From: an uncultured Armatimonadota bacterium
Lineage (GTDB): Bacteria > Armatimonadota > Fimbriimonadia > Fimbriimonadales > Fimbriimonadaceae
Assembly (NCBI GenBank): GCA_903927025.1
Contig: CAIYLG010000007.1
Location: 1-64,000 of the forward strand
DNA length: 64,000 bases
Direction: 5' to 3'
The notes beneath the pieces are model-generated. The model was not told the DNA's origin. It did no database searches and saw nothing but the letters and a program-made list of their open reading frames with translations. The translations under genes were made by a program, and so were the position numbers. This document shows, piece by piece, positions 1 through 64,000 of this stretch (its first letter is position 1; every line of letters starts with the position of its first letter).

Positions 1-83
1 ACAAACTCGCAACCATCAAGCCTGTGGCTCTGGCAAAGGAAATCCTACGGCTCAGAGAGGAACTCAGAAAGTTCGCCCGGTAG
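1..83 (+). CDS. C-terminal tail of an unidentified gene (5' end outside window)
   Basis: An open frame enters from the left edge (codons from base 3) and ends at TAG 81-83. It encodes 26 residues rich in Leu, Glu, Arg and Lys, ending LREELRKFAR, which looks like a charged C-terminal helix. Its stop lies 3 bases before the stop of the convergent helicase gene, a normal arrangement for two real genes meeting tail to tail. The fragment is too short to name a family. It could be noise, since only 78 coding bases are visible. Confidence 0.4.
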   Translation, partial: KLATIKPVALAKEILRLREELRKFAR

Positions 84-86
84 GTC

Positions 87-2423
87 TTAGTTTTGACGGA
101 ACGGCAACTCTTCGGTCGGTTTTAGTTTTGAGGGATCACGATTCCCGGCAGGTAAGAGCAGATCGGTTCGGGCATAGGCTGCACTGCTGACTAGTGAACT
201 GATCGCTCGCATCGTTTCAGGTCGCAAGCCCTGCTCTTTAGCAACATCTTCTAAGATGACCAGTGCATCTTCCATCGTTCTGTCGGCGAGGAATCGGGAT
301 GAAAGGCGCAGGGACCCATTCGTGCTGTCGAACACGCTGAGAAATCTCTTCCCTTTGAGGTCATGAAATTGAACTCCCATTCGGCCCGATGCGTTTCCTA
401 GGTCTGATCGCTCAAATGGCTGAGCGATCAGTAGAGCCTCGAAAAGTAGACTTGCGAGAGCTGCTGTTTCCACCTTCTCCTGATCGAGGGCGGGGTGAAA
501 TAACACGATTGCAGATGACCCGTACTGATTCGAGAACATTGGATGAGGCCAATTCACACCAGTCACATGCTCGATTTGTGGGTATGTCGCAACTATTTCA
601 CTTTGGCCACGGCGCTCTTTGAATCCACTTATTGCCTCTCTCACTTGCGCGTCACACTCAAGAATTAGCGTCTCTCCCATTCCGACCGCACGCCGAAGTC
701 TGCCGGGTTGAACGTTCGGCATAACTTTCACGGGGATGGCCGAAGGCGTTGTTGTGTATCTCTTCTCCTTGCGCACTTGGATTTCTTTTGCGCTGACGCC
801 CACGCGGTACACCCGGTACGCATCCATTAGATGTCGATATACGCCCCCTGGATAGGCTTCCCGCAACGCCTGACCGTAACTTAGCTGTCCCAAGCTTTTG
901 TCGCCAAACATTATCTTGAACTGGCTTTCGCAAGACCGCAATGGGAATCTGCGGTGTGGCTCGTCGCCAGCTTCTCCCTTCATTGATTCAAGTTCTGCGT
1001 CTATCTGGCCGGTTCTTTCTTGTTCGCACAGGTCGATGAAGCCATCGGGCCAGTTTGCAATATCTTCTCTGACGGGCTCATCGGTTCCTCCTGATAGGGC
1101 GTCATTTTCGCCTCCCGAACGAGCGAGGCACATTGCATGTATGTATTGCACACGCCGGTTGCCGAGATACAACGCGCTCTCTTGTAGTGGACGCGAAAGA
1201 AAACGAGAAGTGTCTTCCCAGATGTACTGGTCAACGACCGTGCCCGAATATGCGATGATTACCTCACCCGGCTTACTCCTACCGACCCGACCGATTCTCT
1301 GATGCAGGCTCGTTGCTGAATTCGGGACCCCGATCAGGACTACGGTGTCGAGATTTGAAATATCGAGGCCCAGTTCCATCGCCGAGGTAGCGACAACTCC
1401 ATGCAACTTCGGATCTTGTAAGCGATCTTGAATTCGTTCGCGATCTACCTTTTCATATCCGGAGCGGTAGGGCAGGACACCATATCGTCCGAGGATATCG
1501 CCGTCAGGTTCTTCATCGTCGCCTGGCCCATGACCCCGATTCACGATATCGGCAATCATTTCAACCTGTTTTCGTGAATCAGCGAAGGCCAAAAACCTTC
1601 GACCACTTTGAACCAGCATAGCTAGTAGGTCTGGCAACCCCTTCATCAAATCTGTTCCAGTAGAGGGCTGAACGAAGAAATGCGCCATTGGCTGCCGGGG
1701 CGATCCGTCCCGATCTGGGCCAATAACACGGAAATCGATACCAACTAGCCCCTGCAGATGTTGGTTGGCGTTCTTAAGAGTCGCCGACGCCGCTACGAAG
1801 CCGACGTCGTGTCCTGACAAGTGGCAAGCAGCGTACTGAAGTCGACGCATCAGAAAAGCGCTGTTGGAACCGAACACGCCGGTATATGTGTGAGCCTCAT
1901 CGATTACGACGAGACCGAGTCGCTGAAGGAAAGCAGAGACAGGGCGGTCCTTGGCTTTGGCGAGAAGGGATGCGTGCCAAACGTCTGGAGTTGAAATTAC
2001 AATGTCCGCCTTTCGCAGGATCCGCTCACGTTCTGCTCCTTGCACATCGCCGTCAATCCGACCCACGATTTGATCCGGAAATGCTTTCCTCCAACGCTGT
2101 TCTTGCTCAAAACCCAAAGCCTTCATTGGGTAGAGAGCCAGTGTCGATGACCCTCGCCCTTCCGCTTGCGTCCGCACATGTGCACCGTGAAATAGAACAG
2201 TCTTGCCCGATGCTGTACCCGTAGATAAGCACACGTCGTCACCATCCACGAAGGCTTTAAGGGCATCTATTTGATGCTGATACAATTGCGGCCCGTTGGC
2301 GAGGAAACGGCGCACGGCATCGCACCTAATTACGCCTGCATCGCCATGGATGGCCACCCGACCGGCAAACGACTGAGTGTCGCGTAAAGTCCAGGTCACG
2401 GGCAAGATAAGTTCAGATGCCAT
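87..2423 (-). CDS. DEAD/DEAH-box superfamily 2 helicase, MrfA/YprA-like, with DUF1998-like C-terminus
   Basis: A predicted ATP-dependent nucleic-acid helicase of 778 residues. Numbered from the ATG at 2423, Walker A is STGTASGKT (67-75), the DEAH box is at 175-178, motif III SATL is at 213-216, and motif VI QRIGRVGR is at 375-382 after ELGLDI (motif V). The C-terminal 150 residues (FDSTNGSLRL region) recall the DUF1998 half of MrfA-type helicases, but I see no four-cysteine cluster there. An earlier TTG at 2426 is less likely than the ATG. The gene lies 105 bases downstream of the HEPN-like gene on the same strand, so the two probably form an operon. MrfA/YprA relatives act in DNA repair and several (e.g. 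DrmA of DISARM) act in phage defence. The defence role here is inferred from the neighbouring restriction system. Confidence 0.85.
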   Translation of the reverse strand: MASELILPVTWTLRDTQSFAGRVAIHGDAGVIRCDAVRRFLANGPQLYQHQIDALKAFVDGDDVCLSTGTASGKTVLFHGAHVRTQAEGRGSSTLALYPMKALGFEQEQRWRKAFPDQIVGRIDGDVQGAERERILRKADIVISTPDVWHASLLAKAKDRPVSAFLQRLGLVVIDEAHTYTGVFGSNSAFLMRRLQYAACHLSGHDVGFVAASATLKNANQHLQGLVGIDFRVIGPDRDGSPRQPMAHFFVQPSTGTDLMKGLPDLLAMLVQSGRRFLAFADSRKQVEMIADIVNRGHGPGDDEEPDGDILGRYGVLPYRSGYEKVDRERIQDRLQDPKLHGVVATSAMELGLDISNLDTVVLIGVPNSATSLHQRIGRVGRSKPGEVIIAYSGTVVDQYIWEDTSRFLSRPLQESALYLGNRRVQYIHAMCLARSGGENDALSGGTDEPVREDIANWPDGFIDLCEQERTGQIDAELESMKGEAGDEPHRRFPLRSCESQFKIMFGDKSLGQLSYGQALREAYPGGVYRHLMDAYRVYRVGVSAKEIQVRKEKRYTTTPSAIPVKVMPNVQPGRLRRAVGMGETLILECDAQVREAISGFKERRGQSEIVATYPQIEHVTGVNWPHPMFSNQYGSSAIVLFHPALDQEKVETAALASLLFEALLIAQPFERSDLGNASGRMGVQFHDLKGKRFLSVFDSTNGSLRLSSRFLADRTMEDALVILEDVAKEQGLRPETMRAISSLVSSAAYARTDLLLPAGNRDPSKLKPTEELPFRQN

Positions 2424-2528
2424 CAAGCTATCGTATCTTACGTGTCCCTAATTAATCTTTAATTGAGGTCCTGCCTCAGCAAAATCCCTCTTGTCTGCGA
2501 CACACACGACGCTCTCAGATCTCAACTA

Positions 2529-4499
2529 TTAGCTGTGGTGCGTCTCAAAGGTGGGGACTTTGTCAAGCATCTCAAGAACTTTGACCCAGTTCACGAGCTG
2601 TTGCGTCGCCCCTTCCAAATCCAGTCCGTCGTGATCCGGGTGAGCAACAGAGGTGTTTCGAAATCTGTACACTTCCCCTAGAATTGGAGCAAGTTCTGGA
2701 TCGAGTGAATCCGAAAAAGCGCGAGTAACGTCTTTCCACACGCCTCCCGGGTGGGCCACTTGATTAGCCGTGGCGAAGCTCAAGCAGTACAGCAAAAGCG
2801 CAATGGCATTGCGCTTTTCGTTGTTAGCCAGGGTCTTTCTAAGCTCCCTTGTTCGGATTTCAAATGTCTGCCGTTCACGTTCGGGGACCCGTCCAAAATC
2901 CGGATTAAAATAAGCGAAGCGATTCTCACCCGACGGTACTCCCCGCTGCATGCGTTTCTTGATGGCTTCAAAGCAAGATCTCTCTAAGGGCCCTATTAGC
3001 GCCGCGAAACGTGTGTTAAGCCTATGGTTTCCGACTACAGCGTCGACCGCCAAATCATTGATCACTCCGACGACTTCATCGGAAAACGGCATCTCACAAC
3101 CTGCGCCTTTGAGAGTCTGCGCAATTTCTTTCCGGGTATTCTCGATTTCCGCCTCGCGACGTATGACCGACTCGAGACTGCCCTCAAGGACGTTCACCGT
3201 GACCTCTCGTACAGCAAGGTTTGCGGCGCGACGATCCAACTGGTTTCGGCGCAGCTTTTCCCCAGCTTCAGTGACCGTCCGGTAATGAACGTTTTGGGAG
3301 TTCCAGCTCAAGTGGCGATCTCGAATTCCTCCGACCAAGTAGATTAGGGCGTCTTGAGGCTCGTCAGCGTAGAGGCTCATCAGATGCTGAAACTGAGCAG
3401 CATTTGGCGATGCATGGTGGTATGCCCTTAACTCCGAAGGGGAATCTCCAGCGATCACACAGAGATCCCGCCACTCTAGGTCTATTGTCGATGGCCCTCC
3501 TCCGAAATTACATGGGTAGTAGGCGCGCACACATCCAGGAGCAATTTGCATCTTGGACTCGACGAGCGCATTGAAGCAGAACAGGGAAGGCCATGTTATC
3601 CTCAGGACCCGGCAATGAGTTAGAAGCCGGGGGAATCGCTCAATTTCGCGATGTATGTCCAGGACATAATCGGCAAGGTCCTGTGACAATAAGGGAGAAG
3701 GATCAGCAATCAGCACTATCGGAAATTCCGGATCCGCTATCAGCTTCGCCAAGTGCGCTTCCGCAATTTCGCCCTCCGGGACTTCTTCGTCGAAGTATGC
3801 CGAAGTCATATATTGGCTCGGCCACTCACCATCCCTCAGTTCGGAGACGTCAGATTGAAAGGCGTCCACTCCATACGAACGGGCGATTTCATCGGCTGCT
3901 GTGATACACGGTTCGGACGGCGGGATTAACCAGGCCGCACCACGACCGGCTGCAGAGTTGGGAAAGTACCGCGGATACAGTGGACGAATTTCCGGTGCAT
4001 GAGGGTCAGATAGCTTGCATGCCTCCCGATCCAGTTCAAATCTAATCCACCTTCTCCCAAAATGATCGCCTGGCGGTTCAATGTCGAGGTCGAGGCTAAT
4101 CGAATCGTCAGACTGATCCAAGTCCGTCGCCTCAATGCACTCCCTAGCAATTAGCTTGTCATCTCTGAAATGCTCTAACTTAATCTGAATCCAAGTGTAG
4201 TCATCCGTCAACACCTCAGTGCTAAGCCTCACGGACTCCGAAAGCTGCAGTGACCATTCGCCGAGTTGTAGAGATGGCAACGACTGAATCGGCAAGTCGC
4301 CCACTCTCGCTTGAAAGAGACAATGGAGAAACATCTCATAGACGGAACAAGCTATTGCGGATGGGAACGGCTCCAACTCGCTATACCGAGAACGACGGGC
4401 GTTGACGTATTTGGAATAGTTCCTGTCAGCAAGAAGATCTTTAGCGGTAAATACGACTGCATCCGCCACATGACATTCCAAATAGTCAAGTTCAATCAT
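2529..4499 (-). CDS. large protein with C-terminal HEPN-like motif, partner of the helicase
   Basis: A 656-residue protein of unknown family. Near the C-terminus it carries RFRNTSVAH (612-620). The R614 to H620 spacing fits the R-x4-6-H signature of HEPN ribonucleases, here set in helices with the flanking LLLYCLSFATANQVAHPG and LEGATQQLVNWV segments. The central part (roughly 250-370) has an alternating hydrophobic pattern with IVLIADP, CRVLRITWPS and GCVRAYYP, which reminds me of uncharacterised large proteins found near defence genes; this is only a resemblance. No membrane segment or signal peptide is visible. It is the first gene of a pair with the helicase. A role as a nuclease or effector component of a two-gene system is an inference. 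Confidence 0.7.
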   Translation of the reverse strand: MIELDYLECHVADAVVFTAKDLLADRNYSKYVNARRSRYSELEPFPSAIACSVYEMFLHCLFQARVGDLPIQSLPSLQLGEWSLQLSESVRLSTEVLTDDYTWIQIKLEHFRDDKLIARECIEATDLDQSDDSISLDLDIEPPGDHFGRRWIRFELDREACKLSDPHAPEIRPLYPRYFPNSAAGRGAAWLIPPSEPCITAADEIARSYGVDAFQSDVSELRDGEWPSQYMTSAYFDEEVPEGEIAEAHLAKLIADPEFPIVLIADPSPLLSQDLADYVLDIHREIERFPRLLTHCRVLRITWPSLFCFNALVESKMQIAPGCVRAYYPCNFGGGPSTIDLEWRDLCVIAGDSPSELRAYHHASPNAAQFQHLMSLYADEPQDALIYLVGGIRDRHLSWNSQNVHYRTVTEAGEKLRRNQLDRRAANLAVREVTVNVLEGSLESVIRREAEIENTRKEIAQTLKGAGCEMPFSDEVVGVINDLAVDAVVGNHRLNTRFAALIGPLERSCFEAIKKRMQRGVPSGENRFAYFNPDFGRVPERERQTFEIRTRELRKTLANNEKRNAIALLLYCLSFATANQVAHPGGVWKDVTRAFSDSLDPELAPILGEVYRFRNTSVAHPDHDGLDLEGATQQLVNWVKVLEMLDKVPTFETHHS

Positions 4500-5018
4500 T
4501 TCGGTGTTCTGAGGATATCTGAATCAATAGCCAGGTCAAATTGACTCGTGGCGAGTGCTCCATGTCCGATTATCGCCTGCATAAAATGCCTAGAGGAGAG
4601 TTTGCTCCGATCTCGGTCCCCAACCTTTTGCGACCAGACGCTTCGGGTTCGATCCTTTCCCCCGACTGATTTGATCAATCTGGTCCAAATCGGATCAGGA
4701 GTTAAACGACCACCAGGAAAAGGATTTCCCAGCGTTTCTGTCCCAGAAAAGGAGGGGGGCTTGTACCCAATCTGTACCATGTAACCCATTTTGACGGGTT
4801 TAGGTTCGAATAGCGGCTGCCCGTCCTGGACAGTTTTCAAACATCGATCCGAGGATGGACAGACCTAAGCTTTGCTAGGGTGCTGCCGTCTCTTGAGACT
4901 CCCGAAGCCTGCTTTGTAGGTTCAGGCTAATTTCCGCCCGTTCCAGGGGTTGAAGATGTAACCGACCCTTCGACCATCTTGATGCACGTTGCCATTTACA
5001 TGCGCCCGAGGTCGCAGA
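4500..5018. other. intergenic region upstream of the HEPN gene and downstream of hsdR
   Basis: No convincing gene. A 114-codon open frame on the minus strand (4496-4840, TTG start) ends overlapping the ATG of the HEPN gene by four bases (ATGA). That makes a coupled small gene conceivable, but its sequence shows no recognisable domain and I rate it about 0.25. The region holds one copy of a 28-bp direct repeat (4815-4842) whose partner is at 14465-14492. A stretch TAGGTTCGAA at 4801-4810 resembles a tRNA T-arm. Confidence 0.5.
4815..4842. repeat. 28-bp direct repeat, left copy
   Basis: Matches 14465-14492 in 26 of 28 positions, with an exact 16-base core tggacagttttcaaac. It starts with ggctgcccg, the same bases as the acceptor end of the tRNA-Gln gene at 16029. 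The two copies bracket hsdR-hsdS-hsdM-fic. A boundary or insertion scar of that block is inferred. Confidence 0.65.
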
Positions 5019-8000
5019 TCATCCGGCCATAGCGTAAACGCTCTTGCCGCTCTCGGGGTACTTCTCGTAGAAGTGGTCAAACACTGCAGAGCACTTGTCT
5101 TTGTAGATATCCGGCCCGTACTTGTCGGGAAGGCCCTTGTCCAAGCAATCATCAATCACGAGCCGAACGCGAGAGAAGGAGCTGCGTTTCTGTCGCCAGT
5201 CGATCACCATGTACTCCTTGAGCTGCGCCAGCATCTCCCGCGCCACCTTCTTGACTTCCTTCCGCTCGGCGTCGGAAAGATCCGGCGAAGGCCGCGTGAG
5301 GATGTCAAAAATAACTAGCTCCTCTTCTGTCATCTGCTCCCGCACATGCCGCTGTTGTTCTTCGCTCATCCCCTGCGCGAGGTTAACAAGCTCAACAAAC
5401 AGCTGCTCAATGCTGGCCGCGCCCGTGTTGTAAGCTTCAATTAAGTCGTTGAATTTGTCAAGGAAGTCGATGCGGGTTTTGTTGAGCAGAATCAGCTTGT
5501 CCAGTTGTGCCTTGATCGCTGCCTTTAGCGCTTCGATTTCCGTCTGCTTCTGCTGAGACTTTTTGAATTTGGCATTGAGTGCCTCGAAGTCAATCTTGGA
5601 CAGGTCTACTTTTGGTATCTCACGGACCGTATAGCCAGCACCGACAATCGACGCATCCAGGACTTTTTCGATGCTCGCCAGAACGTCGTCCAGCTTCATC
5701 GGCGTCGGGGCAAGTTTGGTCTTGATGGACGCTGCAATCACGCCCAAACACAGGACCCTGCTCATAAATTCGATGGCCGAACGGTGCGGTTTCACCGCGG
5801 CATACAGCGTCTCAACGAGTCGGACGTGACCCAAAAACTCTTTCCTGAGTGGATCGGGTGCTATCAGCTTTTCGACCGCCTGCACTACCAGCGACAGCCT
5901 CTCCATCGATCCCGCCGCCGCTGCCTCGATCGCGTCCAGACTCACATCACACACTTTGCAGAACTCATCCGCCTGCTCTACCGCGGTACGAAGCATCTCG
6001 GCAAGCTTGTCCTTATCTCGCACCGGGGTCTCTCCACTGCCGCCCTTTCCGTAAATCGCCAGCGCTTTCTCGAGGGACAGGAACACGTTGGCGTAATCCA
6101 CGATCACGCCGGAATGCTTGCCAGGAAACACTCGGTTTGCTCTGGCAATCGTCTGCATCAAGGTGTGATTGCGCATCGGCTTGTCCAGATACACAGTGGA
6201 GCAGGACGGCGCATCAAAGCCGGTCAGCCACATGGCACAAACGAACACAATTCGCAACGGATCTTCTGTGGCCTTGAACTTCTCGTCAAGTTGCTCTTTG
6301 TTCATCCGTTCGCGGTGTGGAACGATATCCAGCCCGCGAGCCTTCATCGTCTCAATCTCGTTCTGCTCGGGCGAGACGATCACGGCCATATCCGTCGATC
6401 TCAAGATATGAAGCCGTTCGGTCAGCTCGGTTCGCTCAGCATCAGGAATGCCGTCACGTCGAAGCCGCTTCTCAACGCGGTCAAACTCCTTTGACCAATA
6501 CTTCCAAACCTTGTCGTACATGCGCAGGGCGGTTGCCTTGTCGATCGAAACGACCATCGCCTTGCCTTGAAAGCCGCGACCGAGGAAGTGGGAAACAATG
6601 TCCTTGGCCACTGTCTCAAGGCGGTCATCACGCGTGATGAGGTGATACTGCTTACCGAGTAATTTCTCCAGACGGTCTTCTGCATCTTCGTCCAGTCCAG
6701 CCGCCTCCACCACGTTGTAGATATCCTCGTTGAGCCGCGGGTTCACGAGTTGAAGTTCGGGCGTTCGGTTCTCGTAGAACAGCGGAACCGTGGCCTTGTC
6801 TTCTACCGACTGTTGGAAGTCGTAAATCGATACGTAGTCGCCAAAGATCTCCCTGGTCCGCTCTTCCCCAGCAATCAGAGGGGTGCCGGTAAACGCGACG
6901 AAGGTCGCGTTCGGCAGAGCCGCCCGCATGTTCATAGCCATCGTGTCGTATTGGCTCCGATGCGCTTCGTCGACAAGCACGATCACGTCGCGCCGGTCGC
7001 ATAAGACCTCGCTGGTCTGAAACTTGTGGATCAGGGTGAACACATAGCGGTGGTTGCCGCCCACCAGCTCTCGGAGATTAGCTTCAGAGGTTGCGTGGCA
7101 CTGCTTACTCTCCGCATCACTCACCGCACTACATGCCTTAAATGTCTTGGCAATCTGGTCATCCAGTTCCACTCGGTCGGTGATGATCACAAACGTCCAG
7201 TTGCCGGGGTGCTTGCGCAGAATCTTCTGTGCGAAGAACACCATCGAGAAGCTCTTGCCGGAACCCTGGGTATGCCAAAACACGCCGCCCTGTCCCGTCA
7301 GTGAGTCCCGCGCCTTTAACGAAGCAAGGATCGCGTTGTTTACGCCCAAAAACTGGTGGTTCTGGCCGACGATCTTGGCCGTGCCTGCAGAGAGTTCGCT
7401 GAATAGCGTGAAGTTCTCGACCAAGTCCAATAGCCGTGCCGGCTCGCAGGTGCCCCGAAGAACGACCTCAAGCGATATCTTGCGCGGCTCGTTTTCCGTC
7501 TCGATCCGCTTCCATTCAAAGAACCGCTCCCAGTCGGCAGTGAGGGAGCCCACATGGCTGTCCGTTCCGTTGCTGGTGATCAGCAGGGCGTTGTACGCAA
7601 ACAAGCTAGGGATGCCGTTCAGCGGGTGCTTGTAGCTGGTGAGGTTCTCATCGAAGCCTGCCCTGTCATCCACGCCTGGCTTCTTGAACTCCAGCACGAC
7701 CAGCGGCAGGCCGTTTACGAAAAGAATGACGTCTGGGATTGCCGCGTACATCGGCCCCTGAATCTTGAGCTGACTGATAGCCAAGAAGTCGTTGCTTAGA
7801 ACGTGTTGCCAATCCAAAACACGGACGCGTTCTTGCTTCTGTCCGCCATGCTGCTGATCGGGCACAGAAACCAGCACACCGTTCTTGAGAAGCTCATAGA
7901 CCTCGCGGTTCGCCCCAACCAGTCCCATGCCGCTTCGGTCCGAAGTTATTTGGTCGATCGCACTCTGAATTGCCGACTGAGGCAACGTCGGATTGAGCTT

Positions 8001-8177
8001 ATCCAAACAAGATCGCAATCGGGATTCGAGAACAACCTCAGCGTTTAAATTCCTCCCAAGCAAGGAATCAGAGGCATCAGATTCGTTTGCCGCACTCGAT
8101 ACAGCCCAACCCATTGACCCCAGCAGCGCAAGCGCTGGCTGCTCAACTAGCTGATCTTCGGAGTAGTCGTGCCCCAT
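5019..8177 (-). CDS. hsdR: type I restriction enzyme R subunit (nuclease and translocase)
   Basis: A 1052-residue motor and cleavage subunit of a type I restriction-modification complex, which translocates DNA by ATP hydrolysis and cuts unmodified DNA. The N-terminal PD-(D/E)xK nuclease shows D149 (IPDV) and E163/K165 (LEFKK). Helicase motifs follow: QGSGKS (304-309), DEAH (403-406) and FTGTPL. The length is normal for the family and the frame is intact. It is the last gene of the minus-strand order hsdM-hsdS-(fragment)-unknown-hsdR. The start is ATG at 8177; about 190 noncoding bases separate it from the unknown gene upstream, so it may have its own promoter. Confidence 0.95.
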   Translation of the reverse strand: MGHDYSEDQLVEQPALALLGSMGWAVSSAANESDASDSLLGRNLNAEVVLESRLRSCLDKLNPTLPQSAIQSAIDQITSDRSGMGLVGANREVYELLKNGVLVSVPDQQHGGQKQERVRVLDWQHVLSNDFLAISQLKIQGPMYAAIPDVILFVNGLPLVVLEFKKPGVDDRAGFDENLTSYKHPLNGIPSLFAYNALLITSNGTDSHVGSLTADWERFFEWKRIETENEPRKISLEVVLRGTCEPARLLDLVENFTLFSELSAGTAKIVGQNHQFLGVNNAILASLKARDSLTGQGGVFWHTQGSGKSFSMVFFAQKILRKHPGNWTFVIITDRVELDDQIAKTFKACSAVSDAESKQCHATSEANLRELVGGNHRYVFTLIHKFQTSEVLCDRRDVIVLVDEAHRSQYDTMAMNMRAALPNATFVAFTGTPLIAGEERTREIFGDYVSIYDFQQSVEDKATVPLFYENRTPELQLVNPRLNEDIYNVVEAAGLDEDAEDRLEKLLGKQYHLITRDDRLETVAKDIVSHFLGRGFQGKAMVVSIDKATALRMYDKVWKYWSKEFDRVEKRLRRDGIPDAERTELTERLHILRSTDMAVIVSPEQNEIETMKARGLDIVPHRERMNKEQLDEKFKATEDPLRIVFVCAMWLTGFDAPSCSTVYLDKPMRNHTLMQTIARANRVFPGKHSGVIVDYANVFLSLEKALAIYGKGGSGETPVRDKDKLAEMLRTAVEQADEFCKVCDVSLDAIEAAAAGSMERLSLVVQAVEKLIAPDPLRKEFLGHVRLVETLYAAVKPHRSAIEFMSRVLCLGVIAASIKTKLAPTPMKLDDVLASIEKVLDASIVGAGYTVREIPKVDLSKIDFEALNAKFKKSQQKQTEIEALKAAIKAQLDKLILLNKTRIDFLDKFNDLIEAYNTGAASIEQLFVELVNLAQGMSEEQQRHVREQMTEEELVIFDILTRPSPDLSDAERKEVKKVAREMLAQLKEYMVIDWRQKRSSFSRVRLVIDDCLDKGLPDKYGPDIYKDKCSAVFDHFYEKYPESGKSVYAMAG

Positions 8178-8370
8178 GAATCTGATCTTATGTTACCAAC
8201 CGTATCTTTGATACAGTAGGGCAACACCTATCTTCTGGCGATGCTCGGTAATAACGAAGCCTGGCGGACGAATCTCCACTCATAAGCACCACTGGCGGCC
8301 CGAAAGCTCGACCACCCTGGCCGGTATCCTTCAAAGTCGAGACAGAATTTTGATACAGAGCAATTATCTG

Positions 8371-8958
8371 TTAACCGCCGAAAGACCATTCGACACTCAT
8401 CGTTTGCGGAATGCCTAGGGCAACGGCAGCTTCAAAGCCATACCGGCATGTTATCGCATCCGCCTTGCTGTGCTCACCGATCGGAGCACCGAACTCGAGC
8501 ACATTCGCTAAAGAGGGCCGACTTGTTTCGCCCAGGACAAGGGCACAGGTAGCCAGGTCTAGAATCTCAAGAATCGGTTGAGCTCCGGCAGATGGACGAA
8601 CAAGAACGAGCCGGTCACCGCCGCATGGTCGCCATATATTTGGGCCATCCATCGGTTCTGTAGGTGGCTCGCCCGCATTCATTCGGTCACAGATCTGCCT
8701 ACAAAGCGTTCCTGAGACTTCCTCCCACGAGAGTAAGAACCAGGCGGGCAAGTCTTGCTCTCGGTTCGAAATGGTGAGGTAGTCGCCATCGCGAAACTGC
8801 CAATAGTCGGCGATCGTCCAACCCTCCTTGTTGTCTGCATCGAGTACGGAGTTACAGCGAACCCAAAGTGCAAAGTCACCCATCCTTGGCGACCATCGGA
8901 TTGTTTCGTCGCTACCAAATCGACGGATCAAAGGCTCTTGTCTTGAATTCGCGGACAT
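8371..8958 (-). CDS. hypothetical protein inside the hsd locus
   Basis: A 195-residue protein I do not recognise. It is rich in Trp, Asp and Arg (repeated W in WSPRMGDFALW, WTIADYW and WFLLSWEEV), with no signal peptide or membrane helix. It looks like a soluble small-domain protein. It lies between hsdS and hsdR on the same strand, the position where type I loci often carry passenger genes (toxins, anti-restriction or accessory defence genes). The start is ATG at 8958. A link to the restriction system is inferred only from position. Confidence 0.65.
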   Translation of the reverse strand: MSANSRQEPLIRRFGSDETIRWSPRMGDFALWVRCNSVLDADNKEGWTIADYWQFRDGDYLTISNREQDLPAWFLLSWEEVSGTLCRQICDRMNAGEPPTEPMDGPNIWRPCGGDRLVLVRPSAGAQPILEILDLATCALVLGETSRPSLANVLEFGAPIGEHSKADAITCRYGFEAAVALGIPQTMSVEWSFGG

Positions 8959-8980
8959 ATGCTTGATCCTGTAGCAGATT

Positions 8981-9151
8981 TCAAATCATCTGCGAATACT
9001 TGGCGTGTTCTCGATATTCGTCATTCAAATGGCGTTGGAGCAGGCTTATGTTCTCGAAGGGATTGGACTCGTAATTCGCGAAGCTCAACCTAAATAGCTC
9101 GTTGGATTCATCAAATGCTTCTCCTTTCTCTATGCGGCATGCATCAGCAAA
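8981..9151 (-). pseudogene. small coding-like fragment between hsdS and the unknown gene
   Basis: A 56-codon open stretch runs from just after a TGA (9154-9152) to a TGA at 8983-8981, reading ...GEAFDESNELFRL...HAKYSQMI. It looks protein-like but has no ATG or GTG, only one internal TTG. A neighbouring frame upstream, ending MPFALSDLLMHAA before TAG, would join it by a frameshift. I read this as the remnant of a small gene broken by a frameshift. It could also be a 34-residue gene starting at the TTG. Confidence 0.3.
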
Positions 9152-9190
9152 TCAGAGAGAGCGAAGGGCATCAGCTCAAGGCGCTTCCAA

Positions 9191-10384
9191 TCAATCGCGT
9201 CCTTCGAGCAGCTTCGGCAAAAGCAAGTCACGGGTTCGACGGAGGTTATGGCACTGTCGAACGCGTATTTGCTGTTCGCGAATTGCTCCACCGAACAATG
9301 TGTTGAACCGTCGCACCAACCCGTCAGGCGGCACCAGGAACGGTGTGTTCTCCAATACACCCCAGTTAGCACGAGGCATTTTTGAGCCGTTCGAGCTTGC
9401 AACGGATTTGGCGACGAAGTCGTCGCTGGCCACGAGTGCGGTTACAAGAGCCTCATACTCGCGCTGTTTAGGTCGAATAACAATAGTGTCGGCGGAGCAG
9501 ATCCCGTCAAATGGGGCGACACTCACTTTGTGAAAGTAGGGCCGAATCTTCCCGAAAAGTACTTCACCATGCTGGAACCTTAGCTTGTTCGAGCCCAGTT
9601 CGGTGGTTGTGTCCCAGTCATCGAGTGCCATCGACCTCCTTGGGATATGCTCTAATCCAACATAAGGAACCGGCTCATTCAAAAGGCCCTTCGCAACGTT
9701 ACGGCGCATCTCGTGACAAGCCTCTTTTAGCTTCTTGACAGTCCAGCCTTGCGGCGCAATGACCTCTTCGGGACCCCACGCGTGTGAGACCAGCGGGGTA
9801 GATTCGTGGCCGGGGTAGCGGAAGTGGACGAACCACTCGCGGTAGAGACTACGGGCCATTTCCTCTAGGATGCGGATGCGGCGCTGGCAGTTTTCGATCA
9901 GGTCGTCGTAGGCCGACAAGATGCCTGCGATGCGACATTGCTCTTCAAGCTGAGGATATCTGAATTCTAGATTTTTGAACGATGGGTGGCTCAGATCAGG
10001 CTGTGCTGAACCTGTCGCGGCAGACCGTGCTTCTTCGATGAAAGCCGGTTGCCTGAGAAACCAGTATAAGTACGACGGATCTATCCCAGGTCGTGGCACA
10101 ACTCGGAAGCAATTGTTGTGAACGATGCCAGTACGGCCACGAAAAGCGAGGCCAACTTGCCCTGTACGAGTAAAGATAATATCCGTTGGTGTCGCGATGA
10201 ACTTTTTTGAAACGAGCCGTGGATCCACAAACTTCGTTTCTGTGCCATGAATGAGGTCAGTGATCCGAAGAAGCGGAATCCCAGTGTCGGACATTGCATG
10301 GTTAGTCTTTTTGTTAAATGCCATGCCTTGGGCAACATCAACCGCCTCGCCAAATGGCACTGCCTTCCATAGCGAATGTGCCAT
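9191..10384 (-). CDS. hsdS: type I restriction-modification specificity subunit
   Basis: A 397-residue DNA-recognition subunit. It has the usual two target-recognition domains: residues about 1-150, and about 205-360, each opening with a W-x-V/K-x-L/F type start (LWKAVPFGEAV; GWTVKKLKEA). Between them is a conserved helical spacer (EEQCRIAGILSAYDDLIENC) and the typical SLYREWFVHFRYPG segment. A second spacer helix is at the C-terminus, ending LLPKLLEG. The ATG at 10384 directly abuts the hsdM stop (TAG 10387-10385), so translation is probably coupled. Confidence 0.95.
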   Translation of the reverse strand: MAHSLWKAVPFGEAVDVAQGMAFNKKTNHAMSDTGIPLLRITDLIHGTETKFVDPRLVSKKFIATPTDIIFTRTGQVGLAFRGRTGIVHNNCFRVVPRPGIDPSYLYWFLRQPAFIEEARSAATGSAQPDLSHPSFKNLEFRYPQLEEQCRIAGILSAYDDLIENCQRRIRILEEMARSLYREWFVHFRYPGHESTPLVSHAWGPEEVIAPQGWTVKKLKEACHEMRRNVAKGLLNEPVPYVGLEHIPRRSMALDDWDTTTELGSNKLRFQHGEVLFGKIRPYFHKVSVAPFDGICSADTIVIRPKQREYEALVTALVASDDFVAKSVASSNGSKMPRANWGVLENTPFLVPPDGLVRRFNTLFGGAIREQQIRVRQCHNLRRTRDLLLPKLLEGRD

Positions 10385-12082
10385 CTACGCCTCCAACAAC
10401 TCCGTGATGTTTTGAGTGATTTTTGCTTCAAGTTCGCGCGCCAGAATGTTAAGGCTTTCCAGTTCCTCGTTCAGCGCAGTGAGTCGTTCTTTGAAGTCCT
10501 CGTCGCTGACCTCCTCACCGGGGGCGACGCCAACATAGCGACCAGGGTTAAGGCTGTTTTGTTGAGCGGCAATCTCGTCAAGGGTTGCTGCTTTGCACAG
10601 TCCGAGGATGTCGCGATAGGTTGGCTCAGAATTCCCGTCAGTAGGATCGGGGCCGAACAACTCCTCAATCTTTGCTTTAGCTTCTTCGCCTCCAAGCGTG
10701 AAATCGAGTTCTTCACCGCGGTACAGCCTAACGACATTTGCGAGGAACCCTATTTGCGCTGAGGTCCAGTCGCGATGCGCCCTGTCGATCTGGCGATAGA
10801 TGTGGCGAGCGTCTAGGAACAAAACTCTCGTCTGTCGCCAATAATGGGCGGTCACTCGACGGCGTGTGGCTTCATCTGCATCCGGTGCCATCTTGAGGTC
10901 CGCCATTTTGGATGGATCTAGGAACCACAGCGTACAGGGGAGGGTAACCGTGTAGAACATGTTCGGGCCAACCGCGACCATGACGTCGACGGCGCCTTCT
11001 TCAATCAGCTTCTGTCGAATATCCTGCTCGCTGGATCTGGCGTCAGAAGCCGAATTCGCCATAACAAAACCTGCTCGACCATTCTCGTTTAACGACGAAT
11101 AGAACAACTGAATCCACAGGTAATTCGCGTTATCGGTACGCGGGAGACCGAATGGAAACCGCTTGCCGGGGCCGACCGCTCCACCGAGTCGCTCTTTGTC
11201 TACCGCATTCACGTTGAACGGTGGGTTGGCGAGCACGAAGTCGAACCTGCCGACCGCCTGGTGCGGATCGTCATAGTAGGTGTTGACCTCGCCACCGTGC
11301 TTGACGTCGCCTTCCAGTCCATGGATGGCAAGGTTCATCCGCGCGAGCTTGCCCGTCTCGTCCGTCTTTTCGACCCCGTAGATACTAAGTTCTTTGCCCG
11401 GGTCACTCTTGTGTTCGCTCACGAAACGTGCACTCTGCACAAACATGCCGCCGCTCCCGCAGGCGGGGTCCAGGATGCGGCCATGATATGGTTCCAACAC
11501 CTCAACGAGCAGCCGGACGATCGGGCTGGGCGTGTAGAACTCGCCACCCTTGCTACCCTCTGTGCGGGCGAACTCACCTAGGAAGTATTCGTATATCCGA
11601 CCGAAAGCGTCGAACTCTAGGGTCACCGGGATCTCGCTGACTTTCTTCAGCAGGTCCTTGAGCAACGCCCCGCTGAAGATGTTGTAAGTTTTGGGCAACA
11701 CTCCAGCCAATGCCGGGTTGTGCTGCTCAATCTCGCGCATCGCCGAATTGATCGCCCCACCAATATCTGCCCCCTCCGGCAGGTTCAGCAGGTGCGGGAA
11801 CCGCGCGACCTCCGTGAGATACAGCACCCCCTCCGCACTATAGGCCGCTGGCTCGTCCACCTGGCTCCCCCGTCTTGAGCTAGTGGCGGCAACTTCGAGC
11901 TCCTTTCGGCGGCTGTCAAACCTAGCTTCCGCGAACCTGAGAAAGATCAGCCCCAAAATCGGCTGGGAGTACTGCGCAGCAGTCAGCCCGCTGTTGGCGC
12001 GGAACTGATCCGCCGCCGCCCAAAGCCGCTGCTCCAGCGCCTGGTTGTTCACGTTACGTTCGGTCGGTGCGATCCACTTCAT
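10385..12082 (-). CDS. hsdM: type I restriction-modification DNA methyltransferase subunit
   Basis: A 565-residue N6-adenine methyltransferase subunit. An N-terminal helical HsdM domain (ALEQRLWAAADQFRAN) is followed by the SAM-binding motif I DPACGSGGM and the catalytic motif IV NPPF of gamma-class amino-methyltransferases. The C-terminal segment includes SLNPGRYVG, common in this family, and a terminal coiled-coil-like helix that would contact HsdS. The frame is intact, with an ATG start at 12082. It is first in the hsd order and lies 184 bases downstream of a small minus-strand gene. Confidence 0.95.
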   Translation of the reverse strand: MKWIAPTERNVNNQALEQRLWAAADQFRANSGLTAAQYSQPILGLIFLRFAEARFDSRRKELEVAATSSRRGSQVDEPAAYSAEGVLYLTEVARFPHLLNLPEGADIGGAINSAMREIEQHNPALAGVLPKTYNIFSGALLKDLLKKVSEIPVTLEFDAFGRIYEYFLGEFARTEGSKGGEFYTPSPIVRLLVEVLEPYHGRILDPACGSGGMFVQSARFVSEHKSDPGKELSIYGVEKTDETGKLARMNLAIHGLEGDVKHGGEVNTYYDDPHQAVGRFDFVLANPPFNVNAVDKERLGGAVGPGKRFPFGLPRTDNANYLWIQLFYSSLNENGRAGFVMANSASDARSSEQDIRQKLIEEGAVDVMVAVGPNMFYTVTLPCTLWFLDPSKMADLKMAPDADEATRRRVTAHYWRQTRVLFLDARHIYRQIDRAHRDWTSAQIGFLANVVRLYRGEELDFTLGGEEAKAKIEELFGPDPTDGNSEPTYRDILGLCKAATLDEIAAQQNSLNPGRYVGVAPGEEVSDEDFKERLTALNEELESLNILARELEAKITQNITELLEA

Positions 12083-12266
12083 AAACTGTTTGCTTGGGAT
12101 GGCCTGGTGTTCAGCAACCTTGCCAGTCCTTCAGCGTACTGTACGAACAGCCAGACGAGCTAGCAGTGGTGAACATGAACACGACATTTCCATAAATGGT
12201 TATACGAAGTTAAGAAAATCTTGGCCGACCATAAAAGCCAGAATGTGGCCGCCAACAACGAGAAAC

Positions 12267-12506
12267 TCATCGTCGTAAGACTATAACGCTGCGATAACGT
12301 CTTTCAAGTTGCCGTCCATTAGGTCTCCTCCAGTCATCTAGGATTCCGAGAAGCGCCTCGAGTCTTTCACTCGGATACAAACTGGTCCAGTGCTCCGAAC
12401 GCTCCCGTGCGAGTTCTTCAAATCTGCCATTGTGAATGGTCCACTCTCCTCGCATGATGTGAGGTGTGGTTGCCCGCGTGGAACGAAGTTGGCGTTCTGC
12501 AGACAT
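12267..12506 (-). CDS. small hypothetical protein between fic and hsdM
   Basis: A 79-residue protein, Arg-rich (about one residue in six), with an ELARERSEHWTSLYPSERLEAL segment. Short proteins with a similar 'W-x-S-L-x-P-x-E-R-L-x-A-L' helix are often encoded next to toxin-antitoxin or nucleotidyltransferase genes, so an antitoxin-like role is possible but unproven. The ATG at 12506 is used; an internal ATG would give about 62 residues. It lies on the same strand as fic and hsdM, with 32 bases to fic. Confidence 0.45.
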   Translation of the reverse strand: MSAERQLRSTRATTPHIMRGEWTIHNGRFEELARERSEHWTSLYPSERLEALLGILDDWRRPNGRQLERRYRSVIVLRR

Positions 12507-12538
12507 TGTATCCGGTCGTCCAAATAAACGACCTGGAA

Positions 12539-14068
12539 CTATGACGTAAGGTCAAGTAGACCTTGGTCGGCTGCGCCGCCAAAGAGATGCGCAATAGCGT
12601 CCTCGATCTGTTCTATCTCCTTATCAGTTAGTTCTGGGAATTGCGAACGCTTATTTTTGGACAAAAGCCCGTGGTTCTGATTTAGGAGTTGCACAAGAAG
12701 CCTTAACCGGCCATCAGGAATATCAACGACTTCGCGGATTGAAATACGCGCTTGATCGAAGCGTGTCAGAAATCCAAGTTCCTCGGCTAGGTCACGCTCA
12801 ATGGTCTCGTCGATGCAGGCAAATAGATATTCGGTGAAACGAGTCAGGTCGGGAAATCTATACAGGTCAGTCGTAACATTCAAGACCTCTGCACGTCCTG
12901 GACCGTAGACAATGTGATCGATGAATGGCATCATCGGTTCAGCATGTAAATCAAAAACGCGCTCATAGTCACGCCTGTGTCGAAGCATGACGGAAGACAC
13001 GGGGAAGACTAGGTTGTCTGGAGTAAATCCGCGTTCCGCTAAGATTGCGTGAATGAGAAATCTGTGAATACGGCCATTGCCATCACCAAATGGATGAATC
13101 AGCACAAATCCGAATGACGCTGCTGCAGCCGCTACAACCGGGTGGCAGCGATCCAACCACTCGCAGCTAACCTGCCACGAGTTCATTAATTCCGGAACGT
13201 CTTCGGGTTTGGGACACATGTAGTGAACGACTTCTTCGTAGTCCGCCCGAGTCTCTCCCACATAGTTTTGCGTTGTTCGCCAATCGGATTCTGCGTACCT
13301 TGGGTCAACGATCGCGTTTTGAAGTCGGACCAGATTTGCTTTCGTCATTGCAAACTCGCCGGCAGACGACAGCAACCGCACAAAACGCTCCATAAAGTTT
13401 CTTGGAGCCTCTTCCCGCTCAATCGCGTAAGATGATTTTGTTTCGCGAGTGTACAGGTATTGTGATGCCCTTGCAAGCAAGGCAGGGTCAATCCCCTCCA
13501 CCATTTGTGCAGCCTTGAGCTGAAGCGGAGCCTTCATCCAGTCGCGTAGACGAGGAGTCAAGCGAATGAGTGGGGCGTACAGCGGTGTCCCTAGTAGGTT
13601 ATCGCGTACGCGATGGCGTTGCGAAGGTGCAGAAGTGCCGACCACTTGAAGCTGATCGTCGGCAAGATCCACGTAATTACCGATTGCAACATCATTAAGA
13701 GGGAGAGTTTCACCTGTCAGTGACTCGTATAGGTACCAGGCACGGCGGGCGTAACCCCCAGAAGGTTGATTGCGTACCCAATTTACAATTGGATCCGGTC
13801 CGATTCGTTCCAAGGCTCTGCGTAAAACATGAAGATCAATCGGCTCATGCTTCAATGCGAAGCGTAAATGACCGTTTAGGGAGTCCGGTTCGAAACGACG
13901 CGGATAGCGTTCCACGTATCGCCCGTCGAATTCGTGACTTGATCTTGCTCCGTCGATCGCCTCGGAGCGAACAGCTGGTTCAGGCACGTGAAGCTCAAAA
14001 TGCTCTCGGAGATAGGCCAAACCAATTGGCCGTGCGGATGTATTGGCAGGAGCAACTGTTCCCCTCAC
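12539..14068 (-). CDS. Fic-domain protein (putative AMP transferase)
   Basis: A 509-residue protein with the catalytic Fic motif HPFGDGNGRIHR at about residues 325-336. The family consensus is H-x-F-x-(D/E)-G-N-G-R, so the catalytic His and phosphate-binding loop are intact. Fic enzymes transfer AMP or other phosphate-containing groups to target-protein hydroxyls. The C-terminal 100 residues look like a helical, winged-helix-like domain. I do not see an obvious inhibitory (S/T)xxxE(G/N) helix. The start is GTG at 14068, with GGAG 12 bases upstream. The position in a defence island suggests a toxin or anti-phage role (inference). Confidence 0.85.
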   Translation of the reverse strand: MRGTVAPANTSARPIGLAYLREHFELHVPEPAVRSEAIDGARSSHEFDGRYVERYPRRFEPDSLNGHLRFALKHEPIDLHVLRRALERIGPDPIVNWVRNQPSGGYARRAWYLYESLTGETLPLNDVAIGNYVDLADDQLQVVGTSAPSQRHRVRDNLLGTPLYAPLIRLTPRLRDWMKAPLQLKAAQMVEGIDPALLARASQYLYTRETKSSYAIEREEAPRNFMERFVRLLSSAGEFAMTKANLVRLQNAIVDPRYAESDWRTTQNYVGETRADYEEVVHYMCPKPEDVPELMNSWQVSCEWLDRCHPVVAAAAASFGFVLIHPFGDGNGRIHRFLIHAILAERGFTPDNLVFPVSSVMLRHRRDYERVFDLHAEPMMPFIDHIVYGPGRAEVLNVTTDLYRFPDLTRFTEYLFACIDETIERDLAEELGFLTRFDQARISIREVVDIPDGRLRLLVQLLNQNHGLLSKNKRSQFPELTDKEIEQIEDAIAHLFGGAADQGLLDLTS

Positions 14069-14325
14069 CTAGACACATGTCTCCGTGAAAAGTTGAATCG
14101 TTACGATTGGTTTCAGATGAATCGTCGAAAAAATGATTATCAGCCTCTCAAAACGATTATATCTGAAGCGACTGGCGATTTTTTGATTACGATCACTGAA
14201 GGTATCGGATTGTCCCGGCGCCGGGTGACGTAGAGCCCGTCTGGTTAAGCAGGGTCGGCCGGTCAGCCCGGAATGTCAAGTTTGAACTCTTAGTTCGGGT
14301 CGGGCTCCCTCAAAAGTATGAAGTC

Positions 14326-14344
14326 TGGCTGCCCGACTAGGATT
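14326..14344 (-). repeat. displaced copy of the tRNA-Gln 3' end (attachment-site-like)
   Basis: The 19 bases tggctgcccgactaggatt are identical to 16029-16047, which form the CCA end, acceptor strand and part of the T-stem of the tRNA-Gln gene. The match stops inside the T-stem. Site-specific integrases commonly use such tRNA 3' ends and leave a copy at the far end of the insert. No integrase gene is in the window. Confidence 0.7.
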
Positions 14345-14464
14345 TCCCGATTCGCTTCGCTTATTCCCCTGCGGCGTCCCGATTCACTGGGTTCATTTCC
14401 TTATGGCGGGATCTGCGAGGATAAACTTCTCATCCTATCCGTACGCCAAACTCTTTCAGTGTCT

Positions 14465-14492
14465 GGCTGACCGTCTTGGACAGTTTTCAAAC
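14465..14492. repeat. 28-bp direct repeat, right copy
   Basis: The partner of 4815-4842 in the same orientation, 26/28 identical (differences at the 6th and 12th bases). Together the copies enclose 9.6 kb carrying hsdR, hsdS, hsdM and fic. Confidence 0.65.
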
Positions 14493-14544
14493 CTTGACTG
14501 CTCGGCGATATGAGTGTGTACGCTGGATATTCCCGACTAGGTCC

Positions 14545-14904
14545 TCAAAGTGAGCCTTCCACAGACGGATCTTCAAGCGCGCGCAGGAGTTCGGCAACTT
14601 CGGACCGAAATGGCGGCACGACTTCTGATGCGGTCTTCCACACCTGATCGAGCTTGACTCCGAAGTAAAGGTGGATGAGCTTGTCCCGCATGCCCGTGAT
14701 CTTGCGCCACGGTTGGTCAGCGGCTCGGGCCTTCACCTCTTCAGTTAAATTCTTGCTCGCTTCGCCAATGATCTCAAGATTTCGAATCACCGCATCTTGG
14801 ATCATTTCGTCTGCCAGGAATGCACCGTGGCCGCTCGATATGAATGCGGTAATTTTGTCGCAAGCCTTCAAGATATCTGCCAAAAAGAGCGCATCGCGGT
14901 TCAC
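14545..14904 (-). CDS. hepT: HepT-like RNase toxin (DUF86)
   Basis: A 119-residue HEPN-superfamily toxin. The signature R-x4-H-x-Y is present as RDKLIHLYF near residues 72-80. In characterised MNT/HepT pairs, HepT is an RNase whose Tyr in this motif is modified by the nucleotidyltransferase partner. The start codon overlaps the mntA stop by four bases, giving translational coupling with antitoxin first. The frame is intact. Confidence 0.9.
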   Translation of the reverse strand: MNRDALFLADILKACDKITAFISSGHGAFLADEMIQDAVIRNLEIIGEASKNLTEEVKARAADQPWRKITGMRDKLIHLYFGVKLDQVWKTASEVVPPFRSEVAELLRALEDPSVEGSL

Positions 14905-15194
14905 AAAGCGATAGCCTCACGCAGGATCGCCGGTTGGAGCAGTGGATGGATACCCCCCTCTACAACCACATCCACTCGGGTGTGCAGTTCCTCTTCGATC
15001 TCCTGTTCAAAACCAACGAGGTCAAGGAGATTTCGGCTGGCTTCCATCTCAACGAGTAGATCGACATCGCTGCCTTCCCGCGCGGTCCCACGGGCTACCG
15101 AGCCGAAGACACGAACATTTGACACTCCGTATCGGAGCGCTATTTCTGTGATGCGCGGCCTAATGCCGCGGAGGCTCTCAATCGTTGCGTACAT
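14901..15194 (-). CDS. mntA: MntA-like nucleotidyltransferase antitoxin
   Basis: A 97-residue minimal nucleotidyltransferase. The G-S-x10-D-x-D motif is visible as GSVARGTAREGSDVD, with the third acidic residue in the later DVVVE strand. The family adenylylates the partner HepT to silence it. I chose the ATG at 15194, which has GGCGG 8 bases upstream, over an upstream TTG at 15209. It is divergent from the abrB-PIN pair, with about 135 bases between. Confidence 0.9.
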   Translation of the reverse strand: MYATIESLRGIRPRITEIALRYGVSNVRVFGSVARGTAREGSDVDLLVEMEASRNLLDLVGFEQEIEEELHTRVDVVVEGGIHPLLQPAILREAIAL

Positions 15195-15215
15195 GATTGC
15201 AACCGCCAAATAGAC

Positions 15216-15233
15216 AAAAATGCGTGGCTGCCC
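15216..15233. repeat. 18-bp repeat of the tRNA-Gln downstream flank and acceptor end
   Basis: The bases aaaaatgcgtggctgccc recur exactly at 16020-16037, which covers the flank and the CCA/acceptor end of tRNA-Gln. Downstream, attcgaacc at 15246-15254 resembles a T-loop, so this looks like the decayed end of a second tRNA copy. The two copies enclose the abrB-PIN module (15331-15977). Confidence 0.6.
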
Positions 15234-15314
15234 ACCTGGGACGCAATTCGAACCGCACTCGCGTACAATCCAGCGCCGTTTGGCGCCGACAGGTCTTTGA
15301 ATCGACCCAGGCTG

Positions 15315-15329
15315 GTAAGATTGACTTAC
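15315..15329 (+). promoter_or_regulatory. inverted repeat before abrB, candidate autoregulatory operator
   Basis: GTAAG-5-CTTAC lies immediately before the ATG at 15331. A second hairpin GCGCC-4-GGCGC is at 15273-15286, and TACAAT at 15264-15269 could be a -10 box. AbrB-type antitoxins usually repress their own operon at such dyads; the assignment here is inferred. Confidence 0.4.
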
Positions 15330-15330
15330 A

Positions 15331-15588
15331 ATGAGAACAACCCTATCGACGAAAGGTCAGATTGTGGTGCCTGGCGTCCTAAGAAGCCGATTGGGGCTTC
15401 ATCCCGGCGACGCCTTCTCCATAAAGCTTGATAACGGCGCAATCGTCCTCACGCCGCTGACGCCGCGAAGGTTTGCCGTCACGATAGGCATCGATGCGGC
15501 AACTCATTTGCCGGTAGCAACCGCCGAACAAGGAGCTCCAGTGCTCACAAGCGAAGAGGTCGCCGAGCTTCTCGCAGATTTTCCATGA
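15331..15588 (+). CDS. AbrB/SpoVT-type antitoxin
   Basis: An 85-residue protein. The first 45 residues form an AbrB swapped-hairpin DNA-binding domain (STKGQIVVPGVLRSRLGL followed by PGDAFSI), normally dimeric. The C-terminal half would bind the toxin. Its stop overlaps the PIN gene start by four bases (ATGA). It should neutralise the partner PIN RNase and repress the operon. Confidence 0.9.
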   Translation: MRTTLSTKGQIVVPGVLRSRLGLHPGDAFSIKLDNGAIVLTPLTPRRFAVTIGIDAATHLPVATAEQGAPVLTSEEVAELLADFP

Positions 15589-15977
15589 GATTCTTGCTGG
15601 ACGTGAACAGCTTGATCGCCCTTGGATTTGCGGACCATGCCTTTCATAGCCGGATGGTAGCGTGGCTGCAAGCGACTGAAGATGCGGAACTGCTCAGCTG
15701 TTCGATTGTCGAACTGGGCTTTGTCAGGGTGCTCTCACAAGCAGCTTCGTATGCTTTTTCGGTCGAACAAGCTCGCACCTTGCTTGTGCTACTGAAAACC
15801 TCGCCAGTGAGACCTATCCAATTCCTTGCCGACAATCGGGATATGTCGCAGCTTCCCCGATGGGTGAAGTCCGCGGGGCAAACGACAGACGGCCACCTGA
15901 TCGATCTTGCGAGGGCGCACGGCTGTAGGCTTGCGACCTTTGACTCACGCATTCCAACCGCTTTCCTGATTCCGTGA
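15585..15977 (+). CDS. PIN-domain (VapC-like) ribonuclease toxin
   Basis: A 130-residue PIN protein. The acidic Mg-binding set is visible: D6 (LLDVN), E in VELGF, D in TDGHL, and a terminal D in LATFD. The family cleaves RNA, often tRNA or rRNA, and is inhibited by the co-encoded antitoxin. The length is typical for VapC and the frame is intact. The module ends 50 bases before the tRNA-Gln 3' end. Confidence 0.92.
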   Translation: MRFLLDVNSLIALGFADHAFHSRMVAWLQATEDAELLSCSIVELGFVRVLSQAASYAFSVEQARTLLVLLKTSPVRPIQFLADNRDMSQLPRWVKSAGQTTDGHLIDLARAHGCRLATFDSRIPTAFLIP

Positions 15978-16028
15978 AGTCGGGTGAAGATGAGTTGCCC
16001 CACGAATGGCGTAGAGCCGAAAAATGCG

Positions 16029-16102
16029 TGGCTGCCCGACTAGGATTCGAACCTAGACACACGGCACCAAAAACCGTTGTCCTGCCATTAGACTATCGGG
16101 CA
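16029..16102 (-). tRNA. tRNA-Gln (anticodon TTG)
   Basis: A full cloverleaf with CCA encoded. The 7-bp acceptor TGCCCGA/TCGGGCA, the D-arm, the anticodon loop TTTTGGT giving TTG, and the T-arm with GTTCGAAT are all visible. The 3' end faces the defence island and its last 19 bases are copied at 14326-14344. The gene therefore appears to be an insertion hotspot. Confidence 0.95.
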
Positions 16103-16151
16103 AAGCAGGAGAATTATACTTGGTCGCGAGGGTGCCATACTCCCAATTGAC

Positions 16152-17255
16152 ATGGGGACCTCTGCCACCTCCAACCGAACGGCCCGTTTGGCCAGCGCGC
16201 TTCAATCTGACGGCATCGACTGCTTCATCGCTCAGCAGCCGATTTCCATGGGCTATCTGCACGGTTTTCACGAGCATGCCGGGGAGCGATTTATGGCGCT
16301 GTGCATCCACAGCTCGGGCAGCGTCCGACTGATTTGCCCCGCGCTTTCGCGCAGCCAAGCGACCCGGGCTGGGTTCACCGACATCGTCTCTTGGAAAGAT
16401 GGCGAAGATCCGCTGGCGCTGTTCGAGCAGCTTGCTGATGAGTGGGGGCTGAAGAGCGCCATCATCGCCGTCGACTCCGATATGCCCGCGAGAATGCTCC
16501 TCCAAATGCAGGCCACCCTTCCCGCCGCACTGTTCAAGAGCGGAGAAGACACCCTTGCCCAACTCATGCGCATCAAGGAGACCACCGAAGTCGATCTCCT
16601 TCTGAAGGCGGGCAGCATCGCCGACGAAGCGTTTGTCGAAGTTCTTCCCCAGATAAAAGCAGGACTCACAGAGAATCAGGTCGCTCGACTCCTCCGGGAT
16701 GCGATGGCAAACCGAGGCGGCAAGCCAACCTTTACGATCGTGGCAACCGGACCTAACTCTGCCGAACCGCACCATCTCACCGACGACACCGTCCTCGCGG
16801 AGGGAGACACCCTGATCCTCGACTTCGGGTGTGAATACGAAGACTACAACAGCGACATCACTCGCACCGTCAGCGTTGGACCCGCGTCAGCAAAGGCCAA
16901 AGAGGTCTACGGCATCGTCTACGCCGCCCACATGGCTGCCCGAGTTGCGAGCAAGGCGGGAGTCACCGCTGGCTCTGTCGACAGCGCGGCAAGAACCGTG
17001 ATCGCCGATGCCGGTTACGGCCAGTACTTCGTCCACCGAACCGGCCACGGCCTGGGCATGAACGTCCACGAGTACCCGTTCATCATTGGCGGCAGCGAGT
17101 TCATCCTGGAGCCCGGCAACTGCTTCAGCATCGAGCCAGGTATCTATCTTCCCGGCGACCTAGGGGTTCGGATTGAGAACATCGTGGTCTCGACAGAGGA
17201 TGGTCATCAGTCCATGAACGCGGAGCCGAGTCCGGTGATTTTGCAGGCGGGCTAG
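16152..17255 (+). CDS. M24-family metallopeptidase (Xaa-Pro aminopeptidase-like)
   Basis: A 367-residue, probably cytosolic dipeptidase/aminopeptidase acting on Xaa-Pro bonds. It has an N-terminal creatinase-like domain (1-120) and a C-terminal pita-bread domain. The five metal ligands are recognisable: D in ILDFG, D in YNSDITRT, H in HGLGMNVH, E in SIEPGIY, and E in VRIENIV. The ATG at 16152 lies 50 bases from the divergent tRNA-Gln. The length matches PepQ/YpdF-type enzymes. It marks the start of the housekeeping region. Confidence 0.92.
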   Translation: MGTSATSNRTARLASALQSDGIDCFIAQQPISMGYLHGFHEHAGERFMALCIHSSGSVRLICPALSRSQATRAGFTDIVSWKDGEDPLALFEQLADEWGLKSAIIAVDSDMPARMLLQMQATLPAALFKSGEDTLAQLMRIKETTEVDLLLKAGSIADEAFVEVLPQIKAGLTENQVARLLRDAMANRGGKPTFTIVATGPNSAEPHHLTDDTVLAEGDTLILDFGCEYEDYNSDITRTVSVGPASAKAKEVYGIVYAAHMAARVASKAGVTAGSVDSAARTVIADAGYGQYFVHRTGHGLGMNVHEYPFIIGGSEFILEPGNCFSIEPGIYLPGDLGVRIENIVVSTEDGHQSMNAEPSPVILQAG

Positions 17256-17299
17256 CCTCTCCGGCCCCCTTCATTTCGCGCCTGCGAGAGGCAAGGGTT

Positions 17300-17478
17300 G
17301 GGGATGGAGAGCGTGAGCCAATTCCCCTCCGTGGAGGGGTGCCCTTCAGGGCGGGGTGGTTTCGGGTGCCAGGTAGCTCGTGGGAAACTACAGGTTCCCG
17401 GAGAACCACCCCGTCCAGCTTCGCTGTCCACCCCTCCATGGAGGGGAATTGGCACGGGAAAATGCGCTCTCCATCCCC
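17300..17478. repeat. long imperfect inverted repeat (hairpin element), type A
   Basis: The outer arm ggggatggagagcg (17300-17313) pairs with 17465-17478. Next, 17317-17340 (gccaattcccctcc...) pairs with 17430-17453 with one mismatch. Inner ggggtggtt pairs with aaccacccc. The right arm has 8 extra bases. A related outer arm occurs at about 21046-21090. This could be a MITE, a REP-like hairpin or a bidirectional terminator; nothing in it encodes protein. Confidence 0.65.
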
Positions 17479-17733
17479 GGCCCTTCCTCTCGTCGGAACG
17501 AAAGGATGGGAGGTCGGAGTTCTGTTGGTTCTGTGAAAACAGCCGCAAACGATTGTTTATTAGCAAAAACTCGCTTTAGGCATTGCATTCGTTAGGTTTG
17601 GCTGTGACACAATGCTTTTCGCCTCGGCAAAGGCTTTTTGGGTTTGGGCCGTAGGGTGTGGGTTATCTACTTCAAATAAGATCCGCCCATATCCGCTCAT
17701 TTGTCTGAACTCAGAAATCGATTGTTGTCTCGC

Positions 17734-17852
17734 GGGCCGATTGGATTGGGTTATCGTCTAAGGCACGACAGGTCGCTGGTTCGAGTCCAGCCTCTCTTGT
17801 TCATACGGGAGAGTAGCTCAGTGGTAGAGCGGTACAAATGCCCAGTTCGCCC
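17734..17852 (+). ncRNA. Y RNA of the tRNA-mimicking YrlA type
   Basis: The element has a Ro-binding stem and a permuted tRNA-like module. The stem pairs GGGC (17734-17737) with GCCC (17849-17852), has a bulged C at 17738, then GA/TC, then TTGGG (17746-17750) with CCCAG (17841-17845). A small hairpin sits at 17754-17768. The module has T-arm GCTGG-TTCGAGT-CCAGC (17775-17791), acceptor-like CTCTCTTG/CGGGAGAG (17792-17799/17806-17813) closed by TTCATA, and D-arm GCTC-AGTGGTA-GAGC (17816-17830). T-arm before D-arm with the acceptor closed by a loop is the known YrlA layout, and a bulged C in GG-C-C-GA is a known Ro-binding feature. It lies 326 bases before rsr. Confidence 0.85.
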
Positions 17853-18177
17853 ACTTGTCTGCGAGCAGCTATTGAAATTTAGGAATCGCGCTATGAAACG
17901 GAATCTGGAATTGATAAACGAAATGCATCCGAGGAGCTACGGCTTCCTTGGCAGCATGGGCGTTGCCTCAATTACCCCACAAGATTCCGATCCCATTTTG
18001 GGACGGCGCTAGAGCAAACTCTTAACTCTCTCGCCCTCTCCCTAACTGGAGCGGGCAGATTCCAAAACACCGGATTTCACCCGCTTCCCCGACGAAGCCT
18101 TGGTTCGCACATGTCTCTCATGTCCGGGCCCCTCGACACGAGCCGATCGCTCGTGATGCGCAAGAGGTGAAATTTCC
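17853..18177. other. leader region between the Y RNA and rsr
   Basis: No gene is supported; the longest frame with an ATG (17893) gives 39 unremarkable residues. It holds a GC-rich palindrome-like piece (gagccgatcgctcg) near 18140 and, just before rsr, AAGAGGTG as a ribosome-binding site. It could be processed with or carry the end of the Y RNA transcript. Confidence 0.4.
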
Positions 18178-19743
18178 GTGAAGTACGCACAGCTGTTCAA
18201 TCCATTTCAGACCCCGCAAAGCATGCCCATCCCTGGTTCGGCCCAAGTCCCGAACTCAGCCGGCGGCTTCGTGTGGACCCTCGATCGATGGGCCGTCCTT
18301 GATCGATTTCTGATCCTTGGAACCGAAAGCGGCACGTATTACGTGGATGCCCCGATGCTCACCCATGAGAACGCGGCCAACCTCGTTGCGCTGATAGCCG
18401 ACCATGGTGAAAAGGTGGTGCTCCGCATCTGCGAGGTCAGCCATTCTGGCCGCGCGCCAAAGAATGAGCCTGCGATCTTCGCGCTGGCGCTCTGCGCTTC
18501 GCTTGGAAGCGAGGCCACCCGCGCCGCCGCCCTTCAGGGCCTTCCGATCGTCTGCAGAACCGGAACCCATCTGTTCCAGTTCGCGGAGATCTGCGATGGT
18601 CTGCGCGGTTGGGGACGTGGGCTTAGGCGCGGTATTGCCAATTGGTACAACTCTAAGGCAGTCGAGGAGCTGGAATATCAGGCGATCAAGTACAAGCAGA
18701 GGGACGGTTGGTCTCACGGAGACTTGCTCCGCCTTGCTCACCCGGTGCCGGCTTCCGAGGCTCACAAGGCGCTCTACAAGTGGATCGTGGACGGAGTCCA
18801 GGTTGGGGAATTCCCAAGAATCGAGGCGATGAGACGTCTGCAGAAGACCACGAGCGGAAAGGCGGCGGCGGAGCTGATTCGCGCGGCGCGGCTCCCAAGG
18901 GAAGCGGTTCCGACGGAACTCCTCAACGAGGTCGAAGTTTGGGAAGCGCTTTTGGAGAGCATGCCGATGACGGCGATGGTCCGAAATATGGCGACGATGA
19001 CTCGCGTGGGACTTCTGTGTCCTGGCTCCGAGGGAGTTCGCACGGTAGTGGCTCGACTGCAGTCGGCGGAAAGGCTGGCAAAGGCGCGCATCCACCCGAT
19101 GCAGCTGCTGATCGCACAGAGAACCTATGCCCTCGGAAGAGGGTTTAGGAGCTCGGTGACTTGGACGCCGGTGGCCAAAGTGATCGATGCGCTGGACACG
19201 GCGTTCTACGATGCCTTTGCGAATGTTCAGCCCACGGGGAAGCGATTCCTGCTTGGGGTGGACGTCTCTGGGTCGATGGGCACTCCCGTGTTTGGCTCGT
19301 CGGTGACAGCGTGCGAGATCGCGACCGCGATGGCGATGGTGACGATGGCAACTGAGGAGAATGTGACGCCGATGGCGTTTGCAGATTCCTTCAGAACGCT
19401 GCCGATCTCCAGGCGGATGAGGCTGGACGACGCGCTGATGCACACCCGAAATCAGAACTTCGGGAGGACCGACTGCGCGCTGCCGATGCTGTACGCACTG
19501 GAGAGGAAACTTGCCGTTGACGTATTCGTGGTCTATACCGACAACGAGACGTGGTTCGGCAAGATTCACCCTGCGCAGGCGCTGGCAAAGTATCGACAGG
19601 AAACGGGCATCAACGCGAAGCTGATCGTGGTAGGCGCAACTGCAAACCAGTTCTCGATAGCGGACCCGAACGACGCCGGAATGCTGGACGTGGTTGGCTT
19701 CGACGCCAGCGTCCCCGCCGTGATGAGGCAGTTCCTCACCTAA
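18178..19743 (+). CDS. rsr: Ro60/Rsr TROVE-domain RNA-binding protein
   Basis: A 521-residue ring-shaped RNA-binding protein. An N-terminal HEAT-repeat TROVE domain (about 1-350; opening NPFQTPQSMPIPGS is typical) is followed by a von Willebrand A domain with the MIDAS motif DVSGSMG at about 360-366. Bacterial Rsr binds Y RNA and can tether it to RNases or help RNA maturation and repair. The start is GTG at 18178, with GAGGTG 9 bases upstream. It follows a YrlA-type Y RNA and precedes rtcB by 68 bases, an established gene neighbourhood for bacterial RNA-repair operons. Confidence 0.95.
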   Translation: MKYAQLFNPFQTPQSMPIPGSAQVPNSAGGFVWTLDRWAVLDRFLILGTESGTYYVDAPMLTHENAANLVALIADHGEKVVLRICEVSHSGRAPKNEPAIFALALCASLGSEATRAAALQGLPIVCRTGTHLFQFAEICDGLRGWGRGLRRGIANWYNSKAVEELEYQAIKYKQRDGWSHGDLLRLAHPVPASEAHKALYKWIVDGVQVGEFPRIEAMRRLQKTTSGKAAAELIRAARLPREAVPTELLNEVEVWEALLESMPMTAMVRNMATMTRVGLLCPGSEGVRTVVARLQSAERLAKARIHPMQLLIAQRTYALGRGFRSSVTWTPVAKVIDALDTAFYDAFANVQPTGKRFLLGVDVSGSMGTPVFGSSVTACEIATAMAMVTMATEENVTPMAFADSFRTLPISRRMRLDDALMHTRNQNFGRTDCALPMLYALERKLAVDVFVVYTDNETWFGKIHPAQALAKYRQETGINAKLIVVGATANQFSIADPNDAGMLDVVGFDASVPAVMRQFLT

Positions 19744-19811
19744 GCGTTTGGCTCGGGGTCACCCAGAGTGCCCCTGAGCCGAACCTCTCAATATATAAAA
19801 GGATTTTCGAA

Positions 19812-20999
19812 ATGAACGTAAAGACATTTGGGCCCGTGGATGAGCGAGCCCTCAACCAGCTTACAAACTGCATCCAAGAGGCGGCCTTTGCCGTGCTTTG
19901 TGCGGACCACCACCCTGGCTACAGCCAGCCCATCGGCGGCGCGGTGGCCTACGCAAACCATATCTCCCCGAGCGGAGTGGGTTACGACATCGCCTGTGGA
20001 AACAAGGCGGTGCTCACAGACGCCAAGCTGAGCGATATCAACATTGCCAAGGTGATGGACGACATCGTCCGCCTCATCGGATTTGGAGTCGGTCGCCCTA
20101 ACCCTGCCCCGGTGGACCACGCCGTGTTTGAGAAGATTGCGCAAGCCGAGTTCAAGCCTCAGCGCCAGCTTTTGGACATGACGCGTCAGCAGCTCGGAAC
20201 TGTGGGCTCCGGCAACCACTACGTGGACATCTTCGCGGACGAGCAGGATCGGGTTTGGATCGGCGTCCACTTTGGCTCACGCGGATTCGGACACAAGACT
20301 GCCTCTGGCTTCTTGGCAATGGCCAAGGGCAAGAAGTTTGACGAGAAGGCACCGGAAGGAGAGATGGACTCGCCGCCAGTTCTCTTTGAAGTCGGTTCCG
20401 AAATCGGTCAGTCGTACATTCAGGCGATGCTTCTGGCGGGCGAGTATGCCTACGCCGGACGCGACGTGGTGTGCACCAAGGTCCTAGAGATCTTGGGGGC
20501 GAGCGAAGTGGAGTCGATCCACAACCACCACAACTTCGCGTGGCGGGAGACGCACTTTGGCGAGGAGGTCTGGGTCGTTCGTAAAGGATGCACCCCTGCG
20601 TTCCCTGGTCAAAAGGGGTTTGTCGGTGCGACGATGGGTTCTGTTTCGGTGATTCTGGAAGGAGTCGAGTCTGCGGACTCTCGTGAGGGCCTTTACTCCA
20701 CTGTTCACGGTGCGGGAAGGGTCATGAGTCGCACTCAGGCTGCCGGAAAGATGCGCTGGATCAACGGAGTTCCAACCCGTATCAAGGGTGGCCTCATCGA
20801 CTGGGAGAAGTCGCAGCAGGACCTCATCGAGAAGGGAATCGAACTTCGTGGCGGCGGTGCCGACGAGGCACCCGGCGTGTACAAGAAGCTCGACGAAGTT
20901 CTTGAGTACCACGATGGAACCGTGAAAATCCTCCATCGACTCCGACCGGTTGGCGTTGCGATGGCAGGTGCCGACGTCGTTGATCCGTACAAGGATTAG
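19812..20999 (+). CDS. rtcB: RtcB RNA-splicing/repair ligase
   Basis: A 395-residue GTP- and Mn-dependent ligase that joins 2',3'-cyclic phosphate or 3'-phosphate RNA ends to 5'-OH ends. Visible family motifs are GYDIACG with metal-binding C62, GSGNHYVDI, VHFGSRG, NHHNFAW, the RKGCTPAFPG segment and HGAGRVMSR. The ATG at 19812 matches the usual family start. An in-frame extension to 19551 overlaps rsr and has no RtcB similarity. Co-transcription with rsr is likely. I see no archease or rtcA gene nearby, and no sigma-54 regulator rtcR. Confidence 0.95.
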   Translation: MNVKTFGPVDERALNQLTNCIQEAAFAVLCADHHPGYSQPIGGAVAYANHISPSGVGYDIACGNKAVLTDAKLSDINIAKVMDDIVRLIGFGVGRPNPAPVDHAVFEKIAQAEFKPQRQLLDMTRQQLGTVGSGNHYVDIFADEQDRVWIGVHFGSRGFGHKTASGFLAMAKGKKFDEKAPEGEMDSPPVLFEVGSEIGQSYIQAMLLAGEYAYAGRDVVCTKVLEILGASEVESIHNHHNFAWRETHFGEEVWVVRKGCTPAFPGQKGFVGATMGSVSVILEGVESADSREGLYSTVHGAGRVMSRTQAAGKMRWINGVPTRIKGGLIDWEKSQQDLIEKGIELRGGGADEAPGVYKKLDEVLEYHDGTVKILHRLRPVGVAMAGADVVDPYKD

Positions 21000-21301
21000 G
21001 CGTTTTACCTGCCTACAACTATCCTCAGCCTCCCTTCCTTTCGTTCGCCGAGAGGAGGGGGCGGGGATGGAGAGCCAGCGCGGGCCAATGGATTGGAAAC
21101 TCGGATTTTCCAGACAAATAGGGACGCCGACTTCGTCGGCAACGCCAACGTCCGCCACCCCCTCCCCACGGCCCTCCGACCCGCCACCGATGGCGGTGGA
21201 GGGAGCCAATCCGCAGCGCCTTGCCCTGGGCCAGAGCTATCGAAAGCAGACAATTTCGGGGTGCTGGGCACTTGGCTTGCGCCAAATCTAACCCGATGGT
21301 T
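21000..21301. repeat. intergenic region with a diverged copy of the type A element
   Basis: No gene. The stretch near 21046-21090 (cgagaggaggg, cggggatggagagcc, gcgggccaat) matches the outer arm of the 17300-17478 element, reverse-complement side. Further on, cgccgacttcgtcggc (21126-21141 region) is a short perfect hairpin, and a GC-rich run ccgccaccgatggcggtgg around 21180 is another. It is probably a decayed hairpin element. Confidence 0.45.
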
Positions 21302-21670
21302 TTATCCGGTTGGTACCTTTCTTCCTTTTCGTCTTTCCATCGCGAGCATCGCGGTGAATAGTGACAGCGCCATTCCGGCGCTTATCAGGGCTACGAAGGC
21401 GGCAAAACCGCCGCAATCCCCGGAGTAAGCGGTGCCCATCGCCAACTTGGTGAACAGCGGAAACACCAAAAAGAGTGGCAATACGACCCATGACTGCCGG
21501 TGGCGAAGCACCCATAGGATGGCAAATCCAGCCGTAGCGATTTGTACGGCGATGCAGCATTGGGCAAAGGCCAAGGACTGATCAATGGGGCTGGGGCCTG
21601 CACGATGCCAAGAGCAGGCACTGGCAAGAGTGGTGCTTAGGCTCAAACAGATGAGTGCGGTGCGCCGCAT
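21302..21670 (-). CDS. small hypothetical membrane protein
   Basis: A 122-residue protein with about three hydrophobic segments: an N-terminal signal or membrane helix (ALICLSLSTTLASAC), one around AVQIATAGFAILWVL, and a long one around FVALISAGMALSLFTAMLAM. It ends in a basic tail (ERRKGRKVPTG). The first segment ends in Cys, so a lipoprotein is possible. I used the ATG at 21670 rather than the TTG at 21694. The gene is downstream of rnc with a 36-base gap. No function is assigned. Confidence 0.55.
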   Translation of the reverse strand: MRRTALICLSLSTTLASACSWHRAGPSPIDQSLAFAQCCIAVQIATAGFAILWVLRHRQSWVVLPLFLVFPLFTKLAMGTAYSGDCGGFAAFVALISAGMALSLFTAMLAMERRKGRKVPTG

Positions 21671-21706
21671 AGAAATATTGTTCGCCAGATGCAACAGGAA
21701 CGACCG

Positions 21707-22438
21707 CTACTTTTCGTGGTCGTTGAGCTCAAGGAAGTGTGACCTTGGGCTTTGGCCTTCTGCTTTGGCGCGCTTGTAGCGGTCGATCACGGCGAGGGCG
21801 TCTCGGGCGGCGTCTTGCTCGGCTTCCTTCTTGCTTCGTCCCTCGCCGTCTCCGATCGGTTCGTTCTCGAAGATGACCTGGACGTGGAATCGCTTTTCGT
21901 GGGCGACGCCGGATTCTCGCACGACGCGGTAGACCGGGGACTGCCGCCAGAACGCCTGGGCGACTTCCTGCAGCTTGGACTTAAAGTCGTTGGGGCTCAC
22001 GTCGCCGCTGCTGATGCGCATGAGGTACGGGTGAAGCTGTTCCAGGACGAACCAGCGCGCGACCTCGAGTCCAGACTCCAGGTAGACGCCGCCGATGATC
22101 GCTTCCAGCACGTCGGCTAGGATCGAAGGGCGGGTTCGTCCACCGGTGGCTTCCTCGCTGGGGCTCACTTCGATAAACGCGTCGAGTCCGAGCTTTTTGG
22201 CGACTTCTGCTAGAGGCGCTTCCTGAACGACGCTGGACTTTGCCTTGCTGAGCATTCCCTGGTCCCAGGTTGGGTGGTGCTCGTACAGGTATTGCGCGAT
22301 CACAAGGCCCAAAACGGAGTCGCCGAAGAACTCCAGACGCTCATAGCTATCCGCCACAGGATTTGCGGCGGCGCTTCGGTGGCGCATGGCGAGCTTAAAC
22401 AGCTCAACGTTGCGCAGCGGTATCGGCTTTGGGATCAT
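21707..22438 (-). CDS. rnc: ribonuclease III
   Basis: A 243-residue double-strand RNA endonuclease. The family signature ERLEFFGDSVL is at about 33-43, with the second acidic metal ligands in ADVLEAIIGG. A dsRNA-binding domain lies at about 155-230 (DFKSKLQEVAQ ... GEGRSKKEAEQDAARDAL). It processes rRNA and structured transcripts. The ATG overlaps the upstream aminotransferase stop by four bases (ATGA), so the two are translationally coupled. Confidence 0.95.
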   Translation of the reverse strand: MIPKPIPLRNVELFKLAMRHRSAAANPVADSYERLEFFGDSVLGLVIAQYLYEHHPTWDQGMLSKAKSSVVQEAPLAEVAKKLGLDAFIEVSPSEEATGGRTRPSILADVLEAIIGGVYLESGLEVARWFVLEQLHPYLMRISSGDVSPNDFKSKLQEVAQAFWRQSPVYRVVRESGVAHEKRFHVQVIFENEPIGDGEGRSKKEAEQDAARDALAVIDRYKRAKAEGQSPRSHFLELNDHEK

Positions 22439-23622
22439 GCAATGCGCTTGAGTGCTTCTGCGATGCGCGCGACTCCTTTCTCGATGTCAGATCGACTCGT
22501 AGCGTAGCTTAGCCGAAGGTGACCGCTTCCCTCAAACACTGAGCCCGGAACTGTTGCAACTTTCGCTTCATCCAGCAAATATGCCGCTAATTCAAGGTCG
22601 GTGGCCAGTCCCTTGCCAAGGTAGGCAGATACGTCGGGAAGGGCGTAGAAGGCACCCTTGGGCTTGGGCATCTTGATGCCTGGGATGGCGGTGAGGAGGC
22701 CGTGAATCAGGTCTCGGCGAGCTTCAAATTCAACCCGCATCGCTTCCATGGAGGAGGCTGGCAGCTTCAGCGCGGCAACGGCGCCCTTTTGAACAAAGGA
22801 GGTCGGGTTGCTGGTGACCTGGTCCTGGAAGTTGCTCATTGCCTTGGCGATGGGCAGTGGCGCGGCGGCATAGCCGATTCGCCAGCCGGTCATGGCATAG
22901 CTCTTGCTGCAGCCGTTGATGGTGATCGTCTGGTCGAAGATCTCCTTTCCGAGGCTGGCGATGGAGATGTGCTTCTCGCCGTCGTACAGCAGGTGCTCGT
23001 AAATCTCGTCGGCAATCACCCAAAGGCTGTGGCGCAGCGCTAGGGCGGCGATCTGCTTGAGCGTCTCTCGTGGCAGTACCGCGCCTGTTGGGTTGCTTGG
23101 GCTGTTCACCAGAATCGCCTTGGTGTTGGGCGTGATCGCTTCCTTAAGCTGCTCGGGATCCGGGACAAAACCGCTGTCGCTGGTGGTGTAGACCACTTTG
23201 GGCACGCCGCCGGCGAGTCGGATCTGGTCAGCGTACGTCATCCAGTACGGGGCGATTAGGATGACCTCATCGCCTGGATCGAGGAGGACCTGCATGGTGT
23301 TGTACACCGAGTGCTTGGCACCGCAGCTGACGATGACCTGCTCGGGGGTGTACTTGAGCCCGTTCTCAACTTCGAACTTGTTGGCCACTGCCTTTCGCAG
23401 CTCGGGAATTCCGGCGCTGGGTGTGTACTTGGTGAATCCGGCGCGAATGGCGTCGATGGCGGCATCACAGATGGATTCGGGGGTGTTAAAGTCGGGTTCG
23501 CCGGCACCGAAGGAAACCACATCGATCCCTTCCGCCTGCATCGCTTTGGCCTTGGAAGTAATCGCAAGGGTAGGGGAGGGCTTCAAGAGCCCTGCACGCG
23601 CGGAGAGGCTTAGGGTTGTCAC
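22435..23622 (-). CDS. PLP-dependent aminotransferase, aspartate aminotransferase-like
   Basis: A 395-residue class I/II aminotransferase. The PLP-lysine lies in GCSKSYAMTGWRIGYAA, the substrate-binding Arg near the C-terminus in HLRLSYATS, with SPSNPTGAV and VIADEIYEHL also visible. The reaction is probably aspartate + 2-oxoglutarate exchange, but related enzymes differ in substrate. I chose GTG at 23622 (VTTLSLSARAG, the usual family start); the frame stays open to 23745 but that extension is unlike the family and runs into the riboswitch. It overlaps rnc. Confidence 0.93.
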   Translation of the reverse strand: MTTLSLSARAGLLKPSPTLAITSKAKAMQAEGIDVVSFGAGEPDFNTPESICDAAIDAIRAGFTKYTPSAGIPELRKAVANKFEVENGLKYTPEQVIVSCGAKHSVYNTMQVLLDPGDEVILIAPYWMTYADQIRLAGGVPKVVYTTSDSGFVPDPEQLKEAITPNTKAILVNSPSNPTGAVLPRETLKQIAALALRHSLWVIADEIYEHLLYDGEKHISIASLGKEIFDQTITINGCSKSYAMTGWRIGYAAAPLPIAKAMSNFQDQVTSNPTSFVQKGAVAALKLPASSMEAMRVEFEARRDLIHGLLTAIPGIKMPKPKGAFYALPDVSAYLGKGLATDLELAAYLLDEAKVATVPGSVFEGSGHLRLSYATSRSDIEKGVARIAEALKRIA

Positions 23623-23689
23623 AACGGAAAAAGTATACCGATGGGGGGCATCGGCAGATTTCTTGGAGGTTTTGTGGCAATCCGGTATC

Positions 23690-23785
23690 CTGCGTGTCAA
23701 CACGAGGTGGGGGAAGTCCGGTGAGAGACCGGCGCTGTACCGCAACGGTATGAGGCTTTAGCCTCGAGCCCGAATGCCTGCTTTG
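23690..23785 (+). promoter_or_regulatory. cobalamin (adenosylcobalamin-type) riboswitch
   Basis: Conserved core blocks occur in the family order: GGGGGAAGTCCGGTGAGAGACC at 23709-23730 region, GCTGTACCGCAACGGT (23733-23748), then GAGCCCGAATGCCTGC (23766-23781). These match the riboswitch pattern of GGAA..CGGTG.GA..CC, C.GT.CCGC.AC.GT and GAG.C.G.A..CCTGC. A downstream stem (ctcgaaccgg / ccggagtcgag, 23798-23826) without a T-run suggests translational control. The permease ATG follows at 23859. Confidence 0.85.
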
Positions 23786-23858
23786 TGCGAGTCCGAACTC
23801 GAACCGGGGTGAAGCCGGAGTCGAGCAGTGCCGCGGAACCACGGTACTTCAGGCCACC

Positions 23859-24908
23859 ATGCACTCCCCAACTCCATCCGCCCTCGCCAAGAACCGTAAG
23901 CAGCGCAGGATCCTTGCCTGGCTCAGCGTGGGTGTCGTGCTGGCGATGTTGATCCATCTCAACGTGGGCAGCACCATGTGGTACGCCCCATGGCAGATTG
24001 CGTATGAGCTGTTTCGCGGCTACTTGCCTGGGCATGATCAGACCGCCAACAGCATTGTCTGGAGTATCCGTCTGCCGCGCGTGCTGGAGTGTGTTTGTGT
24101 CGGCGGCATTCTGGGTGCAGTGGGCTCTGCGTTTCAGGCTCAGCTTCGCAACCCTTTAGCTGAGCCGTATATTGTCGGCGTATCCAGCGGAGCGGCGGTG
24201 GGAAGTGCGCTCGCGATGGTGCTGGGGCTTGAGGCGTGGTTTGGTGGCCTCGGCTCGGCGGCGATGGGCTTTGCCACCGGAATGTTGGCTCTGGCACTGG
24301 TTTACGGGCTTGCCAAGCGGCGCGGGGTGGTCGAGGTCTCCACGCTGCTTCTTGCCGGAGTGGTGGTGGGAGCCCTTCTGTCTTCGGTGCTTTCCCTGAT
24401 CATCCTGCTTGCCGGTAAAGACACCAATCGGGTTTTTGAGACGCTGTTGGGCACGATGTCCACCGCCAACTTTGAGAAGGATGCCCTCCTCGCCGTCGCG
24501 CTGTTCTTGGGATGCATCGTCCTGGTTCGGCAGACCCGCATGCTGAACGCCTTTGCGATCGGGGAAGAATCGGCGGCCCGGATGGGTGTGGACGTAGGGC
24601 GACTTCGGGCAATCGTCCTCATCACCGGCACCGCGATGACCGCAGCGGCAGTGGGCGCGGTCGGGATTGTGGGATTTCTGGGCCTTGTCGCCCCTCACAT
24701 TTCGCGCCGACTCTTAGGCGTGGACTGGCGGCGCTCGCTGATCGGCTCCGCTCTGATCGGCGCGATTCTGCTGATCGCAGCCGATCTGCTCGCGCAGCGA
24801 GCTGGCTCGATTTTTCCCACTCAGGCGGTCACCGAGGTCCCGGTCGGCATCGTCACTGCCGTCATCGGCGCACCTTCGCTGCTGATTTTGCTGAAGAAGA
24901 AGGGCTAG
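23859..24908 (+). CDS. FecCD/BtuC-family ABC transporter permease (probable vitamin B12 uptake)
   Basis: A 349-residue polytopic inner-membrane protein with 9-10 hydrophobic helices. Visible motifs are RLPRVLECVCVGGILGAVGSAFQ, NPLAEPYIVGVSSGAA, and the C-terminal GFLGLVAPHISRRLLG that docks the ATPase; all are typical of BtuC/FhuB/FecCD permeases. The cobalamin riboswitch just upstream argues for B12 or cobinamide as substrate. No ATPase or binding protein gene follows: the next 350 bases are noncoding, so partners must be elsewhere. Confidence 0.92.
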   Translation: MHSPTPSALAKNRKQRRILAWLSVGVVLAMLIHLNVGSTMWYAPWQIAYELFRGYLPGHDQTANSIVWSIRLPRVLECVCVGGILGAVGSAFQAQLRNPLAEPYIVGVSSGAAVGSALAMVLGLEAWFGGLGSAAMGFATGMLALALVYGLAKRRGVVEVSTLLLAGVVVGALLSSVLSLIILLAGKDTNRVFETLLGTMSTANFEKDALLAVALFLGCIVLVRQTRMLNAFAIGEESAARMGVDVGRLRAIVLITGTAMTAAAVGAVGIVGFLGLVAPHISRRLLGVDWRRSLIGSALIGAILLIAADLLAQRAGSIFPTQAVTEVPVGIVTAVIGAPSLLILLKKKG

Positions 24909-24978
24909 GCCGAGTGCCCATCGTCCTGATTGCAATGACGACCTCTCGGATACCAAAAGGGGTGCAGGCGTGCTCCAT

Positions 24979-25174
24979 CCTAATGCAATACAGTTTTGGG
25001 CTGGAAGCTTGCGCTGATCCCTGCGCTTAGGTTCAAACGACACAATTCTAGGCGGCGACTTCATCTCCTGCCCGCGGCGCGAGAGGGGCCTGGATACAGG
25101 CACCTGGCCTAACTCCACAGTGGTCGGCCATCCAGCCCAAGCGGAAGGTTAATCCACAGCTGTATGGCATTAGG
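24979..25174. repeat. MITE-like element, type B, copy 1
   Basis: The left end cctaatgcaatacagttttgg (24979-24999) and the right end (25154-25174) are inverted repeats, 18/21 matching. The centre contains cctgcccgcggcgcgagagg (from 25069), shared with copy 2 at 45395-45584. It fills most of the 352-base gap between the permease and the dehydratase gene and has no coding capacity. Confidence 0.6.
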
Positions 25175-25260
25175 ATTTATCGCGCTCTGCTTGGCTGGTG
25201 GCACCTTTGAGGGAACCCTTGTTCTCTAGAGTCGGTCTTCGATCTATGCTGATTGAAACG

Positions 25261-25551
25261 ATGGCACTTGAATATCGAACTTTGACGGATGGCGAACTGG
25301 TACGTGGACTCACCGAGCTGAAGGGCTGGACGGTTGAGGAGGGGAAGATGGTCAAGCAGTTTGGGTTTAAGACCTACAAAGACGGACTCGTGTTTGCCGT
25401 CGCGGTGGGCTACCTCGCCGACATGCTGGACCACCATCCCGACATGGAAGTTGGCTTCCAGTCGGTCAAGGTTTCACTGAGCACCCATTCGGTGGGCGGG
25501 CTATCGCCATTTGATATGGAGTTAGCCAAGCGAATTGATGGGTTGGGGTGA
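25261..25551 (+). CDS. phhB: 4a-hydroxytetrahydrobiopterin (pterin-4a-carbinolamine) dehydratase
   Basis: A 96-residue protein of standard family length. The conserved KGWTVEEGKMVKQFGFK block, DHHPDMEV (catalytic His pair) and LSTHSVGGLSPFDMELA are all visible. It dehydrates pterin-4a-carbinolamine formed by aromatic amino-acid hydroxylases, or by relatives in molybdopterin metabolism. An alternative ATG at 25246 would add five residues; neither has a strong ribosome-binding site. No hydroxylase gene is adjacent. Confidence 0.92.
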   Translation: MALEYRTLTDGELVRGLTELKGWTVEEGKMVKQFGFKTYKDGLVFAVAVGYLADMLDHHPDMEVGFQSVKVSLSTHSVGGLSPFDMELAKRIDGLG

Positions 25552-25555
25552 CGAG

Positions 25556-26602
25556 CTACTCTTCGACGAGATACTCGGCGACGAGTTGGGCGGTGTCGGT
25601 TAGGGCGTCCTTGTGGGTTCGCTCGTAGCCGTGGCTGGTGTCCACACCGGGGCCGATGAGGGCTACTTCGGCTCTGCCGCCAGATCGCCAGTAGGCGCTG
25701 CCGTCGCTGCTGTAGTAGGGATAGATGTCGGGGATGATATCGATGCCTCGTCGGTCGGCGAGGGTCCTAATTCGGTCGCTGAGGGCTTTGCTGTATGGGC
25801 CGCTGCCGTCCTTCACGCAGATGGAGCAGTGGAACTCATCGCCGCGCAGGCCTTCGCCGATGCAGGCCATGTCCAGCACCAGATATTCGTGGAGATCGGC
25901 AGGAAGGCCGTCCATTCCGCCATGTCCCACTTCCTCGAAGTTGCTGATGAGAATCGTGGTGTTCTGAGCTGGGGTCGCGCCCGCTTCAACCATGCCCTTG
26001 ATCGCGGCGAGCACACATGCCACGCAGGCCTTGTCGTCTAGGAACCGAGAGCGGATGTATCCGGATTCGTTCACTTCGACTCGGGGGTCAAAGTAGACGA
26101 AGTCTCCGACTTCAATACCCAGCAGTCGGGTCTCTTCGGCTCGGGTCGTGCGCTCGTCCAGACGAACTTCCAGGGTGTCGGCATTTCTTGGCGCGGTGCC
26201 GGCTTCTTTGTTGACGTGGGAAGCGCCGTTGGCAAGGACCAGCGAGCCTCGGACCATTCGACCAGACCGGGTGGCGATGGCGAGGCCCTCGCTTTCGACG
26301 GTCGGCCAATTGAGGCCATTGAGGGCGGCGAGTTTAAGACGGCCGTTTGGCTTGATCGCCTGGACCATGGCACCCAGGGTGTCCACATGGGCGGTGACGG
26401 CACGGGGCTTATCGGAGCGGTGGCCTTCCAAATGGGCGAGCAGAGCACCCTTCACCGTTCGCTCGGTGGCAACTCCCATCGCGTCCAGTTCGCCCTGCAC
26501 AAAGCTGATGGCGTAATCGGTATCGCCTGTCGGGCTGGGGGTATGCAGCAGGTCGACAAGGGTTTGGACAAGGTAGTCAGTTGAGATTTCGAATCGGGCC
26601 AA
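25556..26602 (-). CDS. M42-family metallopeptidase (glutamyl aminopeptidase/endoglucanase-like)
   Basis: A 348-residue di-zinc aminopeptidase of the TET/M42 kind. Metal and catalytic motifs are visible in order: TAHVDTLGAMV (first His, with Asp), FLDDKACVA (bridging Asp), NFEEVGHGG (catalytic Glu pair), LDMACIG and GPGVDTSHGYER (last His). I set the start at TTG 26602 because GGAGG lies 6 bases upstream; the frame stays open to 26629. It converges with phhB four bases away. Confidence 0.93.
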   Translation of the reverse strand: MARFEISTDYLVQTLVDLLHTPSPTGDTDYAISFVQGELDAMGVATERTVKGALLAHLEGHRSDKPRAVTAHVDTLGAMVQAIKPNGRLKLAALNGLNWPTVESEGLAIATRSGRMVRGSLVLANGASHVNKEAGTAPRNADTLEVRLDERTTRAEETRLLGIEVGDFVYFDPRVEVNESGYIRSRFLDDKACVACVLAAIKGMVEAGATPAQNTTILISNFEEVGHGGMDGLPADLHEYLVLDMACIGEGLRGDEFHCSICVKDGSGPYSKALSDRIRTLADRRGIDIIPDIYPYYSSDGSAYWRSGGRAEVALIGPGVDTSHGYERTHKDALTDTAQLVAEYLVEE

Positions 26603-26714
26603 GGAGTTCCTCCGCGCGGGCGCTGGCAAGGTTTACCCGGAAATCCCAACCCAGTTGCCAAGTTTTGGGGTCGCCATAACCTTGAGCGAATCTTTGCGGC
26701 TGCCATAATTGGGT

Positions 26715-27170
26715 GTGGCAAACAACGCGTATCTGCTTTCCTGCCTCGCAAAGGGGCCGAATATCGTCCGATGGATCGTCGACCATGCGTCCCCGGAGAT
26801 CCTCGATACCAAGACTGATCCGGAGCGATTCAGCTTCCGTGAAGCAGTTGCCCACCTCGCGGACTGGGAGCCGATTCTGCAGGACCGCGCCCGGATTATT
26901 CGGTTCGAAGAGGGTGGAATCCTTCAGGGATACGACGAAAGCCAGCGAGCCCTCGATATGGACTACGCGACGGTGGATCCCAAAGAAGCGGTGGAACGAT
27001 GGGCCGCGGCGCGTGCCGAGTCAACTGCGTTCTTTGAGAACGAAGGGCCCGGGCACTGGGAGCAGGTTGCGCGCCATACCGAGCGGGGCGATATCAGCCT
27101 TTACGACCTCGCCAACATGGAGGTGTGCCATGACACCTACCATATTGAGCATCTGCTGTCGTTTTTGTAG
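26715..27170 (+). CDS. DinB-family four-helix protein
   Basis: A 151-residue DinB/YfiT-like protein. Metal-ligand-like histidines sit in AHLADWEPI and VCHDTYHIEHL, the typical three-His pattern of the fold. These proteins are often thiol- or metal-dependent transferases, but the substrate is unknown. The GTG at 26715 is used; an upstream TTG (26709) adds two residues. A paralogue sharing HLADWEP is at 50742-51224. Confidence 0.88.
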   Translation: MANNAYLLSCLAKGPNIVRWIVDHASPEILDTKTDPERFSFREAVAHLADWEPILQDRARIIRFEEGGILQGYDESQRALDMDYATVDPKEAVERWAAARAESTAFFENEGPGHWEQVARHTERGDISLYDLANMEVCHDTYHIEHLLSFL

Positions 27171-27191
27171 ATGGAGCGCTGACTCCGAGGG

Positions 27192-27875
27192 CTAGAAGCC
27201 GCCGGGATAGAAGGTTAGGTAGGTCATCTGGTTGTCTGGCCAGTAATTGTCTTCTCGCACATAGGAGCCCTTGTCACCGGTTTGCCAGCCTAGGTTGGGG
27301 TGCATTTCGGGGAGTCGGAACACCGTCTGCTCGTTGTACTTGTAGGCGATGTTGACCTGGCCGATGGTTTTATCGCCATCGAATAGGTAGCCAGCGACTC
27401 GCTGCTTTTGCTCGTAGCCGCTCTTGCCGATGGGCACCTGGTAGTTGATGCGCAGGGCGATCGTCGCGCCAGGGGCTAGGCGAACTTTGGCGCTGAGGTC
27501 GCTGCTGTACTTCACCGCTTTGCCCACGATCTCGCTGTAGCCGCGGTCAGATGCGGGGATGAGTGGGAGGGGCTTGCTGTCCCAAGTCGCAGTCACGTCG
27601 AACGCAGGTTGCCCGGAGTTGGCATCGCCGACTCGGCGGCGCGGGACGATGAGCGTGGCTTTGACTGCCTGGTTGGTCTTGTTCTTGTAAAGGGTGGTTG
27701 TGGAGACATCCACATAGCCTTCCTTCACGAGTCCGACCTGCAGGGTGACGTTGTGGAACTGGATCTCCACCTTCTCCACTGTGCGCAGCTGGGGTAGGCC
27801 CGAGTAGTCAAAGCTGGGGTTATCGGGCAGGCGCTGTCCGCCTAGCGTCAAAAGTGCGATTGCCGTTGTAATCAT
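27192..27875 (-). CDS. hypothetical secreted protein
   Basis: A 227-residue protein with a short N-terminal hydrophobic segment (MITTAIALLTLG), probably a weak signal peptide. The rest is beta-rich with alternating Thr, Val and Lys (VSTTTLYKNKTNQAVKATL ... ATIALRINYQVP), which resembles an extracellular immunoglobulin-like or DUF4424-type fold; this is not certain. No catalytic motif is recognised. It is convergent with the DinB gene, 21 bases apart. Confidence 0.65.
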   Translation of the reverse strand: MITTAIALLTLGGQRLPDNPSFDYSGLPQLRTVEKVEIQFHNVTLQVGLVKEGYVDVSTTTLYKNKTNQAVKATLIVPRRRVGDANSGQPAFDVTATWDSKPLPLIPASDRGYSEIVGKAVKYSSDLSAKVRLAPGATIALRINYQVPIGKSGYEQKQRVAGYLFDGDKTIGQVNIAYKYNEQTVFRLPEMHPNLGWQTGDKGSYVREDNYWPDNQMTYLTFYPGGF

Positions 27876-27954
27876 ATTTCTCTAAACCTAGAAGACCTTC
27901 ATTGTGGCGGCCCGGTTCCTTTCTACGTTTGAGATAGGGCCCCGGGGTCCCATC

Positions 27955-28734
27955 TTAAGCGGAATACACCAGAGGGAAATGGTCTCCGGACATCACTTCG
28001 CCATCCAACACATGTACGAAAGGTTTCATCACATGTTCTCCCGATTGGACAAAACGAGTTTCATCGGTCATGAAATGAAGGGCGATGGCTCGGCGTGGCC
28101 GACCGCTGGTGTTGCTGCCGCTGCCATGCCAGGTGAGGGCGTGATGGTAATGAACTTCACCTCGGCGAACCGGGCACGGGCGAACTTCGATCTCGTGTCC
28201 CTCAAAGGACTTGGGCATCGCCTCGAAGTTCGGCAGGGTAGCCAGATAGTCCATGTGGTTGCCCCAAGTGTGTGATCCCGGCACCATGCTCATACAGCCG
28301 TTGTCGATATCGACATCGTCTAGGGCGACCCAGGCGGTGACCTCTGTCATAGGGGCGAGAATCGGCCACAGGGGGGCATCTTGGTGCCACATGTTCACGC
28401 CACCGGTTTGGGCGGGCTTGTACTGAATTTGATCGTGCCAGATTCTCAGCTTTTTCGCCTGAGTGAGCTGAGCCATTTCTTCGATGATTCGGGGGTTGTG
28501 GATGAGTTCAAAGAACGGCTCGCTGGCTTCCCAGATGTTGACGATCTGCCAAACCGGTGCCTCTGGCTTGGCCATGTTGTGGAGGAGGACCGGTTGCTTG
28601 CCCGGGTTGTCGCGGTTGTCGATGACTCGCAGGACTTCGTCTTGCAGGACCTCGACTTGCGCGTCGGTGAGCACGCTGCTCCCTCGCAGGTACCCGTCAC
28701 GGTGAAATTGATCAATCTGCTCGGCGGTTAGCAT
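27955..28734 (-). CDS. phytanoyl-CoA dioxygenase-family Fe(II)/2-oxoglutarate oxygenase
   Basis: A 259-residue non-heme iron oxygenase. The iron facial triad is visible as WHQDAPLW (His and Asp) and a distal His in HHALTWHGSGSN, with the 2-oxoglutarate-binding Arg in RPRRAIALHF. An N-terminal QIDQFHRDGYL is typical. The substrate cannot be told from sequence; relatives hydroxylate lipids, antibiotics and small metabolites. The ATG at 28734 is divergent from the methyltransferase gene. Confidence 0.92.
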   Translation of the reverse strand: MLTAEQIDQFHRDGYLRGSSVLTDAQVEVLQDEVLRVIDNRDNPGKQPVLLHNMAKPEAPVWQIVNIWEASEPFFELIHNPRIIEEMAQLTQAKKLRIWHDQIQYKPAQTGGVNMWHQDAPLWPILAPMTEVTAWVALDDVDIDNGCMSMVPGSHTWGNHMDYLATLPNFEAMPKSFEGHEIEVRPCPVRRGEVHYHHALTWHGSGSNTSGRPRRAIALHFMTDETRFVQSGEHVMKPFVHVLDGEVMSGDHFPLVYSA

Positions 28735-29003
28735 CGGTTTTATCTTCCTCGATAACTTTTTGTGTTTTGATCATGGCAAATGTGGGGAGGTTCGAGCTTG
28801 GGGTTGCTTTAGGAAAGGTTTTCGTCCCTTCAAGCGATCGCCTCAGTAGCCCATGGTCGTCGCTTCCAACTATCGCTTGCCGATCTGTTTGTTCTCGCCT
28901 TGAACTTCGCATATCCGCTTCCCGATTCCGCTGCGCTCCATTCCATTCCCTTCACTTCGTTCAGAGCCGGAGGAACTTCGGCTTGCGCGGTACCCTTATC
29001 CAT

Positions 29004-29762
29004 ATGAACTCCCCTTCCGCTGGCAAGAAAGAGTGGCAGCGCTTTTTTGATGCTCACGCGGTCAACTATGAGCAGAATCCGTTTACCAAGCACACGGTGG
29101 CGGAGGTCGACTTCATCCTTTCGCTCTATCCAATTCTGCCCGGCTCCGCGGTTTTGGACATTGGATGCGGGACCGGCCGGCACAGTATTGAGCTGGCTCG
29201 ACGCGGATACAAAGTGACAGGGCTGGATCTCTCCTCGGGCATGTTGGATGTCGCAAAGGAGAATGCGGCAAAGGCTGAAGTGGATGTCACCTGGATTCAG
29301 GCAGATGCCACCAGCTTTACTTTGGAGGATAAGTTTGATGTGGGCCTTTGCCTCTGCGAAGGCGGAGTTGGACTCATTGAGCGCGGTGAGAATGCGGAGG
29401 AACACGACAATTCGATCTTCCGAAACATCGCTGGCAGCCTCAAGCCAAACGCACCGTTTTTGCTGACTGCTCTCAACGGCTACTCAATCATCCGCCAGAT
29501 GAAGGACGAGCATATTCACGATGGTCGGTTTGATCCGGTGTCGATGCTGGCGAACTATCAGGACGAGTGGGACCTTCCCGAGGGGCCGACGATCATGACG
29601 ATTCGAGAGCGGCTGTTCATTGCTCCCGAGGTTGTGAAGATGCTGACGGCGGCTGGATTTGCCGTTGACAACGTCTACGGCGGCACCGCTGGGCACTGGG
29701 CACGACGCTTTCTCAGCCTCGATGAGGTCGAAGCGATGTTCGTTTGCAGGAAGCGCCCATAA
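29004..29762 (+). CDS. SAM-dependent class I methyltransferase
   Basis: A 252-residue protein. The SAM-binding glycine motif VLDIGCGTGRHSIELA is at about 49-64, followed by GLDLSSGMLDVA (acidic end of strand 2) and IQADATSF. The C-terminal part is variable, so the substrate is unknown. I chose the ATG at 29004; the open frame extends to 28767 but that stretch has no family resemblance. tRNA-Leu follows 46 bases later. Confidence 0.88.
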   Translation: MNSPSAGKKEWQRFFDAHAVNYEQNPFTKHTVAEVDFILSLYPILPGSAVLDIGCGTGRHSIELARRGYKVTGLDLSSGMLDVAKENAAKAEVDVTWIQADATSFTLEDKFDVGLCLCEGGVGLIERGENAEEHDNSIFRNIAGSLKPNAPFLLTALNGYSIIRQMKDEHIHDGRFDPVSMLANYQDEWDLPEGPTIMTIRERLFIAPEVVKMLTAAGFAVDNVYGGTAGHWARRFLSLDEVEAMFVCRKRP

Positions 29763-29808
29763 ACGTGACAGAAAATTAGGGGTCAGCGTGGTAATATCTT
29801 TCACTGCG

Positions 29809-29893
29809 CGCCGGTGTTGGAATTGGTAGACAAGCATGCTTGAGGTGCATGTGCTCACAAGGCGTGAAGGTTCGAGTCCTTTCCGGCGCACCA
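29809..29893 (+). tRNA. tRNA-Leu (anticodon GAG)
   Basis: An 85-nt class II tRNA with CCA encoded. The acceptor is GCGCCGG/CCGGCGC, the anticodon stem CATGC/GCATG with loop TTGAGGT, a long variable arm (tgctcacaaggcgtga), and a T-arm with GTTCGAGT. Confidence 0.95.
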
Positions 29894-30325
29894 TCCCCTT
29901 TCTGTCTGTTTTAGGGCACCTCTACGCCCAAATGGACCGCTGGTTTTAGGCTAAACCCATCCAGTTCGAGATACGACGTATCCCGTAAGCCCTCGAATTG
30001 TTTTCATGCGACAAAATTCTCCTCCGAGGGAGGGGAATTCCAGCCCATCCGGCCGACCAACGCTTTAGCCTTGTTGACGAGCGTCGGAGATTTTCAATTC
30101 GGAAATGCGCCGTGAAACCATTCAGTGGTCAGAGCCCGAGCGGCTTTGGCGCTTGCGCGGGGCAGCGTTGCGGCCGTGGACTCTGAACGTTTAGCGGCCG
30201 CAAACCCAGGGTAGGCGCTTAGCACAAGCCCTGGGCTTCACGTAGGCAACACCTTTGGTGTTGGGGGCCTGGCATTGACATCGAGGCCCTAGGAGCTCAG
30301 AAGCCTTTCTCCTGGGGCCCAATGA
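29894..30325. other. noncoding region after tRNA-Leu
   Basis: No gene is supported. It holds several small hairpins, including caacacc-ttt-ggtgttg (about 30247-30263) and agccctgggct near 30228. A piece aacccatccagttcgagat (about 29955) resembles the end of the type B element. These are possible terminators or repeat remnants. Confidence 0.4.
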
Positions 30326-31798
30326 CTACGGTTGGTTGGGGTCGACGACTCTTACGGTGACGACTGCGAACACTTCTTTGGGCTGGTTGGGGCCGGTGTT
30401 TTTGGAGAGGATTACGGTGCCTGGGAGTTTGGATGAGTAGGTGACGGCTTCCTGGAAGGTTGTTTTGCCATCCTGTTTCAGGTCGTAGCTAAAGCTCATC
30501 ACCAGCTCGCCTTTGGAATCGAGTTTTGGAGTGAACCTTAGGGTTTGCGAGTTTTTCGATTCCGACTCTGAAGTGATTGTGGCGACCTGTCCCGAGATCG
30601 TTCTAATGGCAGGGCTTGATTGCACTTTTCCTGCTTTTCGCCACTTCGAAATCAGTTCTTTGGAAGAATCGACGGGGAAAGAATAGACCAGGCCTTGGAC
30701 GATGCCTGGTGCGGGATGTCCCTTTGGCGACTTAGTCTCCGCGAAGATCTTGAGCCCAGTGTCGGCCAGGCGAACGCCATGCTCTAACACGACGCATTCG
30801 ATGAAGAACTGAGTTGGCTGCTTAGCCACGGTGCCTTGTCCGACTGGCACGGCGGATTTGTGGTGCGTAATCGCCATGACGGCAATCGGAAGGGAGGTTC
30901 CCATGACGAGTAGGGCACCGGCGAGCAGTCCCTTTTTGGAAATCGAGGCACGTTCTGTTCTTGGATGTAGGATCAATTCAATTCTCCTTGCGACGTTGGG
31001 CCCTTGGGCCATGCAGACCGAAAGCTGGGGAAGCGTCGCATGGGCTTCCTTTGCCGTTTCCAATAGAATCTGGGCATACCGAGCGGCAGTCATTCCGCTC
31101 GAGAGGACAACATCGTCCGCCGCCCTTTCCGCTAAAAATCGAGACTTCTTGGCGAGGTGCCACACGATCGGGTTTGGCCACAGCGCAGCGCAGACCACTC
31201 TGCCTGTTAGCTGAGATAGCCAGTCCCGACGCTGGATATGGGCCATTTCATGCCGAATGGCGGCTTCGCGCCTCTCTTGGGGCCAGGTGTGCCACGCAAG
31301 GGGCGCGAGGATAACTGATCGCCCGATCCACGCGGTTAATGGCACAGTGACCCGCTTCGAGACGATCACGGGAACGTGGGTACCTTTCGCCTCGATCTGT
31401 TCCCCCTCCTTTGCCCAGGTCCTAACCTTGACGATTCCGAAGACGCACCGACTCAGGATCACGATGGAACCCAAAAGCCAGATGAGCCAGAGCAACATCA
31501 GCGGGGAAGGCTGTGATGAACCGTTGGTCCACGATTGAGCGGCGCCTGACAACCCGACAACACCTGGGATAACGATGTCCTTGGCATTGGGTGTGGATGG
31601 CAGGGCTGGCAGGAGCGCGACTTGAACTTCAGACAGTGCCGCGTGGAGCAGTGGGAGGATCAGGAGCCCAACCAATCCGAAAACTGTCCACGCATGCTGA
31701 GTTGCGGCCGAGCGCCGTCGGGCGAGATAGGCGACAGCCAGCCAGAGTGAAGATAGGATCGACGTGCGGAGGAGGATCTGGAGGAGAAATCCGTTCAC
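30326..31798 (-). CDS. M56-family (BlaR1-like) membrane metalloprotease sensor, system 1
   Basis: A 490-residue membrane protein. N-terminal helices (SLWLAVAYLARR, LVGLLILPLLHAAL, LMLLWLIWLLGSIVILS) precede a cytosolic zinc protease with HEMAH at about 182-186. A further helix (LLAGALLVMGTSLPIAVMA) is followed by an external domain of about 160 residues that is not a penicillin-binding domain: no SxxK or KTG motif is visible. The family cleaves BlaI-type repressors on signal. The GTG at 31798 overlaps the blaI stop by four bases. Confidence 0.9.
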   Translation of the reverse strand: MNGFLLQILLRTSILSSLWLAVAYLARRRSAATQHAWTVFGLVGLLILPLLHAALSEVQVALLPALPSTPNAKDIVIPGVVGLSGAAQSWTNGSSQPSPLMLLWLIWLLGSIVILSRCVFGIVKVRTWAKEGEQIEAKGTHVPVIVSKRVTVPLTAWIGRSVILAPLAWHTWPQERREAAIRHEMAHIQRRDWLSQLTGRVVCAALWPNPIVWHLAKKSRFLAERAADDVVLSSGMTAARYAQILLETAKEAHATLPQLSVCMAQGPNVARRIELILHPRTERASISKKGLLAGALLVMGTSLPIAVMAITHHKSAVPVGQGTVAKQPTQFFIECVVLEHGVRLADTGLKIFAETKSPKGHPAPGIVQGLVYSFPVDSSKELISKWRKAGKVQSSPAIRTISGQVATITSESESKNSQTLRFTPKLDSKGELVMSFSYDLKQDGKTTFQEAVTYSSKLPGTVILSKNTGPNQPKEVFAVVTVRVVDPNQP

Positions 31799-32178
31799 TT
31801 TCCTTCCTCCCTCGCCTGGTCGATCAGCAGTTGCAGATGATCAAGTTCCTGCGAAGTCAGCTGCGTATCGTCATCGTGCAAAAGTGCGGCGACGACGTCT
31901 CCGACTGAGCCCTTAAAGAAGGTCTTCATCACCGAGTCGAGTGCCTGCCTTGCCGCGGATGTGCGTGGGATCACGGGGATATAGAAGTACCGACCATCCC
32001 GCTCCTCGTGAGTGAGCTGTCCCTTTTCTTCCAGGATGCGGAGGAGGGTTCGGACGGTGGAGTTGGAGGGGGAACCGGAGAGCAGTTCCATCGCCTCACT
32101 GGAGGTGAGATGCCCTCGTTCGTAAACGAGATCCATGATCTCCTGTTCGCGTTTGCTTAAGTAGTTTGCCTTCTGCAT
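31795..32178 (-). CDS. BlaI/MecI-family repressor, system 1
   Basis: A 127-residue winged-helix repressor. The N-terminal DNA-binding domain (LSKREQEIMDLVYERGHLTSSEAMELL) is followed by wing EEKGQLTHEERDGRYFYIPV and a C-terminal dimerisation helix. Members repress their own operon until cleaved by the M56 partner. Two 14-bp dyads lie upstream (32190-32246). Only about 45% identical by eye to the second copy at 39624. Confidence 0.95.
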   Translation of the reverse strand: MQKANYLSKREQEIMDLVYERGHLTSSEAMELLSGSPSNSTVRTLLRILEEKGQLTHEERDGRYFYIPVIPRTSAARQALDSVMKTFFKGSVGDVVAALLHDDDTQLTSQELDHLQLLIDQAREEGK

Positions 32179-32189
32179 TTCGTATGCCC

Positions 32190-32246
32190 GTTAAAATATT
32201 AACACATGATTCGCCGTATTTGGCGCTTATCCGTGAAATTTTTAAC
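32190..32246 (-). promoter_or_regulatory. paired 14-bp operator dyads, BlaI system 1
   Basis: Site 1 is gttaaaatattaac (32190-32203), a perfect 5-4-5 palindrome, 11 bases upstream of the blaI ATG. Site 2 is gtgaaatttttaac (32233-32246), one mismatch in the arms. The offset between the sites is 43 bp, the same as in system 2. Repressor binding is inferred from the position and the pairing. Confidence 0.65.
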
Positions 32247-32345
32247 GGGATGCAAGATTGGAGCGGTGCCTTAAGGCTGCGCTCCATTTAAGGCACCGCC
32301 ATTTGAGCCGCGTCCCGCAGAGTGGAAGGTGATATAGTCCGAGGC

Positions 32346-33419
32346 ATGTTCGGTCTCGCTGTGATCGTTTTCGCTCTGGTTCAGAAACCCTCTCCGCAGA
32401 CGTCTTCGATGCCGCCCATCCGTGGGCTTCATATCGGTGCACCCAGCACGAAGGGGATTGCGGAGTTTTCTCACTTCATTGTCGATGCGCTGCCAAAAGA
32501 GGGCGTGAACACGCTCGTTCTTGAATTCGATTACCGGTTCAAGTTCAAGAAGCACCCTGAGATTTCCGATGGCGACTCCTTCACGGTGGAGCAGGTTCAG
32601 GTGATCGCTGAGGCATGCAAGAAGGCAAATGTGAAGCTGATTCCTCAGATCAACCTTCTCGGGCACCAGTCATGGGCCAAGGAAACGGAATCTCTATTGC
32701 GCGTGCATCCTGAGTTTGATGAGACGCGAGGGAAGTTCCCGGACAACAAGGGAATCTATTGTCGCAGCTATTGCCCGAATGCTCCGGGACTCCACCAAGT
32801 GATCTTTGACTCGATCGACGAACTGTGCGATGCGTGCGGGTCAGACACGTTTCATGTCGGCATGGACGAGGTCTTTATTCTCGCTGACCCGGACTGTCCG
32901 AACTGCAAAGGCAAGACGCCGCTTCAGACTTTTGCCGGTGAGGTGAATGCCCTCCACGAGCATCTTCAGTCGACGGGTCGCAAGATGTGGATGTGGGGCG
33001 ACCGCTTTTTGGATGGCCGCACCAACGGTCTTGGAGAGTGGGAGGCGAGCACTAACGGAACTTGGGATGCAATCAGTCAAGTTCCCAAGGACATCGTGAT
33101 GTGCGACTGGCACTATGAGCACGCCGAGCCGACCCCTGCCTACTTTGCGATGAGCGGCTTTCCGGTGGTCGCTTCCTCTTGGAGAAATTCGGGCATTGCG
33201 GTGCAGCAGCTCAAGCTGATTCAGGATGTCCGAAACGGTGCCAATTCGAAGATTGCCGCGAACTCCCAAGGCATGCTCCACACCACCTGGTGCGGCGCGG
33301 AGTCATTTGTGAAGGCTTACTACGGCGACGCCAAGCAGGGGAAAGAGGTCAAGGAAACCGTGAAGTGTTTCAAGGATCTGTTCAAGGCGGTTCGGGCGGA
33401 AGCGGCGCCTATTCGGTGA
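32346..33419 (+). CDS. GH20-like glycoside hydrolase (beta-hexosaminidase family)
   Basis: A 357-residue predicted secreted TIM-barrel enzyme. A signal peptide (MFGLAVIVFALVQ) is followed by GLHIGAPS, LIPQINLLGHQ and the catalytic pair in HVGMDEV (H-x-G-x-D-E is the GH20 signature). It would remove N-acetylhexosamine from chitin, peptidoglycan or glycan fragments; the exact substrate is not shown. It is shorter than classical GH20 enzymes and lacks the N-terminal alpha/beta domain. The ATG at 32346 is used; upstream GTG/TTG starts exist. It is divergent from blaI. Confidence 0.85.
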   Translation: MFGLAVIVFALVQKPSPQTSSMPPIRGLHIGAPSTKGIAEFSHFIVDALPKEGVNTLVLEFDYRFKFKKHPEISDGDSFTVEQVQVIAEACKKANVKLIPQINLLGHQSWAKETESLLRVHPEFDETRGKFPDNKGIYCRSYCPNAPGLHQVIFDSIDELCDACGSDTFHVGMDEVFILADPDCPNCKGKTPLQTFAGEVNALHEHLQSTGRKMWMWGDRFLDGRTNGLGEWEASTNGTWDAISQVPKDIVMCDWHYEHAEPTPAYFAMSGFPVVASSWRNSGIAVQQLKLIQDVRNGANSKIAANSQGMLHTTWCGAESFVKAYYGDAKQGKEVKETVKCFKDLFKAVRAEAAPIR

Positions 33420-33711
33420 CGCGGATTCGGATGGAGCGCTGGGTTCACCCGTCTTGCCGAGCGTGCCTTTGGGCCGCAAGAGACGCGTTGAAGGTGTCCA
33501 AATCAGCCGCCGGGACCAACATAATGGAGGGCGATTCCCAGGGATCAAATGATCGGAATCAGGGGCCCGTTTTCATCCACAACCCTACGTCCTATGCGCG
33601 TGGAGCGGGATCGGCCCCGCGGTTCCAGGTTAGGCCCGATTTCATCGGTCCAAACCTTCGCTACTCAGAAACGACGCCGTTGGCGTCATGGCTGGGTGGA
33701 GTCTGTCTGGG
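33420..33711. other. noncoding region between convergent genes
   Basis: 292 bases without a supported gene. The region holds short GC-rich inverted segments (gatcggccccgcgg, ccgatttcatcgg), which may serve as terminators for the two convergent genes. No T-run follows them. Confidence 0.35.
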
Positions 33712-34134
33712 CTAATCCTTGGTGAAATCGTCGTTGCTCTTGAAGAGCATCACGCCGCCGATGATCATCGGGATGGAGATGATGAGGAAGATGAGGCCGC
33801 TGGGGAACCAGTCGCTGCTGCCGTTGAGGCGGTTGGTGTTGGGGTTGCTGGTGATGTACTCCATCGCCACTACCTGCCCCTGAGGCGCCATTGCGGCGTA
33901 GCCGGTGTACTGTTTGTCCCCGACCGTGAACTGGTACTGACCGCCGGTTTCGCCGTCTGCCTGGGGACCTTGAACCACAGTCGCCTCGGCCGCTTTTCCG
34001 CCCATTTTGTAGCGAAGGTCGCTAAAGCCGCAGGCGCCGCTGATGATCAGGCACAGGATGCCGCCGAGGAGCAGAAACATCCATACGCATCCTGAGTCTC
34101 CCGAAGAGCCGTTGTCATCAAAGTCATCACTCAT
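33712..34134 (-). CDS. DUF3592-like membrane protein
   Basis: A 140-residue protein with two membrane helices: WMFLLLGGILCLIISGACGF near the N-terminus and LIFLIISIPMIIGGVML near the C-terminus. Between them lies a small beta domain (GGQYQFTVGDKQYTGYA ... VAMEYITSNPNTNRL) with the usual DUF3592 pattern. The function is unknown for the family. Confidence 0.75.
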   Translation of the reverse strand: MSDDFDDNGSSGDSGCVWMFLLLGGILCLIISGACGFSDLRYKMGGKAAEATVVQGPQADGETGGQYQFTVGDKQYTGYAAMAPQGQVVAMEYITSNPNTNRLNGSSDWFPSGLIFLIISIPMIIGGVMLFKSNDDFTKD

Positions 34135-34252
34135 GGCCTAATCCATTTTAATAAGGCGCGTGCGATCCCAAGTGCGTTGCACGTCTTTCAGGATTCAATC
34201 TTTACGTGGGTGATTCGTTCTGATCCGCGCGTGGCAATTGTAAGATAAGTAC

Positions 34253-35725
34253 GTGGGGGGCAAATTCCTGAGGAATCGAGTGGCACCGAGCGCGGCGCTG
34301 AGTCTGGTTCTCCTGTCCGGGTGCGCAAATAAGGGCGCCGAACAACGCATTCACTTAGCGACTCAGGCTGAAGTTGACGCGGTGCTTCCGAGGGAACTGG
34401 TGGTGGAACCTCCGGTCGACGCGGCCGCACGGAAAAGGTCTCGCGACTTTCATGCCGAACTCGACCGCCTTGGTGGTGCCAAGATGCAGAGTTTTGGGAT
34501 TCCTCTTGGTCTTCTTCTAGCGTCTTCTCCAGGGAAGCCGTCTTCAAAGGTCAAGGTTCAAGCGTTAGTCCCAGCGATGGCCTTCTACAAAGCCCATGCC
34601 GCAACGATTGCGAGAATTTCCAAGATCCTTTCTGCGGGCAGCATGCAGCCTGATCCAACGGTTCGGGAAACCACTGAGGGCGTTCGTCGCGAACTAGAGG
34701 TGACCGAGCTGATTCGCTTGGTCCTGATCTGCGCGGAGGCAGAGTTTGATCGGGGCGACTATGAGAGCGGTAAGGCGTTCATTCTGCTGGGTATCAACAT
34801 CGGCGACAGATACCTGGAAGCGAGCGACGGGGTGTGGGGCTACCTGTTGGCAGTGCTCATCAGGGGCATTGGCTCGGCGGGTACGGAACGGGTGGCAAGG
34901 AATCCAAAAGTTCCATTGGATACTCTGAGGCAGATCCTTGGTGCACTTCATGCATCGACTGTTGTCGATGAGCCTCTGATTCGTTCGATGAGGCTAGATT
35001 TTCAACGGATCACGCGCAGGGAGTTGGCGGTGAATCCGATCGGCCTTTATCGGTCGCTTGACAAAGCCGAGCAAAGCCTAAGATCGAATCCAAATAAACT
35101 CGCCGATTTCGATGCAAGTTCGAATCCTCCGAGCGGAACTCTTGACGCGGTGGAGACGGCGCGTAAATGTGGCGAGCGAGTGATGGAAGAGCTTGCGAAC
35201 CTGCGCCGCCCCTTTTCGGAGTCTGATTTTTCTTCCGAGGATGCTGCGCGGCAATCGGTTGATCAAATCCTAACCGTTCACAATGACGCTTCACCTTCTG
35301 ATCCTATCCTGCCCAATCCCGAAGCCGCGCGCACTCCTCTGACCAAAGATGAGTTCAATTCTCGAATGAACAGCGGTCATAACACGATGGGCCGAGCCAT
35401 CTGTTACGGCTTCCTCACTGATCAGGTGACGATGAGAAATTCGCTTCAGGGCAGGGTGAACGTCAATGCCACTCGCGTGCTACTCGCTTCGGCCATCTAC
35501 CGCCGGACTCACGGGGGAGCACTGCCGCCCACCATTGACGGTTTCCTACCGATATTGGGCAAATGGCCGGTGGACGCATTCAACGGAAAGCCGATGATCT
35601 ATCGTGCCAAACAGGAAAAGGTCTACTCGGTAGGCGAGGACCTCAAGGATGATGGAGGGAGCTTCACTTGGGATGGCACCCGAGTTAGAGATGTGGGACT
35701 ATCGCTGAGCCTTACCGGTCGATAG
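34253..35725 (+). CDS. hypothetical lipoprotein
   Basis: A 490-residue exported protein. The signal peptide ends in a lipobox LLSGC (Cys at about 24), so it is probably lipid-anchored. The body is helical. The last 70 residues (GGALPPTIDGFLPILGKWPVDAFNGKPMIY ... YSVGEDLKDDGG) match the 'P-x-D-x-F-x-G-K-P' tail seen in many pilin-like or secreted proteins of planctomycete-type bacteria. The start is GTG at 34253. No enzyme motif is recognised. Confidence 0.75.
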   Translation: MGGKFLRNRVAPSAALSLVLLSGCANKGAEQRIHLATQAEVDAVLPRELVVEPPVDAAARKRSRDFHAELDRLGGAKMQSFGIPLGLLLASSPGKPSSKVKVQALVPAMAFYKAHAATIARISKILSAGSMQPDPTVRETTEGVRRELEVTELIRLVLICAEAEFDRGDYESGKAFILLGINIGDRYLEASDGVWGYLLAVLIRGIGSAGTERVARNPKVPLDTLRQILGALHASTVVDEPLIRSMRLDFQRITRRELAVNPIGLYRSLDKAEQSLRSNPNKLADFDASSNPPSGTLDAVETARKCGERVMEELANLRRPFSESDFSSEDAARQSVDQILTVHNDASPSDPILPNPEAARTPLTKDEFNSRMNSGHNTMGRAICYGFLTDQVTMRNSLQGRVNVNATRVLLASAIYRRTHGGALPPTIDGFLPILGKWPVDAFNGKPMIYRAKQEKVYSVGEDLKDDGGSFTWDGTRVRDVGLSLSLTGR

Positions 35726-35949
35726 CCGCGCTCAACGACGGTTGCTAAAATCGGATTCGGAGATTCTGTGCAATTGCGAGTTATCAAGCATGATTAGCAG
35801 GTTGTCTCGCCAATCATTTCACAGATAAATGGATGGATGATAGAGTGATGACACCTATCCATCATACTATTGCCATAAGATGACGCCTGCTTAGCTTTTC
35901 TCTCGAGCGCGCGGGTAATGAAGTCATAGGGCGGTATTGACTTAGAGAT

Positions 35950-36336
35950 ATGCGTGCGCTTGTTGTTGAAGATATCGAGATAAACCGTGTGGTCATGCAG
36001 ATGATCCTCGAGCAGCTTGGCTGTGATGTTTCAACGGCGGTGGATGGACAAGAAGGCTTGGGTGCCATTGATGTTGGCCAATTTGACATCGTCTTCATGG
36101 ACCTGCAGATGCCGGTCTGTGACGGGTTTGAGGCCACTCGGCAGATTCGTAAAATTGAGATCGTGGAGGGCCGCCACCGGTTGCCCATCTTCGCTGTAAG
36201 CGCGAACACGTCAGAAAAGGATCGAATCATGAGCTCGGAGGTTGGAATGGACGGATTCATTGCAAAGCCGGTCACGATTCAAATTCTGCGAGATATTTTG
36301 GGATCGATTTCAGTCAGCGGAGTCCCAGGGGTCTGA
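35950..36336 (+). CDS. stand-alone response-regulator receiver protein
   Basis: A 128-residue CheY-like domain with no output domain. Acidic pocket residues are at the N-terminus (VVEDIE), the phosphoacceptor Asp is in FMDLQMPVCDG, the Ser switch in VSAN, and the conserved Lys in IAKPV. It lies 112 bases before a histidine kinase on the same strand, so it may be its phosphorylation partner. The ATG at 35950 lacks a strong ribosome-binding site. Confidence 0.9.
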   Translation: MRALVVEDIEINRVVMQMILEQLGCDVSTAVDGQEGLGAIDVGQFDIVFMDLQMPVCDGFEATRQIRKIEIVEGRHRLPIFAVSANTSEKDRIMSSEVGMDGFIAKPVTIQILRDILGSISVSGVPGV

Positions 36337-36448
36337 CTCCTCGAGTCCGGTGGATTGCACCCACTGTCGAGTTGGGAACGGCCGGTTTTTCAACTGGTCT
36401 GAATAAGAAGAACTGTCTTTCATGAGACGCAAACTTACGTGATCAACC

Positions 36449-38743
36449 ATGAGGTCCTCTCAAGAACCTAATCCACTCCAGCCTGGGAAACCTGTGTATG
36501 CAGGTGGCTTAACCGTGGCGGAGGTATGGCAAGGTCGCGGCTTTATCGAACTAGATTCCCAATTTCGGATTTCTTATGCGTCGCCTGACGCCATATTTCT
36601 GACGGGCAAGGCAGTTGAGCCAGGAACATCCCTTTCTGAGGTCGTCTCAAACACCTCCGCGGCTTCAGCTTGGGCTGCTCAGTCCTATCCCGATTCGTTT
36701 GAGACGACTTGGCAGAGCCGCTCTGGTAGGGCGATTGCCGCCAATTTGGTACGAGTTGACGATCGCGTGCTGGCCTATTTAACCGACAGCCCGAGGCGCA
36801 TCGAGATTTCGTCGGTGCCCCCGCCGGACAGCCTGCGCAGGATCTTGAACATGAATGCGGCGCTAACCGTCGCCTTTACGCTTGATGGAAAAGTCTACGC
36901 GGCGAATTTGAAGTGGACGCAGTTCTTTGGTCTCGCCTCCACTGAGATTTGGCTTCCACGGCTGATGGGGCAGCTGTTGGAAACCCCAGCGATTGAGGTC
37001 CGAGATCTTCTCCAAGTCTGCAAAGAGCACTTCGAACGAGGCTCGGTTGAGCATTGGCTGGTGAACTCTTCAGGAGAACGTCGGTGGACTTCCTGGACCG
37101 GTACGGTTGACGAGACTCGCAACCTAATCTTTATGGTCGGCACCGACCTTACCGATCAGAAGCGAAAAGCTGACGAGGAGGCTGAAAGTCGTGAAGATTT
37201 TGATGCCCACTTCGCTTCAGCGTCAGTTGGCGTTTGTCATATCGACCTTTCCGGTCGATATATCCGTGTCAACCAGAAGTTTCAAGAGCTGTTGGGCTAT
37301 TCCGGTGATGAACTCTCCGCCATGACTTATGTGGATATCACGCATCCAGACGACCTTGAGATGGGCAATGTACAAACCGAGCTTCTTCTCGCAGGCGATC
37401 TGGATCGCTTCTCGATGGAGAAGCGGTACATCCGCAAGGACGGGGAAATCGTTCACACCCACCTTACGGTGAGTCTCATCCGAGACGATCATGGAAACCC
37501 AAAGATGGTCATGAGTGCGGTGGGGGAGATCAATGCGAATGCGGACACGGATTCCGCAGTCCGAAAGAGCGAACAGTATTACCGCGCCTGGTTCGATCCA
37601 ACCGACCGAACTTATTGGACCGCGGATCCTCACGGCGCGGTGTTGGAGATATCCAACAATGGCGGCCTCACTATTGGGGTGGATATTGCCGAGCTCGTGC
37701 AGTTTGGGTGGCGGGAATTTATCCATCCCGAGGATCTGGAGCGCGTCAACGAAGCTTGGTTAAGTTGCCTGGCTTCTGGTCAGCGCTACCACGTTGAATA
37801 TCGGATCAGGGTGTTTCAAGGCGGATATCACTGGGTCCGGTCACAGGCACTCCCCTATCGTGATGACGGCAGAGAGATCCTTTGCTGGTACGGATACACC
37901 GACGACATCCACTTTCAACGCATCGCTGAAGAGCATCTAGGGCAGTTGGTAGAGGATCGAACCAAGGAGCTCCGCCAGGCAAATGAGGCGCTTATCGAAG
38001 CAAGGGATGAAGCCTTGGCAGCGTCAATTTCCAAGAGTCAGTTCCTTGCGAATATAAGTCACGAGATTCGCACGCCTATGAACGGAGTGATCGGTATTGC
38101 CTCGATGCTCCAGGAACAGGTTTTGGATGAGAAGAGCAAAAACTTGGTGGGCCTCATCTGCAGGAGCGGCGAGGCGCTCGTCAAGATCATCGACGACATC
38201 CTCGACTTTTCCAAAATTGAGGCAGGGAAAGTAACGCTCGAGCCGTCTAGCGCCCATCTTTTGGAGCTGGTTTCAGAAGTTATGGCCCTCTTTCAGGCGC
38301 ATGCCAAATCTAAGAAGCTTGATTTGAAGCTTGAGAGCAAGCTTGACTCTATCCCAGTTGTGCGGGTCGACCCGTTCAGGTTAAGGCAAGTGCTTTCGAA
38401 TCTGATCAGCAATGCCATCAAATTTACACCTTCCGGTTGGGTCAAGGTGGAAGTTGCGGGAGTCGTTGCCTCAGATCTAGTTGATCTAACCATCACGGTA
38501 CGGGACAGTGGAATCGGGATTCGGCAGGAGCATTTGAGCACCATCTTTGAAAGCTTCACTCAGGGTGATGGCTCCATTCAGCGCAAATACGGTGGGACTG
38601 GACTCGGTCTGACGATCTCCAAGAACCTTGCTGAACTTATGGGTGGCACCCTCATCGCCGAGAGCCAGATTGGCGTGGGAACCGCGATGGTTCTCTGTCT
38701 TCCGCTCGAACTCGATCGGGCGATGTCCAGCCTCAAGGGATAA
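36449..38743 (+). CDS. multi-PAS sensor histidine kinase, copy 1
   Basis: A 764-residue, apparently soluble kinase with no membrane helix. PAS-like segments lie at about 20-120, 125-235, 245-365 (HIDLSGRYIRVNQKFQELLGY) and 375-490 (PAS_3 type with GGYHWVRSQA). A coiled-coil follows, then HisKA with the phospho-His in ISHEIRTPMNG (about 537). The HATPase domain shows the N box NLISNAIKF, DSGIGI and GGTGLGLTIS. It lacks a receiver, consistent with the separate REC gene upstream. Copy 2 at 42501 lacks the first 125 residues. Confidence 0.93.
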   Translation: MRSSQEPNPLQPGKPVYAGGLTVAEVWQGRGFIELDSQFRISYASPDAIFLTGKAVEPGTSLSEVVSNTSAASAWAAQSYPDSFETTWQSRSGRAIAANLVRVDDRVLAYLTDSPRRIEISSVPPPDSLRRILNMNAALTVAFTLDGKVYAANLKWTQFFGLASTEIWLPRLMGQLLETPAIEVRDLLQVCKEHFERGSVEHWLVNSSGERRWTSWTGTVDETRNLIFMVGTDLTDQKRKADEEAESREDFDAHFASASVGVCHIDLSGRYIRVNQKFQELLGYSGDELSAMTYVDITHPDDLEMGNVQTELLLAGDLDRFSMEKRYIRKDGEIVHTHLTVSLIRDDHGNPKMVMSAVGEINANADTDSAVRKSEQYYRAWFDPTDRTYWTADPHGAVLEISNNGGLTIGVDIAELVQFGWREFIHPEDLERVNEAWLSCLASGQRYHVEYRIRVFQGGYHWVRSQALPYRDDGREILCWYGYTDDIHFQRIAEEHLGQLVEDRTKELRQANEALIEARDEALAASISKSQFLANISHEIRTPMNGVIGIASMLQEQVLDEKSKNLVGLICRSGEALVKIIDDILDFSKIEAGKVTLEPSSAHLLELVSEVMALFQAHAKSKKLDLKLESKLDSIPVVRVDPFRLRQVLSNLISNAIKFTPSGWVKVEVAGVVASDLVDLTITVRDSGIGIRQEHLSTIFESFTQGDGSIQRKYGGTGLGLTISKNLAELMGGTLIAESQIGVGTAMVLCLPLELDRAMSSLKG

Positions 38744-38764
38744 TTCGATTCTTTGGCCTCACAG

Positions 38765-39520
38765 CTAAGGACAGGTTTGTCTGCTGTCAAGCATGCGTCG
38801 CATCTCTCTCCCAAACTCCCTCGATCGCTTTAAGCTTAGGGTGGTTCGAATCGTGCCTTTCGTTGTGTGGATGATGAATAGATCTGAGTCTTCTGACCGA
38901 ACGACGCTCATCGCCACGATTTGATCCAACGCAGCCTGAAGCGTCATCTGACCCGAGCGATCCAATTCACAGATTCCATCCGGGCCAATCCTGATCTGGC
39001 TACCTCGTGATTTGAAGGTGTTCGGTGCGGGTGAGTAGGCTGCAGGTTCCGCAACACGATCCTTCCCTGTAATCGCCGCCCATAAGATGCCGTAACGGTC
39101 AATCGTGAGCTTGACGCTGATGTCTCCCCCGTCGGTACGGATCGTTCGATTGTCTCTGCGCCCGCGTGTTGTGTTGGGCAGAATCTCTGCGCTGCCAAGG
39201 GATCCCCTTGCGATCTGGTTCCCCAGAAAGTCAAATGCGGTGATGGACCCATCGGCAATCTCGATTCGAGCATTCGCCCCGATGAGTGCCAGGGCAATGG
39301 TGATGCCAATCACCGTGAGGCCAAGGACGACGGCAATCAGGAAGGGTGGTTTTGCTGACGTGGCGTTCGTATCTGCCAGATGGAGTGCCGCTTGAACTGG
39401 ACTTGGAGCAGAAAGCAGCCCGTTAAGGCCGAAGATGAGAAATGTGCTTCCTGCAACCCCGAGCAGCACAAGCACGAGTGCTGGACTTTGCTTTCGATAG
39501 GAGAACACCTGACGCTCCAC
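38765..39520 (-). CDS. hypothetical membrane protein
   Basis: A 251-residue protein with two membrane helices near the N-terminus (LVLVLLGVAGSTFLIFGL and FLIAVVLGLTVIGITIALALI). The C-terminal half is beta-rich and hydrophilic, with a PH-like or DUF-type feel (SITAFDFLGNQI ... FIIHTTKGTI). The start is GTG at 39520. It lies convergent to the first kinase and divergent from blaI copy 2, so it may share that control region. Confidence 0.65.
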   Translation of the reverse strand: MERQVFSYRKQSPALVLVLLGVAGSTFLIFGLNGLLSAPSPVQAALHLADTNATSAKPPFLIAVVLGLTVIGITIALALIGANARIEIADGSITAFDFLGNQIARGSLGSAEILPNTTRGRRDNRTIRTDGGDISVKLTIDRYGILWAAITGKDRVAEPAAYSPAPNTFKSRGSQIRIGPDGICELDRSGQMTLQAALDQIVAMSVVRSEDSDLFIIHTTKGTIRTTLSLKRSREFGREMRRMLDSRQTCP

Positions 39521-39566
39521 AAATTGAGTATAGCTAGGGCGCCGTCTGAGTGAAAAACGGATCTTC

Positions 39567-39623
39567 GCTAATTTTTTAGCAGAAACCCTTGGATATTTAC
39601 AAAAAAGGTGCTAATTTATTAGC
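39567..39623 (+). promoter_or_regulatory. paired 14-bp operator dyads, BlaI system 2
   Basis: Site 1 is gctaattttttagc (39567-39580) and site 2 is gctaatttattagc (39610-39623), both perfect 5-4-5 palindromes. They are 43 bp apart and site 2 directly abuts the blaI ATG at 39624, covering the ribosome-binding region. The arms differ from system 1 (gctaa instead of gttaa), which suggests separate repressor specificities. Confidence 0.75.
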
Positions 39624-40004
39624 ATGCGTACGAAGGAATACCTCAGCAAGCGGGAACAGCAGATCATGGAGATGGTCTACCGGAACGGTCGCATGACGGC
39701 GGTTGAGATCCAGGATGGCCTGTCAGGGAACCTTGCCAACTCCAGCGTGCGCACCCTGCTGACGATCCTAGAGCGCAAGGGCTGGCTCAGGCACGATGAG
39801 GCGGGTGCGAAATATGTGTATTACGCCGCGAAGGAAAGAGAAGACGAGGCAAAGTCTGCCCTTCACGGTCTGCTCCAAACGTTCTACAACGGCTCCTTAG
39901 GAAGCCTCGTTGCGACGCTTGTGAGCGACCGAGAAACGCGCCTCACTCCCGAAGAGATTGAAGAAATCAAAGAACTGATTGCCAAATCGGAGGCACAGCC
40001 ATGA
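39624..40004 (+). CDS. BlaI/MecI-family repressor, system 2
   Basis: A 126-residue winged-helix repressor with LSKREQQIMEMVYRNGRMTAVEIQ at the N-terminus, wing ERKGWLRHDEAGAKYVYYA, and a dimerisation tail. Its stop overlaps the following M56 gene (ATGA). It is expected to bind the two dyads immediately upstream. The neighbouring kinases may belong to the same signalling cluster. Confidence 0.95.
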   Translation: MRTKEYLSKREQQIMEMVYRNGRMTAVEIQDGLSGNLANSSVRTLLTILERKGWLRHDEAGAKYVYYAAKEREDEAKSALHGLLQTFYNGSLGSLVATLVSDRETRLTPEEIEEIKELIAKSEAQP

Positions 40005-42277
40005 ACACACCGCTTCTTTTTAGCCTTGCTTTGCGAAGCTTCGCCCCGCCAGCTGTGGGCCTTATCGTGCTGGCTCTGTGGCGGCGCTCCTCGGCTTCCA
40101 GTCGGCGTCTTGTGTGGATCTTGAGCTTTGTCGTGCTCGCCATCATGCCGGTTGCACTGATGAGCCTTCCATCTTTCAGCGTGACTCAGACACAACCGTT
40201 ACCAGTTCCACTGCATGCATCTGCAGCCTTTGGTCCGTCGTCCGTTACAACCGGCCTTACTCAGCATCACGTCACCGCTTCGGTGGTCCAACCGATCCAG
40301 GAGGCGCCGATCCAAACGATTGCTCCGATTCGTGAAGTACACCCTGCGAAGAGATGGGCGCTCTCCGTTTGGAATCGGTATGGACTGATCGTCTGGGCGA
40401 TCGGCGTCTTGCTCGTTCTGACTCACGGACTTCTTGGCCTAGTTCGGCTCACCACCCTCCGACTTAAACGCGTTCGCAACGAAGAGTGGGCCCGAGACCT
40501 GAAAGGTGCAGCCGAGGAGATCGGGCTGTCGCGAGAGCCAGTGCTGTTCACGTGTGAAGAGATCAAGGTGCCGATGGTATTCGGCTACCTAAGCCCGAAG
40601 CTGGTGCTTCCACCTGACGTCGGAACCTGGACTCCAGAATCACGACGTGCGATCTTCCTTCACGAATGCGCCCACATCCTTCGCATGGATTGGCCAGGTC
40701 TTCTGTTCTCTCGCCTAGTGACTGCCATCTACTGGTTCAACCCGCTTGTTTGGCTTTCGTCAAGGCAATATCGAGCAGAGTGCGAGGCAGCTGCTGATGA
40801 TGTCGTTCTGCTCGCGGGTGTTGCACCGTCCACGTACGCCAGCGAGCTTCTCCAGATGGCATCGTACGCTCGCCCCACTGCGCTTCCAGGTGCCCTGGCC
40901 ATTGTTGAGGCAGGCTCGCTCAAGATTCGCATTAACCGCCTTCTGGACAAGTCTCAGGTTCGCCGCGCCGCGTCCCCCCGAGCGGCTGGCGTGGCGATCG
41001 CACTCAGCTTGGCCCTCGCTGTCGCGTTTGGGTTTTCCTATGACAAAGTTGGGCAGGTTGGTACTTCCAATGACGGCTACGCCGACTTAGGGCGTGGGCG
41101 GCACATCCAGATCATCGCGATTGTGAAGGACAATGGCATGCACAGCCAAGCGTGGAATATGAAGGGAGAGCTGTTGCCGAACTCGTTTCCTTTGCCAACT
41201 GGTGACGGGAACCGGATTGAGCCCGAGCCAGACAATTACTGCGTAGTGTTCGCTCAGAATTTCCCTGGGCCAGCCTTCAGTCGGATGGTTGCGCAGGACA
41301 ACACCGTGTTGCGCGGCATATTCAACCTGGAAACGCTCCAGTCCAGTGTTCCGGGATACGGATATTACGAGCGGCGCTTGGATGAGAGCCACATTGGCTA
41401 CACAGCAATCCATGTCTCACGAACTGGCTATGGATCCATTCGATGCAACATATGGAAGGGGGACAGGGACTTCCGTAGTAAGGATGAACTCAAGCCAGAC
41501 CTCATTTTCGACCATATCCCGTTCGAACCTACTGGAACAGTTGCCGATAAGGCTCAATTAGGCGTGACCGTGACTGATGGAGCGCCAAGGAGCGATGCGC
41601 CTGGTGCACTGATCGGAGTCTCGGATCTGGATCATCCGGAGTGGGGTTACTGGCGGCCGGATGGAACACCCCTACCCAAGATCGATGGAGTCTATGCCTC
41701 GGGGAGGCGTTCTGACTTCCATCCGATTGGCCCAATGACGCGACGAATTGGCTTCCTGATGCGAAGCCGAGAAGGCAGCCAGGAGTCGGTGGCGGTTGGA
41801 GATGTTTCGGGACTGTTGATCACCCATGAGGTCAACTCCTTCCATACACCCAGCGGTCGGTACGACCTCAACGAAGTTTTTATCGCCCCAAACAATGCGT
41901 CGATGCGACTCTACGCAAGAGTCCCTCGTTCGGATAAAGTCGTCGAGCACGTTAGCCTCACGAGAATCGATCCGAACACTGCAAACGAATCGGTGCAAAA
42001 GTTCTTCTCCAATCGAATAGGGCTTGGGTCGACATGCTTTGCGTTCCACTCTCAACTTCCGAGTTTGCCTGTTGGACAGGTTCGATCGCAGAAGTTTATG
42101 TTCAATCAAAACCAGACTCCCAAAGGGAGTTGGGTCGATTACTCGACCGACTGGGAAGATGGCGTCGTCGCCATCCATACTCAGCAGCCAAATAGGATCA
42201 TCGGCATGGACATCCTCGAACACGGGCACGATTACTACACCTATCCAAGGGTTGCCTTGAAGCCGGGACATCACTAG
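40001..42277 (+). CDS. M56-family (BlaR1-like) membrane metalloprotease sensor, system 2
   Basis: A 758-residue protein. Helices near 10-30, 35-55 and 130-150 precede the zinc protease with HECAH at about 221-225. A further helix (AGVAIALSLALAVAFGF) at about 330-346 is followed by an external region of some 410 residues. That region has no penicillin-binding motifs, and I do not recognise it. The exported half is about 250 residues longer than in system 1, so the two probably sense different signals. It is coupled to blaI by a four-base overlap. Confidence 0.9.
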   Translation: MNTPLLFSLALRSFAPPAVGLIVLALWRRSSASSRRLVWILSFVVLAIMPVALMSLPSFSVTQTQPLPVPLHASAAFGPSSVTTGLTQHHVTASVVQPIQEAPIQTIAPIREVHPAKRWALSVWNRYGLIVWAIGVLLVLTHGLLGLVRLTTLRLKRVRNEEWARDLKGAAEEIGLSREPVLFTCEEIKVPMVFGYLSPKLVLPPDVGTWTPESRRAIFLHECAHILRMDWPGLLFSRLVTAIYWFNPLVWLSSRQYRAECEAAADDVVLLAGVAPSTYASELLQMASYARPTALPGALAIVEAGSLKIRINRLLDKSQVRRAASPRAAGVAIALSLALAVAFGFSYDKVGQVGTSNDGYADLGRGRHIQIIAIVKDNGMHSQAWNMKGELLPNSFPLPTGDGNRIEPEPDNYCVVFAQNFPGPAFSRMVAQDNTVLRGIFNLETLQSSVPGYGYYERRLDESHIGYTAIHVSRTGYGSIRCNIWKGDRDFRSKDELKPDLIFDHIPFEPTGTVADKAQLGVTVTDGAPRSDAPGALIGVSDLDHPEWGYWRPDGTPLPKIDGVYASGRRSDFHPIGPMTRRIGFLMRSREGSQESVAVGDVSGLLITHEVNSFHTPSGRYDLNEVFIAPNNASMRLYARVPRSDKVVEHVSLTRIDPNTANESVQKFFSNRIGLGSTCFAFHSQLPSLPVGQVRSQKFMFNQNQTPKGSWVDYSTDWEDGVVAIHTQQPNRIIGMDILEHGHDYYTYPRVALKPGHH

Positions 42278-42500
42278 GAAGGGCTCATGGTGGAATCGTC
42301 ATAGTTGGGGTGTTGGCTCTAAACAATTTGGATACCTTCAGATCGTGAACGTTCCCAAATAAGAGGTGTCGAAAGAATTAATGTAGGAACGATCTTTCGG
42401 GAAACTTCTTACAGGTTCATTCCACATAGCTCAACGTGCAAAACGGTGGTGGCCCCGAGTGAGGCATAGCACCGTAATCCACGGGTAGCCCAATCAATCA

Positions 42501-44441
42501 ATGACGCTTGATCCAATTACATCCCAAGACCAGTTAACTCGTGTCCTCAATCTTAATGCTGGGGCAGTCGTTGCCTTTGCCTTTGACGGATCCTGCTTTG
42601 CTTCGAACAGCGCCTGGAACGTTCTGCTGGGACCAGAAGCCTCAACGACTTCCCTGCAAACATTTCTCGCGGAAATTGGCGAAGAACTGCCAAGTGGGTC
42701 CTCAACTCTCGCAAAACTGTGTCGACACACCTATCGGAATCGATCGATCGAGGGATGGCTAACCAACCGATCGGGGGGCCGTCGATGGATTCGGTGGACC
42801 ATTACCGTCGATGAAGAATTCAGGCTCATCTTTATTGTGGGCGCAGATGAAACCAACACGAAGTTGGCTCAGATTCGCGAAGAATCTGAGCGAAGCTACT
42901 TTGAATCTCTTTATGCCAACGCTGCGGTGGGCGTTTCTCACATGGACCTCAAGGGGCATTTTCTGCGGGCGAATGACGGGTTTTGCAGGTTGGTTGGCTA
43001 TGCCGCGGACGAGCTTCGAAACCTTACCTACATCGACATTACGCATCCAGATGATTTAGCTGCAGACTCGGCCCGAGTTCATCTTCTGATTTCTGGAGAG
43101 CTTGATCGCATTTCGATCGAGAATCGGTACATCAGACAGGATGGTGAGCCAGTGCCTGTCCATGTGAATTTCACACTGATTCGAGACGAGCAATTTGCAC
43201 CTAAAATGATTCTCTGTACTCTAGGAGAGATCAATTCAAAGTCTCCTCGAAGCGATAGTCTAAAAAAGACGGAAGAGTACTACCGAACATGGATTGATCC
43301 AAATGATCGCACTTACTGGACAGCATCTCCTTCAGGGTCCATCCTAGATCTATCCGATAACGGCGGGCTCGCAACGGGTGTTGGACGCATCGGGCTGGTG
43401 CGAGAAGGATGGCGTGACCTGGTTCATCCAGAGGACCAAGAACGTGTTTCCCACGAATGGAGCGCAGCGGTTTCTGCAGGCTTGCAATACCTATGCGAGT
43501 ATCGTGTGCGAGTTCTCACTGGGATGTACCACTGGGTTCGCTCGCAGGCAGTTCCCAGTCGCGACACATCTGGAGAAGTCATGTGCTGGTACGGCTGCAC
43601 TGACGACATCCAGATTCAAAAGATCACGGAAGATCAGCTTCTTAAGATAGTTGAAGAGCGGAGTCGAGATCTACAACGGGCAAACGAAGCCCTGATGGAA
43701 GCAAGGGATGCCGCCCTTGAGGCATCCATTTCCAAGAGCCAATTTCTTGCCAACATCAGTCACGAAATTCGAACCCCAATGAATGGGGTCATTGGTATTG
43801 CTTCAATTCTTCGCGAGCAACCGCTTGATGTGAAGAGCAAAGGGTTGGTGGAGCTGATATGTCAGAGCGGGGAGTCCCTCATCAAAATCATTGACGACAT
43901 CCTCGACTTCTCGAAGATCGAAGCAGGAAGGGTTACTCTCGAGCCTGTTCCCACTGACGTGGTGTCCCTGGTGTCTGACGTGATCGCCCTCTTTCAAGGG
44001 CACGGTAGGCTGAAGAACCTGGTGTTGAGCGCTGAGTCACGTCTTTGCCATGTTCAAACGGTGATGGTGGATTCATTCCGGCTGAGGCAGGTACTCACGA
44101 ATTTGGTTGGCAACTCTATTAAGTTCACTCCGGAGGGCGGTGTGACCGCGATTGTAGCTGGGGAAATTTCAGGAAGCGTTCTGCATCTCGACCTGCGAAT
44201 TCTCGACACAGGAGTTGGAATTCCACCCGACCGGTTGCCCTTTGTCTTTGACAGCTTTACTCAGGCAGATCAGTCAATCCACCGCGAATACGGTGGCACT
44301 GGGCTAGGACTGGCTATTTCCAAGAATCTTGTGGAACTGATGGGAGGCACGCTTACTGTTGAAAGCGACCTCGGAAAGGGCACCACGATGCGCATTCAGA
44401 TGCCATTGGAACTAGCTGAGCCTAATCGATGTCTCAACTAG
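42501..44441 (+). CDS. multi-PAS sensor histidine kinase, copy 2
   Basis: A 646-residue paralogue of the kinase at 36449, alignable from its residue 5 onward (LTRVLNLNAG against LRRILNMNAA). It has three PAS-like segments, a coiled-coil, HisKA with ISHEIRTPMNG (His at about 420), and HATPase motifs NLVGNSIKF, DTGVGIP and GGTGLGLAIS. No membrane helix is visible. It sits downstream of the second M56 gene, so the duplication flanks the BlaI system. A possible shared partner is the lone REC at 35950. Confidence 0.93.
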   Translation: MTLDPITSQDQLTRVLNLNAGAVVAFAFDGSCFASNSAWNVLLGPEASTTSLQTFLAEIGEELPSGSSTLAKLCRHTYRNRSIEGWLTNRSGGRRWIRWTITVDEEFRLIFIVGADETNTKLAQIREESERSYFESLYANAAVGVSHMDLKGHFLRANDGFCRLVGYAADELRNLTYIDITHPDDLAADSARVHLLISGELDRISIENRYIRQDGEPVPVHVNFTLIRDEQFAPKMILCTLGEINSKSPRSDSLKKTEEYYRTWIDPNDRTYWTASPSGSILDLSDNGGLATGVGRIGLVREGWRDLVHPEDQERVSHEWSAAVSAGLQYLCEYRVRVLTGMYHWVRSQAVPSRDTSGEVMCWYGCTDDIQIQKITEDQLLKIVEERSRDLQRANEALMEARDAALEASISKSQFLANISHEIRTPMNGVIGIASILREQPLDVKSKGLVELICQSGESLIKIIDDILDFSKIEAGRVTLEPVPTDVVSLVSDVIALFQGHGRLKNLVLSAESRLCHVQTVMVDSFRLRQVLTNLVGNSIKFTPEGGVTAIVAGEISGSVLHLDLRILDTGVGIPPDRLPFVFDSFTQADQSIHREYGGTGLGLAISKNLVELMGGTLTVESDLGKGTTMRIQMPLELAEPNRCLN

Positions 44442-44460
44442 TCCATATGGTTCCGTTGAC

Positions 44461-45330
44461 TCAGTATTTGTGGCCAGCGCAGTAGCCGGACACAAAGCCG
44501 ATGCACTGTGCGACTTCGGGGAGAGAGGTCTGCCAGTTGTATTCGTATTCGATGGATACAGTCCCCTGGTAGCCGATGTGGTGAAGTTCATCGAGGATGG
44601 CCTTCACATCGGACACGCCGGTGCCGAACGGGACGTCATGGCCGTCTGGCGAGAATACGTTGAGATCCTTTAGGTGGCAGGCGACAATGCGTCCGTGAAG
44701 CATCCGGATCGCGTCAACAGGCTTGATCCCGGATCGAACCCAGTGGCCGGTGTCGGCGCATGAGCCGATTCGCTTGTCTCGGTTTTTCACGAGCTCGAAA
44801 ATGTAGTTTGGATCCCACATCCGGTAGCCAGCATCGGTGCGTTTGGGGTGGTCGTGAAAGCCAACTTTGATGTCGAATTCCTTGACCATCTTCTCAATGG
44901 TGTCGAGGGCATCAACCGATTCTGTGTTGAGGATGCCGATTCCCATAGACTTCGCCCAAGTGAACAGCTTTCGTGCTCCGTCCTCATTCTTGTCGATCCC
45001 GGTGACGCCGTACGCCACGGCGCTGACGCCGAACTTCTGGAGCTGAGCCTTGAATGCTTCGGTTGCAGCAGGGCTCATGTCCGGGCCCATCCCTACTCCG
45101 GGAAAGTCTTTGCCGACGGCCTGTCCGGGGAACAGTTCGATGTTCTTCGATCCCGCCGCTGCGGCTCGCTCGACCGCCTCCATCGCGGAAAAGGAATTGA
45201 AGGTCCAAGCTTGGACCCCAAGCAGCATCCCACCCGTCCTCTTGGCAGTGTCAATTTGAGCGCTCGCGATACCAAGCGCAAAGCCCAAGAACAGAACAGG
45301 AGTCACCAATCGAATACAGCCACGTCGCAT
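44461..45330 (-). CDS. exported sugar phosphate isomerase/epimerase-like TIM barrel
   Basis: A 289-residue protein of the xylose-isomerase-like (AP endonuclease 2) superfamily. A cleavable signal peptide (VLFLGFALGIASAQ) is present. Metal-site motifs are visible: KVGFHDHP, CADTGHW, ACHLKDLN and SIEYEY at the C-terminus, which fit the usual Glu/Asp/His set. It probably acts on sugars or inositols outside the cytoplasm; the substrate is unknown. It converges with the kinase gene. Confidence 0.88.
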   Translation of the reverse strand: MRRGCIRLVTPVLFLGFALGIASAQIDTAKRTGGMLLGVQAWTFNSFSAMEAVERAAAAGSKNIELFPGQAVGKDFPGVGMGPDMSPAATEAFKAQLQKFGVSAVAYGVTGIDKNEDGARKLFTWAKSMGIGILNTESVDALDTIEKMVKEFDIKVGFHDHPKRTDAGYRMWDPNYIFELVKNRDKRIGSCADTGHWVRSGIKPVDAIRMLHGRIVACHLKDLNVFSPDGHDVPFGTGVSDVKAILDELHHIGYQGTVSIEYEYNWQTSLPEVAQCIGFVSGYCAGHKY

Positions 45331-45394
45331 GCCCCATTCTATCGTGCTGGGCGGAATTCCGGCATGGCCATCAAATACAGCGCTGGCTTCGGCC

Positions 45395-45584
45395 CAATGC
45401 CATCCAGTTTGAGATTTAGCTGGCCAGCTGGGCTGGACGACCGAACTCTCCGGAGCAGCGCAACATCCCGTATCGGTTCCCTCGCCTGCCCGCGGCGGGA
45501 GAGGGAAGTGTGAGGGTGGTTCCGAAATGCGCGCCTAGCTGCAGGGCGATACACCTGCTCCCAATCTCAAACTGGACGGCATTA
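45395..45584. repeat. MITE-like element, type B, copy 2
   Basis: The left end caatgccatccagtttgaga (45395-45414) and the right end (45563-45584) are inverted repeats matching 20/22 over the full ends. The centre shares cctgcccgcggcgggagagg (45484 on) with copy 1 at 24979-25174, and the length is similar (190 and 196 bp). It is noncoding. Confidence 0.65.
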
Positions 45585-45609
45585 GGCTTCGGCCGGCGCT
45601 CCTTTTGAG

Positions 45610-47013
45610 TTAGGACAGTAGGACGACGATGAATATGGTCGTGTTGTGGAGGCAGTGCATCACCATGCCGGGGACCAGCGACCTGGTGTACTGGCCAAGG
45701 GTGCAGCTTGCGGCGCCGACGAAGGCGAGGGGGAGCCAGAGGGTGATTCCTTGGGAGTGGGCGCACGCAAAGACCAAGCTTGACATCAGCATTCCCGGGC
45801 CGATGGCACCGAAAATTCGTGTTAGGCCAGGAAAGAGGAGACCGCGAAATACGATTTCTTCCCAAAACGGGGCTACGATTGAACCCGCAATAAGGATTGG
45901 GAGCACGGTGCGAACGTCGTGGTGCTTGAGCAGCTCTTCGGTGGCAGGGTGGGTGCCCTGAGGAAGGAACCTCAATAGGACGGCACTGAAAACAGCAAGC
46001 ATCATCGCAATCGGGAACTCGGCGATGAACCCCATGATCCCGATAACGATGTCGCGCCCAAGGGTCTTCGTGGAGACACCCATCGTGGAAAGCAGAATGC
46101 CCTTGCCAGCTATTTTTAGTTTCTGAAGGACGAAGACGGCAACGATCGTAAGGAGCCCGGCAATTGCGCCCGCCTCACCATCGGTGAGAGGAAGCTTAAA
46201 ACCGACGACGATGCCCCCAACGACTAACTGGAGGAGGAGAAACGTGAATAGGATTTGGGACGCGCGGACGGCGAGCCGGTCGGCATCTGGAAGGGTGAGT
46301 GTCGCCAAAGGAATGCCCAACGGCTTGAGAGAGCCATCTTTCAGTCGTCTTGAGATCCCCATCCAGATCACAAAGCTGATGGCGAAAAACGGAAAAGCCG
46401 CCGCCGTTATGATGCCGAGGCCCATTGCGGTTCGGGTTGAGATCAACCTGAGGGCGGCATCTTTGTCGCCAGCCTTTTCCAAGGCTTGAACTCGGGCGGC
46501 GGTGAACACAAATTGTCCCTTGGGAAATCCTGTGGTGAGCTTTGTTGCCTGATCCTTGGTCAGTTTCTCAGAAGCGTAAATCTCGGCGAACGCTCTGTCC
46601 TCCGGATACTTGCTGTTCTTAAGGATGACGAGATGCTCAGGAGGGACTGGCTCTTTTCGGACGGTGCGCATTTCGGCGTACAGCATGGCCGCCTTTGGAT
46701 TCTTGTCCGCCTCAACGACCAGACTTGAAATCGGTTCCTTAAGTGAATCGAGAAGTGCGGTCTCATTGGTGTCGGCTGAGTTTCCCAGCATGGTGCCGAC
46801 GGATTTCTGGAGCGAGCGGGTGGACATGACGCGCTTAAGCATCATTTCATCGTCGTCATATCCAGCCAAGCGGTTTGGCTTTTTGGCTGCCGATGAAGCC
46901 CAGACCATGGCCATCATCATGAAGATCATGATTCCCATGGCAATCCAACCAAATGGATTCCTCGACTCCTCTGCTTGAACCGGGGGAGCTTCCATCTGAT
47001 AAACATCACTCAT
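45610..47013 (-). CDS. CPBP-family intramembrane metalloprotease
   Basis: A 467-residue polytopic protein. A first helix near 20-40 is followed by a periplasmic or cytosolic region (about 50-190), then seven or so helices. The CPBP (Abi/CAAX) signature EEIVFR lies in PFWEEIVFRGLLFPGL, with later His ligands in ACAHSQG and MVMHCLHN. The family cleaves membrane or prenylated peptides, and some members give bacteriocin immunity. I chose the ATG at 47013; the frame is open to 47115. Confidence 0.9.
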   Translation of the reverse strand: MSDVYQMEAPPVQAEESRNPFGWIAMGIMIFMMMAMVWASSAAKKPNRLAGYDDDEMMLKRVMSTRSLQKSVGTMLGNSADTNETALLDSLKEPISSLVVEADKNPKAAMLYAEMRTVRKEPVPPEHLVILKNSKYPEDRAFAEIYASEKLTKDQATKLTTGFPKGQFVFTAARVQALEKAGDKDAALRLISTRTAMGLGIITAAAFPFFAISFVIWMGISRRLKDGSLKPLGIPLATLTLPDADRLAVRASQILFTFLLLQLVVGGIVVGFKLPLTDGEAGAIAGLLTIVAVFVLQKLKIAGKGILLSTMGVSTKTLGRDIVIGIMGFIAEFPIAMMLAVFSAVLLRFLPQGTHPATEELLKHHDVRTVLPILIAGSIVAPFWEEIVFRGLLFPGLTRIFGAIGPGMLMSSLVFACAHSQGITLWLPLAFVGAASCTLGQYTRSLVPGMVMHCLHNTTIFIVVLLS

Positions 47014-47216
47014 ATCAGGCGCACTCCTTTGGACAACGAGAGATGGAGCGATAGAGTTGCAGGCATGGTGTGAGCGTTGGCGAACACGTTCAAATCCGCC
47101 ATGGAATGTTGACACAACTGGCTACATTCGCTGGGCTTGAGGAATCAGGATTCGCACCGGTTTTCAGGGCGAGACATGCGCGTACGCCAGGCAAAACGGG
47201 ATAGTTCATTCTTTAC

Positions 47217-47245
47217 TTGGCATATCCTGAAATCCATGTTATAGT
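47217..47245 (+). promoter_or_regulatory. sigma-70-type promoter for the helicase gene at 47346
   Basis: TTGGCA (47217-47222), a 17-base spacer and TATAGT (47240-47245), both boxes 5/6 to consensus. The expected start is near 47252, leaving a leader of about 94 nt that contains the hairpin ggcctg-6-caggcc (47284-47301). This is read from sequence only. Confidence 0.6.
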
Positions 47246-47345
47246 TTCCTTGTCATTTATTGAGATGCCACTTCCTGCCGATGGGCCTGGCGACACAGGC
47301 CTAGAGCAGGTTTTATTTTGTGTGGCGCTGGCATAATGTAACCCT

Positions 47346-49466
47346 GTGTCTACTGTTTCTGAACTGGTGGATCAGGCTTTTGGGAGTCTATCCAAGCGTC
47401 CTGGCTTTGTGGAGCGTCCCGATCAGCAGCAGCTTGCACTCCTCCTTTCCGACTTGATCAGCGAAGGTGCGTCTGGCTGTTTTGAAGCACCAACCGGTCT
47501 TGGAAAGTCTCTGGCCGCACTTATTCCCGCCATTGCCCACGCGATCGCGAACAAGAAGCGAGTGGTCATCGCCACCTACACAAACGTGCTTGCCGAGCAA
47601 TATTGGCGAAACGACCTTCCGCTGGCCCTGAACCTATTTTTGTCAGAGGGAACGGCAGCTTCCTCTGTTTCACAAGCCTGCTTTCTGCTTGGAATTCAGG
47701 CAAAGATGCTTATGGGGCGTCAGCGGTACGCCTGCCTTGCTGCGATGGATGAGCACATGCCAGACAGCATCGACGACTATCGTCGGCAAGCGAAATTGGG
47801 GATCGAGACGGAGTTCCGACAGCTCATCAAGAAGCCGTATCGCGAACTCAACGTGCTGTGGCAGAAGGTAGCGACCCCTCCCGTTTGTCCTGGGCGCCTC
47901 TGTCCCGCCTACGATGACTGCTTTTATTACAGCTCTCGGCGCGCGGCAGAGCGGGCAGAGATTGTGATCACGAACCACAGCGTCGTCATTCAGGACGCGC
48001 TGATGTCTCGCATCAGCGATGATGACCAAGGCCTGCTGGGCAAGTTCGACTTCCTGATCCTGGACGAGGCGCACGATTTCCCTCAGGCGGCGAGCAACGG
48101 CATGGAGTTCGAGGTGAGCGGGGCAAAGCTGGCCGCGCTGGAGGGCATCGCTGGAAGGCTTGAGCATGCGCTGCTTCCAGTCGCTCAGCGCAATCATGAG
48201 GGGTTCGATTGGCAGAAGGCGTGCGCGATGTTCAAGGAGTCGGTGGCGAACTGCCAGCGTCAACTGGTTGCCTACAACCTTTCGCTTGGCCGCCCCGGTA
48301 TTCTGACGGCGACTCCGCAGGAAGTTTTGGATCATCCCCAAGTGCAGAGCAACCGCACGGGGGATGATATGCGCGGCGCGAAGGAACTTGCGGCGCTGCT
48401 CGCCGAGGTTTGCTCACGATTTGTGCAGAGCACAGAGGCTCGTCTGACAGGTTGGCGGGACAAGGAGCCGGAGCAAACGCGTGTGGTGGCGGAGTCTGTG
48501 CGGAACTATCTCAGCTACATCCGTGAGTACGGCCTCGGTTCACACAACATCTTCCAGCCACAAGGGGTCGCCGTTAGCTACGCAGGGCGGTCTGGTACGG
48601 ATGCGATGCTTCGGCAGGACATTATCGGCTTGGCAGAGCCCCTCACGGAGCTCATCTGGAACCGTACGAACTACGCCTGCATCTCGGCGACGCTGGCATT
48701 AGATGGCTCATTTGACTTCTTTCGCCGCACAACGGGAGCAAAGCCGCAGTTTGAGGAGATTCTCCCTTCCCCGTTTGACTACCCATCCAACGCCGCCCTC
48801 TATCTTCCGCCGAACAACACGATTCCAGATCCCACCGCTGCCCGGCGCGAGGGGAACGAGGAGGGGTACTGGCGGCGTCTTGCGGCGGAAATATCCAAGA
48901 TCATCCGAACGGTAGGCGGAAGAAGCCTTGCCCTCTTTCACTCCCGAAAGGAGATGGAAGGGGTGCTTTCCTTCATGGACCTTCCTCCAGAGCTGCCCGT
49001 CTACTCCCAGCTGAAGTACGCCACCGCATCGGTTGGAGAGAGGTTCATTGAGAATAAGAATTCATCCCTGTTTGCCCTACGCTCTTTCTGGACTGGGTTT
49101 GATGCTCCCGGAGAAACCCTCTCCTGTGTGATTTTGGTTCGAGTTCCATTTGAGGTTCCCATCGATCCCCCGCAGATTGCTCGCCTTGCCTATCTCCAGA
49201 CGATGGGTCTTAACGCCTTTGCCGAGCACACGTTGCCGCTGGCCAAGATGATGATGAGGCAAGGTGCTGGGCGCCTGATCCGCCGTGCCGAGGATAAAGG
49301 AATCATCGCGATTCTGGACTCGCGCATTCAATCCAAGAATTATGGCGAGGAGATCTTGGCTAACCTACCGCCCGGCATGCGCACGTTTCGGGATATCGGG
49401 GACGCTGTTGGGTGGATCGGGCTGGAACCGGTGGAACTTGGCGACCAGCGGTCTCTCCCGCTCTAG
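47346..49466 (+). CDS. DinG/XPD-like iron-sulfur helicase
   Basis: A 706-residue superfamily 2 helicase. Walker A is EAPTGLGKS (47-55) and the DEAH box is at 250-253. Four cysteines between them (130, 181, 186, 192) form the Fe-S cluster pattern of XPD/DinG. The C-terminal helicase half carries GAGRLIRR (motif VI), with FWTGFDAPGE and LARVPFEVP-like elements. It should unwind 5'-3', acting in DNA repair or on structured DNA. The start is GTG at 47346. It is followed 49 bases later by the M29 peptidase gene. Confidence 0.92.
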   Translation: MSTVSELVDQAFGSLSKRPGFVERPDQQQLALLLSDLISEGASGCFEAPTGLGKSLAALIPAIAHAIANKKRVVIATYTNVLAEQYWRNDLPLALNLFLSEGTAASSVSQACFLLGIQAKMLMGRQRYACLAAMDEHMPDSIDDYRRQAKLGIETEFRQLIKKPYRELNVLWQKVATPPVCPGRLCPAYDDCFYYSSRRAAERAEIVITNHSVVIQDALMSRISDDDQGLLGKFDFLILDEAHDFPQAASNGMEFEVSGAKLAALEGIAGRLEHALLPVAQRNHEGFDWQKACAMFKESVANCQRQLVAYNLSLGRPGILTATPQEVLDHPQVQSNRTGDDMRGAKELAALLAEVCSRFVQSTEARLTGWRDKEPEQTRVVAESVRNYLSYIREYGLGSHNIFQPQGVAVSYAGRSGTDAMLRQDIIGLAEPLTELIWNRTNYACISATLALDGSFDFFRRTTGAKPQFEEILPSPFDYPSNAALYLPPNNTIPDPTAARREGNEEGYWRRLAAEISKIIRTVGGRSLALFHSRKEMEGVLSFMDLPPELPVYSQLKYATASVGERFIENKNSSLFALRSFWTGFDAPGETLSCVILVRVPFEVPIDPPQIARLAYLQTMGLNAFAEHTLPLAKMMMRQGAGRLIRRAEDKGIIAILDSRIQSKNYGEEILANLPPGMRTFRDIGDAVGWIGLEPVELGDQRSLPL

Positions 49467-49515
49467 ATGTCTGAGGTGCTCGCAAGGGACATGTGCCAAG
49501 CGGTAACCTTCGCGA

Positions 49516-50637
49516 ATGCTCGATCCGCGCGTAACTAAGCTGGCGAACCTGCTGGCGTCCCATTGCTGCAAGCTGACCCCGGAAGACAACCTGCTGATTC
49601 ATGCCTTCGATATTCCTGAGGAAGCCGTAGCCGAAATGGTACGTGTCGCGCAGGGAACCGGAGCTAACGTCGCGGTGAGATTAGAGAGTGGACCAGTAAG
49701 GCGCCAGCTGATGATCGGCATGACGGAAAAGAACGCCCAACTTTATGCAGAGATCGAGAAGCATGAAATGGAGCAGATGACGGCTTACATCGCGCTGCGG
49801 GGCACTCATAACTACGCAGAGCAGAGCGACGTCCCTGGAGACATCCTCAGCATGTGGCAGCGCGTGTACTCCACTCCCGTCGTGTTCGGAATCCGAGTGC
49901 CCAAGACGAAGTGGGTTGCGCTGAGGTGGCCAACACCTGGCATGGCTCAGCAGGCAAACATGTCTACATCGGCTTTTGAAAAGTTCTACTTTGACGTCTG
50001 CACGCTGGATTACGAGCGAATGGAGCGAGCGGCGGAGCCGCTGAAGGATCTGATGGATCGCACCGATGAGGTGAAGATCTTTGCGCCGGGCACCGAGCTG
50101 ACATTCAGCATTAAGGGAGTTGGCGCAGTCTCCTGCTCCGGCGAGCGGAACATCCCGGACGGCGAGTGCTTCACCGCTCCGGTTAAGGACAGCATGAACG
50201 GTGTGATTCAGTACAACACTGTTTCCCTGTATCAGGGCACCGAGTACAAGGACATTCGGTATGTCGTGAAGAACGGCAAGATTATAGAGGCCACGGCGGG
50301 CGCGAACACCGGCAAGCTGAACGAGGTCTTGGATACCGACGAAGGCGCGCGCTACTTTGGCGAATGGGCGCTGGGCTACAACCCGTATGTGCTTCACCCA
50401 ATGAAGGACACGCTGTTTGACGAGAAGATCGCGGGCAGCTTCCACCTCACTCCAGGCAATGCCTACGATCCGCCCGGAGGAAACGGCAACAAGTCGTCGG
50501 TCCACTGGGACACGGTTTTGATCCAGCGACCTGATTACGGCGGAGGAGAGATCTGGTTTGACGGAAAGCTGATTCGAAAGGACGGGCTCTTTGTGTTGCC
50601 GGAGCTGGAAGGTTTGAACCCAGAGAATCTGGGTTAG
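49516..50637 (+). CDS. M29-family aminopeptidase (AmpS-like)
   Basis: A 373-residue cytosolic metallo-aminopeptidase. Family features visible in order are VTKLANLLASHCCKL, the conserved RWPTPGMAQQANMS block, NIPDGECFTAPV, and near the end LGYNPYV, NKSSVHWD and GGGEIWFDGKLI. It releases N-terminal residues, usually as a dimer. The ATG at 49516 is used. Likely co-transcribed with the helicase. Confidence 0.92.
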   Translation: MLDPRVTKLANLLASHCCKLTPEDNLLIHAFDIPEEAVAEMVRVAQGTGANVAVRLESGPVRRQLMIGMTEKNAQLYAEIEKHEMEQMTAYIALRGTHNYAEQSDVPGDILSMWQRVYSTPVVFGIRVPKTKWVALRWPTPGMAQQANMSTSAFEKFYFDVCTLDYERMERAAEPLKDLMDRTDEVKIFAPGTELTFSIKGVGAVSCSGERNIPDGECFTAPVKDSMNGVIQYNTVSLYQGTEYKDIRYVVKNGKIIEATAGANTGKLNEVLDTDEGARYFGEWALGYNPYVLHPMKDTLFDEKIAGSFHLTPGNAYDPPGGNGNKSSVHWDTVLIQRPDYGGGEIWFDGKLIRKDGLFVLPELEGLNPENLG

Positions 50638-50741
50638 GCGAAGGCAACGTCTTGCTGATCTTGTACCAGGATACGCCGCTAGAGCGTCTAACCCTTCGCT
50701 GGATCAGCCAATCCCTCCGGGATATCCGGAGGGATCCGAGG

Positions 50742-51224
50742 CTAATTCTCCTTCAGATAGGTTGCCACCTGCTGCAAGTGGTATCCGTCGTGGCTTAGGA
50801 CGTACCCAGCCATCATCTGAAGGGTGAGCGGGCCGACAAACTCGCGCTCGCATGGGCGATCCCAATCGGCAGTCTCAAGGCTGTCCAGGACTTTTACCAA
50901 CTCTGCGCGGCCAGCGCGAAATCGCCTTAAGTTTTCGAGCGGATCTTGGTGGCTGTAGTCGAGGTCTATTGCCATTTGGCCCTCGTCGATGCTGGGCAAA
51001 AAGGGTCTGGATTCGTCTCTCGTTCGCTCGAAACGCTCCTTCCAGATGGGTTCCCAGTCGGCTAGGTGCGCCATAACCTGGCGGAGCGTGAACCTGACTG
51101 GGTCTGGGGAGAAGTCCCAGAGTGGATCATCGACAGCTCGATTAGCGAGAAGTTGCTCCAGCACATCTGGGGTTCCCGCCAGCGCTTTGAGAAGATAGTT
51201 TCGTGCGGATGCAGGAAATGTCAT
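50742..51224 (-). CDS. DinB-family four-helix protein, second copy
   Basis: A 160-residue DinB-like protein. Conserved HLADWEPIW at about 50 and SHDGYHLQQV near the C-terminus provide the His ligands of the fold. It resembles the protein at 26715 (shared HLADWEPI and the surrounding RFTLRQVMA / RFSFREAVA pattern). The role is unknown. It is divergent from the DedA gene. Confidence 0.9.
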   Translation of the reverse strand: MTFPASARNYLLKALAGTPDVLEQLLANRAVDDPLWDFSPDPVRFTLRQVMAHLADWEPIWKERFERTRDESRPFLPSIDEGQMAIDLDYSHQDPLENLRRFRAGRAELVKVLDSLETADWDRPCEREFVGPLTLQMMAGYVLSHDGYHLQQVATYLKEN

Positions 51225-51320
51225 AGTGCTCTAAGCGGACGATACCAGAGGCTCGTCCTTGGTCGGATAAAATTCAGACCCCTGCAAATGGGCCCCTCGG
51301 GTACCTTGACTGGGCACCCC

Positions 51321-51998
51321 ATGGCAGGCATTCTCCACTACGTCACGCATCTGGATCAGCACATCAAGGACCTCATCGCTCACTACGGCGGTTGGGCCTA
51401 CTTGATTCTGTTTCTGATTATCTTTTCTGAGACAGGATTGGTGTTCTGTCCCTTTCTTCCTGGTGATACCCTGCTGTTCGCGGTGGGTCTGTATGCTCGG
51501 CCAGAAAAGGGAGCGTTCAGCCTTCCCATCGCTTTTGTGATGCTGATCTTCGCTGCGATGCTGGGGGATCAAACGAACTACCACCTTGGAAAGTTCTTCG
51601 GGGTTCGATGGTTCCGAAACGAAAAATCCAAGATATTCAAGCGTGAGAATCTAGAAAAGACGCACGAATACTTTGAACGCCGCGGGCCCAGCACCGTCAT
51701 CTTTGCCCGCTTTATCCCCATCGTGCGAACCACAGCGCCTTTCGTGGCCGGCATGGGGACGATGAAGCACAGGCTGTTCACGGGCTTTAGCACCATTGCC
51801 GCGTTTCTTTGGGTTGGAATCTGCATGGGGTCCGGCTACCTGTTTGGTGGAATCAAAGCGGTCCAAGAGCACTTCAGCCTTGCCGCGCTGGGAATGCTGA
51901 TGCTCTCGCTGATTCCATTGACCTACGAGGTAGTAACTTACAAGTTCAACAAGAAGAAAGCAGGCGCAGAGGCAACTGAGGTACCTAGTAATGAATGA
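51321..51998 (+). CDS. DedA-family membrane protein
   Basis: A 225-residue inner-membrane protein. The typical FSETGLVFCPFLPGDTLLF block is at about 35-53, with GDQTNYHLGKFFG and FARFIPIVRTTAPFVAGMG, which contain the re-entrant-loop Arg and Pro residues. Recent work ties the family to lipid-carrier or phospholipid flipping; the substrate here is unknown. I chose the ATG at 51321. Its stop overlaps the bioY ATG (ATGA). Confidence 0.92.
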   Translation: MAGILHYVTHLDQHIKDLIAHYGGWAYLILFLIIFSETGLVFCPFLPGDTLLFAVGLYARPEKGAFSLPIAFVMLIFAAMLGDQTNYHLGKFFGVRWFRNEKSKIFKRENLEKTHEYFERRGPSTVIFARFIPIVRTTAPFVAGMGTMKHRLFTGFSTIAAFLWVGICMGSGYLFGGIKAVQEHFSLAALGMLMLSLIPLTYEVVTYKFNKKKAGAEATEVPSNE

Positions 51999-52579
51999 GC
52001 TCCGCCGCCATTCGATCAACCACTCTCGCTGACGCGCTGATTCCTGGAACCGGGGTCGCTCGCGACCTTCTGCTTACGGTGGGAGGCACCGCCCTCACTG
52101 CGGCTGCAGCCCAAGTTACCATTCCTTGGCATCCGGTTCCGTTCACTCTCCAAACGCTTTCTGTGATGCTGTGCGGCCTTTCTTTAGGCTGGCGGCGAGG
52201 TGGCCTAAGTCAACTCCTCTATCTCGCGGCGGGTGCGGCTGGCGTCCCGGTCTTTGCGAGTTTTTCTGCTGGGTTCCATGTGTTTGGCGGGGCCACTGCC
52301 GGCTATCTGATCACCTATCCGTTTGTTGCCGCTCTTCTTGGATGGCTGGCGGAGAAGAACTGGACCAAGTCGATCTTGGGCACGGCAGCAGCAATGGTCA
52401 TCGGCGACGGGATCATCCTGCTGTGCGGAGCATCCTGGCTCTCTATGTTCATTGGATGGAAAGGGGCAATCCAACACGGCATCGCGCCCTTTGTGGTGGC
52501 AGAGATTGTCAAGGCCGCAGTGGTCACCGGGCTACTTCCGAGCGTCTGGAAAGTCACCCGAGACAGCGGCGCTATCTGA
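51995..52579 (+). CDS. bioY: BioY-family biotin transporter S component
   Basis: A 194-residue membrane protein with about six helices. The characteristic VPFTLQTLSVMLCGLSLG and YLAAGAAGVPVFASFSAG blocks near residues 45-95 define BioY. It captures biotin and works alone or with an ECF energising module, whose genes are not seen here. Translation is probably coupled to dedA. Its end overlaps the convergent DUF1460 gene by 8 bases. Confidence 0.93.
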   Translation: MSSAAIRSTTLADALIPGTGVARDLLLTVGGTALTAAAAQVTIPWHPVPFTLQTLSVMLCGLSLGWRRGGLSQLLYLAAGAAGVPVFASFSAGFHVFGGATAGYLITYPFVAALLGWLAEKNWTKSILGTAAAMVIGDGIILLCGASWLSMFIGWKGAIQHGIAPFVVAEIVKAAVVTGLLPSVWKVTRDSGAI

Positions 52580-53474
52580 CTTCAAGTGGGCGGGCGATCA
52601 TCACGCCCGTCAGTTTGGAAGACCAGTTGAGGCACTTGCTGATCTGAGGCTCGACTGTAACCTTCATTCTGGATCGGGCCGATGATGCATCCATAAAGTG
52701 AACGATGCCGTCTTCGTCCTTGATGCAGAGGCCGGTGTGGGCGATGTCGATGCCCGTCTGCGATGTGGTGACGCCAACGATATCGCCTGTCTTTAGAAGC
52801 GGCTCTGCCGCTTCCAGCTTCTCCATGGGAACGTACTTCATCGACCGAGCGTTGATGGCGTCCTCTGTGAGCTTGATGTCCTGCACTAGATCCGGGTGGC
52901 TGGCAAGCTGGCGGTAGTTCTCTGGGTGCTCGCTCATGATTCCAACCTTTTGAGTGAAAGGTTCGGCACCGGGCAGACTTGGTGTCAGCACCTTGACCAC
53001 GCCCTTCATCTGGTTGTCGTGGAACCAATCTGTCGTGTAGTGAAGCCTTGTGGTGAAGTCACCCATGTTCCCACCTCTATAGCGAGTGGTTCGGACCTCG
53101 GCCAGCAGGTCCTCTGGAGCAGAGAGCCCCTTTTTGATCACGCGCGCTATGTCGAGTGAGTCTTCAAAAAAAGTGACGCAGTCTAACCCTTTTAGGTTGA
53201 TCGTGCAGTATTCGACGTCTTTGGACAATTCCAGGGTGAAGCCGACATAGGGCGTGCCCCGCAGCTCTAGGGCCACTTTACCAATGACTTCTCCGATAGG
53301 CAGCCGAATCCAGTTCTCGGCGGAAGCCTTGCCCATGATGTGAGCAAACACGTCTTGGCCATCAAACCGTTTGAACTGCTCTTGGGCTGCGCTTGGAAGT
53401 AAGGCGAGACTTCCCGGTACGAGGAGGCCGATTCCGGCTGATCCGATGGATTGGAGGAAGGTCCTTCTCGTCAC
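52572..53474 (-). CDS. DUF1460 NlpC/P60-like amidase, exported
   Basis: A 300-residue protein. The signal region MTRRTFLQSIGSAGIGLLVPG contains twin arginines, so Tat export is possible. The catalytic pattern of the family is visible: Cys in GLDCVTFFEDSLD and His in DIAHTGLCI. Known members are N-acetylmuramoyl-L-alanine amidase-like peptidoglycan enzymes. The GTG start overlaps the stop of the upstream transglutaminase gene by four bases, suggesting joint envelope function. Confidence 0.85.
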   Translation of the reverse strand: MTRRTFLQSIGSAGIGLLVPGSLALLPSAAQEQFKRFDGQDVFAHIMGKASAENWIRLPIGEVIGKVALELRGTPYVGFTLELSKDVEYCTINLKGLDCVTFFEDSLDIARVIKKGLSAPEDLLAEVRTTRYRGGNMGDFTTRLHYTTDWFHDNQMKGVVKVLTPSLPGAEPFTQKVGIMSEHPENYRQLASHPDLVQDIKLTEDAINARSMKYVPMEKLEAAEPLLKTGDIVGVTTSQTGIDIAHTGLCIKDEDGIVHFMDASSARSRMKVTVEPQISKCLNWSSKLTGVMIARPLEVR

Positions 53475-54337
53475 TCCGATGCACCCACCACATCCAGACG
53501 GTCCACGTTGACGGAGACCTTCAGCATCGTGGCAGGGGTTCCGACATAGATCCCTCTGGTTGGGGAAACATCGGTGTAATCACGGCCGGTGTGAACGGCG
53601 ACGTACCGATCGTTGACGAGCAGGTCGTTGGTGGGGTCGACACCCAGCCATTGCCCGTTGGGGAGCATGCACTCCAGCCACGCGTGGGTGGCCTGTTCGC
53701 CGCGCATTCCGTCGACGCCGCCCACGAACAGATATCCGCTAACGTATCGGGCAGGGATTCCTTGGGATCGGCAGCAGGCGATCATCAGGTGGGCGAAATC
53801 TTGACAGACTCCGGCTCGCAGGGAGAGGACTTCGTCGAGCTTGCTGTGAACGTGCGTGGCATCTGGGTCGTACGACAGTTCCTGATTGAGCCAATGGGCC
53901 AGATTAAGGAGGAAATCCACGACCGACCCGTTCGAAATATCTCGAACATGTCGAGCAATGTGGGGCACCTCGTCATGGAGGGTGACGTAGGGGCTTTCCG
54001 CAAGGTACTCAGCCTGGTCTTGACTCTTGGTTGGGGAGTATTCGTCCCAGTCAGGATTCAAGAGGTTGAGTCCCTCGAAGGGGTTTTGCAGGTGCGTCTC
54101 GACAACGGCTTCTGCCACGATTTCGAGGCTGGGATGCGGCGCTCGCACCCCGAAGTAGTTGACGGTGCCGCCAGGCTCTAAATAGGAGAACACCTTGCAC
54201 GGGGGGCTCACGGTGAGGTCGAACCGAAGGCAAGCCTGGGTCTCATCCGTAAGAGGCATCAGACGCACCTCGTTATGGCTTTCGATGCTTGGCATCGAAT
54301 AGCGATAAAGGGTGCGGTGGGTCGCCTTCAGGATCAT
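53471..54337 (-). CDS. transglutaminase-like cysteine protease-fold protein
   Basis: A 288-residue protein. The N-terminal beta domain (LKATHRTLYRYSMP, SHNEVRLMP) is the Transglut_N region, and the core has a Cys-His-Asp triad in AGVCQDFAHL, THAWLE and DPTND. No clear signal peptide is visible. Relatives act as proteases or amide-bond enzymes, often near circularly permuted ATP-grasp genes, which are absent here. The start is ATG at 54337; it is coupled to the DUF1460 gene. Confidence 0.9.
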   Translation of the reverse strand: MILKATHRTLYRYSMPSIESHNEVRLMPLTDETQACLRFDLTVSPPCKVFSYLEPGGTVNYFGVRAPHPSLEIVAEAVVETHLQNPFEGLNLLNPDWDEYSPTKSQDQAEYLAESPYVTLHDEVPHIARHVRDISNGSVVDFLLNLAHWLNQELSYDPDATHVHSKLDEVLSLRAGVCQDFAHLMIACCRSQGIPARYVSGYLFVGGVDGMRGEQATHAWLECMLPNGQWLGVDPTNDLLVNDRYVAVHTGRDYTDVSPTRGIYVGTPATMLKVSVNVDRLDVVGASE

Positions 54338-54434
54338 GAGTGCATGTACTGACGAATCACAAAGCGGAACGGCGCGCGTGCGTCGCTATTCCTCTCAATC
54401 TAGACTCTCGGCGACCCTGCCGCAAGTCACTATT

Positions 54435-55706
54435 CTAGGAAATGCGGTCAGTTCCCAAATAAGGTCGAAGTGCCTCTGGCACCAGAATCGAACCGTCTGG
54501 CTGCTGAAAGGTTTCCAGGATGGCCGAGAACAGACGAGGGCAGGCAAGCCCTGAGCCGTTTAGGATGTGGACGAACTCAGGCTTATCTCCCTGCGCACGT
54601 CGGAATCGAATGTTGGCTCTCCTTGCCTGATACGCCTCAAAGTTCGTACAGCTGGAAATCTCTAAGTATCGACCGACTCCGGGCGACCATAGTTCCACGT
54701 CGTAGCACTTTGCTCCCTTTGCGCCGATGTCTCCTGCGCAGAGTTCGAGAATTCGATAATGCAGCCCAAGCGCTCTGAGCACACTTTCAGCATCGGCCAC
54801 CAGGCTCTCGAGCTCGTCGTAGCTATCTTCTGGCTTTGTGAACTTCACCATTTCGACCTTATCGAACTGATGAATTCTTAAGACTCCTCGGGTGTCCTTG
54901 CCAGCGGCTCCTGCTTCTCGGCGGAAGCACCCACTGTAGCCGGCAAGCTTTAGCGTGAGCTGCTCACCGTTGAGGATCTCGTCTCGATAGAGGTTGGTGA
55001 CCGGGACTTCTGCGGTTGGGATCAGATAGAGATCATCATCGGCTTTGTACAGGTCCTCTTCAAACTTGGGAAGGTTTCCGGTGCCAATGAGGCTTGCCCG
55101 GTTCACGAGGTAGGGCGGATAGACCTCGTAGTAACCGTTCTTCGACGTTTGATGGTCTATCATGAAGGAGAACAGCGAGCGCTGAAGGCGAGCGCCGAGA
55201 CCGGTATATAGGGCGAATCCGCTTCCGGAAATCTTTGCGGCCCTTGGAAGATCTAGAAGTCCAAGGCGCTCCGCGACATCCCAGTGCGGCTGAGGCTGCT
55301 CGGCGAATTCGGGCTTTTCGCCCCAAGTTCGCACAACCACGTTGTCATTTTCATCCTTGCCGTTCGGGATCGAGTCGTGGGGCAGGTTGGGGAAATCTAG
55401 TTCTATGTCTCGCAGACGGGCATCGAGATCGCGTTGACGGCCTTCGCCAGCGGAGATGGCTTCCTTCAAATCTTTGGTCTGGGCTTTGGCGGCTTCCGCT
55501 TCTTCCTTTTTGCCCTGGCCCATCAGCATTCCGATGGATTTGCTGATGCGGTTCATCTCAGCCTGCTTTTCCTGGAGTTCGGTCTGAACCTGACGACGTT
55601 CTAAATCGACGCTCAAAAAGGCGTCGATCGGCGCTTCAAGTCCCTTCCGCGCAATGCCCGATCGGACGAGGTCAGGATGGTTGCGGATTAAATCTCGATC
55701 CAACAT
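54435..55706 (-). CDS. serS: seryl-tRNA synthetase
   Basis: A 423-residue class II synthetase that charges tRNA-Ser (and tRNA-Sec where present). The N-terminal long antiparallel coiled coil (about 25-110, [18 protein letters not shown] ...) is followed by the catalytic core with motif 2 [23 protein letters not shown] and motif 3 near [17 protein letters not shown] chose the ATG at 55706; no purine-rich ribosome-binding site precedes it. The frame is open to 55766. Confidence 0.96.
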
Positions 55707-55879
55707 AAAAAGGGAGGATACCGGGCATTCTGATGGTGCCGCGCCCCAACTCGGGGGATTGCCCATTAACTATCTGATCGCGAGTCCCATTTTTCGGGCA
55801 CTCTTTGCGCAACAAACCCGTATATCAGGGGTTATCCGAATTTTTAGCATCAAACCAGACGGTTTTCGCGTCTTGAATC

Positions 55880-55900
55880 CCCTTTAATGAAGGGTTTTTT
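55880..55900 (+). terminator. terminator-like hairpin upstream of the SLH porin promoter
   Basis: CCCTT (55880-55884) and AAGGG (55890-55894) enclose TAATG, followed by six T. The stem is only five base pairs, and no plus-strand gene ends nearby. It may simply insulate the promoter that begins 10 bases later. Confidence 0.4.
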
Positions 55901-55910
55901 GCGCAAAACC

Positions 55911-55939
55911 TTGCAGGTTTCGCTATTGTTCGTCATAAT
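55911..55939 (+). promoter_or_regulatory. sigma-70-type promoter and long leader of the SLH porin gene
   Basis: TTGCAG (55911-55916), a 17-base spacer and CATAAT (55934-55939). The predicted start is near 55946, giving a leader of about 175 nt. The leader contains several possible hairpins and ends with AAGGAG ahead of the ATG at 56121. A long structured leader is common on highly expressed envelope genes. Confidence 0.55.
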
Positions 55940-56120
55940 TCAGATTGGTCTGATCTTCGGATTAGGCCGGACCGACGCAGGATGCTAGGACCGAGCTGAC
56001 CAAGCCAAAAGGTTGGAGCTCATAGGAAACTCAAGGAAAGTTGTGGGTTTCTGCCTCACGGAGGGGCCAGCAAGGTCAGTGACCTGTGTCGAAAACACAA
56101 AGAAGGAGCACTGACAAAAT

Positions 56121-58046
56121 ATGAAGCGAACTCTAAAGTACGCTCTCTCCGCAGTCCTGACGGCCGCAATCGTAATGCCGGCCCTCGCAACGGACAATTT
56201 CCCGGACGTTCCGGATAATCACTGGGCATTTGAAGCCCTTCAGCGACTCAAGAAGGACGGCCTTCTGGTTGGCTATCCCGACGGTCTTTTCCGCGGCAAC
56301 CGACCAGCATCCCGATACGAGCTCGCAGTTGCAATCCACGCCTGCTACACGAACCTCAAGAGCGTCACCGACGGTCTTGATTCGCAGATCAAGGCTCTGA
56401 GCGACAAGCTCAACGGCGTTGCCACCACCGCTGACGTGCAGAACCTGCGCGACGCGATGACTGCACTTCAGAACGAAGTCAACGGCATGAAGAGCTACGG
56501 CGATGACATCGCTCAGCTCAAGAAGCTGGCTGCAACGTTCGAGAAGGAACTCCAGTCCCTGGGTGTGGACGTTGAAGCCCTTAAGAAGGACCTCGGCGAC
56601 CTCGCTGACCGAGTCAAGAAACTGGAAGCTAAGAAGCCGACTGTCAACATCAGCGGCGACGTTAACCTCCTTATGATCGGCGGCAACAGCCGAAGCGGAA
56701 ACTTCGGTATCGACCAGGACGGCAAGCTGAACGGCGTCAACCCTGTAACTAAGGGCGTCGCTGGTCTCACCACCGACCTCAGCACGCTTGAAGAGGGCGC
56801 ATTCACCTTCTCCAGCACCAACACTGAAGGACCGAAGTGGAAGGGCACGCTCGTGGTTGGCAACATCCTCGACACCTTCGGCGGACAGAACAACCTGTCA
56901 TCCGGCAAGCCTTATGTAAACGGTGGCACCAGCGTTTACCTCCAGGACTTCTCAGTCAAGTTCGATTCGAGCATCGTTGGCCTCGGCTTCAACGCTGAAC
57001 TCGGACGAGTTGGCTACAAAGTCTCCCCATACATCCTTCAGAGACTCGACACCACGTCGTACTTCTCGAACGAGCGATGGGATGACGGCCTGTATCGCTT
57101 CGACGGTGGAATCCTCGGATTCAACTTCGGAACGACCAAGCTCAACGTCTTTGGTGGCAACAACGATAACATCACTGCAACAAGCGGTATGCCAATCAAC
57201 ACATTCACCACGGGCCCTGTCAACGGCGCCTTCGGTGGCATTGGCACTCTCCAGATCGATCGAACGCTGGGCGTGAACCTCACGACCCCGCTCACTTCGA
57301 ACGGTTCGTTGAACCTCGCTTACCTGTGGCTCGATGGCCTGACACCGCTTGCGATTGGCGCCAACACCGCCAACCGACTCGCAGTCTACGGCGGCGACCT
57401 GAACTTCACGTTCGGCAAGTTCAATGTTTCGGGCGGCTACTCCAAGTCTGACCTGGACAACAACACTTCCAACGTCAACAACCAGGACGATGCTGCTTGG
57501 AACGCCAAGATCGGTTACTCCACCCACAAGTGGGGCCTCACCGGCGGCTACCGAGAAGTAGATGCCAACTACCTCGCTCCAGGAGACTGGGGTCGATTGG
57601 GCGTTCAGCGAGATCCAACCAACATCAAGGGTTGGCAGGTTGATGGTCACTATAACCTCACCCACAAGCTGAAGCTCACTGCTTCCGGCGAGTTCGACAA
57701 GGGTCTCAGCGATGCATACCCAACGTCTGGCTTCAACACCGGCAGCAAGATCAACACCTACACAGTCGGACTGGCTTACCAGGTCAACCCCAACCTCAGC
57801 TTGAGCGTTGGATACGAAGACACTGAGTTCATCAGCCTCGACCCATCCGTAGTAACCACCAGCCTCAACACTGATGCAAGCTACAAGTGGACGACGTTCG
57901 GAATCGGCTACGGCCTCTCCGACACGGCTAAGCTCACGATCCAGTACCAGGTCTCCGACGTTTCGAACGAGTACCAGGTAACTGCAGGCGGCGGCGGCCG
58001 GTTCACCGGCGGTCTTCTGACCACCCAGCTCAGCATCAAGTTCTAA
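56121..58046 (+). CDS. SLH-domain outer-membrane porin (OmpM-like)
   Basis: A 641-residue protein in three parts. A signal peptide (MKRTLKYALSAVLTAAIVMP, cleaved after ALA) is followed by one SLH domain (about 27-75: FPDVPDNHWAFEALQRL ... YPDGLFRGNRPASRYELA) and a coiled coil (about 80-175 with heptads such as LKKLAATFEKELQSL). A Gly/Asn-rich beta-barrel then runs from about 180 to the end, finishing with aromatic F in QLSIKF. This is the architecture of OmpM-type porins that tether the outer membrane to peptidoglycan. Codon usage is strongly biased (AAG, CTC, ACC), fitting high expression. Confidence 0.92.
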   Translation: MKRTLKYALSAVLTAAIVMPALATDNFPDVPDNHWAFEALQRLKKDGLLVGYPDGLFRGNRPASRYELAVAIHACYTNLKSVTDGLDSQIKALSDKLNGVATTADVQNLRDAMTALQNEVNGMKSYGDDIAQLKKLAATFEKELQSLGVDVEALKKDLGDLADRVKKLEAKKPTVNISGDVNLLMIGGNSRSGNFGIDQDGKLNGVNPVTKGVAGLTTDLSTLEEGAFTFSSTNTEGPKWKGTLVVGNILDTFGGQNNLSSGKPYVNGGTSVYLQDFSVKFDSSIVGLGFNAELGRVGYKVSPYILQRLDTTSYFSNERWDDGLYRFDGGILGFNFGTTKLNVFGGNNDNITATSGMPINTFTTGPVNGAFGGIGTLQIDRTLGVNLTTPLTSNGSLNLAYLWLDGLTPLAIGANTANRLAVYGGDLNFTFGKFNVSGGYSKSDLDNNTSNVNNQDDAAWNAKIGYSTHKWGLTGGYREVDANYLAPGDWGRLGVQRDPTNIKGWQVDGHYNLTHKLKLTASGEFDKGLSDAYPTSGFNTGSKINTYTVGLAYQVNPNLSLSVGYEDTEFISLDPSVVTTSLNTDASYKWTTFGIGYGLSDTAKLTIQYQVSDVSNEYQVTAGGGGRFTGGLLTTQLSIKF

Positions 58047-58070
58047 TCGCGGAACTTAGTGCAAGCTCAA

Positions 58071-58104
58071 ACGGGGCTCGGCTGAAAAGCCGAGCCCCGT
58101 TTTG
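58071..58104 (+). terminator. strong intrinsic terminator after the SLH porin gene
   Basis: A 13-bp perfect GC-rich stem (ACGGGGCTCGGCT, 58071-58083, with 58088-58100) with a GAAA tetraloop, followed by TTTTGTTGTT. It lies 25 bases after the stop codon. Confidence 0.9.
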
Positions 58105-58361
58105 TTGTTGGAGCGGACGTGATGTCCCCTTTATATCTGAGGCAGACTCGCAAAAGCACCGAAGACTTTTCGGTGGCTTAACCCGTTTTCCTATCGAAAT
58201 TCGGCGGTTTGTAGGTATACCGACCAAAGCAGTCGATCTCGCCTGGAGGGTTTTGCCCATTGGAGCGGAATCTGGCTGTGACTGCCGTCGATACGAACCA
58301 GCCTAGAACTGACAGGGTGCCCTACCCCTTCGCGGCAGACTGTGCTCAATGAGGAATTCGC

Positions 58362-58922
58362 ATGCTTAGATCCCGCCACTTGCTCACTTCAATTATCTGT
58401 TTGGCCGTCGGCGCCAGCGCGGCTCTCCCTGCCCTTGCCCAGCAGCAGCGCGTGAGTCCACCAGACATCGCCGGAACCGTCGTCGATGGAAATCGGGTCA
58501 CGATCTACTACAGTCGTCCGTTCTCCAAGGACCCAAAAACCGGTGAGAAGCGGAAGATCTGGGGCGGACTTGTCCCTTACGGGAAGGTTTGGCGCACTGG
58601 TGCCAACGAGGCCACGCTTCTGGTCACTCAGCAGCCCATCACTCTTGGCAGCCAAACAATCCCTGCCGGCGCTCACACCCTCTTTGTGATTCCAGAAGAG
58701 GACGGCAAGGCGCAGCTTATCGTCAACAACCAGATCGGCCAGTGGGGTCTAACCTACGATGAGAAGCAGGATGTGGCGCGCGTGCCATTGACCAAAGAAG
58801 CTCTCACCGCATCCGTGGACCAGTTCACAATGGCTGTTGCGCGCAATGCTGGCGGCGGCGGAGTGATCAAGCTGATGTGGGAAAACACCCAATACAGCGT
58901 GCCGTTCACGGTCAACAAGTAG
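58362..58922 (+). CDS. DUF2911 exported protein
   Basis: A 186-residue protein with a signal peptide ending ALA (about 27). The domain (SPPDIAGTVVDGNRVTIYYSRPF, WRTGANEATLLVT, AGAHTLFVIPEED) matches the DUF2911 pattern. The role of the family is unknown. GAGG is 7 bases before the ATG at 58362. The following deacetylase gene starts 9 bases after its stop. Confidence 0.88.
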   Translation: MLRSRHLLTSIICLAVGASAALPALAQQQRVSPPDIAGTVVDGNRVTIYYSRPFSKDPKTGEKRKIWGGLVPYGKVWRTGANEATLLVTQQPITLGSQTIPAGAHTLFVIPEEDGKAQLIVNNQIGQWGLTYDEKQDVARVPLTKEALTASVDQFTMAVARNAGGGGVIKLMWENTQYSVPFTVNK

Positions 58923-58930
58923 CGCCTCTT

Positions 58931-61450
58931 ATGCCCCCCGAGGATCTCGAATCGGCTGGGTCCCGGCTTTCTCGCCGGGACCTTTTGGCCAAGTCAGGAC
59001 TTCTTCTTGCAGGGTCGATTTTAACGGATGCCTTCGTCTTTCCCGCTTTAGCGGGCTCGAAGACGGTCGCATCTTCCGACATTCTTGAGGAAATAAAGCG
59101 CTTCCAAACGATGGGAAGCGTGTTGTACGTTGCCGCCCATCCGGACGACGAGAACACAGAACTCATCGCCTACTTTGCCCGGGGTCTAAACTACCGGATG
59201 GCCTATCTTTCCCTCACGCGGGGCGACGGTGGGCAGAACGTGCTTGGTGGAGAGATCGGCGCTGACTTGGGGGCGATTCGAACGCAGGAACTCCTTGCGG
59301 CGAGGCGACTGGATGGGGGGCGTCAATTCTTCACCCGAGCTCTCGACTTTGGGTTCTCCAAGGACTTTCGCAAGACGCTGACGATTTGGGATCGCCAGCA
59401 GGTGCTCGCCGACATCGTTCGCGTCATCCGCACCTTCCGGCCGGACGTCATGATCACGCGGTTCGCCCCGGAACCTAGCGGAACCCATGGCCACCACACC
59501 GCGTCTGCGGTGCTGGCAGTGGAAGCGTTCAAGCTGGCGGGAGACCCAAATGCCTTCCCGGACCAGCTCAAAGATCTATCTCCCTGGCAGCCGAAGCGTA
59601 TTGTTCAAAATGGTGGTGCAGGGGCTGATTCTCCTTCCCTTGAAATCGGAGGTCTTGATCCTGTCTTGGGAGTTTCTTATTCCGAGATTGCCGGTCGTAG
59701 CCGAGGAATGCACCAAAGCCAATTTGGAACCAGTGGCTTTATCGGGGGCAGAGGCGGTTCGAGACGAGAGGCGTTTCGCCTGCTGGGTGGAGACCCAGCC
59801 ACCAAAGATATTTTCGAAGGTGTTGAGCTCACTTGGGCACGCGTCGGTACGGGTGGAGAGGAGATTGCCACCCTGGCGGCCAAGCTGGTCTCCGGGTTCA
59901 CCGAAGCCCAGCCGGAGGCCAGCCTGCCGCTGCTCCTGGAGATTCGCAGCAAAGTCACCTCGCTCCCAACGAGCCCTCTCGTTAGTGAAAAGCTCAAGAG
60001 CCTGGATCTTCTCATTCAGCACTGCCTTGGACTCGTGGTGGAGACTTCGATTCTCGAAGCCGAGGTCGTTCCCGGAGAGAAGCTTCGGCTCCAGCACTCC
60101 GTTCGGTTGTCATCGACCTATCCAGTCCGCTGGCTTGGTGTGCACTATCCCGCAACAGGAGGCAAGCTGGGCAAATCCGTCGAATTGCATCGGGGTCAAC
60201 AGGCAAGTCGCGAGGACACTCCAGTTTTGCCTCCTAGTACACCTCTGAGCCAGCCTTACTGGCTTAGAAACGAGGCGGCCGCAGGAATGTTCCGGGTCGA
60301 CAATCCGAGAGACATCGGCCTGCCGGAGAATCCCCCTGCATTCCCCGTCATCTACGAGTTTGTAGTGAATGGTCAAGCGATCAGCATCACCACCGAGCCA
60401 GTACAGCGGATGGCACAGGCTGGTGGGGTCAAGGCGACGCGAAGGCTCGAGGTCATTGCTCCGGTTTCGATCTTGCCGTCCACCACCGTTGAACTATTTG
60501 CCCCGAGCGCGTCGAAGACAGTCACGATTGCCGTTACGGCGGCTCGTTCAGGCGCCAAAGGTGTTTTGGGGCTGGACGTGCCGGCTGGATGGTCGGTGAC
60601 TCCAACGAAGAGAGCTTTCGAACTCAAGTCCGCGGGTGACAAGCTGAAATTCGAGTTCACGGTCCATGCGCCGGCAAAATCCGAAGTGGGAGTGATTTCG
60701 GCCCATGCCCTCGTGAATGGTAAGAGTTACGGCGTTGAGCGGAAGACGATTGAGTGCCCGCATATTCCCACCCTGCTGCTCCAGCCCAAGGCGACGTTCA
60801 AAGCAGTGGCGCTCAACTGTGAAGTGACGGCCATGAAGGTCGGTTATCTGCCTGGGGCAGGTGACAGCGTCGCGGCGGCCCTCACCGAAATGGGATGCGC
60901 CGTCACGCAACTGTCTGGTGCGGACTTGGTGCTGGATAGATTGAAGGATTTCGATGCGGTGGTGGTCGGAGTAAGAGCGTTCAATGTTCGCGCGGACCTT
61001 TCTGAGCAGACGTCCGACGCCTTGGCCGCTTTTGCCGAGCAAGGTGGAACCGTCGTGATCCAGTACACCCGGCCCGAGGGGCTCAAGGCTAAGCTGTTCC
61101 CGTATCGGCTGCAGCTTTCGACCCTGCGCATCACTGACGAACATTCGACGATGACGGTTCTGAGTCCCGACCATCCCGCCTTCAACAAGCCGAACAGAAT
61201 CACCCAGGCAGATTTCGAAGGTTGGGTTCAAGAGCGCGGTACGTACTTTGCGAGCGAATGGGACGCGCACTTTGCGCCGCTTCTTGCCAGTTCCGATGCT
61301 GGGGAGTCGCCCCTCAAGGGTTCGCTTCTCGTTGCTCCGTATGGAAAGGGAACCCTCGTCTACACGGGGTTGACATTCTTCCGCCAGCTTCCCGCCGGGG
61401 TTCCTGGCGCCTACCGGCTGTTTGCCAACCTTGTGTCGCTTGGCCGATGA
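58931..61450 (+). CDS. exported PIG-L-family deacetylase with a long C-terminal extension
   Basis: An 839-residue protein. A twin-arginine-like signal (SRRDLLAKSGLLLAGSIL) is followed by a PIG-L domain with zinc motifs AHPDDEN (about 68-74) and HGHH (about 190). PIG-L enzymes deacetylate N-acetylglucosamine conjugates. The C-terminal 500 residues contain beta-sandwich segments (GVLGLDVPAGWSVTP, NPCG-type domain) and a class I glutamine-amidotransferase-like end (DFDAVVVGVRAFNVR). The length is about three times that of a minimal PIG-L enzyme. I chose ATG at 58931 over 58877. It heads a compact run with a transporter. Confidence 0.88.
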   Translation: MPPEDLESAGSRLSRRDLLAKSGLLLAGSILTDAFVFPALAGSKTVASSDILEEIKRFQTMGSVLYVAAHPDDENTELIAYFARGLNYRMAYLSLTRGDGGQNVLGGEIGADLGAIRTQELLAARRLDGGRQFFTRALDFGFSKDFRKTLTIWDRQQVLADIVRVIRTFRPDVMITRFAPEPSGTHGHHTASAVLAVEAFKLAGDPNAFPDQLKDLSPWQPKRIVQNGGAGADSPSLEIGGLDPVLGVSYSEIAGRSRGMHQSQFGTSGFIGGRGGSRREAFRLLGGDPATKDIFEGVELTWARVGTGGEEIATLAAKLVSGFTEAQPEASLPLLLEIRSKVTSLPTSPLVSEKLKSLDLLIQHCLGLVVETSILEAEVVPGEKLRLQHSVRLSSTYPVRWLGVHYPATGGKLGKSVELHRGQQASREDTPVLPPSTPLSQPYWLRNEAAAGMFRVDNPRDIGLPENPPAFPVIYEFVVNGQAISITTEPVQRMAQAGGVKATRRLEVIAPVSILPSTTVELFAPSASKTVTIAVTAARSGAKGVLGLDVPAGWSVTPTKRAFELKSAGDKLKFEFTVHAPAKSEVGVISAHALVNGKSYGVERKTIECPHIPTLLLQPKATFKAVALNCEVTAMKVGYLPGAGDSVAAALTEMGCAVTQLSGADLVLDRLKDFDAVVVGVRAFNVRADLSEQTSDALAAFAEQGGTVVIQYTRPEGLKAKLFPYRLQLSTLRITDEHSTMTVLSPDHPAFNKPNRITQADFEGWVQERGTYFASEWDAHFAPLLASSDAGESPLKGSLLVAPYGKGTLVYTGLTFFRQLPAGVPGAYRLFANLVSLGR

Positions 61451-61462
61451 GCCCAGAAGTCA

Positions 61463-61612
61463 ATGAGTTCGCCTGGGCCTATTTTGGAAACTGAAGAAGA
61501 AACAACCGGACTGCCCGCGTTTCCAACATGGCGCGGAGTTTATGTCTTCGTGGTCGCTTTCTTCTTGGTTGTTCTGACGCTGCTGCTTCTCCTTGAGAGG
61601 GCATTCGCATGA
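61463..61612 (+). CDS. small 49-residue single-helix membrane protein
   Basis: ATG 61463 to TGA 61610-61612. A polar N-terminus rich in Glu and Pro (ETEEETTGLP) is followed by one hydrophobic helix (VYVFVVAFFLVVLTLLLLL) and the end ERAFA. Its stop overlaps the symporter ATG by four bases (ATGA). It begins 13 bases after the deacetylase stop. The position and topology suggest a small subunit or stabiliser of the symporter; this is an inference. Confidence 0.65.
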   Translation: MSSPGPILETEEETTGLPAFPTWRGVYVFVVAFFLVVLTLLLLLERAFA

Positions 61613-63306
61613 CTTGGCCCGACTATCTGGTTCTCTTCGTGGCGATCTTGGGGATCGCCGTGTACGGAATCTGGAGGAGTCGCAAAAATCGCGATCTCGG
61701 CACCTACCTGAAGGGCGCGGGAGACACTAACTGGCTTGTCATTGGCCTTTCCGTCATGGCGACCCAGGCGAGTGCCATCACCTTTCTCTCGACTCCTGGT
61801 CAAGGCTACGAGGGAGGTTTGGGCTTTGTTCAAAACTACTTCGGCGCTCCATTTGCGCTGATCCTTATTGCCGCCGTTTTTCTGCCGATCTATCGACGCC
61901 TCAAGGTCTACACAGCCTACGAATACCTTGGAAACCGGTTCGACGCCAAAACTCGCCTGCTTGGCGCTGGCCTGTTTCTCTTTCATCGCGGCCTTGGTGC
62001 CGGAATTACGATCTATGCTCCCGCGATTGTGCTTTCGACGGTGATGGGTTGGCGGCTCGACTTTACGATCATCGGGAGCGGTCTGGTGGCGACCGCCTAT
62101 ACCGTGTCTGGCGGCAGCGATGCGGTGACTCACACACAGAAGTATCAACTTGCCGTGATCTTCGCGGGGATGGCGGCAGCGTTCGCAGTGCTGATCTCCA
62201 AGTTGCCCGCGAATGTTTCCACCCACGACGTGCTGACACTTTCGGGAGGATTCAAGAAGCTGCAGGCCGTAGATTTCTCCGTCAACTTTGGGAAACGATA
62301 CACGTTCTGGTCGGGCATGATCGGAGGGCTCTTCCTGGCCCTGTCGTATTTCGGTGCTGACCAGTCGCAGGTACAGCGCTATATCTCGGGTGCCTCCCTG
62401 CGGGAAAGCAGGATGGGGCTGATGTTCAATGCCATCTGCAAGATCCCGATGCAGTTCTTTATCCTTCTGCTGGGCTGCTACCTGTTTGTCTTTTATCAAT
62501 TTGCGAAGCCTCCCATTCTGTTCAACGAAACTGCTTGGAATCGGGCGCTTGCCACAGCTTCTGGTTCCCGGCTGACCGAATTGGAGCGGCGGTTCGAAGC
62601 AGCCCATACCGAGAAGAGCGCTGCCATCGCCCATTGGCTGGATGCGTCTCACCGAGCTGATGCTTCAGCGGTGGCGACTTTTCGGAGTCAGGCGGGTGCT
62701 GCGAACGAACGGGAGGAGCAGGCGAGGAAGGATGCGAGCAAGGCGATCAAAGATGCCGGAATCAAATCCACCAACGATGCGGACTACGTGTTTATCCGGT
62801 TCATCCTTCGGGAGCTGCCTCACGGGCTGATTGGCCTCCTCATGGCGGCCTTCTTTGCGGCGGCTCTTTCCAGCAAGGCGGCGGAGCTGAACGCGCTCAG
62901 TTCCACCACGACCATCGACTTCTATCGGCATATCGTCAAGCGAGACGATGCCCACTACTACAAGGCGTCTCGCCTGTTCACGGTGTTTTGGGGGCTTGTG
63001 GCGATTGGGTTTGCCCTGTTTGCCAACCTGTCTGAGAACCTGATTCAGGCGGCGAACATCATCGGATCGATTTTCTATGGAGTGATCCTCGGCATGTTCC
63101 TCGCCGCATTTTTCTTCAAGAGCATCAAGGGAACCGCTATCTTCTGTGGTGCGATCGTGGCCCAGCTAGTTGTGTTTGTCTGTTATTTCCGACTCGGAGA
63201 AACCGTGGGCTACCTTTGGTTCAACGTCATCGGTTGCGTTCTGTGCCTGATCCTCGCCGGCGGTTTGCAGATGAGTCTAAATCGGCGAACGGGAGTGACG
63301 GTTTGA
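61609..63306 (+). CDS. sodium:solute symporter (SSS family)
   Basis: A 565-residue inner-membrane transporter with about 13 helices. Family hallmarks are visible: FLSTPGQGYEGGLGF near residue 60, the YTVSGGSDAVTHTQ segment at about 165-178 for Na+ binding, and FGADQSQVQRY near residue 250. A hydrophilic loop at about 310-390 is charged and helical. It probably takes up a sugar or organic solute driven by Na+. It overlaps the preceding small gene by four bases and the next gene by one (TGATG). Confidence 0.93.
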   Translation: MTWPDYLVLFVAILGIAVYGIWRSRKNRDLGTYLKGAGDTNWLVIGLSVMATQASAITFLSTPGQGYEGGLGFVQNYFGAPFALILIAAVFLPIYRRLKVYTAYEYLGNRFDAKTRLLGAGLFLFHRGLGAGITIYAPAIVLSTVMGWRLDFTIIGSGLVATAYTVSGGSDAVTHTQKYQLAVIFAGMAAAFAVLISKLPANVSTHDVLTLSGGFKKLQAVDFSVNFGKRYTFWSGMIGGLFLALSYFGADQSQVQRYISGASLRESRMGLMFNAICKIPMQFFILLLGCYLFVFYQFAKPPILFNETAWNRALATASGSRLTELERRFEAAHTEKSAAIAHWLDASHRADASAVATFRSQAGAANEREEQARKDASKAIKDAGIKSTNDADYVFIRFILRELPHGLIGLLMAAFFAAALSSKAAELNALSSTTTIDFYRHIVKRDDAHYYKASRLFTVFWGLVAIGFALFANLSENLIQAANIIGSIFYGVILGMFLAAFFFKSIKGTAIFCGAIVAQLVVFVCYFRLGETVGYLWFNVIGCVLCLILAGGLQMSLNRRTGVTV

Positions 63307-64000
63307 TGGATCCCATTATCTGTTTTGGACAGCAGCCCTGCGGGTTCTTCCCGAAGCGGTTCCTGTTTTCCAAGTTCGAGTCAGCCAAGCGTCTGCAGCG
63401 GGAGATTGGGGGCACCGTCGTGTTCTTCCTGCACGATAGCGATCATGATTTTCGGGAGACACGGACCGTGCTCCGGCATCACAAAACAGACGAACCCTAC
63501 GAGTTCAACTTCAGCTTCGAGAATCAGGTCCAGCGCAAGCACTCTCCCCTCTATCTGAAGCGAGTGGTGCAGGAGTGGAGGGAGAAGACGATTCGGCAGC
63601 TCCCTTACTATGTCGGGCGGGATTACGTTTCGATGTTCTCGGAGGTAGGTGCCCTTAACGCTGCCGATTTCTGCCTGGAAATGTACGAGCGGATTGGACT
63701 GCTGGAAGGGATTCAGGTGGTGCGATCCAGCGATCCGGAGTTCCGTCGCTCCGCATGCGCCATTTCCGATTTCTTCGTGGACGTCCCGTATGAAGGTGAG
63801 ATTGTTCGAGCGCGTTGGAAAGACGGGAAGCTCAGCCTGTTTAAGGGCGGGGATGTCTCCATCGAACTGCCTGCCACAGAGTTCGGGAAGGAGCAGATCA
63901 GTGCGGCGCGTGACTCGCGCTTTCTCTGGATGCAGTCGGTGATCGGCTGCACGCACTACGTGTGTGGCCTTGGGGAAAAGGGTTATATGCGGATGGAGGA
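63306..64000 (+). CDS. BshC-like (putative cysteine-adding enzyme) protein, cut by window end
   Basis: 231 complete codons are visible; the 3' end lies beyond the window. The sequence opens MDPIICFGQQPCGFFPKR and has FFLHDSDHDFRETRTV at about 40-55. The GQQ-x2-G block followed by a D-H-D-x2-E block resembles the Rossmann core of BshC, which adds cysteine in bacillithiol synthesis. The similarity is from memory and may be distant. Later motifs are QLPYYVGRDYV and VDVPYEGEIVRAR. It overlaps the symporter stop by one base, so it belongs to the same operon. Confidence 0.55.
   Translation, partial: MDPIICFGQQPCGFFPKRFLFSKFESAKRLQREIGGTVVFFLHDSDHDFRETRTVLRHHKTDEPYEFNFSFENQVQRKHSPLYLKRVVQEWREKTIRQLPYYVGRDYVSMFSEVGALNAADFCLEMYERIGLLEGIQVVRSSDPEFRRSACAISDFFVDVPYEGEIVRARWKDGKLSLFKGGDVSIELPATEFGKEQISAARDSRFLWMQSVIGCTHYVCGLGEKGYMRME

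What the first reader, a model, noticed from the sequence alone, without database searches (positions are those of the whole stretch)
17734..20999. YrlA-type Y RNA, Rsr and RtcB in one module
The RNA shows the permuted tRNA mimic (T-arm, then closed acceptor, then D-arm) and a Ro-binding stem with a bulged C at 17738, followed by rsr and rtcB. Y RNA-Rsr-RtcB linkage is known in other bacteria, but here there is no rtcR sigma-54 regulator or rtcA beside it. The rsr leader is 326 nt long. The anticodon position of the tRNA mimic is replaced by a stem-loop with loop CTAAGGC.
Basis: partly seen in the sequence, partly recalled or inferred. Interest (0 to 1): 0.7.

Follow-up and report, generated by a model that had tools for sequence, protein, structure and literature searches.

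The report
Y RNA containing a complete permuted tRNA
Next to the bacterial Ro60 gene lies a Y RNA, known for resembling part of a tRNA, that here carries every arm of a tRNA including a standard seven-base anticodon loop, a feature missing from the reference family and shared by relatives in other bacteria and in phages.

Summary
Window 17729-17865 (+) encodes a Y RNA with the Ro-binding helix (bulged C17738) and a circularly permuted tRNA, followed by intact rsr (18178-19743) and rtcB (19812-20999). Rfam YrlA scores 41.3 bits, below its 69-bit cut-off. Relatives keep it. In 20 distinct leaders chosen by length alone, 90% of anticodon-stem cells pair (2000 column shuffles: mean 73%, maximum 82.5%) and U33 is in 19. 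The tertiary pair 15-48 covaries (11 G-C, 3 A-U). Mycobacterium and Microbacterium phage Ro loci carry the same form. The triplets vary and include A34 and stop anticodons, and the acceptor is a closed hairpin without CCA, so it is probably not a translating tRNA. A second, short Y RNA lies at 17637-17717. rtcB adjoins rsr in only 3 of 50 loci of the phylum; rtcA is elsewhere in the genome and no rtcR was found. This is a four-arm variant of YrlA. Adaptor use of the tRNA mimic on the Rsr ring is the likeliest role; an anticodon-nuclease decoy is the most novel reading left open.

The parts
17637..17717 (+). second, short Y RNA (YrlB-like, no tRNA domain): GGGC(C)GU...UGGGUUAUC...GCCCAU...UUGUCU, bulged C17650
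   Evidence: R1 covariance model 26.1 bits, E 1.1e-5, filters off; next match 8.3 bits
17729..17865 (+). four-arm YrlA-like Y RNA
   Evidence: R1 132.5 bits; RF02553 41.3 bits
17729..17740 (+). Ro-binding lower stem, 5' strand, bulged C17738
   Evidence: sequence; helix 1 has 5 pairs with changes on both sides
17855..17865 (+). Ro-binding lower stem, 3' strand
   Evidence: as above
17747..17751 (+). upper stem 5' strand UGGGU, pairs with 17840-17844 GCCCA
17754..17768 (+). anticodon arm UCGU-CUAAGGC-ACGA; loop 17758-17764, 'anticodon' AAG 17760-17762
   Evidence: covariation, loop length and U33 conservation in relatives
17770..17774 (+). variable loop AGGUC, C48 pairs with G15
   Evidence: 15-48 covariation: 11 G-C, 3 A-U, no exception
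17775..17791 (+). T arm
   Evidence: sequence; helix 4
17792..17813 (+). acceptor stem (7 bp) closed by a loop, no CCA end
   Evidence: helix 5 (6 of 7 pairs with changes on both sides)
17814..17831 (+). U8-A9, D arm and purine 26
   Evidence: sequence
18178..19743 (+). rsr (bacterial Ro60): TROVE and vWA domains, GTG start
19812..20999 (+). rtcB RNA ligase, only RtcB match in the genome, metal/guanylate ligand motifs kept

Best explanation
This is a Ro60-binding Y RNA of the YrlA kind whose effector domain is a whole class I tRNA, circularly permuted. The chain enters between the D and anticodon arms through the Ro stem, the acceptor is sealed as a hairpin, and the anticodon arm is kept (shown by sequence and comparison). 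The lower stem is expected to bind the outside of the Rsr ring. The tRNA-shaped part is expected to gate the ring and to act as an adaptor for a tRNA-binding partner such as PNPase or a tRNA-modifying or repair enzyme (inferred from Deinococcus and Salmonella). The anticodon loop is probably read as a shape, not as a codon reader, because its triplet varies and often cannot decode. The neighbouring RtcB is probably co-regulated repair, not a partner that the anticodon arm needs.
For: Whole-structure pairing 96.7%, with no shuffle of 500 as high on any measure (its rows were picked as four-arm). RNAalifold finds the anticodon arm unaided. The set chosen by leader length only: 20 distinct leaders, 90% paired against a maximum of 82.5% in 2000 column shuffles, pair 31-39 C-G 12, A-U 5, U-A 3, U33 19 of 20, A37 18 of 20. 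Leader shuffles: 12 observed with U33, mean 0.26, maximum 3 of 2000. Levitt pair 15-48 covaries. Genomes with an R1 match of at least 95 bits: 17 of 291, all among the 60 with rsr (P 3e-13, kinship not corrected). Phage Ro loci carry it. PNPase is present. RYPER tethering in D. radiodurans and the YrlA tRNA-like domain are described in PMC4726728 and PMC8394870.
Against: Energy models do not favour the anticodon arm alone: constrained folds lie 0.4-4.1 kcal/mol above the minimum, and its pair probabilities given the T and D arms are 0.0-0.6. Many Y RNAs in the same arrays lack the arm. No transcript data exist here, and no sigma-70-type promoter was found. Binding of this Rsr to this RNA is not tested.
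Confidence: 0.8

Rival explanations
1. It is bait or a sensor for anticodon nucleases. The loop draws cleavage away from tRNAs or is cut first, and RtcB next door reseals it.
For: In Salmonella the linked operon responds to tRNAs cut in the anticodon loop, and a competitive-inhibitor role for YrlA was proposed although YrlA itself is not cut (PMC7790460). The four-arm form supplies the missing loop, mostly with A37 followed by A or C. It also occurs in phages, one of which has tRNA genes nearby, and rsr sits in tRNA arrays in several phyla.
Against: rtcB adjoins rsr in 3 of 50 loci of the phylum. G091 has the four-arm RNA but no detectable RtcB. The window's own loop is CUAAGGC, which has G37 rather than the A36/A37 or A37/A38 step cut in Salmonella. 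No nuclease is known here.
Confidence: 0.2
2. It is a circularly permuted pre-tRNA gene: RNase P and Z open the acceptor and RtcB joins the ends left by removing the Ro stem, giving a functional tRNA.
For: All four arms and the canonical tertiary positions are present; unpermuted copies are called tRNA by ARAGORN in 13 of 14; a ligase gene is adjacent.
Against: ARAGORN also accepts 70% of copies with a scrambled anticodon region, so that test is weak. Acceptors are mostly closed by short loops with no CCA. Triplets include UUA and several with A34 that bacteria rarely use. The conserved Ro helix would be waste.
Confidence: 0.04
3. It is an ordinary three-arm YrlA and the 5' linker forms a chance hairpin without function.
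For: Canonical Rfam YrlA has a 4-nt linker there; several array members have no arm; folding energy is neutral.
Against: Fixed 22-nt leader, 7-nt loop, U33 and A37, compensatory changes in pairs 30-40 and 31-39, and recurrence in phages.
Confidence: 0.05

Closest known systems
YrlA (Rfam RF02553; Chen et al. 2014)
   Same: Ro-binding stem, permuted T arm / closed acceptor / D arm, next to rsr
   Different: has a full anticodon arm and 5-nt variable loop where RF02553 has a 4-nt linker; scores 41.3 against the 69-bit cut-off; 0 of 38 other rsr genomes reach the cut-off either
rsr-yrlBA-rtcBA operon of Salmonella (PMC7790460)
   Same: rsr, a YrlB-like and a YrlA-like RNA, rtcB
   Different: Y RNAs lie upstream of rsr; no rtcR found in the genome, rtcA elsewhere; Salmonella's YrlA is not cut by the anticodon nuclease
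RYPER (Rsr-Y RNA-PNPase, Deinococcus)
   Same: Rsr, Y RNA and PNPase are all encoded
   Different: complex not tested; Y RNA here is the four-arm form
Circularly permuted tRNA genes (red algae, archaea; own knowledge)
   Same: 3' half before 5' half
   Different: acceptor is a sealed hairpin without CCA, Ro helix at the open end, triplets often non-decoding

Membership tests
YrlA / bacterial Y RNA | Ro-binding lower stem with bulged C | tested here: met
   sequence, helix 1 covariation
YrlA / bacterial Y RNA | permuted T arm, closed acceptor, D arm | tested here: met
YrlA / bacterial Y RNA | linkage to rsr | tested here: met
   312 nt upstream; 17 of 17 genomes with R1 match of 95 bits or more have rsr
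YrlA / bacterial Y RNA | RF02553 gathering score (69 bits) | tested here: not met
   41.3 bits; the model has no anticodon arm, and no other rsr genome tested passes. Hence filed as a variant, not as a member of RF02553 as curated
YrlA / bacterial Y RNA | bound by Rsr in the cell | not testable with these tools
   needs pull-down
rsr-yrl-rtc RNA repair operon | rsr, Y RNA and rtcB together | tested here: met
rsr-yrl-rtc RNA repair operon | rtcA in the operon and RtcR/sigma-54 control | tested here: not met
   rtcA on another contig, no RtcR match in the genome
RYPER | Rsr tethered to PNPase by the Y RNA | not testable with these tools
   PNPase gene present
permuted pre-tRNA | processable acceptor with 3' end or CCA | tested here: not met
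   closed hairpin, no CCA

The most novel reading that the evidence does not exclude
Ro60-linked Y RNAs with a complete tRNA including the anticodon loop form a widespread class in bacteria and phages. They act as bait or sensors for anticodon nucleases, with the Ro ring and, where present, RtcB dealing with the cut products.
Probability: 0.2. Interest if true: 0.85.

Novelty: new variant of a known kind. Interest (0 to 1): 0.6.

Why it matters
Published descriptions that could be read treat the YrlA mimic as D, T and acceptor arms only (PMC8394870), and Salmonella YrlA is not a substrate of the SOS anticodon nuclease (PMC7790460). A Y RNA with a standard anticodon loop makes the open question of what the tRNA mimicry is for directly testable: delete or scramble only that loop. 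It also shows that the curated model misses the Y RNAs of many rsr loci, and places Ro60 in tRNA arrays and phages, where tRNA cleavage may be part of conflict.

Tried and rejected
ARAGORN on unpermuted sequences: 13 of 14 called tRNA, but 70% of scrambled controls too, so it carries no weight. Link between the anticodon arm and rtcB: not supported (3 of 50 loci; 16 of 17 four-arm genomes have RtcB against 225 of 291 overall). Recent capture of a host tRNA: the best other match in the genome is 76-78% identical over about 55 nt. Many R1 matches covering only model positions 30-111 are probably pairs of ordinary tandem tRNA genes, not Y RNAs. Minimum-free-energy folding of the window RNA alone gives a different fold. 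My regular-expression unit counts miss divergent members. The key papers on YrlA (Chen 2014, Wang 2018, Sim 2018 and 2020) are not held, so absence of a four-arm form from the literature is not proven.

Full report
Observation. The window (Fimbriimonas-like, Armatimonadota, from named relatives) holds rsr at 18178-19743 and rtcB at 19812-20999, both with their expected domains. RtcB keeps the Asp/Cys/His motifs and the HGAGR guanylylation motif in alignment to solved RtcB. Upstream, Rfam YrlA RF02553 matches 17747-17856 at 41.3 bits, E 1.3e-7, full length but under its 69-bit gathering score. The Rfam alignment misplaces the outer stem, because the true Ro helix starts at 17729 and the anticodon arm has no counterpart in the model.

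Anatomy. Reading 5' to 3': Ro lower stem CUCGCGGGC(C)GA (17729-17740), upper stem UGGGU (17747-17751), hairpin UCGU-CUAAGGC-ACGA (17754-17768), AGGUC (17770-17774), T arm (17775-17791), acceptor 3' strand, 8-nt loop, acceptor 5' strand (17792-17813), U8-A9, D arm (17816-17830), G26, then GCCCA and ACUUGUCUGCGAG. The canonical class I tRNA positions are there in permuted order: U8, A14, G15, G18G19, R26, U33, R37, a 5-nt variable loop ending in C48, and TTC in the T loop.

Second RNA. Scored at every position, the covariance model finds a short Y RNA at 17637-17717 (26.1 bits, E 1.1e-5) with the same Ro helix and no tRNA domain.

Conservation. Of 291 genomes of the phylum, 60 have Rsr. Fourteen four-arm RNAs from rsr loci were aligned; in the named structure 96.7% of cells pair, 17 pairs have changes on both sides, and no shuffle of 500 reaches any measure. 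RNAalifold finds the same arm without being told. These rows were picked because they had the arm, so I repeated the test on leaders chosen only by length (22 nt between the upper stem and the T arm) and by the presence of the other parts: 20 distinct leaders, 90% paired in the anticodon stem against a maximum of 82.5% in 2000 column shuffles. Pair 31-39 is standard in all 20, with three types. U33 is in 19 and A37 in 18; the exception to U33 is out of register by one base. Shuffling leaders gives on average 0.26 such arms with U33 where 12 are seen. Position 15 in the D loop and 48 in the variable loop change together (11 G-C and 3 A-U, no exception, in the aligned set; in the wider set 42 G-C and 20 A-U against 20 other combinations). 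That is the tertiary pair of a real tRNA core. The 5' side of the anticodon stem (AUC) is shared with the Y RNA motif in nearly all, so the compensatory changes probably arose within Y RNAs and were not imported from separate tRNAs (inference).

Association. In a whole-phylum scan, 17 genomes have a match of at least 95 bits; all 17 have rsr (hypergeometric P 3e-13, not corrected for kinship). Other phyla (Chloroflexota, Alphaproteobacteria, Myxococcota and others) and phage Ro loci also have full-length matches: FuzzBuster 97.1 bits with arm AUCAC-CUGUUAA-GUGAG, McWolfish 83.7 bits. Some loci hold up to seven Y RNAs in tandem, some short, some three-arm, some four-arm, and in Chloroflexota some with a long variable arm and a Leu/Ser/Tyr-type D arm.

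What it does not do. The triplets are diverse and include UUA (a stop reader) and many with A34. Acceptors of the four-arm RNAs are mostly hairpins closed by 3-5-nt loops, without CCA. A translating tRNA, or a permuted precursor of one, is therefore unlikely.

How it probably works. Shown: sequence, structure by comparison, linkage. Inferred: the lower stem binds Rsr, and the tRNA-shaped part gates the ring or brings in a tRNA-binding protein, as Y RNA brings in PNPase in Deinococcus (PMC4726728). What the extra arm adds is open. The most testable idea is an interaction with enzymes that read the anticodon loop, including nucleases. Hughes et al. saw no cleavage of the three-arm Salmonella YrlA and suggested competitive inhibition (PMC7790460). 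RtcB adjacency is limited to 3 of 50 loci of the phylum, all in one genus, so the arm does not depend on it.

Known or new. It works like a Y RNA and fits the YrlA architecture, but fails the Rfam cut-off and has an arm that the family model lacks. None of 38 other rsr-bearing genomes passes that cut-off, so the model covers only part of the diversity. The primary YrlA papers could not be read here, so novelty is stated as a new variant with that reservation. The confidence of 0.8 refers to the identity as a four-arm Y RNA acting with Rsr; the adaptor role itself is inference, at perhaps 0.4.

Noticed in passing
   Followed up: yes
L165 3075-4541 (-) and flanks; L166, L170, L171: Divergent vWA-type proteins, Ro60-like only at or below detection, sit beside arrays of tRNA-like RNAs with a GCGCGC..CCGA / ACUUGCGCGC stem; those in L165 and L166 have a CUGUUAA anticodon arm. 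L167 and L168 have weak TROVE proteins with similar RNAs.
   Followed up: partly
L085, L090, L091, L093, L094, L096, L109, L112, L118, L121, L122, L137, L147: rsr lies within or next to arrays of up to about 24 ordinary tRNA genes in several phyla, with a partly conserved order (Tyr, Gln, Phe, Lys, Gly, Thr, rsr, Asn, Glu) in Myxococcota.
   Followed up: partly
L020 162-227 (+): A bacterial Y RNA scores 41.9 bits on the nematode family RF01656 (sbRNA type), above its 38-bit gathering score, so the Ro helix is recognisable between animals and bacteria.
   Followed up: no
L116 3304-3477 and L111 5634-5815: Y RNAs in Chloroflexota whose tRNA part is class II, with a long variable arm; one has a Tyr-type CUGUAAA loop.
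   Followed up: partly
G095:C85:68515-68907: Same-genus genome with an rsr fragment carrying a stop and no R1 match: possible joint loss of rsr and Y RNA.
   Followed up: no
G000:C26:12729-13697: rtcA is present away from rtcB, with no rtcR in the genome.
   Followed up: partly
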